Positions 1-43,294 of a stretch of 43,294 bases of DNA are shown piece by piece. The notes beneath the pieces are model-generated. The model saw only the letters and a program-made list of their open reading frames with translations. It made no database searches and was not told the origin of the DNA. Positions within the stretch are counted from its first letter, which is position 1. Each line of letters begins with the position of its first letter. The DNA comes from Candidatus Saccharimonadota bacterium (GTDB lineage Bacteria; Patescibacteriota; Saccharimonadia; Saccharimonadales; Saccharimonadaceae). Where the stretch lies: contig WRHJ01000006.1 of assembly GCA_009783305.1 (NCBI GenBank), positions 1-43,294 on the forward strand. Direction: 5' to 3'. Made by a program: the position numbers and the translations under genes.

Positions 1-1
1 T

Positions 2-3000
2 AATCTTTCTGTCTCATTAATCATTACTTTTGCCTTCTCATTACTTATCACTACTATAGTAGGCATTATCGTCAATCAACAATCTCCCACTAGCACTTCT
101 GCTCTGCCTCCTACTCCAACTATTACTTATACAGGACCTACTGGTGGAGCCTGGACTACCGGAACTAACTGGGATACTGGTGTAGTACCAGCCAGTACTG
201 ATGATGTCCTGATACCTTCCTTAAACGTTGCATTAGTCATACCAGACAATACTAATGTTACTGTTAATTCCTTAACTCTAACTGGTAACAGTATTCTTAC
301 TATTAGCTCAGTCAATACCGGAACATTACAAGTAGGTAGTCCTATTATTACTAAGCTCATTACTACTACCGATATTTACCTAGAAGATACCAGTCAAATC
401 ACCTCCCCCACCAACACAGCTACTACAGTAACTCCTTATACAGTTAACTTAGATGTTGGAGGACTATTATCTATTGCCACCAACGCCAAGATTGATGTCA
501 CTGGGAAGGGGTTTGCGGGGGTTACTGCCTATCAGGCTAACCCAGGTAACAGCGGAGCCAATATTGGACTGTGCACTACCGGTTCCGGTAGTCTTTATGG
601 TACGATTGGTGGTCAATATGGCGGGCAAGGTGGCTTATCTGGCACTACATGCACTACTTCTGCTACCTATGGTGATTTTATGATTCCAATTGACCTTGGT
701 TCCGGTGGACGATCTAGACTTTATGGCAATAGTACTTATGGTTCTGTCACTTCCGGTGCCGGTGCCATACGCGTCAACGCTAGTTCTGTCGTCCTCAATG
801 GTTCCATTGTTGCTAATGGCACCAATAATACTGATAGCGGTACAGGTAGTTGGGTTTCCGCTGCTGGTGCCGGCGGGGCTATATATGTTACGGCAAATCA
901 GGTATCCGGCACAGGGAGTGTTAACGCTAACGGCGGTAATACTACCGGTACCGGTGCCGCTAACTACGGCCCCGGCGGTGGCGGGAGGATAGCGATCGTC
1001 ACCACGGGAACGAATTCTCTCGCTGATTCTCAATATTCAGCGACATCAGGGTCTAGAGGACAAGGTGGGTATACTGACGCTTTGGCTGGGGCCGCGGGAA
1101 CAATCTATATTAAAAATGGTTCCTCTAACTATGGTAATCTCATTATTTCTAATGCCAATCGTACTGCCTCTAGCTCATCTGCTCGAACCGGTTTAGGATC
1201 CAATTCTCCCTATCAGTTTGATAGTCTAACCATTACTAACGGTGGCCGTATAAATTTAACTGGCAATTTAACAGTCACATCTTACAATTTTCAGGGCAAC
1301 TATTCTTCTTTGATTGTTTCCGGAACACTTACTTACACTACCTCCAACAACTTCATCCTAAACACCAACAACTTCTATCTCACAGTAGGAAGTCTCACCA
1401 ACACTAATACTAATCTCACAGTACAGAATACTAGTAATAATCCTAGTAATACTGCTACTGGTAACCAGGTAGTTATTAACTCCTCTCAATCTCTTAATAG
1501 CGTAGATATTAACAATGACTCTGGTATTTTCACTGTTAATGGTAATCTCACTATAGCTCAAGGCGTAGATATCGCTAGTAACTCCTCTACTAATACTATT
1601 ACTGGCGATCTTGCTGTTGCAGATGATGTTACGATCTCCGGCAACTCCTCTACTAACACTATTAATGGTCGTATTACTGCTACTAATCTCTATATATCTG
1701 GAACCAGTGCTAACTCTACTGTTGGTTCTGCTTATCTCACTGATGACATAGCCCTGACTGACGGTACCACCACTATTTGTTCTATTACTGCTACTACTTC
1801 TGGATCAGGAGCTGGACTCACTACTTCACTCAATACCATTAACGTTAGTGCCGACAATCTTACTCTTAGTGGTACTGCCGTACTGACCCACTGCACTAAC
1901 ACGGCTACTGCCACTAGCATAAATACGCTTAATATTGATCTATCTGGTGATCTCACTATACCTTCAGGTGCCAGTATTGATGTGACGGGGAAAGGATATG
2001 CTGGTGTCGCTGTCTATAATGCTGCCGTCGGTAATAGTGGTGCCAACATAGGTGCATGTAACAGTTATGGTGCCATTGGTGGTCAGTATGGTGGGCAAGG
2101 CGGACTAGCAGCCGGTTGCATCATTTCAGGCACATACGGTAACTTCATGGCACCTATTGATCTTGGATCGGGCGGGCGATCTAGATTTCAGGCCAACGCA
2201 AGTTCTGGTTCTGCATCCGCTGGCGGTGGTGCTATTAACATTAATGCTAGTTCGGTCATTATCGATGGTTCTATTGTTGCCAATGGTGTAAATAATAGCG
2301 GCGGCGGCGCCGGGGCTAACTCGGCTTATGCTGCCGGTTCTGGTGGGGCTATATACATTACTGCAGATCAAGTTTCTGGCGCCGGTAACCTACAAGCCAA
2401 CGGTGGTAGCACCACTAGTTCTACTGCTGGTGGTAGCTATGGCCCCGGCGGTGGCGGGAGAATAGCAGTCATAACTACAAGTGTTAATTCTCTAACTACC
2501 TCCCAATACCAAGCAGCATCGGGGGCCAGAGGAGCAGGTGGATACGGTGGAACTCTAGCTGGAGCTGCTGGAACTATTTATATTTTCGATGATCAATCAT
2601 CTGTTTACGGTACATTAATAATAACCAATGCTAACCACGCCGCCGCCGATACTACAGCAGTAACCAGTACAATATCTGCTCCCCTCTATCAGTATGATGA
2701 ATTAGTTATAACGCAAGGCGGCCGACTGTCTCTATCCGGTAACGTCGAATTTACTAATTACGATTTTCAAGGGGATTATTCTACTCTCATTACTACGGGT
2801 TCAATGACGTATACTACTTCTAACGATTTCGTCATTGATACGAACTATTTCACGCTTGATGTAGGTAGTATTGCAAATATAAATACTAATTTTATAATTC
2901 GTAATTCCAATAATAATCCCAGTAATACTTCCACCGGCAATAAGGTTACCATTAGCTCGTCTCAGCAGCTCAATAGTGTGGATGTCAATAACAATTCCGG

Positions 3001-6000
3001 CACCTTTATCATAAATGGAGATTTTACGGTAATTGAGGACGTAAATATTTCTGGTAATTCGTCCACAAATACGTTCCTGGGCGATATTGATGTGGGTGGA
3101 AATCTTGCCCTTGCTGGGGCTGGTACAACTAATACTGTAAATGGTGTTGTTAACGTTACTGAAGATATTATCCTCACCGACGGCGTAACTACTATTTGTT
3201 CGACTACTGCCTCAACCATAGGATCAGGTGCTGGGCTGACTACTTCACTAAATATTATAAACATTAGCGCCACCAACCTTGAGCTTAATGGTGCCGCTGT
3301 ACTTACGCATTGTACTCAAACTTCAGCCACCGCTACAAGTCTCCGAACTCTCAATATCAATCTTTCCGACACATTAATTATTGCTAGTGGCGCTAGGATC
3401 GATGTCGCAAGTAAAGGATATTCCGGAATTAGTGCCTATCAATCTAATCCTGGTAATAGCGGCGCTAATATCGGCTCATGCACTACTGGTTCCGGTAGTC
3501 TTTACGGAGCCGTTGGTGGTCAATACGGTGGTCAGGGTGGTTTAGCTGGCACTACATGTAACACTACTGAGTCTTATGGTGATTTTATGGCTCCTACTGA
3601 TCTAGGTTCTGGTGGACGGGTACGAATCTACTGCAATTCTACTTGTGGTTCCGTCACAGGTGGTGGTGGTGCTGTTCGTATAAATGCCAATTCCGTTACT
3701 CTAGACGGTTCCATTATTGCCAATGGAACCAATAATAGTGATAGCAGTACTGGTAGTTGGGTTTCCGCTGCTGGCGCAGGCGGAGCTATTTATATAACAG
3801 CAGATACTATATCCGGCATGGGCAATCTTATATCAAATGGCGGCAATACTTCTGGTGCTGGTGCCGCTACCTATGGACCCGGTGGTGGCGGTAGAATAGC
3901 AGTTATTACTACCGGGGTTAATTCTCTTACTACGTCTCAGTACCAGGCAGCATCAGGATCCAGGGGTTACGGCGGTTATAGTGGTACTTTAGCTGGTGCT
4001 GCGGGTACTATCTACATTTTTGACAGCTCTTCTACGTACGGTACGCTCATCATTGGCAACGCCAATCATGCTGCCGCCGATACTGCTGCGTGGACTAGTA
4101 CTGTCTCGTCTTCTCTATATCAATATGACGAACTAGTTGTCATTGAAGGCGGACGCCTTAATCTTAATGGGGATCTTGAATTTACCGCATACGACTTTCA
4201 GGGCAACTATTCTACTCTTACCGTATCTGGTTACATGGACTACACTACTTCCGACGACTTTATTCTAGATACCAATAACTTTTACATAACCGTCGGCAGC
4301 ATTGTAAATACAAGTACTAATCTCATTGCGCGAAATACTTCTGCAGGCGGAACATCCACGGGCAATAAAATTATCGTTAACTCCTCGCAACAGCTTAATA
4401 GTGTGGATATTAACAATAATTCAGGCATCTTTACTATTAATGGCAGTCTAACCGTAGCTGAAAGCGTAGATATTGTAGGAAATTCATCTACCAATACCAT
4501 TACTGGCACTTTAGCTGTTACCGACGACATCAATATTTCCGGTAACTCTACTAACAATACTATTTCTGGTTTAGTTACTGCTACCAATCTCAATATCTCC
4601 GGTACTTCCCATAACAGTACTATTAATAATCGCTTGGTTATTACAGACGACATCACATTAACTGACGGCACTACCACAGTTTGCTCAATTACTGCCACTA
4701 CTTCTGGATCGGGAGCTGGACTCACTACTAGTTTAAACACTGTCAATGTTAGTGCCGATAATCTCATGTTAAATGGCACTGCTATTCTTACGCATTGTAC
4801 CAATACTGCTACTGCTACCAGCCTAAATACCCTCAATATCAATCTTAATGATACTCTATCTATAGCAAGTGGTGCTAGCATAAATGTTAATGGTAAAGGA
4901 TATGCCGCAGTAACTGCCTACCAGGCTGTTCCGGGCAATAGCGGTGCTAACGTGGACCCCTGTACTACTGGTTCCGGTAGTCTTTACGGAGCCGTTGGTG
5001 GTCAATACGGTGGTATAGGTGGTCAATCTGGTACTACTTGTAATCCTACTGGTACCTATGGCAATTATATAGCCCCGATAGACCTTGGTTCCGGTGGGCG
5101 AGCACGAATCTACTGTAATTCTACTTGCGGCTCGGCCACATCTGGCGCTGGTGCTGTTCGCGTTAATGCTGGCGCAGTCATTGTCGACGGTTCAATCATT
5201 GCCAATGGAATCAATAATAACGACAGTAGCACTGGTAGCTGGGTTTCCGCTGCCGGCGCTGGAGGAGGAATCTACATAACTGCAGGGCAGGTTTCAGGTA
5301 ACGGGAACCTAACGGCTAATGGTGGCAATAACACTGGTGCTGGCGCTGCTAACTACGGCCCCGGCGGCGGTGGACGCATCGCTATCAACAATGGTACCTG
5401 GATCACCAGTATCGATGCTGATCATGGTCTGCTGATCGGAGGCAACACAGTCACAATAAGTGGAGGAGGCTTTGCTGATGGTACAGGAGTAATTGGCCCC
5501 AGTGGTACTGGTCCTACTGCCTTCTTCTTTGGAGGAAAGCCAGCTACTAACGTTGTCTTTCTGGATGAACATACAGCTACTATGAGAGTACCAGCTGGAG
5601 ATGCTCCTGGAGAAGTCGATGTCGTAGCTAGTAATAACAACAGTGATCTTGATGGCATTACACTATCTGGGAATATCACAGTAGCTGCAGGTACAAGAGC
5701 AGCTGGTACAGGGACTGCTGCAGAGGTAGGTACGATCTTCATGCGTAACTCGCTAGCATTATCTGCCTATACCTACAATGATGCTACTATGGCGATCTAT
5801 CTAGATGACATTTGTGCAGGAGTAGATGGACTGATCCTTAGTCTCACTCCACTACCAGGAGGAGGAGCTATCAGCAATGGTAGTTGTACAGCTAATGTCT
5901 TTAATGGTGATCCTAATGGCTTTTCTCTATCTATCTCTACAGACGAAACAACCTGGGACATAGCCTATCCTCTTCAACCTATTGGTAATGGTACTACTAC

Positions 6001-6319
6001 AGGCATCCTCAGTAACCCCATCGCTCTTACTCCTGGTACTATCGGCTTTGCCTTTCCTACTACACAGACTAACAGCACTGGTCTAGTACCCTCAAACTTC
6101 AATGCTACCTATCCTATTGTGCACTCACTAGCTAGTGCCTCCCACACTAACCTCTATGCTAGAATCCCAACTCTCAGTAGTCCACTAACCATCAAAACCA
6201 CAACTGGTACTCATCCTGATGGAGACTTTACTACACTCATCATAGGAGGCAATGCTAATATGACTATACCTACTGGAGAGTTTAGTTTTACGTTATTGTT
6301 TAGTGTTGTGGGGAATTAA
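2..6319 (+). CDS. giant repeat-containing surface protein with TIG domain, 5' end outside window
   Basis: The frame is open from the first bases of the window, so this is the 3' part of a longer gene; 2105 codons are visible and it ends at TAA 6317-6319. The first visible residues are a hydrophobic stretch (about residues 5-25) followed by a Ser/Thr/Pro-rich stretch, like a signal peptide or anchor, so the true start is probably just upstream. The body is very rich in Asn, Thr, Ser and Gly and is built of units of about 474-495 residues starting near visible residues 165, 660, 1134 and 1628; the fourth is cut short. Each unit has a Gly-rich part (GGQYGGQGG, DLGSGGR, GPGGGGRIA) and a beta-helix-like part with short NTxxG repeats and paired Cys. 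A TIG/IPT domain (GGNTVTISGGGF then FFFGG) follows at about 1800-1880, then an unrecognised C-terminal domain. Inferred role: exported fibre or adhesin. The exact binding partner cannot be seen. Confidence 0.85.
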   Translation, partial: NLSVSLIITFAFSLLITTIVGIIVNQQSPTSTSALPPTPTITYTGPTGGAWTTGTNWDTGVVPASTDDVLIPSLNVALVIPDNTNVTVNSLTLTGNSILTISSVNTGTLQVGSPIITKLITTTDIYLEDTSQITSPTNTATTVTPYTVNLDVGGLLSIATNAKIDVTGKGFAGVTAYQANPGNSGANIGLCTTGSGSLYGTIGGQYGGQGGLSGTTCTTSATYGDFMIPIDLGSGGRSRLYGNSTYGSVTSGAGAIRVNASSVVLNGSIVANGTNNTDSGTGSWVSAAGAGGAIYVTANQVSGTGSVNANGGNTTGTGAANYGPGGGGRIAIVTTGTNSLADSQYSATSGSRGQGGYTDALAGAAGTIYIKNGSSNYGNLIISNANRTASSSSARTGLGSNSPYQFDSLTITNGGRINLTGNLTVTSYNFQGNYSSLIVSGTLTYTTSNNFILNTNNFYLTVGSLTNTNTNLTVQNTSNNPSNTATGNQVVINSSQSLNSVDINNDSGIFTVNGNLTIAQGVDIASNSSTNTITGDLAVADDVTISGNSSTNTINGRITATNLYISGTSANSTVGSAYLTDDIALTDGTTTICSITATTSGSGAGLTTSLNTINVSADNLTLSGTAVLTHCTNTATATSINTLNIDLSGDLTIPSGASIDVTGKGYAGVAVYNAAVGNSGANIGACNSYGAIGGQYGGQGGLAAGCIISGTYGNFMAPIDLGSGGRSRFQANASSGSASAGGGAININASSVIIDGSIVANGVNNSGGGAGANSAYAAGSGGAIYITADQVSGAGNLQANGGSTTSSTAGGSYGPGGGGRIAVITTSVNSLTTSQYQAASGARGAGGYGGTLAGAAGTIYIFDDQSSVYGTLIITNANHAAADTTAVTSTISAPLYQYDELVITQGGRLSLSGNVEFTNYDFQGDYSTLITTGSMTYTTSNDFVIDTNYFTLDVGSIANINTNFIIRNSNNNPSNTSTGNKVTISSSQQLNSVDVNNNSGTFIINGDFTVIEDVNISGNSSTNTFLGDIDVGGNLALAGAGTTNTVNGVVNVTEDIILTDGVTTICSTTASTIGSGAGLTTSLNIINISATNLELNGAAVLTHCTQTSATATSLRTLNINLSDTLIIASGARIDVASKGYSGISAYQSNPGNSGANIGSCTTGSGSLYGAVGGQYGGQGGLAGTTCNTTESYGDFMAPTDLGSGGRVRIYCNSTCGSVTGGGGAVRINANSVTLDGSIIANGTNNSDSSTGSWVSAAGAGGAIYITADTISGMGNLISNGGNTSGAGAATYGPGGGGRIAVITTGVNSLTTSQYQAASGSRGYGGYSGTLAGAAGTIYIFDSSSTYGTLIIGNANHAAADTAAWTSTVSSSLYQYDELVVIEGGRLNLNGDLEFTAYDFQGNYSTLTVSGYMDYTTSDDFILDTNNFYITVGSIVNTSTNLIARNTSAGGTSTGNKIIVNSSQQLNSVDINNNSGIFTINGSLTVAESVDIVGNSSTNTITGTLAVTDDINISGNSTNNTISGLVTATNLNISGTSHNSTINNRLVITDDITLTDGTTTVCSITATTSGSGAGLTTSLNTVNVSADNLMLNGTAILTHCTNTATATSLNTLNINLNDTLSIASGASINVNGKGYAAVTAYQAVPGNSGANVDPCTTGSGSLYGAVGGQYGGIGGQSGTTCNPTGTYGNYIAPIDLGSGGRARIYCNSTCGSATSGAGAVRVNAGAVIVDGSIIANGINNNDSSTGSWVSAAGAGGGIYITAGQVSGNGNLTANGGNNTGAGAANYGPGGGGRIAINNGTWITSIDADHGLLIGGNTVTISGGGFADGTGVIGPSGTGPTAFFFGGKPATNVVFLDEHTATMRVPAGDAPGEVDVVASNNNSDLDGITLSGNITVAAGTRAAGTGTAAEVGTIFMRNSLALSAYTYNDATMAIYLDDICAGVDGLILSLTPLPGGGAISNGSCTANVFNGDPNGFSLSISTDETTWDIAYPLQPIGNGTTTGILSNPIALTPGTIGFAFPTTQTNSTGLVPSNFNATYPIVHSLASASHTNLYARIPTLSSPLTIKTTTGTHPDGDFTTLIIGGNANMTIPTGEFSFTLLFSVVGN
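494..5390 (+). repeat. long in-frame tandem repeats inside the giant surface gene
   Basis: Equivalent codons of the IDVTGKG-type motif lie at 494, 1979, 3401 and 4883, giving spacings of 1485, 1422 and 1482 bp, all multiples of three. Three full units and one partial unit are present. The Gly-rich segments are the most alike between copies, for example the GSLYGAVGGQYGG stretch near 3495 and 4975. Copies have diverged at many synonymous and some coding sites, so the duplication is not recent. Confidence 0.9.
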
Positions 6320-6324
6320 GGCAA

Positions 6325-7398
6325 CTATTTATCTTCCAACGCATCCAAGCCCGGCAAAGATTTCCCAGACAGCAAATCCAACGACGCCCCACCACCCGTC
6401 GAAATCAGAGTAAAATGCAAACTCGGATCAGACGCAACCAAATTCTCTACAAACCCTGCCGTATCCCCACCACCTACAACTGTCTTCACTCCACTATGAC
6501 CCATCGCTTCTGCCACTGCTCTAGAAGACTGCGCATACGCTTCTTCTTCCGCCTTGCCCAATAACCCGTTCCATACAATCGTTCTCGCCCCACCTACCAT
6601 CTCCACGATTTTTTCCGTGCTTACTGGCCCAATATCTAACTTCGCTCCGGCATCATCGCTCACGAAATCTTCTGCCGCATATACTTTCGGGTTATCATTG
6701 GTATACCCATCTGCCGCAATCTTGCCCCCCACTGCAATCTGATCAGCAATCGGCAAAAATGTATCAATCATTGGCTGCTTTTCCTCAACCTTAGCGCCCC
6801 CAATTATCACCAGCAACGGATGCTCCGGATTATCAATCACCGCCGTCAAATTTGAAACCTCTTTTTCCAACAGTAACCCTGCTACCGACGGCAACAATTG
6901 CGTGATTGCTTCCGTCGAAGCGTGCGCCCGGTGAATCACCCCAAACCCATCCTGCACAAACAAATCAGCATGCGTACTATCTACAATTTCATTAGCATAA
7001 TCTTCCGAGTTTTTCTCTTCATCCGGCGAAAATCGCAAATTCTCCAGCAACAACACCCCGCCTTTTGGCAAAGCTTCTACCGCCGCTTCCACATCCGGCC
7101 CGCAAGTATCACCCACAAATTGCACCGGTATCCCGGACAATAATTCCTGCAATCGCTTAGCCACTGGATATAAAGACATCGATGGCTCGCGTTTTCCTTC
7201 CGGTCGCCCCAAATGTGACATCAGAATCACCTTGCTCGCTCCATTTTCCAACAAATACTGAATTGTCGGCAGACTAGCCTTTATCCGCAAATCATCAGTG
7301 ATGTTCCCCTGTTCATCCAGCGGTACATTATAATCCGTGCGCACCAACACCACCTGACCCCTAACCGGTATATCCCGAATAGTTTTTTTATCGAACAT
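6325..7398 (-). CDS. pgk: phosphoglycerate kinase, compact form
   Basis: Converts 1,3-bisphosphoglycerate and ADP to 3-phosphoglycerate and ATP in the cytoplasm. Family landmarks in order: VRTDYNVP (19-26), substrate arginine in DLRIKASLPTI (36-46), SHLGRPEG (61-68), ENLRF (119-123), GFGVIHRAHAST (151-162), GGAKVEEK (200-207), LDIGP (254-258), VWNGLLG (275-281), VVGGGDT (307-313) and the C-terminal STGGGASL motif. At 357 residues it is about 35 shorter than the usual 390-400; the gap falls between GGKIAADG and LDIGP, where helices of the nucleotide domain are normally found. WNGPMG is changed to WNGLLG. ATG 7398 has an AGGAGGT ribosome site. The gene lies 43 bp downstream of pyk and has its own promoter. 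Its stop is 5 bp from the stop of the convergent giant gene, with no terminator hairpin between them. Confidence 0.96.
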   Translation of the reverse strand: MFDKKTIRDIPVRGQVVLVRTDYNVPLDEQGNITDDLRIKASLPTIQYLLENGASKVILMSHLGRPEGKREPSMSLYPVAKRLQELLSGIPVQFVGDTCGPDVEAAVEALPKGGVLLLENLRFSPDEEKNSEDYANEIVDSTHADLFVQDGFGVIHRAHASTEAITQLLPSVAGLLLEKEVSNLTAVIDNPEHPLLVIIGGAKVEEKQPMIDTFLPIADQIAVGGKIAADGYTNDNPKVYAAEDFVSDDAGAKLDIGPVSTEKIVEMVGGARTIVWNGLLGKAEEEAYAQSSRAVAEAMGHSGVKTVVGGGDTAGFVENLVASDPSLHFTLISTGGGASLDLLSGKSLPGLDALEDK

Positions 7399-7407
7399 CG
7401 TAGTCTA

Positions 7408-7432
7408 ACCTCCTAATGTTCCTATTATACCA
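7408..7432 (-). promoter_or_regulatory. pgk promoter and ribosome site
   Basis: On the - strand: TGG plus TATAAT (-10 at 7424-7429), then AGGAGGT at 7408-7414, then ATG 7398. The predicted mRNA has a leader of about 20 nt. Confidence 0.65.
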
Positions 7433-7441
7433 TGTTCGCGT

Positions 7442-8878
7442 TTAAATTTTTCTAATCTGAATCGTATCTGTACCGCCCACATCATTACGATGTACCCCAG
7501 AAAGAAATACTATCGTCAGATCATCTTTGCCTTCTTTTGGCTTCAAATACCCCGAATCTTTCAACTCATGCGCCAAATCTTGTGCATAAGTCGCCGAAAA
7601 ATCTCGCACATACGCCGAATTTGAATAGGTCAGTGCCAACTGATTCGCCACTCGCGCATCACTTGTCACCGACACAATCGGTAGATTTGGCCTCTGCGCC
7701 GCCACTGACGCCGCCGTCGCGCCGGACATAGTTGAAGCAATAATCATATCCGCCTCAATTTGTTCCGCTAATTTCACTGCCGCTTTACCTAATGCGTCAT
7801 AACTCTTATATTCACCAGTCGGGTTTTTCTCGATCGGTAAAATCCTTGAGTGGTTTTGCGTATACAAAATCACCTTCTTCATCTCCTTAATCGTTTCGAT
7901 CGGATATTTACCATTTGCTGTCTCATCCGACAACATTACGGCATCTGTACCCAAAATCACCGCCGTTGCCACATCCGAAACTTCCGCGCGCGTTGGCTCC
8001 GGACTTTCCACCATACTGGACATCATTTGCGTCGCTACAATTACCAACTTGCAATGTTGACGGCATAACGCGATCAACTTACGTTGCACAATTGGCACAA
8101 CCTCCGCTCCCGCCTCAATCGCCATATCACCGCGCGCAATCATAATCCCATCCGTCGCTCTAACAATCGCTTCCATCACTTCGTCAGTTTCAATCGCTTT
8201 CTTCGTCTCAATCTTCGCCACAATCTGTGCCTTGCTGCCATGCGACACCAAAATCTGTCGCAATTTCTCAATATCTTCCGCACTCTGCACAAAACTCATC
8301 GCCACAAAATCAAAATCCCGCGATGCACCAAATTCAATATCCGCCATGTCTTTTTCAGTCAGGATATCGCCACCCAAATCCGTATCCGGCAAGTTGATCC
8401 CCTTTTTGCTCATCAAGAAGCCGTCATTTTCCACCTTCACTTTAATTGCCGTATCACTGACAATTTCTACCACTTCCGCATGCACTTGTCCGTCAAACAT
8501 TGATATTGGCTCTCCCACCTTCACCTTCTCGGCCAAGTTATACTGTACCGGCAAAAACAAAGTACCATCATGTTCCTGCAGGGCATAATCCAACACCACC
8601 TCATCTCCTGCCTTCAAATCCAAATGATTATCCTTCAATGCCCCCAACCGAATCTTCGGTCCCTGCAAATCTTGCAAGATCGCCACCGCCTTGCCGCGCT
8701 CTGCCGCGTATTTGCGAATTATCGCAATCTGTTCATCTTTTTCTTCATTAGCGCCATGACTGAAATTCATCCGAAACCCATTAACCCCTGCATAAACCAT
8801 TTCCTTGAGTTTATCCTCTGGGAATACTGACGGTCCGACAGTTGCTAGAATTTTTGTACGCTTAAACAATTTTGACAT
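7442..8878 (-). CDS. pyk: pyruvate kinase
   Basis: Makes pyruvate and ATP from phosphoenolpyruvate and ADP, the step after enolase and downstream of pgk in glycolysis. Motifs: FRMNFSHG (35-42), LQDLQGPKIRLG (68-79), the INLPDTDL substrate loop (161-168), the catalytic signature IVAKIETKKAIE with Lys222 and Glu224, IARGDMAIE (247-255), ATQMMSSM (282-289) and SDETANGKYP (317-326). At 478 residues it is a normal bacterial length and includes the C-terminal alpha/beta domain. A TTG one codon upstream would add a residue, but ATG 8878 is preferred because AGGAGA (8884-8889) is well placed for it. Transcribed toward pgk, so the two form a glycolytic pair. Confidence 0.96.
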   Translation of the reverse strand: MSKLFKRTKILATVGPSVFPEDKLKEMVYAGVNGFRMNFSHGANEEKDEQIAIIRKYAAERGKAVAILQDLQGPKIRLGALKDNHLDLKAGDEVVLDYALQEHDGTLFLPVQYNLAEKVKVGEPISMFDGQVHAEVVEIVSDTAIKVKVENDGFLMSKKGINLPDTDLGGDILTEKDMADIEFGASRDFDFVAMSFVQSAEDIEKLRQILVSHGSKAQIVAKIETKKAIETDEVMEAIVRATDGIMIARGDMAIEAGAEVVPIVQRKLIALCRQHCKLVIVATQMMSSMVESPEPTRAEVSDVATAVILGTDAVMLSDETANGKYPIETIKEMKKVILYTQNHSRILPIEKNPTGEYKSYDALGKAAVKLAEQIEADMIIASTMSGATAASVAAQRPNLPIVSVTSDARVANQLALTYSNSAYVRDFSATYAQDLAHELKDSGYLKPKEGKDDLTIVFLSGVHRNDVGGTDTIQIRKI

Positions 8879-8883
8879 CAAAA

Positions 8884-8905
8884 TCTCCTTTTCTTTATTC
8901 TACCA
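8884..8905 (-). promoter_or_regulatory. pyk promoter and ribosome site
   Basis: On the - strand: TGG plus TAGAAT (-10 at 8897-8902, extended), followed by AGGAGA at 8884-8889. It lies between the 3' end of tRNA-Glu and pyk. Confidence 0.6.
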
Positions 8906-8920
8906 TAAGCGCAACAAAAA

Positions 8921-8996
8921 TGGTGATCCGGATGGGATTCGAACCCATGATTGCCAGGATGAAAACCTGGAGTCCTAACCACTAGACGACCGGACC
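8921..8996 (-). tRNA. tRNA-Glu (anticodon TTC), CCA encoded
   Basis: Read on the - strand, the 76 nt fold as a cloverleaf. The acceptor stem GGTCCGG pairs with CCGGATC with one G-U. The anticodon stem CCAGG/CCTGG holds a loop with TTC. The T arm carries GGTTCGAATCC. The 3' CCA is encoded in the DNA (8921-8923). The discriminator base before CCA is A. It sits downstream of gltX, the gene of its charging enzyme, with two envelope genes between. Confidence 0.97.
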
Positions 8997-9006
8997 AACC
9001 GCGCCT

Positions 9007-9015
9007 ATTTTAGCA
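9007..9015 (-). promoter_or_regulatory. tRNA-Glu promoter (-10)
   Basis: TGC plus TAAAAT on the - strand (hexamer 9007-9012) ends 10 nt before the mature tRNA 5' end. It abuts the stop codon of the upstream 131-residue gene. Confidence 0.55.
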
Positions 9016-9411
9016 TTATTTCCGTTCACAATCAAGCTCTGTCACGAAGCTATAATCTTTCCGCCCAAACGGCTTCACAGGTGTAATCTTCACCTTTGTA
9101 TTTTTCTTATCACAATCATAAAAATCTGGAGCGTACTTAACATTTCGTGCTCCGTCAAAACTCAACAATTGCTGCAGCCGCACATCCGGAAAACCATCCT
9201 CTACGTACTTTTCGACCAGAAATTTATCATAAATATAATTTTCATAATAATCCTTCACCAAAAAATCCAACGACCGCATCGCAATTGCCTCACGATTAAA
9301 ATAAAAACCCGCAAACACCATCCAGCCCACTGCCAATACACAAACCACAATCTGGCAAGTTGCAACTATTCGCGCCGCCCTCGACATTTTTCCAAATTCT
9401 TTTTTCTTCAT
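9016..9411 (-). CDS. small single-pass membrane protein of unknown function
   Basis: 131 residues. A basic N-terminus (KKKEFGKMSR) is followed by one hydrophobic segment at about 14-38, then an extracytoplasmic-type domain rich in Asp, Tyr and Lys with two cysteines (one in DFYDCDKKN, one near the C-terminus) that could form a disulfide. The start ATG (9411) lies one base past the TAA of the DUF3048 gene upstream, with no Shine-Dalgarno, so it is probably translated by coupling. I do not recognise the family. The tight linkage suggests it works with the DUF3048 envelope protein. Confidence 0.75.
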   Translation of the reverse strand: MKKKEFGKMSRAARIVATCQIVVCVLAVGWMVFAGFYFNREAIAMRSLDFLVKDYYENYIYDKFLVEKYVEDGFPDVRLQQLLSFDGARNVKYAPDFYDCDKKNTKVKITPVKPFGRKDYSFVTELDCERK

Positions 9412-9412
9412 A

Positions 9413-10534
9413 TTATTGCCAGGTTATCGGCCTATTTTTTACTACCGCGGTGATCCAAACTTGTCCGGGCACAAACACTATCGGTTTACCAGCTGCATCG
9501 TGAAATTCTAGTTCAGCCAATATTGAGCTCTTCGTCCAAGTTCCCTCAATATATTCGCCATTTTGGAAAATATACGCTGCACCTGTTCCAACCGCCACCG
9601 TATTCATGTAATAGCCTCCTGCTCTTCCTTCCTCCGCCGTCCTAATCGCTATCACCACCTTCGGTGCATTTTGTGTCACTACCGCATTTACGTCTTTATC
9701 CATATGCGCCCCACCACTTTCATGCGACCGCAAATAGCTATTACTCGCCGCGTCGTAGGCATATCTTACACTATAGTACGCCCCCACCATTTTGATATTA
9801 ATCGCCGTCGCCGGCACTTCCGACCTGGTCGGCAACACTCCGCCCACCGCGCGCGGAAATCCGACAAATTCCGACGGTCCAAAACCTCTTGCCGCGTTCA
9901 ATGCAATTTGCCGTTCTGCATTCGTATAACCATCATGCGGTGCATAACGTCCCCAATTCTTGATTCGCCAATACGCGCTTGGATTAAAAGACTGATCCGC
10001 ATCTCGAAATCCAGGAGTGTTGCGTACCAACCACAACGCATCATCCGCTCCGCCCCAGTGTGCAATCGCACAATTATAGGGTCTCGCCCAGTGCGCATAA
10101 TACAAACGTAAAGATCGCACCGGCCCAAGCAACATCGGTAAATCATGTTGCTGATAAACTGCCATAAACCGCGTAATCCCGCCCTCCGCTTCTGCTTCAT
10201 ACACTACTCCAGCCGCAGTCAATCCAGATTGTGGGCGCGCATCTGGCGAATTTTCGATCATGACACAAGTTGCCGGCGCATTTAATTGTTCCTGGCCTGC
10301 TATCGGAAAACCGGTCAAACGCGAAAAATACTTCACAATCGGCACCGGATCTGGATCTGGTTCCGGCTCCGGTTCCTCGACTGCCACACTATTTGCCGCA
10401 TCAATCAAAATCAAAGTCGACACCACACCCGCCGCAATGATAATCATAGAGCAGGGAATAATAATCAATAAAAACTTATGTGCTGCCAACCAGCTTCCCA
10501 AACCTCCCGATGACCCCTCCTGTTTTATTCTCAT
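9413..10534 (-). CDS. DUF3048 (YerB-type) membrane-anchored protein
   Basis: 373 residues. A cytoplasmic N-terminus of about 20 residues precedes a transmembrane helix (about 22-46), then an acidic proline linker of Glu-Pro and Asp-Pro repeats (about 53-66) that would bridge the envelope. The globular part opens with a FSRLTGFPI motif and carries the DUF3048 hallmarks VMIENSPDARPQSGL, VYEAEAEGGITRFMAVYQ and GPVRSLR, then a C-terminal half matching the second domain of the family. Members are extracytoplasmic proteins of unknown chemistry. A -10-like TAAAAT ends 6 nt before ATG 10534 and no ribosome site is present, so the mRNA may be leaderless. It lies 39 bp downstream of gltX. Confidence 0.88.
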   Translation of the reverse strand: MRIKQEGSSGGLGSWLAAHKFLLIIIPCSMIIIAAGVVSTLILIDAANSVAVEEPEPEPDPDPVPIVKYFSRLTGFPIAGQEQLNAPATCVMIENSPDARPQSGLTAAGVVYEAEAEGGITRFMAVYQQHDLPMLLGPVRSLRLYYAHWARPYNCAIAHWGGADDALWLVRNTPGFRDADQSFNPSAYWRIKNWGRYAPHDGYTNAERQIALNAARGFGPSEFVGFPRAVGGVLPTRSEVPATAINIKMVGAYYSVRYAYDAASNSYLRSHESGGAHMDKDVNAVVTQNAPKVVIAIRTAEEGRAGGYYMNTVAVGTGAAYIFQNGEYIEGTWTKSSILAELEFHDAAGKPIVFVPGQVWITAVVKNRPITWQ

Positions 10535-10540
10535 GCTTAT

Positions 10541-10546
10541 ATTTTA
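10541..10546 (-). promoter_or_regulatory. candidate leaderless promoter of the DUF3048 gene
   Basis: TAAAAT on the - strand with a 6 nt gap (ATAAGC) to ATG 10534. There is no TGn extension and no ribosome site. Confidence 0.45.
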
Positions 10547-10573
10547 CGTCAAAGCCCCCCATGCCGCAAGTTT

Positions 10574-12028
10574 TTACCGCTCGTTGCTCAGCGCTCGAAT
10601 CACTGCATTTAACCGCGCCAACACCACTTCCTTGCTCAAAACCTCCATTGTCTCTGGCAAAGCCGGCGAAAACGGTGCAAAACTCAGCGCTATTCGAATC
10701 GGGCTAAACAATACCGGCGGTTTAGTCTTCGTTTCAATCAATAGTTCATTTAGTGCCGTACGAATATTTTCTGGCGTCCAATCTTCCACTGTTTCCAGCT
10801 TTTTCACTGCCGCCTGCAACAAATTCTGCAACTCCTCCTCCGACATTTTTTTCAGGAATTTATTTTGCAGCAACATGTCCAAATCAACTTCCGGGTCCAC
10901 AAAGAAATATCGCGTCATACCGCGTAAATCCGCCAATGTCTTCAATCGGTCATAAATTATACTCATGATGATATTTTTACGCTCATCCGTAGTATCCTTA
11001 GCGTATTCGTCCCAAAATTCATGCGCCCTGCGATGTAATTCTTCTGGATTTTCTACAAACAATTTCCGAATCCACTGGCCATTTAACCAAACCAATTTCT
11101 GCTCATCAAATCGCGCCGACGCCCGCTGAATTCTATCCAACCTAAACTTCTCGATCAAGTCTTCCTTCGTAAAAATTTCTTGTTCCGTACCATCATTCCA
11201 GCCCAAACACGCCAAAAAGTTCAACATCGCTTCTGGCAAGATCCCCTCATCTCGGTAATTTGTCACCGACTTAGCGCCATCGCGCTTGCTCAATTTCTTA
11301 GTGCCCGATGGTCCCAAAATATGCGGCAAATGTACAAAAATCGGTCGCTCAATTTGGAGCGCATCATACAATGCCAAATAATTCCCCATCGACGGCAAAT
11401 ATTCCTGCCCGCGAATTACATGTGTCACATCCATCGTCACATCATCAATAATGTGCGCAAAATTATACGTCGGCAACCCGTCCGCTTTAATCAAAATAAA
11501 GTCATCCTGTGTTTCTTCCCCCATCTTCAAGTCGCCCATCACTTCGTCGTGATACTCATAATTCTTCGGCTCCGCCTTGAACCTCAGCGGCATCCCCACT
11601 TCCCACTCCGGCGTCTCCGCCGGCCGATAATTTCGATACAAAAACGGATAACCCTCCGCCTTCGCTTTTTCACGATATTCCCCAATCTTCTCCGCAGGCG
11701 TCGTGTCCGCATAAGCCCGCCCGCTCGCAATCAACTTCTTCCCCCACTCATAATAAATATCCGTGCGTTCAGTCTGGAAATACGGGCCATTATCGCCGCC
11801 CACGCCCGGACCCTCATCCCAATCCAATCCCAACCATTTCAAAGTTTCCACAATCAATTCGGTCGCTCCCTCCACATACCGCGCCCGATCCGTATCCTCA
11901 ATCCGCAAAATAAATTTCCCGCCTGCCTGTCTAGCCACGAGGTATGGATAAATCGCTGAGCGCACATTGCCGATGTGAATATAACCCGTCGGCGACGGCG
12001 CAAACCGCGTCACAACTTTCTTTTTCAT
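10574..12028 (-). CDS. gltX: glutamyl-tRNA synthetase
   Basis: Class I aminoacyl-tRNA synthetase that charges tRNA-Glu. 484 residues, normal length. The first signature is FAPSPTGYIHIGN (9-21, HIGH-type), the second is KLSKR (245-249, KMSKS-type). LRIEDTD (41-47) and VIRGQEY (204-210) are typical of bacterial GluRS, and the C-terminal anticodon-binding helices are present. Whether it also charges tRNA-Gln cannot be decided from the sequence. Start ATG 12028 lies 6 nt after a TGT-TATAAT element with no Shine-Dalgarno, predicting a leaderless message. A terminator of the upstream gene lies just before this promoter. Confidence 0.97.
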   Translation of the reverse strand: MKKKVVTRFAPSPTGYIHIGNVRSAIYPYLVARQAGGKFILRIEDTDRARYVEGATELIVETLKWLGLDWDEGPGVGGDNGPYFQTERTDIYYEWGKKLIASGRAYADTTPAEKIGEYREKAKAEGYPFLYRNYRPAETPEWEVGMPLRFKAEPKNYEYHDEVMGDLKMGEETQDDFILIKADGLPTYNFAHIIDDVTMDVTHVIRGQEYLPSMGNYLALYDALQIERPIFVHLPHILGPSGTKKLSKRDGAKSVTNYRDEGILPEAMLNFLACLGWNDGTEQEIFTKEDLIEKFRLDRIQRASARFDEQKLVWLNGQWIRKLFVENPEELHRRAHEFWDEYAKDTTDERKNIIMSIIYDRLKTLADLRGMTRYFFVDPEVDLDMLLQNKFLKKMSEEELQNLLQAAVKKLETVEDWTPENIRTALNELLIETKTKPPVLFSPIRIALSFAPFSPALPETMEVLSKEVVLARLNAVIRALSNER

Positions 12029-12034
12029 AACACG

Positions 12035-12043
12035 ATTATAACA
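12035..12043 (-). promoter_or_regulatory. gltX leaderless promoter (extended -10)
   Basis: TGT plus consensus TATAAT (12035-12040) on the - strand. The 6 nt gap CGTGTT puts the expected start of transcription on the A of ATG 12028. No clear -35 is seen. Confidence 0.65.
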
Positions 12044-12063
12044 TTTTTATCATCTTTTGCATG

Positions 12064-12092
12064 GAAAAACCGGCGTCAATCTCGACGCCGGT
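12064..12092 (-). terminator. intrinsic terminator of the zinc-ribbon gene
   Basis: A perfect 9 bp stem, ACCGGCGTC/GACGCCGGT, with a 6 nt loop, followed on the - strand by five T. It separates the small upstream gene from gltX. Confidence 0.85.
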
Positions 12093-12108
12093 CATATTGG
12101 TGATGTGG

Positions 12109-12282
12109 CTAAACCACACCGCTGCCTCTGCAGGTTGGACACGTTTGGTTAGGCTCAAAAGCCCCGCCGACCTTTTTCCCAATGCCTCTGCAGGTTGGAC
12201 ACTTTGTGCCTTTTGCGCAGTGCGCTGCCGCTTCTTTTTCCGACAAACACGCCTTGCCGCATATTGGACAACGATACGTCAT
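12109..12282 (-). CDS. 57-residue zinc-ribbon protein with DnaJ-type CxxCxGxG repeats
   Basis: A short gene, translated by hand. It reads MTYRCPICGKACLS, then two copies of the DnaJ cysteine-rich signature, CPTCRGIGKK and CPTCRGSGVV, the second ending just before the stop. With CPIC/GKAC and an extra His-Cys, this gives up to four CxxC-type half-sites, enough for two zinc ions. ATG 12282 has an AGGGGAG site about 10 nt upstream. It has its own promoter (12340-12369), a leader hairpin (12312-12329) and a terminator, so it is a complete single-gene unit. No J domain is attached. It may be a small zinc-binding chaperone-like or nucleic-acid-binding protein; the function is unknown. Confidence 0.8.
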   Translation of the reverse strand: MTYRCPICGKACLSEKEAAAHCAKGTKCPTCRGIGKKVGGAFEPNQTCPTCRGSGVV

Positions 12283-12311
12283 CCGCCTTCACTCCCCTCA
12301 TGTACAAAATT

Positions 12312-12329
12312 TCTTGGCGCTCGCCAAGA
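12312..12329 (-). promoter_or_regulatory. leader hairpin upstream of the zinc-ribbon gene
   Basis: TCTTGGC and GCCAAGA can pair across a GAGC loop in the predicted 5' leader, followed by a short AATTTT stretch. It could be a weak attenuator or an mRNA-stabilising hairpin. Confidence 0.35.
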
Positions 12330-12339
12330 TTTCCCCTAT

Positions 12340-12369
12340 ATTCTATCCAAACTCAACCCCAAAACGCAA
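12340..12369 (-). promoter_or_regulatory. promoter of the zinc-ribbon gene
   Basis: On the - strand: TTGCGT (12364-12369), an 18 bp spacer, then TAGAAT (12340-12345). Confidence 0.5.
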
Positions 12370-12381
12370 GCACTAGCCGAA

Positions 12382-13440
12382 TTAACCGCCATCTGGACTG
12401 TAGTGCCAATATTCGCCACTATTTCTTTTTAGTCCAAATTTTCCAGCGTTTGCTTTAATCCATTGATACATTGGAGTGTTACAATCCGAATTCATTGTAA
12501 AATTACACTGTATCTCAAAATCAATTGCGACTCCAGCCTGATGGTTAGAATAACCAGGCCAAGCGTAACTTACAGAGTTACCGCAATTTCCTCTAGGGTA
12601 TATCCGTCCATTTCGCCTCTGTGCCTCCACTTCCGCTCTTTTTGCCGCATTATTTTTGGTCGCATTACAACCATTTAGGGCTGTATCAAAAGACCGAAAA
12701 CCACCCGCATGGGTCAAAGTTATGCCCGCCGCTTTTGCCGCATTTCCCATCGCGTCAAACGAAGCCGCCATATTGGAATTTACCATCACATTGGACACGC
12801 TAGGTATTCTGCAAAATCGATAATTAGTTCTTACACCATTACTCCAGCCATCCGATATGCCTACATCCGTTGTCCCAGCAGGGCAGGGCACATTCACAGA
12901 ACTCGCTCTCGGATCACCAGGAGCAAATACCCCTTCGCCACCTCCGGGCGGAATTGTCCCTGGTCCCGGCGTCGGCGGCGGCGGCTTCGGATGCAGCCCT
13001 TCCCACTCCCCCGCAGGGCAATCACCTACGGATGTCCCGGCCGTCGGATCTCCCAATATCAATCCCCCCGGCAATAACCAGCTTAGTAGCAGCCAAATCA
13101 AAGCCCAAGTTAAAATACCTATCACAATATTGAATATGCGGCTTTTAGCTTTTATAACCTGTGATTCATTGTCTCGTGAAGTCAACCACTGGATACCACT
13201 TATCACCAGGCCAACTGTTGCTAGCACCCCTATGCCCATGGTCATAATATCCAAAATCAATCCCAAAATTTCAGCTATACCTCCAGGCTGGCACCACGAT
13301 TCAGGAAGGATAGATGAGCATACGCCCGGATCAGGCGGCTCATGACAATCATTGGCAGCAGCTACCGGAGCAACAATTACCAAGGCTGTGGCAATAACAG
13401 TGAAAACAAAGAATAGTACTGAACCCAACAGCTTCTTCAT
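12382..13440 (-). CDS. T4SS-pilin-like membrane module fused to VanY/M15 carboxypeptidase
   Basis: 352 residues from ATG 13440. This start overlaps the upstream stop (ATGA) and has AAAGGAG 9 nt before it; a start 7 codons earlier would place that site inside the gene. The N-terminus has a signal-like helix (about 3-27), a short Cys-containing stretch, then two hydrophobic helices (about 55-75 and 95-122) ending in LPGG, resembling the T4SS-pilin/TrbC family frequent in CPR genomes. A Pro/Gly-rich linker follows. The C-terminal domain is a D-Ala-D-Ala carboxypeptidase of family M15B: SNHQAGVAID supplies zinc ligands His300 and Asp307, and EYWHYS supplies Glu343 and His346. All catalytic residues are present, so it should be an active peptidoglycan peptidase displayed outside the cell. 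It is the last gene of the run uvrD, 13997-13437, this gene. Confidence 0.85.
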   Translation of the reverse strand: MKKLLGSVLFFVFTVIATALVIVAPVAAANDCHEPPDPGVCSSILPESWCQPGGIAEILGLILDIMTMGIGVLATVGLVISGIQWLTSRDNESQVIKAKSRIFNIVIGILTWALIWLLLSWLLPGGLILGDPTAGTSVGDCPAGEWEGLHPKPPPPTPGPGTIPPGGGEGVFAPGDPRASSVNVPCPAGTTDVGISDGWSNGVRTNYRFCRIPSVSNVMVNSNMAASFDAMGNAAKAAGITLTHAGGFRSFDTALNGCNATKNNAAKRAEVEAQRRNGRIYPRGNCGNSVSYAWPGYSNHQAGVAIDFEIQCNFTMNSDCNTPMYQWIKANAGKFGLKRNSGEYWHYSPDGG

Positions 13441-13997
13441 AGCCGCGAACTCCTTTCGCATCTATAAACTGCTGTATCCCCGTACATAAAAATCACCGCC
13501 CTATCATCTCCAAACAGATAAAGACCGTAAGGTTCACTTCCCGAATTCTGAGGGGCAACTACCAATCTAGCTTCACTTTGTTCCTGCCAAAATCGTCCAA
13601 TTTCTGTATTGTTATCCTCTAACCCAAATTTCCAAATATAAGATTGATCACTACGAAATTCCAACACTATCTCCGCATTACATTTCCAGATACCTACAAT
13701 GTCACCACGATAAGGATTAGCACTCCAAACCGAGGCAGGATCTAGCGTCGTATCATCCACGAACTCATCTCCTACACCTGCCTCTTCCTCTGCCTCCCCA
13801 TCATCACCTCTCGACATCATCGTCACGAACACCAACGCTCCCACCACCAACAATATCAATCCGCCAATTATAAACCATCGCTTATCAATTCCGCCTTTCT
13901 TCATCGAAGTCCCTGGCAGAGCTGCATTAACCGGCATATTCGGGCTTTTCACCTGCGACACGAAATCGCTCTCAAAACTACTCGTCGGTTCTGGCAT
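13437..13997 (-). CDS. single-pass membrane protein, unknown function
   Basis: 186 residues. The cytoplasmic N-terminus of about 38 residues is Pro/Ser-rich. One transmembrane helix (about 40-62) follows, then a strongly acidic linker and a C-terminal beta-rich domain with two Cys (VGIWKCNAEIVL and VYRCERS near the end). That domain looks like a small lipocalin- or META-like fold describing a value against a residue baseline, but no family is recognised. It overlaps the VanY fusion by 4 bp (ATGA), so the two are probably co-translated. A TGG-TATGAT element ends 9 nt before ATG 13997, giving a very short leader. Confidence 0.75.
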   Translation of the reverse strand: MPEPTSSFESDFVSQVKSPNMPVNAALPGTSMKKGGIDKRWFIIGGLILLVVGALVFVTMMSRGDDGEAEEEAGVGDEFVDDTTLDPASVWSANPYRGDIVGIWKCNAEIVLEFRSDQSYIWKFGLEDNNTEIGRFWQEQSEARLVVAPQNSGSEPYGLYLFGDDRAVIFMYGDTAVYRCERSSRL

Positions 13998-14006
13998 TAC
14001 AACCCT

Positions 14007-14015
14007 ATCATACCA
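14007..14015 (-). promoter_or_regulatory. extended -10 at the uvrD/membrane-protein junction
   Basis: TGG plus TATGAT on the - strand (hexamer 14007-14012) overlaps the uvrD stop codon and ends 9 nt before ATG 13997. It would allow transcription separate from uvrD. Confidence 0.45.
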
Positions 14016-17000
14016 TAAGCGTTTGGACGAAATCCTTCATTCCCCGCAGCGTCTTTTCATACCCAGAAACATCCGGAAACTCCAGCGCCTTGATATTTTC
14101 ATAAACCTTCTTGCACAGTTCCACAAACTCCGCCATATCCTGCCCTTCAAACTGGAGAACCTTCTGCCGTACCTCGCCTTCCTCATCCGGCGTCACAAAA
14201 TCAATCATCGCTTCTTCCACCCTGTAATCTCGCCATTTCAACGACGCCCCCAGCAGCAACTTATAAAACATCAATTGTCGCTTATACTTCCACAACGTCG
14301 CATAACTATCCCATTTTTCCGCATGATATTTCGCTGTCTTAAAGTCCGTCACCACAATCGTTTTATTCTCCTCATCCACCGCCATATGGTCAATTTTTCC
14401 CGACAACGGTACCCCATCCACTATCAAATTATCCCTGGAAAATGACACCTCGCTATAATGCCCGTCCGCCCGCAAATAATTTCCCCGTGCTTTCAAATAT
14501 ACTGGCAGATTATCTTCACCACGCTCCAGCAGCTCATCTCGTTTCTCATCTTCCACATCCGCCTCTGCTACCAACGACCTATAAAATTCCAGCGCCGCCT
14601 CATCACTAATTTTCTCCTTCGTCACTTTATCAAACACTGCATGCATGAAATTCCCATAATCCAAATCCGCTGATCGCTCACCCGGCTGCTTCAGCACTCT
14701 ATTCAAATAAAACTGCTCCGGCCCGCCATAAATCACGTCCACATAACTCGTCAAATCTGTCGCGCTTAACCGATAATTTTCTACATTTTTGGCCGCCACT
14801 GCCCGCACATCCGCTTCTCGCACATCATATCTTCCAGACCAGTTAGACTGCCAAAGATCAAGCGCAGGTCGAACCTCCGCAACAGAGGTGATTTCTGGCC
14901 CTATCCCGTCCAAATACCGCAGCGGCACTGCCACTTTTCCTGCAAAATCCTGCTTCGATCCACTCAACCGTAAGTTGTATTTCGCCCGCGTAATCGCCAC
15001 AAACAGTTCTCGCAACTTCTCATCTTCCGTCGCACCCGTATGCCGCACATATTCCAAATTCTTCGGCAGCACCAGCGTATTATTATTCCCCTTGCTCGTT
15101 CCCCACGCCCGGTTATCCAATGAAATCAAAAACACATAATCAAATTCCAAACCCTTCGCACCATGCACCGACAACAACCGCACCGCATCCGCCGCTTCCA
15201 CATAAGGACTCGTATTAATCAATTTCTTCTCCGCCGACGCGTAATCATCCACGAATTCCACTAAATCTTTCAACCTCAAATGTGTCTTCGCTTTCGTATA
15301 CGAGTTCACATGTTCGCGCAGCACTGCCAGGCTCTCATAAAAGTTAATCGTCTTCAAATCATTTTTCTCCGTAAAGTACGTCAAATACGGACTGCGATAG
15401 TCGCCCAAAACTTGCGAACCCAACATATAATCCAGCATAATTTCCAACGGCGTATCAATCGATTTCAACGCCAACGTACTGAAGAATTCCGCTAGTTCCG
15501 CTAATCGCTCATCTCCCGACTCTTGCAAATAATTTAAAATCGAACGATGTCTTTCTTGCGCCATCTGCACCACATTTATCACTGTCAGCGGCCGCACCCC
15601 CCAAAACTCATAACTCAAAATCTCCAAAATATCCGACGCTGTCGGTCGCACTCTCGCCAAATTTACCACCATCCGCGCCATCTTTAAAAGCGGCCGTATC
15701 TGCTCCGACTCCAAAATATTTTCACGTTTATCATAGCTTAATTTTATTTTCGGATACGCCCCGAAATAGGGCACCAGCGCCTCTAAGTATTTATGCTTCG
15801 GTGCGATCACCGCAATCGATTTTTGTGTCGCACCCGCCTCAATTAACTCGGAGATCTGACCTGCGACCCATCCATACTCGCTCGGTTCTCCCGCAAACTC
15901 CAGGCGCGAAATTCGCGTTTCCACCTCTGTTTCGCCCGCAGCCACCGCCTCAGACATCAACTTTTTTTCTATGTTATATTCAGTCGCAAACCGCTCGGAG
16001 ATCTGACCTGCGACTGCCGCCCCCAAATCAATCACCGGCTGCCCCGACCGATAGTTCACGTTTAGCACCACAATTTCCGCCCCAAACATTTTCTGAAAAT
16101 CCATCAAATTCGAATATTGCGCGCCCTGAAACGCAAAAATCGCCTGGTCGTCATCCCCCACCGCCATAATATTTGGTTTTTCGTAATCCGCCACCAACCG
16201 AATCAACTCCAACTGCGAAGCGTTCGTGTCCTGAAATTCATCCAACAATATATACTGATATTTCTCCTGCACCGAAAACCGAAACGCGTCATCCTTACTC
16301 AAATACTTAATCGCCTCCTCAATCATGTCCGCAAAATCAAACAAACTCTGATCCGCCAAATATACATCATACAAGTTTAGTAGATTTGCCAAAGACAGCA
16401 ATTTCTTATTCGCCACCGCGTTACTCAGTGCAAATCGATTTTTGTCGTCTTTGTCAAAGTACGTCCCTCGCCATTTCGTCAGCGCTCCAGTTGATGGCTT
16501 CTCGCTCGCTTCCTGTTCGACTATCACCTTGTTCAGCGAGGCCAGCAACTTATTGCCAATTCTCTCTGCTTTTCCTGCAATAGTCTTGCCGCTCACAAAT
16601 CGCGTCAGCTCATCTCGCACCTGCTCGTAAAAGGGCAACACCACCCCAAACCGTGCCCCCTTTGGAATTTCTGTCAAAATTCCCCCCACCGCCGCATTGA
16701 TTTCCACTGAATCTACCATATTTGTTTCCGCAATCTTAGCTAAATCCGCCGAACTCAACCGCTCTGTCTTTACCTCGCTAATCGTCGCCACCAAATCTGA
16801 CACCTTCGCCCCGCGCAAAATGTCATTGTGCTTCAGTGAATCCCTCAATGCCGTCAAAATCTTATGCCGTCGCACTTCATCAATCGGCGACTCCAAATTC
16901 CGTATCACCCTCTCCGCAAAATTATTATAAAGATAAATAATATCCGATCCAAATGCATGATAAGTTGAAATATTCACTTTCGCCGCCACCGGTCCAATCA

Positions 17001-17208
17001 AACTGCGCAACCGCTCACGCATCTCGCTCGCTCCCGATTCCGTGAAAGTTAAACACAAAATATTTTCTGGGTTTGTATCTGTTTTCTCCAAAATATTCGC
17101 CGCTCGCGCACCAAGTAGCTGCGTTTTACCCGTTCCTGGTCCTGCAATTACTAGCAGCGGACCGTCAATTTTATCAACGGCTGCTTGTTGTTTTTCATTT
17201 AGCTTCAC
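14008..17208 (-). CDS. UvrD/Rep-family helicase with C-terminal PD-(D/E)xK nuclease domain
   Basis: 1066 residues from GTG 17208. A TTG 10 codons upstream is possible, but the family Q-motif begins right at LNEKQQAAV, so GTG is preferred; it overlaps the gpsA end by 14 bp. SF1 helicase motifs: Walker A GPGTGKT (23-29), DEFQD (323-327), GDDDQAIFAFQGA (351-363), NYRSGQ, VHGAKGLEFDYVF and FVAITRAKYN. The last 250 residues form a RecB/Cas4-like nuclease: YGNFMHAVFD, GKIDHMAV (about 937) and VVTDFKTAK (about 954), with the Asp and Asp-Phe-Lys catalytic residues. Related helicase-nuclease fusions process double-strand ends for recombination, and one polypeptide may do this job here. Odd detail: a 21 bp exact direct repeat encodes VAGQISE twice, 147 bp apart. 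Confidence 0.92.
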   Translation of the reverse strand: MKLNEKQQAAVDKIDGPLLVIAGPGTGKTQLLGARAANILEKTDTNPENILCLTFTESGASEMRERLRSLIGPVAAKVNISTYHAFGSDIIYLYNNFAERVIRNLESPIDEVRRHKILTALRDSLKHNDILRGAKVSDLVATISEVKTERLSSADLAKIAETNMVDSVEINAAVGGILTEIPKGARFGVVLPFYEQVRDELTRFVSGKTIAGKAERIGNKLLASLNKVIVEQEASEKPSTGALTKWRGTYFDKDDKNRFALSNAVANKKLLSLANLLNLYDVYLADQSLFDFADMIEEAIKYLSKDDAFRFSVQEKYQYILLDEFQDTNASQLELIRLVADYEKPNIMAVGDDDQAIFAFQGAQYSNLMDFQKMFGAEIVVLNVNYRSGQPVIDLGAAVAGQISERFATEYNIEKKLMSEAVAAGETEVETRISRLEFAGEPSEYGWVAGQISELIEAGATQKSIAVIAPKHKYLEALVPYFGAYPKIKLSYDKRENILESEQIRPLLKMARMVVNLARVRPTASDILEILSYEFWGVRPLTVINVVQMAQERHRSILNYLQESGDERLAELAEFFSTLALKSIDTPLEIMLDYMLGSQVLGDYRSPYLTYFTEKNDLKTINFYESLAVLREHVNSYTKAKTHLRLKDLVEFVDDYASAEKKLINTSPYVEAADAVRLLSVHGAKGLEFDYVFLISLDNRAWGTSKGNNNTLVLPKNLEYVRHTGATEDEKLRELFVAITRAKYNLRLSGSKQDFAGKVAVPLRYLDGIGPEITSVAEVRPALDLWQSNWSGRYDVREADVRAVAAKNVENYRLSATDLTSYVDVIYGGPEQFYLNRVLKQPGERSADLDYGNFMHAVFDKVTKEKISDEAALEFYRSLVAEADVEDEKRDELLERGEDNLPVYLKARGNYLRADGHYSEVSFSRDNLIVDGVPLSGKIDHMAVDEENKTIVVTDFKTAKYHAEKWDSYATLWKYKRQLMFYKLLLGASLKWRDYRVEEAMIDFVTPDEEGEVRQKVLQFEGQDMAEFVELCKKVYENIKALEFPDVSGYEKTLRGMKDFVQTLMV
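15847..16014 (-). repeat. 21 bp exact direct repeat within uvrD
   Basis: The same 21 bases, starting CTCGGAGATCTGACC on the + strand, occur at 15847-15867 and 15994-16014. They are 147 bp (49 codons) apart and in frame, both encoding VAGQISE with identical codons. Confidence 0.9.
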
Positions 17209-17977
17209 GGCCGCGCACCAATTCGTAAACTTTTGCAATTATTGGATAATCTTCATATTTGATCTCGTCCAGTGCTTCCAGGCCCTCGACTGTCTCTAAT
17301 CCGCTGTGCGCTTCCTCCACCGAACGCCCTTCCGCCAGCGCCTGGCCAAACCGCAAGTTACGCGATTTTTCACTCGTTGCCGACATCGTCAAATCCTCAA
17401 TCCCGCAAGCCAGTTCCGCCGTTTCTGGCTTTGCTCCGTGATCCACCAGATATAGTTTTATTTCCGCCAGTGCTTTTTGCAAATATTCCAACATCTCATC
17501 CGGATTTTTGACCAGTGCGCCCGCCCCAATCGCATAAATATTCTTCAAGCTTCCGCACAGTTCCACGCCCAACGCATCATCCGTCAATTCCACGGCTACT
17601 CGCTCGTTCTTGAACAGCATTTGCGATAACTCATCCGTCACTGTTAAAGTTACCGGCAACTCCTCCATGATATCTACGGCAAAAGCCGCCCCGCCCAATA
17701 CCGAAAAACGCACATAATCCGCAAACACATCCAACGATAACATGCCCTTAGTCGCCAGTATTACCGGCAATTGCCGCAAATCCGTTGGTAGGGAACTGGC
17801 AAATTCCGGCACCGCCGCAGACGGAATCGCAATCACTATCACATCCGTCTCTCTCGTCGCATCCTCCAGCGACATCGAATTTTTGCGGTCAAAATACGTT
17901 ATTCCGTGGCCATTATCGGTCAAAATTTTCCCCAGCGCCTTGCCAAATGCCCCCGCGCCAATAATTGTTACGTTCAT
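17195..17977 (-). CDS. gpsA: glycerol-3-phosphate dehydrogenase [NAD(P)+], compact
   Basis: Interconverts dihydroxyacetone phosphate and sn-glycerol 3-phosphate, the backbone precursor of phospholipids. The Rossmann motif is VTIIGAGAFGKALG (3-16). VIVIAIPSAAVPEF matches the family substrate-domain junction. SLKNIYAIGAG carries the catalytic Lys145, and SEKSRNLRFGQALAEG is the conserved C-terminal signature. It is 260 residues, about 70 shorter than E. coli GpsA; much of the usual GPSFA region is reduced to GGAAFAVDI. Start ATG 17977 was chosen over an upstream one because the Rossmann fold starts there and a TGG-TACAAT element ends 7 nt before it, implying a leaderless mRNA. It overlaps uvrD. 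Confidence 0.92.
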   Translation of the reverse strand: MNVTIIGAGAFGKALGKILTDNGHGITYFDRKNSMSLEDATRETDVIVIAIPSAAVPEFASSLPTDLRQLPVILATKGMLSLDVFADYVRFSVLGGAAFAVDIMEELPVTLTVTDELSQMLFKNERVAVELTDDALGVELCGSLKNIYAIGAGALVKNPDEMLEYLQKALAEIKLYLVDHGAKPETAELACGIEDLTMSATSEKSRNLRFGQALAEGRSVEEAHSGLETVEGLEALDEIKYEDYPIIAKVYELVRGREAK

Positions 17978-17984
17978 ATCAGTA

Positions 17985-17993
17985 ATTGTACCA
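17985..17993 (-). promoter_or_regulatory. gpsA leaderless promoter (extended -10)
   Basis: TGG plus TACAAT (17985-17990) on the - strand with 7 nt to ATG 17977. It shares a 47 bp divergent intergenic region with the next gene. Confidence 0.6.
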
Positions 17994-18007
17994 CGCGTCC
18001 CAAACTC

Positions 18008-18016
18008 TGCTAAAAT
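18008..18016 (+). promoter_or_regulatory. leaderless promoter of the DUF2238-like gene
   Basis: TGC plus TAAAAT (18011-18016), then 8 nt (AGAAACAT) to ATG 18025. No ribosome site. Confidence 0.6.
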
Positions 18017-18024
18017 AGAAACAT

Positions 18025-18630
18025 ATGAATCGCACACAACGTGTCCTGCTTATTCTCATCCAAGCCTCCCTTATCATCATTGCTCTAGCTCTTCTCGTTA
18101 TCGTCATCATTGAACCAGAATACAACAAGTACGGTGGCGTCATTGCCGGGCTCACCTTGCCCTTACTCCCCAACATTATCCAAAAACTTTTCAAAGCCAA
18201 AATCTCTTTTCGCCTTCAACTCACCTATTTCATCTTCCTATTCTTTGCACTCTTTCTCGGCATCTGCTTCGATTTCTACAAAACCGTGCCTCACTTTGAC
18301 AAAGTCATCCACTTTTTCTCCGGCATCCTGACGGTCATCATTGCCTGGTATGCCCTCAAATTCTTTAAAGTCGACAAAACCGACAAACGTTTTCAAGCCC
18401 TATTCATCATTTGCTTCTGTATCGCTGTCGCCGCCATCTGGGAGTATTTTGAATTTACCAGCGACAAGCTACTCGGTACCAATATGCAAGAACTCCTCGA
18501 ACCGGGCGTTGACGACACCATGTTTGACATGATTTTCGCCACTATCGGCGCCTGCGTCGGCACCATCATCCTCATGCGCTACACCAAAGCTATCGAAAAA
18601 TTCTCTCTCGAAGACCACCGTAAAAAATAA
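18025..18630 (+). CDS. DUF2238-like (YjdF-type) multi-pass membrane protein
   Basis: 201 residues with about five to six hydrophobic helices (approximately 8-29, 35-52, 64-84, 100-117, 128-145 and 172-188). The diagnostic part is FDKVIHFFSG in the middle, then AIWEYFEFTSD and a later DDTMFDMIFATIGA, the charged pattern of the DUF2238/YjdF family, whose function is unknown. The conserved His, Glu and Asp residues in or near membrane helices could bind a metal or lipid headgroup (inference). It is divergent from gpsA and followed by a gene with its own promoter. Confidence 0.75.
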   Translation: MNRTQRVLLILIQASLIIIALALLVIVIIEPEYNKYGGVIAGLTLPLLPNIIQKLFKAKISFRLQLTYFIFLFFALFLGICFDFYKTVPHFDKVIHFFSGILTVIIAWYALKFFKVDKTDKRFQALFIICFCIAVAAIWEYFEFTSDKLLGTNMQELLEPGVDDTMFDMIFATIGACVGTIILMRYTKAIEKFSLEDHRKK

Positions 18631-18644
18631 CATCAAGCTCATGT

Positions 18645-18674
18645 TTTACACTCATAGCATCTCTACTATATAAT
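18645..18674 (+). promoter_or_regulatory. promoter of the HExxH membrane-protein gene
   Basis: TTTACA (18645-18650), an 18 bp spacer, then TATAAT (18669-18674). A leader of about 45 nt ends in AAAGGAGG, 8 nt before GTG 18728. Confidence 0.65.
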
Positions 18675-18727
18675 TTGCCCCACAGGGTGAGAGTAGTCTT
18701 AAAATTCAAAAAAAGGAGGTTTTTTCT

Positions 18728-19720
18728 GTGGAATACGTCGAGAAAATCTTTTCCGTCATCGCCAGCATCCCGATCGAGACCGCCATCGTTGTCGCCGTCT
18801 TTGCTCTCTTAATTCTCGCGTTTTCATCGGCCGTCAAGAATATTGCCAAGACCGTGTTGATTTTGGCCGCCATCATTTTGGTAGTCAATTTCGCCGCTCC
18901 TGTCTTTAATCTTGATTCGGTATCTGGTCTCGGACAGCAGTTCCAACCATATGTCGACCAGGGCAAAGACCTGTTCGACCAGTACACTCATACTACTCCC
19001 CAGACCAGCAGCCCAGCCAGCGCCAAGGAATTCTCGGACATTACCCTTACCAAGAGTCAAGCTCAGGTCAATTATGACTTATTGAGTAGAACCAAGTTTG
19101 ACCTTTGGTCATCCAACTTCGCCGACATTTCCTCAGCCGACTTTAAGCTCGGCACCTATAATTCAATCAACGGCGCCCGGCGCATCGATTGCGATCTTGG
19201 CGAAGGTATCAATTTCTCGGTAGAGATTTGGACCGACGTCCGCGGGCTGCAAGTTGATGACGACGCTTTGATGACATTTATCGTCGGACTGGCTTGCGCC
19301 AACGTCAACAATTCTTCTGTGGCTATGCCAACGCACCACACCATCGTGATTTCCAGTGGCAACTGCATTTTAAATCCCGGCTCGGTGTCTGTCAGCGCCT
19401 CGCCCGTCACGCTGCTCAATAGCGCCTTTGGCTACAAGCAGGAGACCACGACGTACGGGCTCAATGTGCTATCACCCGGCAGTGACAGCGGCCTAATTCT
19501 CATCTGCGTTGGCAGGGAATTAACCTACTGGAATTCATCTGGAACTACCACTGCTTACGACGTCATGATCAGCGGCCCTGGCCGCGAACTCGCCGTTTGC
19601 ACATTGGCCCACGAACTCTGCCACAGTGTTTTCCCGTATGTAGACGAACAAAAAATCTCCTTGTGCTCCATCGCCATCGCCACGGACTTTGGCCAGAGCA
19701 TTTTTGAAATCGCGCCCTAG
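18728..19720 (+). CDS. membrane-anchored protein with HExxH metalloprotease-like motif
   Basis: 330 residues, starting at GTG 18728, which is fixed by a strong AGGAGG site. Two hydrophobic helices (about 17-34 and 37-60) anchor it; a Gln/Ser/Thr-rich linker follows. The rest is a soluble domain of mixed beta character with several Cys. Near the C-terminus TLAHELCHSVFP contains His-Glu-Leu-Cys-His at 295-299, the zinc-binding HExxH pattern, with Asp306/Glu307 as possible third ligands. Overall the sequence fits no family I recognise, so protease activity is inference from one motif. It ends at a terminator shared with the convergent SLH gene. Confidence 0.75.
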   Translation: MEYVEKIFSVIASIPIETAIVVAVFALLILAFSSAVKNIAKTVLILAAIILVVNFAAPVFNLDSVSGLGQQFQPYVDQGKDLFDQYTHTTPQTSSPASAKEFSDITLTKSQAQVNYDLLSRTKFDLWSSNFADISSADFKLGTYNSINGARRIDCDLGEGINFSVEIWTDVRGLQVDDDALMTFIVGLACANVNNSSVAMPTHHTIVISSGNCILNPGSVSVSASPVTLLNSAFGYKQETTTYGLNVLSPGSDSGLILICVGRELTYWNSSGTTTAYDVMISGPGRELAVCTLAHELCHSVFPYVDEQKISLCSIAIATDFGQSIFEIAP

Positions 19721-19740
19721 CCGGCGCGATTTTCAATAGA

Positions 19741-19765
19741 AAAAGGTCGCCTAAGCGACCTTTAT
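19741..19765. terminator. bidirectional intrinsic terminator
   Basis: AAAAGGTCGC, loop CTAA, GCGACCTTTATT. The A-run on one side and T-run on the other make it work in both directions, between convergent genes ending at 19720 and 19787. Confidence 0.85.
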
Positions 19766-19786
19766 TCATATTTATCTACTGTTTTA

Positions 19787-20683
19787 TCACCGCAAAACTA
19801 TATCGAGCATTTCCTGTACGAACGATTCGGTAACCGCACCCTTCGGATCATCGGCAAACAAACAGAGATTGCCTTCTCCATCCAAATAGTCAGCGATTGC
19901 TACGATACTGGGACCAGCCCAATCAGCAATTCCTCCACCTTGGATATTGTGCTTCTCGGCATCAGGCGTTATATTTGCCAGACGGCACAAAACAACCGCG
20001 AATTGCTCGTAGGTCAAAAAAGCGTCAGGGCAAAACTTATTGTCCCCGCAACCGACCATCAAGCCGCGATCAAATGCCCATGCCGCACTCCAACCTATGC
20101 AATCAGAAAATGGCCACGGAGTTTCTCTCGGCAAAGTATGATGCGGTTCCACCGCAAACCTCTGCGCCAATATCCAACTAAACTCCAAACGTGTTATTGT
20201 CCGTACCGTCCTCGGCAATTCGATAGCAGACACAATCTGAATCTGATATCCGCCATCAAATTTAGTGACGGTTATACAATCAGTGTCGATCATCAAATGA
20301 TCGGCCATTGCCACAGCCGAAAATCTTATTTCAAGCTGCTGATTCGGGCCCCACTCACCCAAATTAAAACCTTGTTCCGTCATCAATGTGTCAGGAAGTG
20401 TTCTGTCACCCAGCAACACCGCCGACCCGACAACATACTGAAGCGTATCAGGAAGAGCGAATTTTAGCGTAACATCACTCTTCTCGTAATTTACCAAATC
20501 CATATGGAGTTCCACGACATCCCCTTGCATAACAGTGATTTCCTTTGCGAAACCCGCGGTTTTCTCGGGATTCCGCGCCCAGACGGTTATTTGGGCAGAT
20601 GGGTCCACGTCGGCCGCTAGGGCTGGCGTTACCACAGATACAGACAACACGGCTACGAGTAATGCAATTATGAGTTTTTTCAC
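19787..20683 (-). CDS. secreted protein with S-layer homology (SLH) domain
   Basis: 298 residues. A classic signal peptide (MKKLIIALLVAVLSVSVVTP then ALAA, cleavage about residue 23) shows export. The first half resembles DUF11-type beta-sandwich repeats (VWARNPEKT, QGDVVELHMDLVNY). The second half carries an SLH motif, FSDCIGWSAAWAFDRGLMVG then FCPDAFLTYEQFAVVLCRL, preceded and followed by degenerate SLH-like stretches. SLH domains attach proteins to cell-wall polymer, so this is likely a cell-surface or S-layer-associated protein. The start is GTG 20683, set by AAAGGAGG 10 nt upstream. Strong consensus promoter, divergent from dnaK. Confidence 0.85.
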   Translation of the reverse strand: MKKLIIALLVAVLSVSVVTPALAADVDPSAQITVWARNPEKTAGFAKEITVMQGDVVELHMDLVNYEKSDVTLKFALPDTLQYVVGSAVLLGDRTLPDTLMTEQGFNLGEWGPNQQLEIRFSAVAMADHLMIDTDCITVTKFDGGYQIQIVSAIELPRTVRTITRLEFSWILAQRFAVEPHHTLPRETPWPFSDCIGWSAAWAFDRGLMVGCGDNKFCPDAFLTYEQFAVVLCRLANITPDAEKHNIQGGGIADWAGPSIVAIADYLDGEGNLCLFADDPKGAVTESFVQEMLDIVLR

Positions 20684-20730
20684 AGGGGTCCCCTCCTTTA
20701 AACAGATAGATTTTTAAAGTACATCCTTTC

Positions 20731-20759
20731 ATTATAGCACAACCATTATAAAAAGTCAA
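20731..20759 (-). promoter_or_regulatory. strong sigma70-type promoter of the SLH gene
   Basis: On the - strand: TTGACT (20754-20759), a 17 bp spacer ending in TGC, then TATAAT (20731-20736). It is among the best matches to consensus in the window, suggesting high expression. Confidence 0.8.
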
Positions 20760-20775
20760 GTGCTAATTAGCAGTC

Positions 20776-20804
20776 TTGACAACGGTTTGCCAGTTTGCTA
20801 ACAT
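20776..20804 (+). promoter_or_regulatory. dnaK promoter
   Basis: TTGACA (20776-20781), a 17 bp spacer ending in TGC, then TAACAT (20799-20804). The expected start of transcription is about 20811, so the CIRCE element lies in the transcribed leader. Confidence 0.7.
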
Positions 20805-20812
20805 GAAATTAG

Positions 20813-20839
20813 CTAGCACTCAATGCGAGAGAGTGCTAA
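20813..20839 (+). promoter_or_regulatory. CIRCE operator (HrcA site) of dnaK
   Basis: CTAGCACTC (20813-20821), nine bases, GAGTGCTAA (20831-20839). This differs from the CIRCE consensus TTAGCACTC-N9-GAGTGCTAA only at the first base, so HrcA repression of dnaK with release on heat stress is expected. Two further TGCTAA/TTAGCA inverted repeats flank it, TGCTAATTAGCA at 20761-20772 and TGCTAA-ACA-TTAGCA at 20834-20848. Confidence 0.92.
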
Positions 20840-20867
20840 ACATTAGCAATATTACAAGGAGGACAAG

Positions 20868-22784
20868 ATGAGTAAAATTATCGGTATCGACCTCGGTACC
20901 ACCAACTCGGCCTTTGCCTATATGGTGGCTGGTAAACCAGAAGTTATTACCAATAGCGAAGGCGACCGCACTACGCCATCCGTTGTCGCTGCCACCAAAA
21001 AAGGCGACCGCCTGGTTGGCAAAATCGCCCAACGCCAACGCGTTACTAACCCCGAAAATACTATTTACGGTATCAAGCGTTTGATCGGCCGCAAATTCGA
21101 CGACAAAGAAGTCCAAGACGACCTCAGCATCATGCCATTTAAGATTGTCAAAAAAGGCAACGGCGTAGCTGTGCAAATGGGCGATAAAGAATACACTCCC
21201 GAAGAAATCAGCGCCATGATTCTCAGCAAAATTAAAGCTGACGCCGAAGCTTTCTTGGGCGAAAAAGTCACCGAAGCCGTCATTACCGTTCCGGCCTACT
21301 TCGACGATGCTCAGCGCCAAGCTACCAAAGATGCTGGCAAGATTGCTGGCCTCGAAGTCAAACGCATCATCAACGAGCCTACCGCTGCCGCCGTAACTTA
21401 TGGACTTGATAAAAAAGAAGACCAAAAAGTCGTTGTCTTTGACCTCGGCGGCGGGACTTTCGATGTATCCGTCCTAGAACTCGGCGACGATGTCATTGAA
21501 GTCAAATCCACCAACGGCGATACCCATCTCGGCGGCGAGGATTTCGATAATATTATCGTCAACCACCTTGTCGATACTTTCAAATCTGACTCCGGCATCG
21601 ACATCAAAAACGACTCTGCCGCGATGCAGCGCATCAAAGACGAAGCCGAAAAAGCCAAAAAAGAACTCAGCAGCACTCCTCAGGTTGAAATAACTTTGCC
21701 TTTCCTCACTGCTGATGCGCAGGGCCCCAAGCACTTCGAATATACTTTGACCCGCGCCAAACTCGAAGAACTCGTCAAACCTCTCATCGACCGTTTGGCC
21801 GGACCAGTCAAAAAGGCGCTTGATGACGCCAAGCTCAAGCCCGGCGACATCAATGAAATTGTCATGGTCGGCGGCATGACCCGCATGCCCGCAGTTGTCG
21901 AAAAAGTTAAACAGATTTTTGGTAAAGATCCCATGCAGGGTATTAACCCAGACGAAGCCGTCGCCATTGGCGCCGCTTACCAAGGCGATTATCTAGCCGG
22001 GAACAACAAAGGCGTCCTCCTCCTCGACGTCACCCCGCTGACGCTTGGCATCGAAACTATGGGCGGTGTCCGCACCTCGTTAATCGACCGCAACACCACC
22101 ATCCCGACCTCCAAATCCGAAACCTTCTCTACCGCTTCCGACAACCAGCCTCAAGTCGAGATCCATGTCCTCCAAGGCGAACGCGAAATGGCCGGCGACA
22201 ACAAATCGCTTGGCCGTTTTATCCTTGACGGCATTGCCCCCGCCCCGCGCGGCATCCCCCAAATCGAAGTCACTTTCAACCTCGATGCCAACGGCATCCT
22301 CAACGTTACCGCCAAAGACAAAGGCACCGGCAAAGAGCAGAGCATCACCATCCAAAACTCTGGCAACATGAGCAAAGATGATATCGAAAAAGCCAAGACC
22401 GACGCCGAAGCTCACGCCGAAGACGACAAGAAAAAGAAAGAAGCCGTCGACGCCAAAAACCACCTCGAAAATGCCGTCTATCAAGCTGAAAAAATGCCCG
22501 ATGAGTTCAAGGACAAAATCAGCGACGAAGATAAAGACAATATCAAAAAAGCCGTCCACGAAGCCAAAGAAGTCCTCGCCGATGAAAGCAAAGACAAAGA
22601 CGCCCTCGAACAGGCCGTCAAAGATCTCAACGACCGCATTATGCCCATTGGCGCCAAGCTCTACCAGCAAAACCAGGAAAGTTCGAGCGCAGATCAAACC
22701 TCCGCCACCCCTGATAATCCGGACGAGCAAACTGACCAAAAACCCGACGATGGTACCGTCGAAGGCGAAGTCGTCGATAAGTAG
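20868..22784 (+). CDS. dnaK: molecular chaperone DnaK (Hsp70)
   Basis: 638 residues, normal length. Cytoplasmic ATP-dependent chaperone. [15 protein letters not shown] near the N-terminus and [16 protein letters not shown] are the phosphate-binding motifs; [14 protein letters not shown] is the third Hsp70 signature. The linker region [15 protein letters not shown] joins a complete substrate-binding domain and a charged lid ending in EGEVVDK. Position 13-14 reads SAFAYM rather than the more usual SCVAVM. AAGGAGG precedes ATG 20868. Regulated by the CIRCE element. No grpE, dnaJ or hrcA lies next to it in this window, so it stands alone; the partners must be elsewhere. Confidence 0.98.
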
Positions 22785-22794
22785 TCATAGGCTA

Positions 22795-22850
22795 TTTACA
22801 TAAGCAGAGCTCCCGTTATATCATTGAAGCAATATAACGGGAGTTATCAT
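22795..22850 (+). promoter_or_regulatory. hairpin that encloses the ribosome site of the SHOCT gene
   Basis: CTCCCGTTATAT (22810-22821) pairs perfectly with ATATAACGGGAG (22832-22843) across a 10 nt loop. The right arm contains the GGGAG ribosome site of ATG 22849. There is no T-run, so it is not a normal terminator. A possible promoter, TTTACA-16-TATATC (22795-22822), overlaps the left arm. If transcription starts there, only the right arm is made; if it reads through from dnaK, the site is masked. Confidence 0.5.
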
Positions 22851-23085
22851 GGGAAAATATGACGAACTGACCAAGTTCAAGGAACTGCTTGATGAGGGTA
22901 TCATCAGCAAAGCAGACTACGAAAAGAAAAAAGAACAAATCTTAGCTAAAGAAGACGAAGCCCCGGCCGCCCATCGCGGAGGAGCAAAAATAGCTGCCGG
23001 CAAATATGACGGCCTCTACATCGCCGCTGCTATTGCCTTGCTAGCCTATCCTTTATTATCATTTATCTTTGTGTTAGGAGTTTAG
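22849..23085 (+). CDS. SHOCT-domain small membrane protein
   Basis: 78 residues. Residues 3-33 match the SHOCT short helical hairpin (LTKFKELLDEGIISKADYEKKKEQIL), here at the N-terminus, followed by an Ala/Gly linker and one transmembrane helix (about 55-76). SHOCT domains are thought to mediate oligomerisation or protein contacts, but no enzymatic role is known. It lies 64 bp after dnaK and 2 bp before the next gene. It is a paralogue of the gene at 23590. Confidence 0.8.
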   Translation: MGKYDELTKFKELLDEGIISKADYEKKKEQILAKEDEAPAAHRGGAKIAAGKYDGLYIAAAIALLAYPLLSFIFVLGV

Positions 23086-23087
23086 CC

Positions 23088-23576
23088 ATGAATATCTTTT
23101 TCTGGAGCATGCTCATCATTTTAATCGTCATTGCCGCCGGTATTGTTTTCTTGGTCGGCCGCGGCAAGCCAAAAATGCAAGGCATTGGCGCTCTGCTCGT
23201 CAGCGGCGTCTTTCTCTTCAGCCTCTTTTCAAGTTTTTCCACTTTAGGATGGTTTCCGCTTTACTTCTTCATGAGCCTAATCGCCAACCTCGCCGGTATC
23301 GCCGCCGCATTGCTGCTTGCCGTTCAATGTTTTTCAATTGACCAAAAATTCGCCAAAAACCAAACTATCAAAACCGTCGCCAAAACCCCCTGGTTCAAAT
23401 TCGCCCCCATCATCATCATCGCCGCCGCCGGCCTTTACCTCCTCTGCTACATCATCGCCGCTGCCAGTTTCAGTACCATGGGATTACAAATCGTCTCCGT
23501 CTTCATGGACGTTGTCCTCCTCTTTGGCCCGCTCTTTGTTTTCTCGTTCATATTAAATGATGGCATTAAAAAATAA
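23088..23576 (+). CDS. multi-pass membrane protein of the SHOCT cassette
   Basis: 162 residues with about five hydrophobic helices (approximately 4-24, 32-52, 58-82, 102-125 and 132-156) and short loops. AGGAG lies before ATG 23088. No family recognised. It is sandwiched between two SHOCT proteins, so it may form a membrane complex with them (inference). Confidence 0.75.
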   Translation: MNIFFWSMLIILIVIAAGIVFLVGRGKPKMQGIGALLVSGVFLFSLFSSFSTLGWFPLYFFMSLIANLAGIAAALLLAVQCFSIDQKFAKNQTIKTVAKTPWFKFAPIIIIAAAGLYLLCYIIAAASFSTMGLQIVSVFMDVVLLFGPLFVFSFILNDGIKK

Positions 23577-23589
23577 GAAAGGAATCATC

Positions 23590-23967
23590 ATGAGCCAATA
23601 TACAGATCTCAAAAAAATTAAAGAACTTTTAGACGACGGCGTCCTCAGCAAAGCCGAATACGAGGAACAAAAAGAAATTATTCTCAACCGCGATTACGAA
23701 GCTGAAGCCCCTCGCCACAGCGGTTCCTCTAAGCCTTCCGCCAACGGTGATGCGCCCTCTGGAGGCTATCTCGCGCTCGGCCTCTTCTTCCCGCTGATTG
23801 GCCTCATCCTTTTCCTCGTCTGGATTAACGAATATCCCAAGCGCGCCAAATCCGCCGGCAAAGGCGCCCTCATTGGCACAATCATCTATATCGTTCTTTG
23901 CATTATCGTCCCTATCATCATTGTCAACGCCGCCGTCAGCTCAGTTTACAATAACTACTGGTACTAG
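23590..23967 (+). CDS. second SHOCT-domain membrane protein
   Basis: 125 residues from ATG 23590. An upstream in-frame ATG at 23557 lies inside the previous gene and lacks a ribosome site, while AAAGGAA precedes 23590. The SHOCT motif is LKKIKELLDDGVLSKAEYEE (about 6-25), very similar to the 22849 gene. A Pro/Ser linker leads to two transmembrane helices (about 58-78 and 92-118). The pair probably arose by duplication. Confidence 0.8.
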   Translation: MSQYTDLKKIKELLDDGVLSKAEYEEQKEIILNRDYEAEAPRHSGSSKPSANGDAPSGGYLALGLFFPLIGLILFLVWINEYPKRAKSAGKGALIGTIIYIVLCIIVPIIIVNAAVSSVYNNYWY

Positions 23968-24009
23968 TTGCCACGCCAAAATCCGCTCACAGTGAATCAA
24001 GCCTCGCGC

Positions 24010-24038
24010 TTGTCAAAACCTATTAGAAATGTTATAAT
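24010..24038 (+). promoter_or_regulatory. promoter of the 24081 gene
   Basis: TTGTCA (24010-24015), a 17 bp spacer ending in TGT, then TATAAT (24033-24038). GGGGAGG follows near 24065-24071 as the ribosome site. Confidence 0.75.
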
Positions 24039-24080
24039 CACAAGCAGCATTCCGATCATATTTTAAGGGGAGGATAGAGT

Positions 24081-24614
24081 ATGTTCAAAAATGAGCAATT
24101 GCCGCCTGATCGTATCCAAAAAATCGAAGCGCAGATCGACATTTTAAAAGCTCGCAACGAGATTTTCTCCGAGCAAATCGCCAGCAACAATGTGCAAATC
24201 AACCAGTTGGAGGCCCTCAAACGGTTCAGCCACTTCATCTTGTTTGCCCCAGTTGCCAACTGGGTCTGCAAATTATTAGATGACTGGAGAGGCCAATCGC
24301 AACTCAATCCAGAGCAGCTGTCAGAGTTACGCGCCGCGCTCCGTCTCGACCCGTACTGCTGCACCAAAGAAGGCACAGATGAAGTCCGTTGTTACTTCGA
24401 CAACTTCGAACTCGGTATCTTCGACGATGGACCACGTCTCCACATTTATCCCAACATTATACTGGGTCTGACCGACAGCTATGAAGGCTGGGGAGCGGGC
24501 GACGAAACCATCACTCTGCGCAGTTTCCTTGATGGCTATCGAGAAATGCCTGAACAGGTCGGCATCGGCATGCAGACTATCTGGCAAATCCTCATCCCCA
24601 CAGAAGAGGAATAG
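24081..24614 (+). CDS. soluble protein with N-terminal coiled coil, unknown function
   Basis: 177 residues with no signal peptide and no convincing membrane helix. Residues about 8-50 form a heptad-like helix (IQKIEAQIDILKARNEIF and onward), followed by a mixed region with a Cys pair in LDPYCCTKEG and a GWGAGDE loop. It has its own promoter and terminator, so it is a single-gene unit. No family recognised. Confidence 0.8.
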   Translation: MFKNEQLPPDRIQKIEAQIDILKARNEIFSEQIASNNVQINQLEALKRFSHFILFAPVANWVCKLLDDWRGQSQLNPEQLSELRAALRLDPYCCTKEGTDEVRCYFDNFELGIFDDGPRLHIYPNIILGLTDSYEGWGAGDETITLRSFLDGYREMPEQVGIGMQTIWQILIPTEEE

Positions 24615-24623
24615 TCGACACTA

Positions 24624-24649
24624 AGAGTCGCCACCGGCGGCTCTTTTTC
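24624..24649 (+). terminator. intrinsic terminator after the 24081 gene
   Basis: AGAGTCGCC, loop ACC, GGCGGCTCT, followed by TTTTC. It is a 9 bp stem with one G-T pair. Confidence 0.85.
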
Positions 24650-24657
24650 TTGGCCTG

Positions 24658-24666
24658 TGCTAGAAT
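24658..24666 (+). promoter_or_regulatory. rmuC leaderless promoter (extended -10)
   Basis: TGC plus TAGAAT (24661-24666), then exactly 6 nt (ATATTT) to ATG 24673. No ribosome site. Confidence 0.65.
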
Positions 24667-24672
24667 ATATTT

Positions 24673-25692
24673 ATGGAAACTGTACTCATTATTCTACTTA
24701 TCGCCCTCATTTTTGGCTTCGCTTTTGCTGTCATCATGATGAACAAACAAATCGGCAGCCTCAAAGACTCCATGGGCGAAAAAATCGACAAAAACAACGC
24801 CCAAGTTCAAGAATCTATCGGCAAACAGCTCGAACAAAGCAACAGGCAGCTTCACGAGTCCAACAAAGTCGTCGCCGACATCTCCGCTCGCATCGCCACC
24901 ATCACTGAAACCAATAAACACGTCGTTTCCGTCGCCGACGAGCTCAAAACTCTCCAAAACGTCCTCCAAAACCCCAAACAACGCGGCGTTTTCGGTGAAT
25001 TTTATCTCGATTCTGTCCTCGGCAATGTACTCCCGCCCGGCGCTTACCAACTCCAGCACAAATTCAAGGACGGCGAGATCGTCGATGCCGTCATCTTACT
25101 CGACAAAGGCAAAATCCTCCCCGTCGACAGCAAATTCTCGCTCGAAAATTACAACCGTATGATCGACGCCAAAGACAAAGCCAGCAGGGAACAATACGCC
25201 AAAAAAGTCCGCGACGACCTCAAAACCCGCATCGACGAAACCAGCAAGTACATCCGTCCGGCCGAAAAAACTATGGATTTCGCCTTCATGTTCATCCCCT
25301 CCGAAAGCCTATATTATGATGTTTTGATGGGCCGCGTCGGCACTTCCGGATCCAGCCAGCGTGATCTCGTCGAATACGCCTTCCGCGACCGCAAAGTTAT
25401 TATCGTTTCTCCCACCTCCTTCATGGCCTACCTCCAAACTGTTCTTCAAGGCCTGCGTAGTCTGCAGATTGAAAAAGAAGCCCTCGCCATCCAAGCCCGC
25501 GTCGCCAAACTCGGCGACCACATTACTGGTTTTGAAACTTACATGGATAAACTCGGCAATTCTCTCGGCACTACTGTCAGCCACTTCAACTCCGCCCACA
25601 AAAGCTTAGAGCAAATCGATAAAGACGTCGTCAAAATTACTTCCGGCGAGCCCACCATCGAACCAAAACGCCTCGACAAACCCCAAGAATAA
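24673..25692 (+). CDS. rmuC: DNA recombination protein RmuC, compact
   Basis: 339 residues, shorter than the usual 400-500. N-terminal membrane helix (about 3-23), then a coiled coil (about 25-100) rich in Gln, Lys and Glu, then the RmuC domain with RGVFGEFYLDSVL, LPVDSKFSLENY, FAFMFIPSESLYYD, RKVIIVSPTSFMAYLQTV and a final coiled coil. The central part is related to restriction-endonuclease-like folds: the Asp and Lys of LPVDSKFS fit the PD-(D/E)xK pattern. RmuC limits rearrangement between inverted repeats in E. coli, a notable role given the many inverted repeats in this window. The mRNA is predicted to be leaderless. Confidence 0.93.
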   Translation: METVLIILLIALIFGFAFAVIMMNKQIGSLKDSMGEKIDKNNAQVQESIGKQLEQSNRQLHESNKVVADISARIATITETNKHVVSVADELKTLQNVLQNPKQRGVFGEFYLDSVLGNVLPPGAYQLQHKFKDGEIVDAVILLDKGKILPVDSKFSLENYNRMIDAKDKASREQYAKKVRDDLKTRIDETSKYIRPAEKTMDFAFMFIPSESLYYDVLMGRVGTSGSSQRDLVEYAFRDRKVIIVSPTSFMAYLQTVLQGLRSLQIEKEALAIQARVAKLGDHITGFETYMDKLGNSLGTTVSHFNSAHKSLEQIDKDVVKITSGEPTIEPKRLDKPQE

Positions 25693-25788
25693 CAGATAGC
25701 GCGGAGCTTTGACCTGCGCTTAAACTTCATGCTATACTAACCTTAACCTAATACAGATATAATGTTGCCACCGCTGATCTTAACTGTC

Positions 25789-25816
25789 TTGACATCTCAA
25801 CAAAAACGCTTAAAAT
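25789..25816 (+). promoter_or_regulatory. promoter of the predicted small RNA
   Basis: TTGACA (25789-25794), a 16 bp spacer, then TAAAAT (25811-25816). Transcription should start near 25823. Confidence 0.6.
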
Positions 25817-25822
25817 AAAAAA

Positions 25823-25896
25823 CGTAAGGAGAGATTTCTAGAATCTCTCTCCCTACTGTGGGGATAACTAGGTCTTACGGCCTAGTTATCTTTTTC
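25823..25896 (+). ncRNA. predicted terminated small RNA of about 74 nt
   Basis: Two hairpins follow the promoter. Hairpin 1 is GGAGAGATT (25828-25836) with AATCTCTC (25842-25849), loop TCTAG. Hairpin 2 is GATAACTAGG (25863-25872) with CCTAGTTATC (25881-25890), loop TCTTACGG, followed by TTTTTC, so it doubles as the terminator. The 5' end CGTAAG (25823-25828) can pair with CTTACG inside the terminator loop (25874-25879), which would make a pseudoknot. No gene follows on this strand, so it is not a leader of a coding gene. Family unknown. Confidence 0.6.
25863..25895 (+). terminator. intrinsic terminator of the small RNA
   Basis: A perfect 10 bp stem, GATAACTAGG/CCTAGTTATC, with an 8 nt loop and five T directly after. 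Confidence 0.9.
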
Positions 25897-25947
25897 TTTG
25901 GGATACTCCACACGGACTAGACCCCATAAAATGGAAATCTTGACCAT
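25882..25947 (-). CDS. possible 21-residue microprotein or leader peptide
   Basis: Below the usual ORF cutoff. It reads MVKISILWGLVRVEYPKEKD then N and stop TAG. An AAAGGAGA ribosome site lies 8 nt before ATG 25947, as good as that of any real gene here. The hydrophobic front and charged tail suggest a small membrane-active or leader peptide. Its stop codon lies in the base of hairpin 2 of the small RNA on the opposite strand. No clear - strand promoter was found, so expression is unproven. Confidence 0.4.
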   Translation of the reverse strand: MVKISILWGLVRVEYPKEKDN

Positions 25948-26151
25948 GTCTACTTCTCCTTTCTGAAAACCGGGTTCTCGATCAGAGCTCCTGTCCATCT
26001 AGAATTGTTTACGAAGCTCCGAATATGGTGGTGGACACCACACGGGGATTCGCAATTTCAGGATCTTGATTCGCTCCCGAACCACGTCGCTATCCTATCT
26101 TACCGCAAAGGCACATAAAAGCATCAGCACAAACTTTTCCATAAGGATCAA

Positions 26152-26181
26152 AAAATAACTCCCCTTTCAGGGAGTTATTTT
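26152..26181. terminator. bidirectional terminator between the RNA region and the aquaporin gene
   Basis: AAAATAACTCCC (26152-26163) pairs with GGGAGTTATTTT (26170-26181), loop CTTTCA. It has A/T runs on both sides. It ends the aquaporin message and any rightward transcript from the 25.9-26.15 kb region. Confidence 0.85.
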
Positions 26182-26197
26182 ATTCTAAGCTATAACC

Positions 26198-27115
26198 TTA
26201 TTCGCTCAACTTCTGACCGGAAAGCTTTGCAGCCAGATCCGATATGTAGAAGCCGATTGCACCACCTAGTACCGGGAAGATGACATAGGTCGAAAGTGCT
26301 ATGCCAATATGCCCAAGCAGTTCGCCGAAGCTGGCTGCCTCGCTTGGTAATGCTTGATACATGATCGCGACAGCCGGGTTCAATACAAATGCCGTATCTT
26401 GCACAGCTAGATAGTTGCCCGTTAACACCACCGCGAGCAGCACTGCCAAGAAGACACCACCCGACACCACGGCGCCGAACGTAAACACGCTGCGCTTGTA
26501 TACCAATGCTCGAGCAAAACAGAAACCAATGACGATTGCACCGAGAAGCTCGATCATCGTGATTGCCCAGAACATTTCGCCTTCGCCCCACAACGGAGTG
26601 TTGAGCACTGGCAATTCTTGCGCCAATTCGCCGCCAGCCAACTTAAAGCCGTTGACGACCAACAGGCCAAACCATGCACCAAGTAGCTGTGCAATGATGT
26701 ACAGCGTACCACGAATCGGTGACATGCGGCGGCTTGCCATTAAGCCAACTGTGATAGTTGGGTTAAGGTTCGCACCCGAAAGTGCAAATACCGCAATGGT
26801 AATTACCATTACCCCGAAGATCAGATATAGCGGGTTAAAGATACCCAGCGTCAACAGGACCATCGTCAGCAACATCGTGCCGATGACCTCGCCGAGAATC
26901 GCGCCAATAATCTTTGGCGATTTGAAAATCGTCAAGATATTCTCGCTCGCATCATATTTGCGCGCAAAGAACTCCTTCACCGGGCTTGGCTTAGCTTTAC
27001 TAGTTATTGTTTCCACCCTAGTAGTTCTCGCAGGCTTAGAGGCTGCGGACTTTATCGACTTGCTCGGCTTCTTCGTAGAAGACTTACTCGTCGTCTTGGC
27101 TTTTGTAGTTGCCAT
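26198..27115 (-). CDS. aquaporin-family (MIP) channel with Lys-rich N-terminal tail
   Basis: 305 residues, six membrane helices from about residue 68. The MIP half-repeats are recognisable: SGANLNPTITVGLM has the first NPA box changed to NPT (118-120), and VLNPAVAIMYQ keeps NPA (246-248). The usual Arg after the second NPA, part of the selectivity filter, is replaced by Val, so the pore is probably wider or has another substrate (inference). Residues 1-48 are a Lys/Ser/Thr/Ala-rich, histone-H1-like cytoplasmic tail, unusual for the family. AAAGGAGG precedes ATG 27115. It shares a divergent promoter region with the 27198 gene. Confidence 0.88.
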   Translation of the reverse strand: MATTKAKTTSKSSTKKPSKSIKSAASKPARTTRVETITSKAKPSPVKEFFARKYDASENILTIFKSPKIIGAILGEVIGTMLLTMVLLTLGIFNPLYLIFGVMVITIAVFALSGANLNPTITVGLMASRRMSPIRGTLYIIAQLLGAWFGLLVVNGFKLAGGELAQELPVLNTPLWGEGEMFWAITMIELLGAIVIGFCFARALVYKRSVFTFGAVVSGGVFLAVLLAVVLTGNYLAVQDTAFVLNPAVAIMYQALPSEAASFGELLGHIGIALSTYVIFPVLGGAIGFYISDLAAKLSGQKLSE

Positions 27116-27142
27116 TTAACCTCCTTTAATAATGTTACCCAT

Positions 27143-27171
27143 ATCATAGCATAGTCTGATACAATAGACAA
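27143..27171 (-). promoter_or_regulatory. aquaporin promoter
   Basis: On the - strand: TTGTCT (27166-27171), a 17 bp spacer ending in TGC, then TATGAT (27143-27148). It overlaps the oppositely directed promoter at 27157-27165. Confidence 0.7.
27157..27165 (+). promoter_or_regulatory. extended -10 of the 27198 gene
   Basis: TGA plus TACAAT (27160-27165). It lies within the spacer of the aquaporin promoter, so both cannot be occupied at once. The leader would be about 25 nt with only a weak ribosome site (AGAG). Confidence 0.5.
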
Positions 27172-27197
27172 AGAAATTAACATAAAGAGAATAATTC

Positions 27198-27425
27198 ATG
27201 GGAATACTAGTACAAGACACTGGTAAGCGCTCTGAACTTCAAGATAGAATCAGTTCAGAACTACGCGAAAAGGCTCAGCGCACCTCACAAGAGGGGGATG
27301 ATGTTGACCTAGTTGAAGACTCAGCTTACACCAAAGAACTCAAAAAAACCGGACGTTTCGGCTGGTTCTGGTTCGCTCTAATTCTGCTTGCCGTCATATC
27401 TGTTATTGTAATCTTGATTATCTAG
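27198..27425 (+). CDS. small tail-anchored membrane protein
   Basis: 75 residues. Residues 1-50 are polar and charged (Arg, Glu, Lys, Gln) and probably helical. A single hydrophobic helix (about 54-75) ends the protein, the pattern of a C-tail anchor. No family recognised. It sits 15 bp before pheS, but pheS has its own -10 element overlapping the end of this gene. Confidence 0.75.
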   Translation: MGILVQDTGKRSELQDRISSELREKAQRTSQEGDDVDLVEDSAYTKELKKTGRFGWFWFALILLAVISVIVILII

Positions 27426-27427
27426 TA

Positions 27428-27433
27428 TATAAT
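27428..27433 (+). promoter_or_regulatory. pheS leaderless promoter
   Basis: TATAAT (27428-27433) followed by 7 nt (CAAACTT) to ATG 27441. It lacks the TGn extension seen at most others. No ribosome site. Confidence 0.55.
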
Positions 27434-27440
27434 CAAACTT

Positions 27441-28403
27441 ATGTCTGTCAAAATTGAAGAGCTCAAAAAACAGCTAAAGGGTCTAAATTCTGACTATGCC
27501 AAAATTAAAGATGTACCAGCCGCCAAACGCGCCGCTTTTGGCAAAGAGCTCAATGCCAAAAAACAACAAATCTTAGATCAAATTACCAAGCTTGAACAAG
27601 CCGCTCTCGATGCCGACGTTAAACCCATCGACATCACTGCCCCCACTGCCCCCAACCAACCCATCCCCCAGCTCATGACTTCAGACCATGGCAGTCGTCA
27701 TCCATTAATGACCGAGCTTGACCGCGTCATCGAAATCTACCAGCTGATGGGCTTCGATATCGTCGAATCCCGCCAACTGGACGACGAATTTCACATGTTC
27801 GACTCCCTCAACTTCCCCAAAGACCATCCCGCCCGCGGCGATTATGACACTTTTCGTACCGAAGAAGGTTTTATCCCGCCTGCCCATACCAGTACCATGC
27901 AAAACCGAGTACTAAAAGCTTATAAACATAATCTAGAACAGGGCAAAGCCATTGCCGTCGCCGTTCCTGGCCGCGTTTTCCGCAACGAAGACATCGACGC
28001 CACCCACGAACACACCCTCTACCAATGCGAAGGCGTTTACGTTTCCACCGATTGCAACCTCGGCCAAATGCTCGGTATCCTACGCGAATTCTTCGAACGC
28101 TATTTCGGCCAAACTCTTAAAATTCGCACCCAACCCGGCTTTTTCCCCTTCACTGAACCATCATTAGAATTTCTAATTGAAAAACCCAAATCTATCGGCG
28201 GTAAAGGCGCCGGCTGGCTGGAAATGCTCGGTTGCGGCATGATTCACCCCAATGTGCTCAAAATGGCCGGTATCGACCCCGAAAAATACCACGGCTTCGC
28301 CTGGGGCGGCGGCATCGATCGCCTCGCCATGCTCCGCTACGGCCTCTCCGACATCCGCTACTTCGAATCTGGCAAACTACGTTTCCTCAAGGAGTTCAAA
28401 TGA
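27441..28403 (+). CDS. pheS: phenylalanyl-tRNA synthetase alpha subunit
   Basis: Catalytic subunit of the alpha2-beta2 enzyme that charges tRNA-Phe. 320 residues, close to normal. A short N-terminal helical arm (about 1-55) leads to class II motifs: HPLMTELDRVIEIYQLMGF (motif 1 region), TSTMQNR, GRVFRNEDIDATHEHTLYQC (motif 2), and GWLEMLGCGMIHPNVL with AWGGGIDRLAMLRYG (motif 3, class II Gly-Arg replaced in context by the IDRL segment). Its TGA overlaps the NUDIX start by 4 bp (ATGA), and NUDIX in turn overlaps pheT, so pheS-NUDIX-pheT is one translationally coupled operon. Confidence 0.97.
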   Translation: MSVKIEELKKQLKGLNSDYAKIKDVPAAKRAAFGKELNAKKQQILDQITKLEQAALDADVKPIDITAPTAPNQPIPQLMTSDHGSRHPLMTELDRVIEIYQLMGFDIVESRQLDDEFHMFDSLNFPKDHPARGDYDTFRTEEGFIPPAHTSTMQNRVLKAYKHNLEQGKAIAVAVPGRVFRNEDIDATHEHTLYQCEGVYVSTDCNLGQMLGILREFFERYFGQTLKIRTQPGFFPFTEPSLEFLIEKPKSIGGKGAGWLEMLGCGMIHPNVLKMAGIDPEKYHGFAWGGGIDRLAMLRYGLSDIRYFESGKLRFLKEFK

Positions 28404-28963
28404 CCGACGCGCCAGATAGCCCATACAAGACTCTATCTACCAAAACGGCTTACAAAAGCCCCTGGCTAGAGGTCGAAGAAAATCAAGTTATCCACCCCGA
28501 CGGGCACGAAGGTATTTTCAATGTCATCAAACGCAAAAACAGTGTATCGATCGTCCCGGTCGACGCAGATGGTAAACTTCTCTTGATTCACATCTTTTCT
28601 TATGGCGCCCAAAAATGGCGCTGGGAATTTCCTTCTGGTCGTTTAGATGACGGAGAAGAATTTTTAACTGCTGCCGAGCGCGAACTGCAAGAAGAAACTG
28701 GCTTTACCGCCGCACATTTTGAGCAAATTGGCCTCTCTCACCCCTTCAGCCGCACCATGACTGGACTTGCTGCCACTGTCCTCGCCACCGACTTAAAATC
28801 CGGCGAAATCCCCCCCGCTGACGACAACGGCGTCATTTCCGATCAAAAATTCTTTACCCTCGACCAAGTTAATGACATGGTGCAAAAAGGCGAAATCAAC
28901 AACACCAGCACCATCACCGCCCTCCATTACTACGCACTTCACCAGCAAAGGAGCACAAAATGA
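28400..28963 (+). CDS. NUDIX hydrolase, ADP-ribose pyrophosphatase type
   Basis: 187 residues from ATG 28400, which overlaps the pheS stop and has AAGGAG 6 nt before it; a longer upstream frame runs through pheS and is not real. The NUDIX box fits GX5EX7REUXEEXGU exactly, from Gly80 to Phe102 (GRLDDGEEFLTAAERELQEE then TGF). The WEFPSG lead-in and overall length match the NudF/ADP-ribose pyrophosphatase group, which cleaves nucleoside diphosphates linked to another moiety. Its position between the two PheRS genes is unusual; a link to translation is not evident. Confidence 0.92.
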   Translation: MTDAPDSPYKTLSTKTAYKSPWLEVEENQVIHPDGHEGIFNVIKRKNSVSIVPVDADGKLLLIHIFSYGAQKWRWEFPSGRLDDGEEFLTAAERELQEETGFTAAHFEQIGLSHPFSRTMTGLAATVLATDLKSGEIPPADDNGVISDQKFFTLDQVNDMVQKGEINNTSTITALHYYALHQQRSTK

Positions 28964-31503
28964 AAATTTCTCTCAACTGGCTCAAAAAATATGTCGACAT
29001 CAACATCTCCACCGATGAACTAGTCAAACTTATCGGCGCACGTTTGGTCGAAATCGAAGAAGTCATCGACCAAACCCACAAATACGACAACATCTTCGTC
29101 GCCAAAGTCGTCGAGTGTGAAAAAATCCCCGAAACCCATTTATCCCTCTGCCAAATTGACATCGGCGAAGCTAGGACTACCCTTTCGCGCGATGTACTTA
29201 TTGCGCGAAAGGGTAGTCCTAGCTCGCCGCTAGTCCAAGTTGTCTGCGGCGCGCCAAACGTACACAAAGGTATGCTCGCCGCCTGGATCGCTCCCGGCGC
29301 CACCGTTCCCGCCAGCTCCAACCAAGACGCCCCCTTTGTCATCGGCACTCGCAAACTCCGCGGCTACGACAGTAGCGGCATGCTCGCTGGCGCCGACGAA
29401 TTAGATTTTGGCACTGTCCACGAAAGCATAGTCGAACTAGACCCCAAAACCGCCAAACCCGGCGACAAATTTGCCGACCTATTCGACCTCAACGACATTA
29501 TTTTAGACGTCGAAAACAAACCCCTCACCCGCCGCCCTGACACCTTCGGTATCATAGGATTTGCCCGCGAAATCGCCGGTATTCTCGGCCAACCCTTCAA
29601 AACCCCAGACTTTATCATCAACAAAACCTCCGACTTCATCCTATCCGGCGGCGAAAAACTCGACATCAATATCACTGACCCCGACCTCTGTCCTCGCTAT
29701 ACCGCACTCATCATGGAGCGCAAAGACGATGCCAAATCCAAATATCTCACAGAACTCGACACCCTTATCTCTCGTTCCGGCATGCGCCCGATTGATCCCA
29801 TCGTTGACATGACCAATTACCTCATGTTGCTTACCGGCCAGCCCCTCCACGCCTTCGATTACGACAAATTCGTCAAAGTTGGGAAAAGCCAAACTCCCAA
29901 AGTTATTGTTCGCGCCGCCAAACCAAACGAAAAACTAGCTCTCCTCGACGGCAGGGAAGTACAATGCACTGAAAACGACATCCTCATCACCAGCAACAAC
30001 ATCCCCGTCGCTCTCGCCGGTGCCATGGGCGCCGCCAATACCGTCATCGACGAAACCACCAAAAAAATCATCATTGAATCCGCCACCTTCTCCCTTTACA
30101 ACCTGCGCAAAACCCAAATGCAGCACGGTATTTTCAGCGAAGCCATCACTCGTTTCACTAAAGGCCAACCCGCCGGTGGTACTTTACCAGTCGCCAAAGA
30201 ATTCGCCACCCTTACCGCCCACCAACTCAAACCCCTCGCCCTCTTCGATGAATACCCCAAACCCGCCAAACCAACTGTTGTAAAAATTACAACACAAGAC
30301 ATCAACAGCCTCCTCGGCACCGATTACGCCGTTGACGTAATTAGACAGACTTTAGAAAATGTAGGTTTCGTAGTAACCGTGAAGAACGATGTTATTTCGG
30401 ACCTTCCGCAGTCACGACGAGGACAAAGCGACGAAGCCCGCGACGGCGGGCCTGAGGAGCGGGTCCGAAATAATAGCGTCTTCACAGTTACTACGCCATA
30501 TTGGCGAACGGATATTCATATTAAAGAGGACATCATTGAAGAAGTCGGCCGCCTGCTCGGCTACGACAGCATCACCTCCACCGTCCCTCCTACCTACACC
30601 GCCTACAAGAACCCGCTTTTCACTCTCAAAACCCAAATCCGCAACACCCTCTCTGCCGCCGGCGCCAACGAAGTCCTCACCTACTCCTTTATCAGCGAAA
30701 ATCTGATCGAAAAGGTGGGCCAAGACCCCAAAAATTCCTACAAAATCATCAACTCTCTCAGCCCAGACCTCCAATACGTCCGCCAACAAATCCTCCCCAA
30801 CCTATTTGAAAAAGCTCACGATAATATTAAAGACGGTTATGAGCGCTTCGCTCTCTTCGAAATGAACCAAGTATTTTGGAAAAGTGAAGGCTTAACTAAC
30901 GAAAAAGTCCCCGTCCAATTTGATAACCTCGGTGTCGTCTTCGTCGACACAAACTCTACCGCCCCAGGATATTACACCGCAAAACTTTATGCCGAAACGC
31001 TTGCACGTCAAATTGGTTTAACAATTAAATTCATCCCTCGCACCAAGCCATTTAAAGTCGAAACCTATTTCGAACCCAAACGCTCTGCCGACCTTTTTGT
31101 CAATGACACCTATATCGGCAACGTTGCCGAACTCAAAAATTCCATTGCCGCAAAATTCAAACTGCCGTCAAGTACCGGAGTCATTGAAATCGGTTTAGAT
31201 CTGTTGTTGCCTCTTCTCGGAAACACCAAAACCTCCTTCCAAGCTAGCGATTTCCCCTTCGTGAAACGCGACCTCACTCTCACCGTCCCAGAGAGCACCC
31301 CCTACCAAACCGTCGTCGTCGCCATCCAAAAAGTACTTACATCCCAAGGGCTCATTTTCACCATAGCTCCCCTCGCCATCTACCAACCAAAAGGCAAAAC
31401 CACCAAAAACCTCAGCTTCCACCTCGAATTTGCCCATCCCGACAAAACCCTAGATAGCAAGCAGATAAATGCTATAATAAAACAATTAGAACAAATTAAA
31501 TAA
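28960..31503 (+). CDS. pheT: phenylalanyl-tRNA synthetase beta subunit with two palindromic insertions
   Basis: 847 residues, long for a beta subunit of about 800. Order: N-terminal domain MKISLNWLKKYVDIN, tRNA-binding OB domain (VAKVVECEKIPETHLSLCQI, VVCGAPNVHKGMLAAW), B3/B4 domain with PLTRRPDTFGIIGFAREI, a B5 region, the catalytic-like core with PYWRTDI and EEVGRLLGYD, and a C-terminal anticodon-binding FDX-ACB domain starting near FPFVKRDLTL. Two extra peptides coincide with DNA palindromes: residues about 69-89 in the OB domain and about 470-512 before PYWRTDI. Both keep the frame. ATG 28960 overlaps the NUDIX stop (ATGA). Confidence 0.97.
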   Translation: MKISLNWLKKYVDINISTDELVKLIGARLVEIEEVIDQTHKYDNIFVAKVVECEKIPETHLSLCQIDIGEARTTLSRDVLIARKGSPSSPLVQVVCGAPNVHKGMLAAWIAPGATVPASSNQDAPFVIGTRKLRGYDSSGMLAGADELDFGTVHESIVELDPKTAKPGDKFADLFDLNDIILDVENKPLTRRPDTFGIIGFAREIAGILGQPFKTPDFIINKTSDFILSGGEKLDINITDPDLCPRYTALIMERKDDAKSKYLTELDTLISRSGMRPIDPIVDMTNYLMLLTGQPLHAFDYDKFVKVGKSQTPKVIVRAAKPNEKLALLDGREVQCTENDILITSNNIPVALAGAMGAANTVIDETTKKIIIESATFSLYNLRKTQMQHGIFSEAITRFTKGQPAGGTLPVAKEFATLTAHQLKPLALFDEYPKPAKPTVVKITTQDINSLLGTDYAVDVIRQTLENVGFVVTVKNDVISDLPQSRRGQSDEARDGGPEERVRNNSVFTVTTPYWRTDIHIKEDIIEEVGRLLGYDSITSTVPPTYTAYKNPLFTLKTQIRNTLSAAGANEVLTYSFISENLIEKVGQDPKNSYKIINSLSPDLQYVRQQILPNLFEKAHDNIKDGYERFALFEMNQVFWKSEGLTNEKVPVQFDNLGVVFVDTNSTAPGYYTAKLYAETLARQIGLTIKFIPRTKPFKVETYFEPKRSADLFVNDTYIGNVAELKNSIAAKFKLPSSTGVIEIGLDLLLPLLGNTKTSFQASDFPFVKRDLTLTVPESTPYQTVVVAIQKVLTSQGLIFTIAPLAIYQPKGKTTKNLSFHLEFAHPDKTLDSKQINAIIKQLEQIK
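29163..29229. repeat. palindromic element A inside pheT
   Basis: A perfect 21 bp inverted repeat: left arm 29170-29190 starts GCTAGGACTACCC, right arm 29203-29223 is its exact complement. The loop is 12 nt. With a one-base bulge the stem extends six more pairs to 29163-29229. The element is read in frame as ARTTLSRDVLIARKGSPS. Confidence 0.92.
30369..30495. repeat. palindromic element B inside pheT
   Basis: Imperfect arms of about 35 bp: 30369-30403 starts CGTAGTAACCGTGAAGA, 30462-30495 is its near complement; the inner 12 bp TTATTTCGGACC pair perfectly. The 58 nt loop holds a second hairpin GCCCGC-GACG-GCGGGC (30436-30451). Read in frame it adds about 30 residues rich in Arg, Asp and Gly (for example SRRGQSDEARDGGPEERVR). 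Confidence 0.92.
31470..31478 (+). promoter_or_regulatory. FKBP promoter inside the end of pheT
   Basis: TGC plus TATAAT (31473-31478) within the last codons of pheT. A leader of about 38 nt ends in GGAGGT before ATG 31522. Confidence 0.55.
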
Positions 31504-31521
31504 CGGTGGGCCGGAGGTCAA

Positions 31522-32211
31522 ATGGCATATAATCCCGAATTAAAAACGTCCCTAAGGCAACGCATTGGTGTTATCATCATCGCAATTGTCTTGCTTGGAT
31601 CCACCATCGCTCTCTACATGGGCATAGTTTTAAACTACAACAACGCAGGCAACAATGATACCTCTCAAATCGACCCCGAAAAAGAAGCGCGTTACGAAGA
31701 ACTTCGCGCCGAATACAATGCCGAAATTGAAGCCAAAGCCAAAGAACTTTCTGCCACCTATTTTGACACCTTCGCAACTTATCGATCACGAGTCAAATCT
31801 TTCAACGCCGCCAACATCACCGAAGTTACCTTCGAAGATCTCAAAGTTGGCACCGGCGAAGAAATTACCGAAGGCTTTACTGATTATTCTGCTTACTATA
31901 TCGGCTGGCTCTCCAACGAAACCGTCTTTGACTCTTCTTTTGACGATTTCGCCAACCCCACCTCTCTCCATTTCCCCCTCGCTGGTGGTAACCTAATCGA
32001 AGGCTGGAATCGCGGCATCATTGGCATGAAAATCGGCGGCATCCGCGAAATCTCCATCCCTGCTGAATTAGCCTACGGCGCCAACGAACAGGGCGACATC
32101 CCCGCCAACTCCCCTCTCAAATTCATCGTCATGCTCATCCCCTTCACTGACGTCGAGCCATCAGATGAACTATATGAACTTTACTACGAGCTCTATGGCG
32201 GTGGCTACTAA
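31522..32211 (+). CDS. membrane-anchored FKBP-type peptidyl-prolyl isomerase
   Basis: 229 residues. N-terminal membrane helix (about 15-37), an extracytoplasmic Glu/Lys/Ala-rich helical spacer (about 50-85), then an FKBP domain: TVFDSSFD, LIEGWNRGIIGMKIGGIREI, IPAELAYGANEQGDIPANSP and LKFIVMLI. The main active-site residues (Asp-Ser-Ser-Phe-Asp, Ile-Glu-Gly-Trp, Tyr of LAYG) are present. It would help fold exported proteins such as the large secreted proteins at both ends of the window (inference). GGAGGT lies before ATG 31522. Its end overlaps trxB by 17 bp. Confidence 0.93.
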   Translation: MAYNPELKTSLRQRIGVIIIAIVLLGSTIALYMGIVLNYNNAGNNDTSQIDPEKEARYEELRAEYNAEIEAKAKELSATYFDTFATYRSRVKSFNAANITEVTFEDLKVGTGEEITEGFTDYSAYYIGWLSNETVFDSSFDDFANPTSLHFPLAGGNLIEGWNRGIIGMKIGGIREISIPAELAYGANEQGDIPANSPLKFIVMLIPFTDVEPSDELYELYYELYGGGY

Positions 32212-33115
32212 AACTAAAATTCTAGACGTTGCCATCATCGGTTCCGGCCCAGCCGCTTTTACTGCTGCCATCTACGCCGCTCGCGAAAATCTATCCGCTG
32301 CTGTTTATGAACGCGAAGCCATTGGCGGTCTCACCAGCACCATCAGCAAGATCGAAAATTACCCCGGCTTCTCTGGCACTGGCGCCGCGCTTATGCAGCA
32401 CATGCGCGCCCAAGCCGAATCTTTCGGCGCCGCCACCGAATATGGCGAGTGCACCGCCGTCAAAAAACTCAAAAACCATTTCGAACTCACCATCGACGAT
32501 TTGCCAATCAAGGCAAAAACCGTCATTATCGCCACCGGCTCTGACCGCCGCAAACTCGGCATCCCCGGCGAAGACCTTCCGGCCGTCTCCTATTGCGCCA
32601 CCTGCGATGGACCTCTCGTCACCGGCAAAAAAGTCATCGTCATCGGCGGCGGCAATTCTGCTGTCCAAGAATCCTTCTATCTGCTCAAATACGCCAAATC
32701 CGTCACCATCATCTCCCGCTCCGGCCTAAGTTCCAACGATGTCCTCAAAGAGCGCGTCGCCAAGGAACCCCGTATTACCGTCATCACTGGCTTCTCGCCA
32801 GTCGAATTCATCGCCAAAAACGGTAAATTCTCCGGCGTCAAATGCTCCAGCAAAAACAACACCACCGAAACCTTTCCCGCCGACGCCGCCTTCATCTTCA
32901 TTGGCATGGTCCCCGCCACCAGTTTCCTCCCCAAAGAAATCCTCGAAACCGACGGTTCCGTCAAAACCAAGCCCGATTTCAGCACCGATATACCCGGTCT
33001 CTTCGCCGCTGGCGACTGCCGAGCAGGGAACATCAAGCAAACCATCGTTGCCGCTGGCGAAGGCGCTTCTGCCGCTGTTTCCGCCGGTAAATACCTCGAG
33101 AATCTCGAAAAATAA
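32195..33115 (+). CDS. trxB: thioredoxin reductase
   Basis: Flavoprotein that passes electrons from NADPH to thioredoxin. 306 residues from ATG 32195; an earlier in-frame ATG at 32165 would overlap the FKBP gene by 47 bp and adds nothing conserved. FAD motif DVAIIGSGPAAFTAA (11-25), redox-active Cys134 and Cys137 in CATC, NADPH motif VIGGGNSAVQES, and the C-terminal FAD motif GLFAAGDCR...QTIVAAGEGA. Translationally coupled to FKBP; both deal with protein folding or redox state. Confidence 0.95.
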   Translation: MAVATKTKILDVAIIGSGPAAFTAAIYAARENLSAAVYEREAIGGLTSTISKIENYPGFSGTGAALMQHMRAQAESFGAATEYGECTAVKKLKNHFELTIDDLPIKAKTVIIATGSDRRKLGIPGEDLPAVSYCATCDGPLVTGKKVIVIGGGNSAVQESFYLLKYAKSVTIISRSGLSSNDVLKERVAKEPRITVITGFSPVEFIAKNGKFSGVKCSSKNNTTETFPADAAFIFIGMVPATSFLPKEILETDGSVKTKPDFSTDIPGLFAAGDCRAGNIKQTIVAAGEGASAAVSAGKYLENLEK

Positions 33116-33168
33116 CCTACCTCTGTTAATTCACCCCTCCACCCCTGTTAAAATAAGTATAATCACTA

Positions 33169-33197
33169 TTGACTTTTTATTCCATCTGTGCTATAAT
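33169..33197 (+). promoter_or_regulatory. strong promoter of the 33267 gene
   Basis: TTGACT (33169-33174), a 17 bp spacer ending in TGC, then TATAAT (33192-33197). The leader is about 63 nt and ends in AAGGAGG before ATG 33267. Confidence 0.8.
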
Positions 33198-33266
33198 GGA
33201 GACATATAGTCAATAATTAACAGATTATCTGATTATATAGATCATTACCGTCAAGGAGGGGAAAAA

Positions 33267-33761
33267 ATGAGTCCTTACTATCACGCTTTCGTACCTGGTT
33301 GGAATTGGTGGTATTTATTTGCCCCGCTTTCCATCCTCGCAACCGTCCTTTTGGCGTGGGGTATCCCCACCTTAAGAGGCGGACGCATCCGTCGTACCAG
33401 GCTTGCAATCAACGCGCTGCTCTTCATGACCATCGCGTCTGCCGTAGGCTTCTCGGTTCTGCTTTTCGTAGAATCCAGCAACGGCATCGTACAAGTCTTC
33501 GACAATCAGCTGGTTGGCTATGAGAGTCCCGTTTGGTCTCTCATCTTCGCCGGCGTTGCCGTCGTAGCTCTCGGCGCGATTCATTTCGGCGTCAATCTGT
33601 TCTTCACCGGCAAGACCTTTAGAGCCAAAATCTCAAAGCTCAAAGCCGTAAGACACGAGGCACAGGTCCGTGAATTTGAAGCTCAACGCCGAGCCCAGCG
33701 TTCACACCCACTAGTGGTAAGCTACTCAGACTATCGTGGCCGTCACACGACGACCAGATAG
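33267..33761 (+). CDS. three-helix membrane protein with basic tail, unknown function
   Basis: 164 residues. Helices at about 14-31, 47-68 and 90-112; the loop after the first holds Arg-rich RGGRIRRTR, placing it in the cytoplasm. The C-terminal 45 residues are strongly basic with Arg, Lys, Gln and His. Strong promoter and ribosome site plus a dedicated terminator suggest good expression. No family recognised. Confidence 0.8.
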   Translation: MSPYYHAFVPGWNWWYLFAPLSILATVLLAWGIPTLRGGRIRRTRLAINALLFMTIASAVGFSVLLFVESSNGIVQVFDNQLVGYESPVWSLIFAGVAVVALGAIHFGVNLFFTGKTFRAKISKLKAVRHEAQVREFEAQRRAQRSHPLVVSYSDYRGRHTTTR

Positions 33762-33764
33762 CAC

Positions 33765-33796
33765 AAAATCCCGCAGCGATCAGCAGCGGGATTTTT
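33765..33796 (+). terminator. intrinsic terminator after the 33267 gene
   Basis: AAAATCCCGC (33765-33774) pairs with GCGGGATTTT (33786-33795) across an 11 nt loop. The sbcB -10 element begins only 3 bp further on. Confidence 0.88.
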
Positions 33797-33798
33797 CA

Positions 33799-33807
33799 TG
33801 CTAAGAT
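33799..33807 (+). promoter_or_regulatory. sbcB leaderless promoter (extended -10)
   Basis: TGC plus TAAGAT (33802-33807), then 6 nt (ATAACC) to ATG 33814. No ribosome site. It directly abuts the upstream terminator. Confidence 0.6.
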
Positions 33808-33813
33808 ATAACC

Positions 33814-35259
33814 ATGCCGCAAACTTTTTTCTTCTATGATCTCGAAACTTCCGGCCTCGATCCGCGCTCTGACCGCATCATGCAATTTGCTGGTCAGCGT
33901 ACCGATCTAGACCTGAACCCCATTGGCGACCCCGTCAACCTCCTCGTCAAATTAAACGACGACACCCTCCCCTCGCCCTACGCCATCATCACTACCGGCA
34001 TCACGCCTCAAAAAACTCTAGAGGACGGCATCTCCGAGGCCGAACTCTGCAAACTCATCACCAAGGAAATCTTCACTCCTGGCACCATCGCCGTCGGCTA
34101 CAATTCTATCCGTTTTGACGACGAGTTCATGCGCCATCTCTTTTGGCGCAACTTCCACGATTCCTACGAGTGGGAGTGGAAAGACGGACGCAGCCGCTGG
34201 GATCTGCTCGACGTCGTCCGCCTCACTCGCGCTCTTCGTCCCGAAGGCATCAACTGGCCATCTGATAAAGACGGCAAAGCCACCAATCGCCTAGAGCTCA
34301 TCACCAAACTCAACAATATCTCACACAAATCCGCCCACGACGCCCTCTCCGATGTCACCGCCCTAATTGACGTCACCAAACTGATCAAAGCCAAACAACC
34401 CAAACTTTTCGATTACCTCCTCAAAATGCGTGATCGGAAGGAAGTCCAAAAACTCGTCAACCTGCAAAATCCTCAACCCTTCGTCTACGCCTCTGGCCGC
34501 CTCAGTTCGGAATTTAACAAAACTAGCGTTTTCTACCCATTATCACCCTCATCCAACGGCAACATCCTAGTCTATGATCTACGTTATAATTTGGATGATT
34601 TAATGAAGAATAAAACTGAAAAGAGTATTTCTGAGAACGTAGCGACTCCCGAGAAAACCCTGCCCGAAGCAGGTTTTCCCGGTGACAAAGCTGGTTCTAA
34701 GAAATCTCCTTTTCAGTTTTACCCTATCGTCAAGGAACTAAAATACAACCGTTGCCCAGCCGTAGCCCCGCTTAGCGTTCTCGACCAGCAAGACGGATGG
34801 CAGAAGATTAAACTCAGCAGGGAAGAAATCGACAAGAACCTCCAAACCCTGCTCAAAAACCCCACTTTCGCCGAGCAAATGCGCACCCAGCACGAAGAAC
34901 GCCCAGAATTCCCACCTGCCCCCGATCCCGAATCCGCCCTCTATGACGGCTTCCTCGACAACGCCGACCGCGTTCGCTGTGAGACTGTCCGCACCGCCAA
35001 ACCCGAAAACCTTGCCGATTTCCATCCCGAATTCGCCGACCCCAGGCTACCCGAGCTCCTAAATCACTACAAAGCCAGAAACTTCCCTCACACTTTATCC
35101 GCCGACGAACAAAAACAATGGGAAGCCTACCGCGCCAAACGCCTACAACAACAAGCTCCAATTTTCCTCCAAGAACTAGAAGCTATCGCTGCCGCCAACC
35201 TCACTAGTCCCTTCCTCATCGAGGAGCTCCACCTCTGGCACCAATCTCTCTTGCCATAA
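33814..35259 (+). CDS. sbcB: exodeoxyribonuclease I with a palindromic insertion
   Basis: 481 residues, matching ExoI, which degrades single-stranded DNA 3' to 5'. DEDDh exonuclease motifs: YDLETSG with Asp9 and Glu11, GYNSIRFDDEF, and SAHDALSDVTALIDV. The ExoI signature DRIMQFAGQRTDLDLNPIG and the later SH3-like and helical domains are present (KYNRCPAVAPLSVL). About residues 266-303 (NKTEKSISENVATPEKTLPE and onward) have no counterpart in the usual alignment and coincide with palindromic element C, which keeps the frame. The insert falls in a linker before the KELKYNRCP segment, so function is probably preserved. Confidence 0.94.
   Translation: MPQTFFFYDLETSGLDPRSDRIMQFAGQRTDLDLNPIGDPVNLLVKLNDDTLPSPYAIITTGITPQKTLEDGISEAELCKLITKEIFTPGTIAVGYNSIRFDDEFMRHLFWRNFHDSYEWEWKDGRSRWDLLDVVRLTRALRPEGINWPSDKDGKATNRLELITKLNNISHKSAHDALSDVTALIDVTKLIKAKQPKLFDYLLKMRDRKEVQKLVNLQNPQPFVYASGRLSSEFNKTSVFYPLSPSSNGNILVYDLRYNLDDLMKNKTEKSISENVATPEKTLPEAGFPGDKAGSKKSPFQFYPIVKELKYNRCPAVAPLSVLDQQDGWQKIKLSREEIDKNLQTLLKNPTFAEQMRTQHEERPEFPPAPDPESALYDGFLDNADRVRCETVRTAKPENLADFHPEFADPRLPELLNHYKARNFPHTLSADEQKQWEAYRAKRLQQQAPIFLQELEAIAAANLTSPFLIEELHLWHQSLLP
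34611..34721. repeat. palindromic element C inside sbcB
   Basis: Imperfect arms of 28 bp: 34611-34638 starts TAAAACTGAAAAGAG, 34694-34721 is its near complement with AAAACTGAAAAG/CTTTTCAGTTTT fully paired. The 55 nt loop holds a second hairpin, GAAAACC..TGC paired with GCAGGTTTTC (34653-34678), and the octamer GACAAAGC also found in element B. Confidence 0.92.
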
Positions 35260-35275
35260 ACTAAACCAAAACCAA

Positions 35276-35303
35276 GAAAAAGCCGCCCGAAACCCGAGCG
35301 GCT
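35276..35303 (-). terminator. terminator of the 35324 gene
   Basis: On the - strand AGCCGC and GCGGCT pair with a partly paired inner loop and are followed by a T-run. There is no T-run on the + strand, so it serves the - strand gene. Confidence 0.7.
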
Positions 35304-35323
35304 ACTCAAAAGTGCATGCAACC

Positions 35324-35746
35324 TCATACATCCGGCGAAACAAACATGATCACGTAACTCTTCAAATTGTTACAACTCGAACCTCCTGACCTGGCATGTC
35401 TCAAAACCTTGAAACCTTCCAAGTTCCCCCGGTATTGCAACGCCCTTAAGGTGTCATTACTGCGATAAAGCATGCTAGCTAAATCTTCAGACTTACCCAA
35501 CCGGTTCGAACTATCGGTTATGTCGAAACACAGCCCACTCTGCCAAACCTTGAACGCTACCATTTCTTCGTCATCCGGCTTCGCATCGCCCAGCATCCTG
35601 CAAATAGTATCGACGACCCCGTCCATCTCGGCGCTCAACGCCAAACTCTTGATCTCCTCATCTGCCGACATATTCTCGTCATGCTGCAATTTCCGCCCCT
35701 GCCAGAACATCACCTCTTCCTGAAAAGCAGTCATTTTATTCGCCAT
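35324..35746 (-). CDS. soluble protein of unknown function
   Basis: 140 residues without signal peptide or membrane helix; three Cys. Mostly helical N-terminal half (acidic), then a beta-rich C-terminus ending LKSYVIMFVSPDV. GGGAGGG lies before ATG 35746. It has its own promoter and terminator and is divergent from RNase J. No family recognised. Confidence 0.8.
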   Translation of the reverse strand: MANKMTAFQEEVMFWQGRKLQHDENMSADEEIKSLALSAEMDGVVDTICRMLGDAKPDDEEMVAFKVWQSGLCFDITDSSNRLGKSEDLASMLYRSNDTLRALQYRGNLEGFKVLRHARSGGSSCNNLKSYVIMFVSPDV

Positions 35747-35795
35747 TTTTAAAACCCTCCCTTAAAAATTGCCGATGTTAAGATTGCATGCCCAA

Positions 35796-35801
35796 ATTAT
35801 A
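35796..35801 (-). promoter_or_regulatory. -10 element of the 35746 gene
   Basis: TATAAT on the - strand with a leader of about 45 nt. No good -35 or TGn extension was seen. Confidence 0.45.
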
Positions 35802-35810
35802 CATTATCTA

Positions 35811-35839
35811 TTGCCAAAACGCTCCACCTTTGATATGAT
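35811..35839 (+). promoter_or_regulatory. RNase J promoter
   Basis: TTGCCA (35811-35816), a 17 bp spacer ending in TGA, then TATGAT (35834-35839). The leader of about 58 nt ends in AAAGGA before ATG 35905. Confidence 0.65.
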
Positions 35840-35904
35840 AAATACATCAATTATTACTTACAAGACGAACAGACCTAACTTCTTTTCGTGTTTAAAAGGA
35901 ACAA

Positions 35905-37986
35905 ATGTACAATAAAAGTAAACAAGAGGCCGAGCGCCGTGCCAAACTCCTCAGGATGAGGCAAGACCGGTTGCCTGATATCAAAAAACGTTTTGAAAAC
36001 AGTCAAGGCCGCAATTTCAATTCCAATTTTAAGCCTGGCGGTAAAGATTCCAAAAGGCAGCATCAGAATACTAAAAAAACTGATCAAGGCTCCAGCGACC
36101 GCCAAGTCAAGCTCAGCTTAAATACCCGCAAAGGCGAAATGGTTCATCATCAGCGTATGCTCAGCCAAGACGTTCACGCTCAGGCTACCCAGCATATCAT
36201 CGGCGTCCCCGTCAACAAATCCCGCTACAACGGTTACGACGGCAAGCAAATTACCGCCGCCGACCTCCGTAAAGCCAAACCCCACCCCGAAGCTATCCGC
36301 ATCATCCCGATCGGTGGTCTCGGCGAGTTCGGCATCGGCAAAAATATGACCATTGTCGAATACAAGAACGAAATTATCATCATCGACATGGGCACACTCT
36401 TCGCCAACGACGATTATCCTGGCGTTAACTACATGATCCCAGATATCAAATATCTCGAAGATAACAAGAATAAAATCAAGGCGATTCTCTTCACTCACGC
36501 TCACCTTGACCATATCGGCGCTTGCCGTCATCTCTTGCCCAAATTCAACCCGTTAATTCCCATCTATGCCACCGATTTCACCATCGGCATGATCAAAAAA
36601 CAGATGAACGAACTCAGCAACCCGCCCGATCTCAACTATCAAACTGTCAATCCGTTTGAGCACAAAGCCATCAAATTAACCGAACATATCTCTGCCGAAT
36701 TTACCCACATGCTCCACTCTATCCCCGGCAATACTTCGATCACTCTGCGCACCCCGCACGGCAACATCCTCATGGCTGGCGACTGGCGTTTCGAAAGCAA
36801 CCCCATGGGCACCCCAGCCGACTATGAGCGTCTCACGGAAATTGCCGCCAAAGAAGGCTATACCGTCCTGATGAACGAATCCACCAACATCGACAGCCCA
36901 GGCAACCACCCCCACTCCGAATACGACGTCGGCGAAAATCTCGGCAAAGTTATGGACAACTATGCCTCTGGCCGCGTTATTATCTCCTGCTTCAGTTCAC
37001 AAATCGGCCGTATCGAATTAGTCCTCACCGAAGCCGCCAAGCGCAACCGCAAGGTCGCCTTCGCTGGTTTCTCCATGATCAATAACGTCGAAGTCGCCCT
37101 TCGCGCCAAAGCCATCAAGGTGCCCAAAAACACTGTCATGAAAATGGAAGACATTATTAAACTTCCGGACGACCGCGTCACCATCGTCTGCACTGGTTCT
37201 CAAGGCGAGCTCAACGCCGTCCTCAACCGCATGGTTACCGGCGCCCACAAATATATCAAGATCAAATCCACTGATACTATCATCTTCAGTTCTAACCCCA
37301 TCCCAGGTAACGAACCTCACGTCGTCGCCACCGTTGATGGACTCCTCCGCGAAGGCGCTCACGTCGTTCAAAACGGTAAAACCCACATCAACAATATCGG
37401 CCCGCTCCATCTCTCCGGCCACGCTTACTACGATGATCATGTCAAGTTTGTCAAAGACATCCATCCGCGCAACTACCTGCCGTATCACGGTGAATTCTTC
37501 ATGCTTGAACACAATGCTGAAATGGCCGAAAACGTTGCCGGCATCCCTCGCAAAAACATCATCATCAGCGATGATGGTGATATCATCGAACTTTTGCCAG
37601 ATAAATCCGTCCGCAAAAACGGCCGCATCCAAGTTGGCAACAAACTTTACGACGACGCCGACCAACCCGTCAATGAAGCCGTCATCAAAGACCGCATCCA
37701 CATTTCGCGCGAAGGTATTTTCGTTGTTATTCTCACCATGAGCAAGAAAACTGGCCGCCTCATCAAAACCCCCGACATTGTCTCCCGCGCCTTCATCTAC
37801 CTCGACAACAGCGAAGAACTGATCGGCAAAATCCGTCATTATCTCCGCACCAAAACTGACAAATCTATCAGCTCCGATCCCGAACTCAAAACTCTCAAAG
37901 AAGAGATCAAAGAAGACGTCAGCCATATTCTTTACGATGCCACCGGCCACACGCCCATCGTCATCCCGGTCATCAATAAAGTTTAA
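35905..37986 (+). CDS. rnj: ribonuclease J with long basic N-terminal extension
   Basis: Metallo-beta-lactamase/beta-CASP ribonuclease for mRNA decay and rRNA maturation, with 5'-to-3' exonuclease and endonuclease activities in the family. 693 residues versus about 550 usual: the first 125 residues are a Lys/Arg/Gln/Asn-rich, probably disordered extension likely to bind RNA or ribosomes. The core starts at IRIIPIGGLGEFGIGKNM. Metal ligands sit in FTHAHLDHIGA (His198, His200, Asp202, His203); family HTHEDH has become HAHLDH. MAGDWRFE, MNESTNIDSPG, GFSMINN, CTGSQGE, LSGHAYYDD and YHGEFFML complete the family motifs. Confidence 0.95.
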   Translation: MYNKSKQEAERRAKLLRMRQDRLPDIKKRFENSQGRNFNSNFKPGGKDSKRQHQNTKKTDQGSSDRQVKLSLNTRKGEMVHHQRMLSQDVHAQATQHIIGVPVNKSRYNGYDGKQITAADLRKAKPHPEAIRIIPIGGLGEFGIGKNMTIVEYKNEIIIIDMGTLFANDDYPGVNYMIPDIKYLEDNKNKIKAILFTHAHLDHIGACRHLLPKFNPLIPIYATDFTIGMIKKQMNELSNPPDLNYQTVNPFEHKAIKLTEHISAEFTHMLHSIPGNTSITLRTPHGNILMAGDWRFESNPMGTPADYERLTEIAAKEGYTVLMNESTNIDSPGNHPHSEYDVGENLGKVMDNYASGRVIISCFSSQIGRIELVLTEAAKRNRKVAFAGFSMINNVEVALRAKAIKVPKNTVMKMEDIIKLPDDRVTIVCTGSQGELNAVLNRMVTGAHKYIKIKSTDTIIFSSNPIPGNEPHVVATVDGLLREGAHVVQNGKTHINNIGPLHLSGHAYYDDHVKFVKDIHPRNYLPYHGEFFMLEHNAEMAENVAGIPRKNIIISDDGDIIELLPDKSVRKNGRIQVGNKLYDDADQPVNEAVIKDRIHISREGIFVVILTMSKKTGRLIKTPDIVSRAFIYLDNSEELIGKIRHYLRTKTDKSISSDPELKTLKEEIKEDVSHILYDATGHTPIVIPVINKV

Positions 37987-38004
37987 AACCAAGCTTTAGC
38001 AATG

Positions 38005-38013
38005 TGCTACAAT
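38005..38013 (+). promoter_or_regulatory. leaderless promoter deciding the 38021 start
   Basis: TGC plus TACAAT (38008-38013). Its last bases overlap an upstream ATG at 38012, so that ATG cannot be in the transcript; 7 nt further is ATG 38021. Confidence 0.6.
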
Positions 38014-38020
38014 GGCACAT

Positions 38021-38398
38021 ATGGAATCAGACCAAAAACCCCTGTCTTTAGATAGTGATACCCCCCCAACTACAACTAATCCCTTCGTTCCGCTATCCAC
38101 GCCTCCGCCCGTTTCCATGCGGAACTATCTCATCATTGCTCTCGTCTCACTTGTCCTGGTCGCCTACACCGGCCCCATCGCTTTCTTCGCTCTTGCTCCC
38201 TACATTGGATTTTTTATCTATCTTTACCCGGCCGGACTCATCGCCGCAGCCGTTTGGGTTTTCCGCAAGGTCATCAAAATCAAACCTCGTCACGGCACCG
38301 TTATCGTCACCCTCGCCATTTCCGTTGCGTCCATCGCACTCGCCGGCATCCTTACCTTGCTCTCAATCTTCGCGATTATCCCAATGATTTGGCCCTAA
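38021..38398 (+). CDS. small three-helix membrane protein with Pro-rich N-terminus
   Basis: 125 residues from ATG 38021. The ATG at 38012 lies within the -10 element and is rejected. The N-terminal 33 residues are Pro/Thr/Ser-rich and cytoplasmic-looking; helices follow at about 34-54, 56-80 and 95-120. No family recognised. Its stop TAA (38396-38398) shares two bases with the dut stop on the other strand. Confidence 0.75.
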   Translation: MESDQKPLSLDSDTPPTTTNPFVPLSTPPPVSMRNYLIIALVSLVLVAYTGPIAFFALAPYIGFFIYLYPAGLIAAAVWVFRKVIKIKPRHGTVIVTLAISVASIALAGILTLLSIFAIIPMIWP

Positions 38399-38838
38399 GC
38401 CTTCAGACCTGTACTGCCAAATCCGCCTTTTCTTTTAGTCTCCGATAATTCCTCAACCTCGTCCCACTCAATCTTTTCAAACTTATTTATCACTCCCTGC
38501 GCAATCCGCATCCCCGGTTCCACCACAAAATCTTCCTTGCCAAAATTGATCAACGACACATGCATCTCGCCACGATAATCCGAGTCAATCGTACCGATTC
38601 CGTTTAGCATCGTTACCTGATTCTTAAACGCCAATCCCGAACGCGGCCGCACTTGCAGTTCATATCCATCCGGAATCTCCACTCCCACGCCAACCGGGAA
38701 ATTTTTAATCTCACCCGGTTTCAAAGTCACCGGTTCATCAACACAGGCATGAAAATCAAACCCCGCCGCCCCCGCCGTCTGATACTTCGGCAATATCGCT
38801 CCCTCCCGCATCCTCTTAATCTTTATCTTCATCTCCAT
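38395..38838 (-). CDS. dut: dUTP diphosphatase (trimeric dUTPase)
   Basis: Hydrolyses dUTP to dUMP and pyrophosphate, keeping uracil out of DNA and feeding dTMP synthesis. 147 residues, normal. The five family motifs appear in order: AGFDFHA, RPRSGLA, GIGTIDSDYRGE, RIAQGVI and KGGFGSTG. Start ATG 38838; a second Met two codons on is also possible, but the -10 element ends exactly 6 nt before 38838. Leaderless mRNA predicted. It shares an overlapping divergent promoter with tRNA-Leu. Confidence 0.96.
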   Translation of the reverse strand: MEMKIKIKRMREGAILPKYQTAGAAGFDFHACVDEPVTLKPGEIKNFPVGVGVEIPDGYELQVRPRSGLAFKNQVTMLNGIGTIDSDYRGEMHVSLINFGKEDFVVEPGMRIAQGVINKFEKIEWDEVEELSETKRKGGFGSTGLKA

Positions 38839-38853
38839 GATATAATTCTATCA
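38838..38853. promoter_or_regulatory. overlapping bidirectional -10 for dut and tRNA-Leu
   Basis: TGATATAATTCTATCA. Read on +, TGA-TATAAT (hexamer 38841-38846) ends 8 nt before tRNA-Leu. Read on -, TGA-TAGAAT (38845-38850) ends 6 nt before dut ATG. The two hexamers overlap by 2 bp, so polymerase can serve only one direction at a time. Confidence 0.7.
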
Positions 38854-38854
38854 T

Positions 38855-38941
38855 GCCCGCGTGGCGGAATTGGCAGACGCGCTAGCTTCAGGTGCTAGTA
38901 TCTTCACCGATGTGCTGGTTCAACTCCAGTCGCGGGCACCA
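38855..38941 (+). tRNA. tRNA-Leu (anticodon CAG), CCA encoded
   Basis: 87 nt class II tRNA. Acceptor GCCCGCG pairs with CGCGGGC; anticodon stem CTAGC/GCTAG holds a loop with CAG; a long variable arm follows; the T arm carries GGTTCAACTCC. CCA is encoded at 38939-38941. Confidence 0.97.
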
Positions 38942-38966
38942 CAATATTTTAGTCAAACCTCCGGGC

Positions 38967-38995
38967 TTGACTTTTTTAACAATAAGCGCTATATT
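38967..38995 (+). promoter_or_regulatory. promoter of the second giant surface gene
   Basis: TTGACT (38967-38972), a 17 bp spacer, then TATATT (38990-38995). Transcription should start near 39002, about 50 nt before GTG 39051. No convincing Shine-Dalgarno is seen. Confidence 0.6.
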
Positions 38996-39050
38996 CTAAG
39001 GCAGTAGAGTCATCAAAACAAACAGCTGCGAGAGAAATTAAAAATCTCAA

Positions 39051-42000
39051 GTGTTAAAGTTTTCAAAACAAAAATTCACCCCCCCCCTCCCCAATCGCGA
39101 CGGATACAGTCGAATCGCAAGATCTTTGCATTTACCTGTCCAAAATATCCTTTGTAAACTCCCCGCAATTTTCGCAGTCATTGTTTTACTTACCCATATA
39201 GCCCTCACGGCTATTTTTAATCTCATAAATGTCTCCGCTTTCAGCGTCTTCTCTGTCACTCCTAACACCGGCCCGCTCGCTGGCGGCAATCTTATTACTA
39301 TCTCCGGCTCCGGTTTTGATATCCCCACTCCTCAGCCAATCGATTTTTCTTCAGGTGGCACCTATACAGCGACTTATCCCGGCAAATATAAGCTTGAAGT
39401 TTGGGGCGCTCAAGGCGGCGGCAGCGGTACCAACGGCGGTAGAGGCGCCTATGCCACAGGTATAATCACCTTAAATAGAAATGATGCCCTAAGTGTTGTC
39501 GTTGGCTCTAGAGGCAGTATCAAAACCGGCACCGGACCAGGCTATACCGGCGGCGGCATTACCTATATATCACTTGGCAGTACACGAATGGTAATTGGTG
39601 GCGCCGGCGGCGGTCAGGGCGGCAATGGCTGGAGCGATTGGGGCGGAACTTCAACCGGCGCCAATGGCGGCGTAGGCACAGGAATTACTACCGTTGCTAA
39701 CGCTGGCAATGGCAATGGCGGACAGTGCGCCGGCGGTGGCGGCGGGGGCACGCAGACCGCCGGGGGTACTGGTGGGACTGCAAATGCGAACACCATATCC
39801 CAAGGTACAGCAGGAACGATAAATTCGAATACCGGTCAAGGCGGCAACGGCGGAGCGGGTTATTACGGCGGCGGCGGCGGTGCTTCTGGCTGTTATTATC
39901 CGACTTCAGGCTCAATGACTCAATCTGGCAATAGTGGGGGTTCTGGATCCTTAAATAATGGTGGAACCGGGGGCGGCGCCTCTAGCCCCACTTTACGAAA
40001 CGCTACAGGCGGCGCTGGCGGCGGCGGTGGTTCATCCTATGCCGACCCAAATTTGGAATCCAGGTCTGGCGTTGCCGGCAGTGGAGTTATGCCAGATCCC
40101 GCCAGCACAACTGGCGGCACCATGACAGGTCGGGCTGGCAACGGTTATGCCCGCATCACGCCAATGGTCACCGTTGACGTTCAGATGGGCATTGACCCGA
40201 TTAGTCAATGTACTGACGTAACCATAGTCAATCCCACTACCATCACTTGTATTGCACCTGCCCACTCTTCTGGGTACGTCAACGTACACGTCACCATCAA
40301 CGGTGAAAGAACCACTTTGATCAGGGGATATAGATATTTTGATCCTCCCACCGTTACTTCCGTCACCCCCAACACCGGCCCCACTGCCGGTGGCACCAAT
40401 GTCACCATCACCGGTACCAACTTTGCTATGTCAAACGTCAGTATCGTCCAAGCCGCCACCGGCCAATATATTTCTCTCGCACGCGATAATAAAGGCAATC
40501 TCTACTCTTGGGGAAGTAATGCAAGCGGTGCACTTGGAGTGGGGACTACCACTGGTCCTGAAACCTGCGGCGCATATAGTTGCTCAATGTCACCCATAAA
40601 GATTTCTGATGGTGCCATCCCCTCTTCTCCCCTAACCGCTGGCATTAACATCACGCAGATTGCAGTTGGCTACGAGTCTGCCTATGCTCTCGACGATCAA
40701 GGCAATCTTTACGCTTGGGGTCTAAATAATCTTGGCCAACTTGGTACTGGCAATACCACTAGCTCAAGTCTCCCAATCAAAATCTCCAGTGGCGTTATAC
40801 CCGGTTCGGCTCTAACTGCTGGTATTAATATTGTTAAAATTACCGCAAGTTCCTATAACACTTACGCCATTGACGATCAAGGCAATCTTTACGCTTGGGG
40901 ATCCAATGACAGCGGGCAACTTGGCATAGGTACAACTAGCGGCCCGAACACCTGCACCGTCACCCCCAGCTCATATTCGTGCTCCACGTTGCCCATCAAA
41001 ATTTCCGATGGCGCCATCCTCAGCTCCCCTTTTATCGCAGGAGTCAATATTACCCAAGTCGCCTACAGTAGCGCCAATTCTTATGGCCAAGCATTCGCTC
41101 TAGATGATCAAGGCAATCTTTATGCCTTCGGCGATAATAGGTCAGGCCACCTAGGTGACGGTACCACCATAACCCGCGCCCTTCCTTTTCAAATTTCTGG
41201 CGGCGTTGTTGCCAGTTCAGCCTTAACTGCCGGCATCAATATTATCAAGATTCAATCTAGCAGCACATTTGCCTCCGCGCTAGACGACCAAGGTAATCTC
41301 TATACTTGGGGCACAAACGCTGCTGGCCAGCTTGGCAATGGCACTACCGGTGGCTCCTCTATGCTTCCCATCAAAATTTCTGGTGGCACCATTATCAGTT
41401 CACCATTAACCGCTGGTGTCAAAATTGTCCAAGTCGCAACTGGCAGCCAGCATCAACTTGCCATCGACGATCAAGGCGTTCTTTACGCCTGGGGACAAGG
41501 CGGCAATGGTCAACTTGGCAATAACGACACCAGCACTAATTCCAGTCTCCCCATCCAAATCTCCGATGGCGCCATCGTTGGTTCGCCACTCACCAGTAAC
41601 ATCAATATCGACCAAGCTACAGCTGGCTACTATCAGTCCTTGATTATTGACGATCAAGGCAATGTTTATGCTATGGGAATCAATGGCCGCGGCCAGCTCG
41701 GCATCGGTAGTACTACCAACGCCGCCCTGCCCACGTTCGTTAACAGCGGTGCCTTTACACCCATACCTCCAGTTGTGACCTTTGGCGGCGCACCATGCAT
41801 CAATGTCGCAGTAGTCTCCGACACCGAAATCACCTGTACCACCACCACCCACATCAGAGGATATGTTGACGTTTCAGTTATGATTGAGGGGCACACTGCG
41901 ACTTTGTCTATGGGCTACAGATACCTAGACCCGCACACCGTCACCTCGGTCACACCTAATTTCGGCCCCGACACCGGCGGCACCGACGTCACCATCTCCG

Positions 42001-43294
42001 GCACTAATTTCGAGCAAGACTTTGAGTGGAAACAAATCTCCGCTGGCTTCGAACATACCTGCGCTATCAGCTTTGAAGACAAAGCCTATTGTTGGGGGTC
42101 TAATTGGTCCGGTCAATTCGGAGATAGCACTTCTCTCAACGAACGTCTCATCCCCACCGCTATCTCCGCCGGCAACACCGGCCTGCTCGACGGCAAAACT
42201 GTCAAACAAATCTCTACTAGCAATGAACATACCTGCGCCATCGCCTCCGACGACACCGCCTACTGTTGGGGAGGTAACGGTGACGGCCAACTTGGAGATA
42301 ACAGTTATACAGGTCATCTCGTCCCCACCCGCATCAGTGCCGGCAACACCGGCCTGCTCGATGGCAAAACTGTCAAACAAATCTCCACTGAAGGTTACCG
42401 CACCTGCGCCATCGCCTCCGACGACACCGCCTACTGTTGGGGAACTAACACCTCCGGCGGAATCGGAGATGGCACCTCTGTCACCAATCGTCCCGTCCCC
42501 ACCGCCATCTCCGCCGGCAATACCGGCCTGCTCGACGGTAAAACCGTCAAATACATCTCCACTGGCAGTCATACCTGCGCCATCGCCAGCGATGACACCG
42601 CCTACTGCTGGGGGGATAACCACTCCGGCGAAATCGGCGATAACACCTCTGGCACCAGTCGTCTTGTCCCCACCGCTATCTCCGCCGGCAACACCGGCCT
42701 GCTCGACGGTAAAACCGTCAAACAAATCTCTGCTGGTGTCATGCATACCTGCGCCATCGCCAGCGATGACACCGCCTACTGTTGGGGGCACAATGGTCAA
42801 GGCCAACTCGGCGATAATACCATCACCCAGCGTCTCATCCCCACCGCCATCAGCGCCGGCAACACTGGTCTGCTCGACGGCAAAACTGTCAAGCACATCT
42901 CCGCTGGCGCCAACTCCGTCTGTGCTATCGCCAGCGATGGCACCACTTACTGCTGGGGCTATAACGGCAACGGTGAACTCGGAGACAATACTCAAACTGA
43001 TCGTCGTATTCCCACTCTCATCTCCGCCGGCAACACCGGCCTGCTCGACGGCAAAACTGTCAAGCAAATCTCCGTTGGCTATCAGCACGCCTGCGCCATA
43101 GCTGACAACAATCACAGTTACTGTTGGGGAGGCAATTGGGAAGGCCGGCTAGGCGATGGCACTGACGATGAACGCCTCATCCCCACCTCAGTCGATGTCT
43201 CAGACCTTGTCCTTCCCATCATCACCTTCGATCCCACCGGTACTCCAACTCTCTGTACTGACGTTGTCGTAGTCAGCAGTACTCAGATCACCTG
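39051..43294 (+). CDS. giant surface protein: split TIG domains with Gly-rich and RCC1 propeller inserts, 3' end outside window
   Basis: The frame is open to the window end (1414 codons visible). The stop TAA at 39039 leaves GTG 39051 as the only start before the membrane segment; this start is tentative because no ribosome site is clear. Layout: basic N-region, hydrophobic export segment (about 37-62), TIG1 first half (from 69, SVTPNTGPLAGGNLITISGS), Gly-rich lectin-like domain (93-371, PGKYKLEVWGAQGG), TIG1 second half, TIG2 first half (433-463), RCC1 propeller 1 of seven blades (464-903, DDQGNLYAWG), TIG2 second half, TIG3 first half, RCC1 propeller 2 of seven blades (992-1385, CAIASDDTAYCWG) and the start of the TIG3 second half. 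Propeller 2 blades carry paired Cys, suggesting disulfides outside the cell. Probable host-contact or adhesion protein (inference). Confidence 0.85.
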   Translation, partial: MLKFSKQKFTPPLPNRDGYSRIARSLHLPVQNILCKLPAIFAVIVLLTHIALTAIFNLINVSAFSVFSVTPNTGPLAGGNLITISGSGFDIPTPQPIDFSSGGTYTATYPGKYKLEVWGAQGGGSGTNGGRGAYATGIITLNRNDALSVVVGSRGSIKTGTGPGYTGGGITYISLGSTRMVIGGAGGGQGGNGWSDWGGTSTGANGGVGTGITTVANAGNGNGGQCAGGGGGGTQTAGGTGGTANANTISQGTAGTINSNTGQGGNGGAGYYGGGGGASGCYYPTSGSMTQSGNSGGSGSLNNGGTGGGASSPTLRNATGGAGGGGGSSYADPNLESRSGVAGSGVMPDPASTTGGTMTGRAGNGYARITPMVTVDVQMGIDPISQCTDVTIVNPTTITCIAPAHSSGYVNVHVTINGERTTLIRGYRYFDPPTVTSVTPNTGPTAGGTNVTITGTNFAMSNVSIVQAATGQYISLARDNKGNLYSWGSNASGALGVGTTTGPETCGAYSCSMSPIKISDGAIPSSPLTAGINITQIAVGYESAYALDDQGNLYAWGLNNLGQLGTGNTTSSSLPIKISSGVIPGSALTAGINIVKITASSYNTYAIDDQGNLYAWGSNDSGQLGIGTTSGPNTCTVTPSSYSCSTLPIKISDGAILSSPFIAGVNITQVAYSSANSYGQAFALDDQGNLYAFGDNRSGHLGDGTTITRALPFQISGGVVASSALTAGINIIKIQSSSTFASALDDQGNLYTWGTNAAGQLGNGTTGGSSMLPIKISGGTIISSPLTAGVKIVQVATGSQHQLAIDDQGVLYAWGQGGNGQLGNNDTSTNSSLPIQISDGAIVGSPLTSNINIDQATAGYYQSLIIDDQGNVYAMGINGRGQLGIGSTTNAALPTFVNSGAFTPIPPVVTFGGAPCINVAVVSDTEITCTTTTHIRGYVDVSVMIEGHTATLSMGYRYLDPHTVTSVTPNFGPDTGGTDVTISGTNFEQDFEWKQISAGFEHTCAISFEDKAYCWGSNWSGQFGDSTSLNERLIPTAISAGNTGLLDGKTVKQISTSNEHTCAIASDDTAYCWGGNGDGQLGDNSYTGHLVPTRISAGNTGLLDGKTVKQISTEGYRTCAIASDDTAYCWGTNTSGGIGDGTSVTNRPVPTAISAGNTGLLDGKTVKYISTGSHTCAIASDDTAYCWGDNHSGEIGDNTSGTSRLVPTAISAGNTGLLDGKTVKQISAGVMHTCAIASDDTAYCWGHNGQGQLGDNTITQRLIPTAISAGNTGLLDGKTVKHISAGANSVCAIASDGTTYCWGYNGNGELGDNTQTDRRIPTLISAGNTGLLDGKTVKQISVGYQHACAIADNNHSYCWGGNWEGRLGDGTDDERLIPTSVDVSDLVLPIITFDPTGTPTLCTDVVVVSSTQIT
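39079..39087 (+). repeat. nine-cytosine homopolymer near the start of the giant gene
   Basis: A run of nine C starts 28 nt after GTG 39051 and precedes the export segment. With nine C the long frame is open. A change by one or two bases would cut it off. Confidence 0.9.
40440..41757 (+). repeat. seven RCC1 repeats, propeller 1
   Basis: Seven units with the core DDQGNLYAWG and GQLGxGTT, separated by LPIKISxGxIxxSxLTAGINI-type linkers. Units are about 58-75 residues because two carry Cys-containing extra loops. Confidence 0.88.
42024..43217 (+). repeat. seven RCC1 repeats, propeller 2, highly alike in DNA
   Basis: Seven units of about 56-59 residues with CAIASDDTAYCWG and ISAGNTGLLDGKTVKQIS. 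The linker is nearly identical in DNA, GGCCTGCTCGACGGCAAAAC recurring with few changes, which points to recent duplication or gene conversion. Confidence 0.9.

Follow-up and report, generated by a model that had tools for sequence, protein, structure and literature searches.

Split TIG domains with inserted head domains in a putative surface protein of Saccharibacteria

The window analyzed here (43,294 nucleotides, the entire contig C6 of a 788-kb genome in seven contigs) ends in a gene whose product raises the question of whether a TIG domain can take in a whole folded domain and still close from its two halves, and of what a chain of such domains may be for. An initial annotation had read three consecutive TIG domains, each split at one loop, with a Gly-rich domain and two seven-bladed RCC1 propellers as the inserts. 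The open reading frame (ORF) has two in-frame candidate starts, GTG at 39051 or TTG at 39126; among the contig ends checked for a continuation of its 3' end, none shares an overlap of at least 15 bases with the end of the window. Where Pfam names the neighboring genes, they are unremarkable: phosphoglycerate kinase, a UvrD-type helicase, an exonuclease, RNase J, and dUTPase. The split-TIG gene comprises the following features.

39051–43292, + strand: ORF of the split-TIG protein, the last gene of the contig, running off the contig end
39126–39242, + strand: N-terminal hydrophobic segment LPAIFAVIVLLTHIALTAIFNLI, read from the sequence, signal-peptide- or anchor-like
39243–39320, + strand: TIG1 N-half, 30.1 bits alone, closing with its C-half in the model
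39321–40166, + strand: insert 1, ALK/LTK-type glycine-rich domain (TNF-like plus Gly-rich), 282 aa, with a match to Pfam PF12810 and to ALK/LTK structures
40167–40337, + strand: TIG1 C-half, 37.6 bits alone
40347–40430, + strand: TIG2 N-half, 40.7 bits alone
40431–41768, + strand: insert 2, seven-bladed RCC1 propeller, 446 aa, with seven RCC1 repeats and a match to UVR8
41769–41924, + strand: TIG2 C-half, 42.9 bits alone
41934–42017, + strand: TIG3 N-half, 33.7 bits alone
42018–43211, + strand: insert 3, second set of seven RCC1 repeats, 398 aa
43212–43292, + strand: TIG3 C-half, first 27 aa, ending at the contig end, 10 bits alone

Pfam places five partial TIG stretches over the cut-off in the window protein, together with 14 RCC1 repeats and an ALK_LTK_GRD match (PF12810, 39375–39947) whose score of 24.5 bits equals the curated cut-off of 24.5 (27.7 bits in a second search). 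The two sets of seven repeats are all 14 of the RCC1 repeats found in the genome, and the set of insert 3 is ~31% identical to that of insert 2; the two ALK_LTK_GRD matches found elsewhere in the genome are both on contig C2. The repeats of both proposed propellers were thus recovered, while the Gly-rich insert can now be assigned to the ALK/LTK type. An NCBIfam search of the window protein returned no relevant family, a weak match to a RiPP precursor being dismissed as chance since it spans nine residues, and PADLOC gave no match. Pfam likewise found no pilin family in this protein, and no RTX family in the part of it that is present (the C-terminus is missing). Hydrophobic segments resembling that at the N-terminus are also found upstream of TIG in relatives.

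Profile annotation overlooks split TIGs because each of them shows as two weak fragments. The halves were scored against a TIG HMM built from 29 intact TIGs of the window and related genomes, with split TIGs excluded. The N- and C-halves cover complementary parts of this HMM. When joined, TIG1 scores 70.1 bits (HMM 3–84), TIG2 81.6 bits (HMM 1–84), and TIG3, incomplete at the contig end, 40.9 bits (HMM 2–54); the median for 169 intact TIGs is 60.9 bits. The maximum over 300 shuffled joins was 10.0 bits, and shuffled ORFs yielded 0 matches versus 285 in the real ORFs. The loop at which the split occurs differs in length even among intact TIGs. These scores confirm three consecutive TIGs split at one loop, the third of them incomplete with a C-half that ends after 27 aa, and the two TIG2 sequences quoted in the initial annotation fall within the N-half (40347–40430) and the C-half (41769–41924), respectively.

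Two AlphaFold2 models, covering units 1 and 2, were made, each including a spare half that permits a permuted pairing. Their alignments were shallow (8 and 19 rows), with nested relatives among the rows. A single model of 938 residues was abandoned, as MAFFT put GRD rows on the RCC1 unit, and the two separate models were made instead. The first (N1-GRD-C1-N2, 414 residues) has a mean pLDDT of 66, with the TIG1 halves mostly at 78–93 and most of model residues 134–272, the Gly-rich part of insert 1, below 50. Its top matches among solved structures are single IPT domains: the plexin A1 IPT aligns over 88 residues at an rmsd of 1.4 Å (Z 14.2, model residues 2..373), and the human ALK GRD (7ls0) aligns over 183 residues with Z 13.4 and rmsd 3.4 (35..315). 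Insert 1 also matches the LTK TG domain (7nx1). Because the plexin IPT spans both halves and the ALK GRD match lies between them, TIG1 is shown, on this model, to close from its two halves around insert 1.

The second model (C1-N2-RCC1-C2-N3, 628 residues, mean pLDDT 85.5) aligns with UVR8 at Z 54.8 and rmsd 1.4 Å over 364 residues (90..531), directly between N2 and C2. With C2 present, N2 forms three strands at pLDDT ~79–90, versus two strands at 62–77 in the first model, which lacks C2; C1 is likewise at 78–93 with N1 versus 68–87 without it, and N3, which has no partner half in this model, is still at 67–84. RCC1 chains fill the fold list for the second model and leave no place in it for TIG2, and searches of VIA and BFVD with the model of the RCC1 unit gave, among the matches listed, RCC1-type folds only, so that they are silent on TIG2. 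Closure of TIG2 therefore rests on profile, strand content, and confidence; it is supported, if less directly than that of TIG1, by the joined HMM score, by the strands and confidence of the model, and by relatives with a single TIG. The expectation that each TIG closes with its insert as a side domain is borne out on the model for TIG1 and supported by these other lines for TIG2.

TIG domains were found in 8 of the 101 genomes searched, the window's own among the 8. The relatives sampled comprise regions from G046, G047, G050, G055, and others, plus loci from wider searches. The initial annotation had proposed a search for TIG halves flanking inserts in other CPR surface proteins, and such a search was productive: seven Patescibacteria genomes yielded 36 split N–C pairs (window TIG2 counted). 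The split falls within one segment of the TIG profile shared by the pairs, and the inserts are 145 to 805 aa long. The 805-aa insert (L062) conceals an overlooked C-half and N-half, so that this protein reads as one TIG holding an RCC1 domain followed by three TIGs each holding a FISUMP domain. In a locus from a Termes hospes gut MAG (L096), one TIG is intact and five are split, the latter with RCC1 heads; G379, from a different family within the phylum, has two split TIGs. By name, the closest relatives found are Candidatus Saccharibacteria MAGs of gut origin, termites being the source of several, and the window genome most likely belongs to this group. The architecture is real and recurrent, and the structural reading of the initial annotation is right for TIG1 on the model and supported for the others.

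At least four head families occupy the one site, by Pfam: RCC1, ALK/LTK-like, Fib_succ_major, and LamG-like. The ALK_LTK_GRD heads of relatives reach 135 bits, and the homologous head in L026 scores 123 bits; the Fib_succ_major heads (E 2.5e-5, 1.5e-7, and 1.3e-4) and the Laminin_G_3 heads (E 6e-5 and 0.03) are under the curated cut-offs. In the genome of Bacteroidia bacterium MS495-6, about five TIGs carry the split at this site too. Its LamG-like head is related in sequence to those of three proteins from Saccharibacteria, the product of the C2 gene of the window genome among them, with best E-values between 5e-18 and 2e-11. The tails of three relatives (L045, L049, and L056) consist of xPNTG, a membrane segment, and a basic tail; this sorting-signal-like arrangement, read from sequence, suggests anchoring of the sortase type.

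Two other readings of the halves have to be weighed. C1 and N2 are three residues apart, and every internal half of the chain has a neighbor of this kind, so the TIGs could be circularly permuted, with C1 pairing with N2 and C2 with N3, the permuted TIGs alternating with independent heads and nothing nested. However, a three-residue gap is the usual spacing of intact tandem TIGs, and the first model formed a TIG from N1 and C1 although N2 was present. Moreover, at least 11 relatives have one N-half and one C-half and no other TIG (the nine paralogues in G046, with one split TIG apiece, plus L049 and L056), and in gene 2 of L026 an unrelated domain comes after the C-half. As a single split TIG has no second with which to pair, permutation is excluded for the nine G046 paralogues, and on the strength of these single-TIG relatives we reject it; for the window protein it is barely credible.

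The halves might instead be separate short beta modules, linkers or hairpins that resemble pieces of TIG and form no single domain. Pfam alone, which gives partial TIG matches only, is in keeping with this, as is TIG1, where the C-half departs from the VxFGGxPC-type strand described in the initial annotation (VQMGIDPISQC), the motif being lost. Such modules are nevertheless very unlikely, given that the joined scores are at the level of intact TIGs with complementary coverage, that TIG1 superposes on a plexin IPT at 1.4 Å, and that across the nine G046 paralogues the halves are better conserved (mean identity 72% and 69%) than the heads (56%). None of the data show halves that fail to pack or that stand as separate short beta domains, and we continue with the nested reading, in which each TIG is one domain closed around its insert.

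In profile, three-residue tandem spacing, and, on the model of TIG1, fold, the window TIGs resemble their IPT/TIG counterparts (PF01833) in plexins, MET, and surface proteins of bacteria, but they are split, whereas the matched solved structures are contiguous. The principle of the split has a described parallel in RTX adhesins, in which split Ig-like domains turn ligand-binding domains outward from the axis, as in Marinomonas MpIBP and Vibrio cholerae FrhA (PMC10865825). There, as here, a beta-sandwich is broken by an inserted domain, ligand binding being putative in the window protein. Unlike in RTX adhesins, the carrier here is a TIG/IPT domain recognizable by sequence and arranged serially with one head per link; the heads are RCC1, ALK/LTK-like, Fib_succ_major, or LamG-like rather than PA14, peptide-binding, or sugar-binding, and the part of the window protein that is present has no RTX repeats. 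The suggestion that the design is absent from described families thus does not hold for the principle. For a split or nested TIG, a TIG with RCC1, or a TIG socket with several head families, no description was found in the open-access literature, the only literature covered, so this is weak evidence of absence.

The heads have precedents of their own. PilX2, an RCC1-propeller pilin of Nanosynbacter lyticus, is the sole minor pilin required for T4P-2 function; T4P-2 raises the rate of host binding, and PilX2 has been proposed as its adhesin (PMC12206443). Like the window propellers it is seven-bladed, and it belongs to a surface structure of Saccharibacteria, but its propeller is an additional C-terminal domain of the pilin, whereas those of the window lie inside TIG. 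Insert 1 is predicted from its model to share the fold of the ligand-binding TNF-like/Gly-rich domain of ALK/LTK (Z 13.4 to the ALK GRD), from which it differs in being lodged in a TIG that forms part of a bacterial chain and in the poor modeling of its Gly-rich part. TNF-like/Gly-rich tips have been proposed to recognize the hosts of phages, as in the fiber Pam3 gp24 (PMC9608196), whose likeness to insert 1 lies in the shared domain type, from its published description.

By analogy with these systems, the most likely reading is that the split-TIG proteins are adhesin-type display proteins, for which we infer ligand binding, export, surface location, and exchange of heads. One link would be a single TIG (IPT) domain of Ig fold, whose loop between the strand ending in VTITGTNF and the VxFGGxPC strand takes in a complete folded domain. 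The TIG, closed from its two halves, would hold the axis of the chain, and the inserted head, attached to the TIG through both of its ends and with the far face exposed, would project sideways. The heads are putatively of folds that recognize ligands elsewhere: PilX2 shares the RCC1 propeller, and ALK receptors and the tips of phage fibers share the TNF-like/Gly-rich domain. In an epibiont such as a Saccharibacterium, several heads per chain could provide multivalent attachment to the host cell or to a gut surface. From the RTX adhesin, PilX2, and phage-tip precedents, together with the anatomy of the chain, we infer attachment by a multivalent display chain, and we regard an exported surface chain of nested TIGs with heads for multivalent binding to host or gut surfaces as probable.

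The same nested architecture could carry heads that serve as structural spacers, enzymes, or inhibitors and are not adhesive. RCC1 folds also occur in exchange factors, in scaffolds, and in inhibitors of enzymes, such as beta-lactamase inhibitor protein II, and chains of these kinds are among the fold matches of the second model. We nonetheless consider such roles unlikely, as the diversity of heads at one site, their multiplicity per chain, and the sorting-like tails suit binding better, and PilX2 provides a precedent for it.

In the display-chain reading the heads may also be replaceable, because one insertion site is common to all. A more tentative proposal, possible but rather doubtful at present, is that the TIG loop is a general socket into which unrelated folds are swapped by recombination, not only inside a genome but also between phyla, namely Saccharibacteria and gut Bacteroidia. 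Should this be true, epibionts would gain a combinatorial repertoire of host-recognition chains. As the architecture is recognizable and uses one site, its sequence allows a list of candidate recognition proteins to be drawn up; single TIG-head modules could be produced, and heads could be compared between species. The architecture thereby bears on how Saccharibacteria recognize and hold their hosts.

The LamG-like heads carried by split TIGs in the Bacteroidia genome MS495-6 (loci L108, L112, L114, and L119) are related to the heads of Saccharibacteria loci L048, L068, and L026. Two of the genes discussed here are:

L026, 6210-11999: 2367-aa protein, split TIG with an ALK/LTK-type glycine-rich head, then repeats
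L054, 1935-4148, minus strand: TIG gene with its parts in the order N-half, Gly-rich domain, intact TIG, C-half

The repeats of the L026 protein form an extended run downstream of its split TIG, and no TIG matches were found in this series. The order of parts in L054 reads as if the Gly-rich domain and the intact TIG were both nested inside a single outer TIG.

The nine single-TIG paralogues with RCC1 heads in the related genome G046 (L036-L043) carry (V/I)PNTG near the C-terminus, followed by just a few residues and, in all nine, no membrane segment; this is a sorting-like motif lacking the usual anchor.

Three long paralogues of approximately 2000-2100 aa each contain long internal repeats and a single intact TIG close to the C-terminus:

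Window, 2-6319: long paralogue; no family at E 0.001 in a Pfam search
L028 and L031: other copies

Contigs C1, C3, C5, and C4 of the window's genome end within paralogous genes (L024, L025, L029, and L030, respectively). These share a stretch around VLEDFKAIPLPDGPPDTINSSS, beyond which come either a single intact TIG or two, along with a Fib_succ_major-like domain. The assembly breaks at these four ends are probably due to a repeat family.
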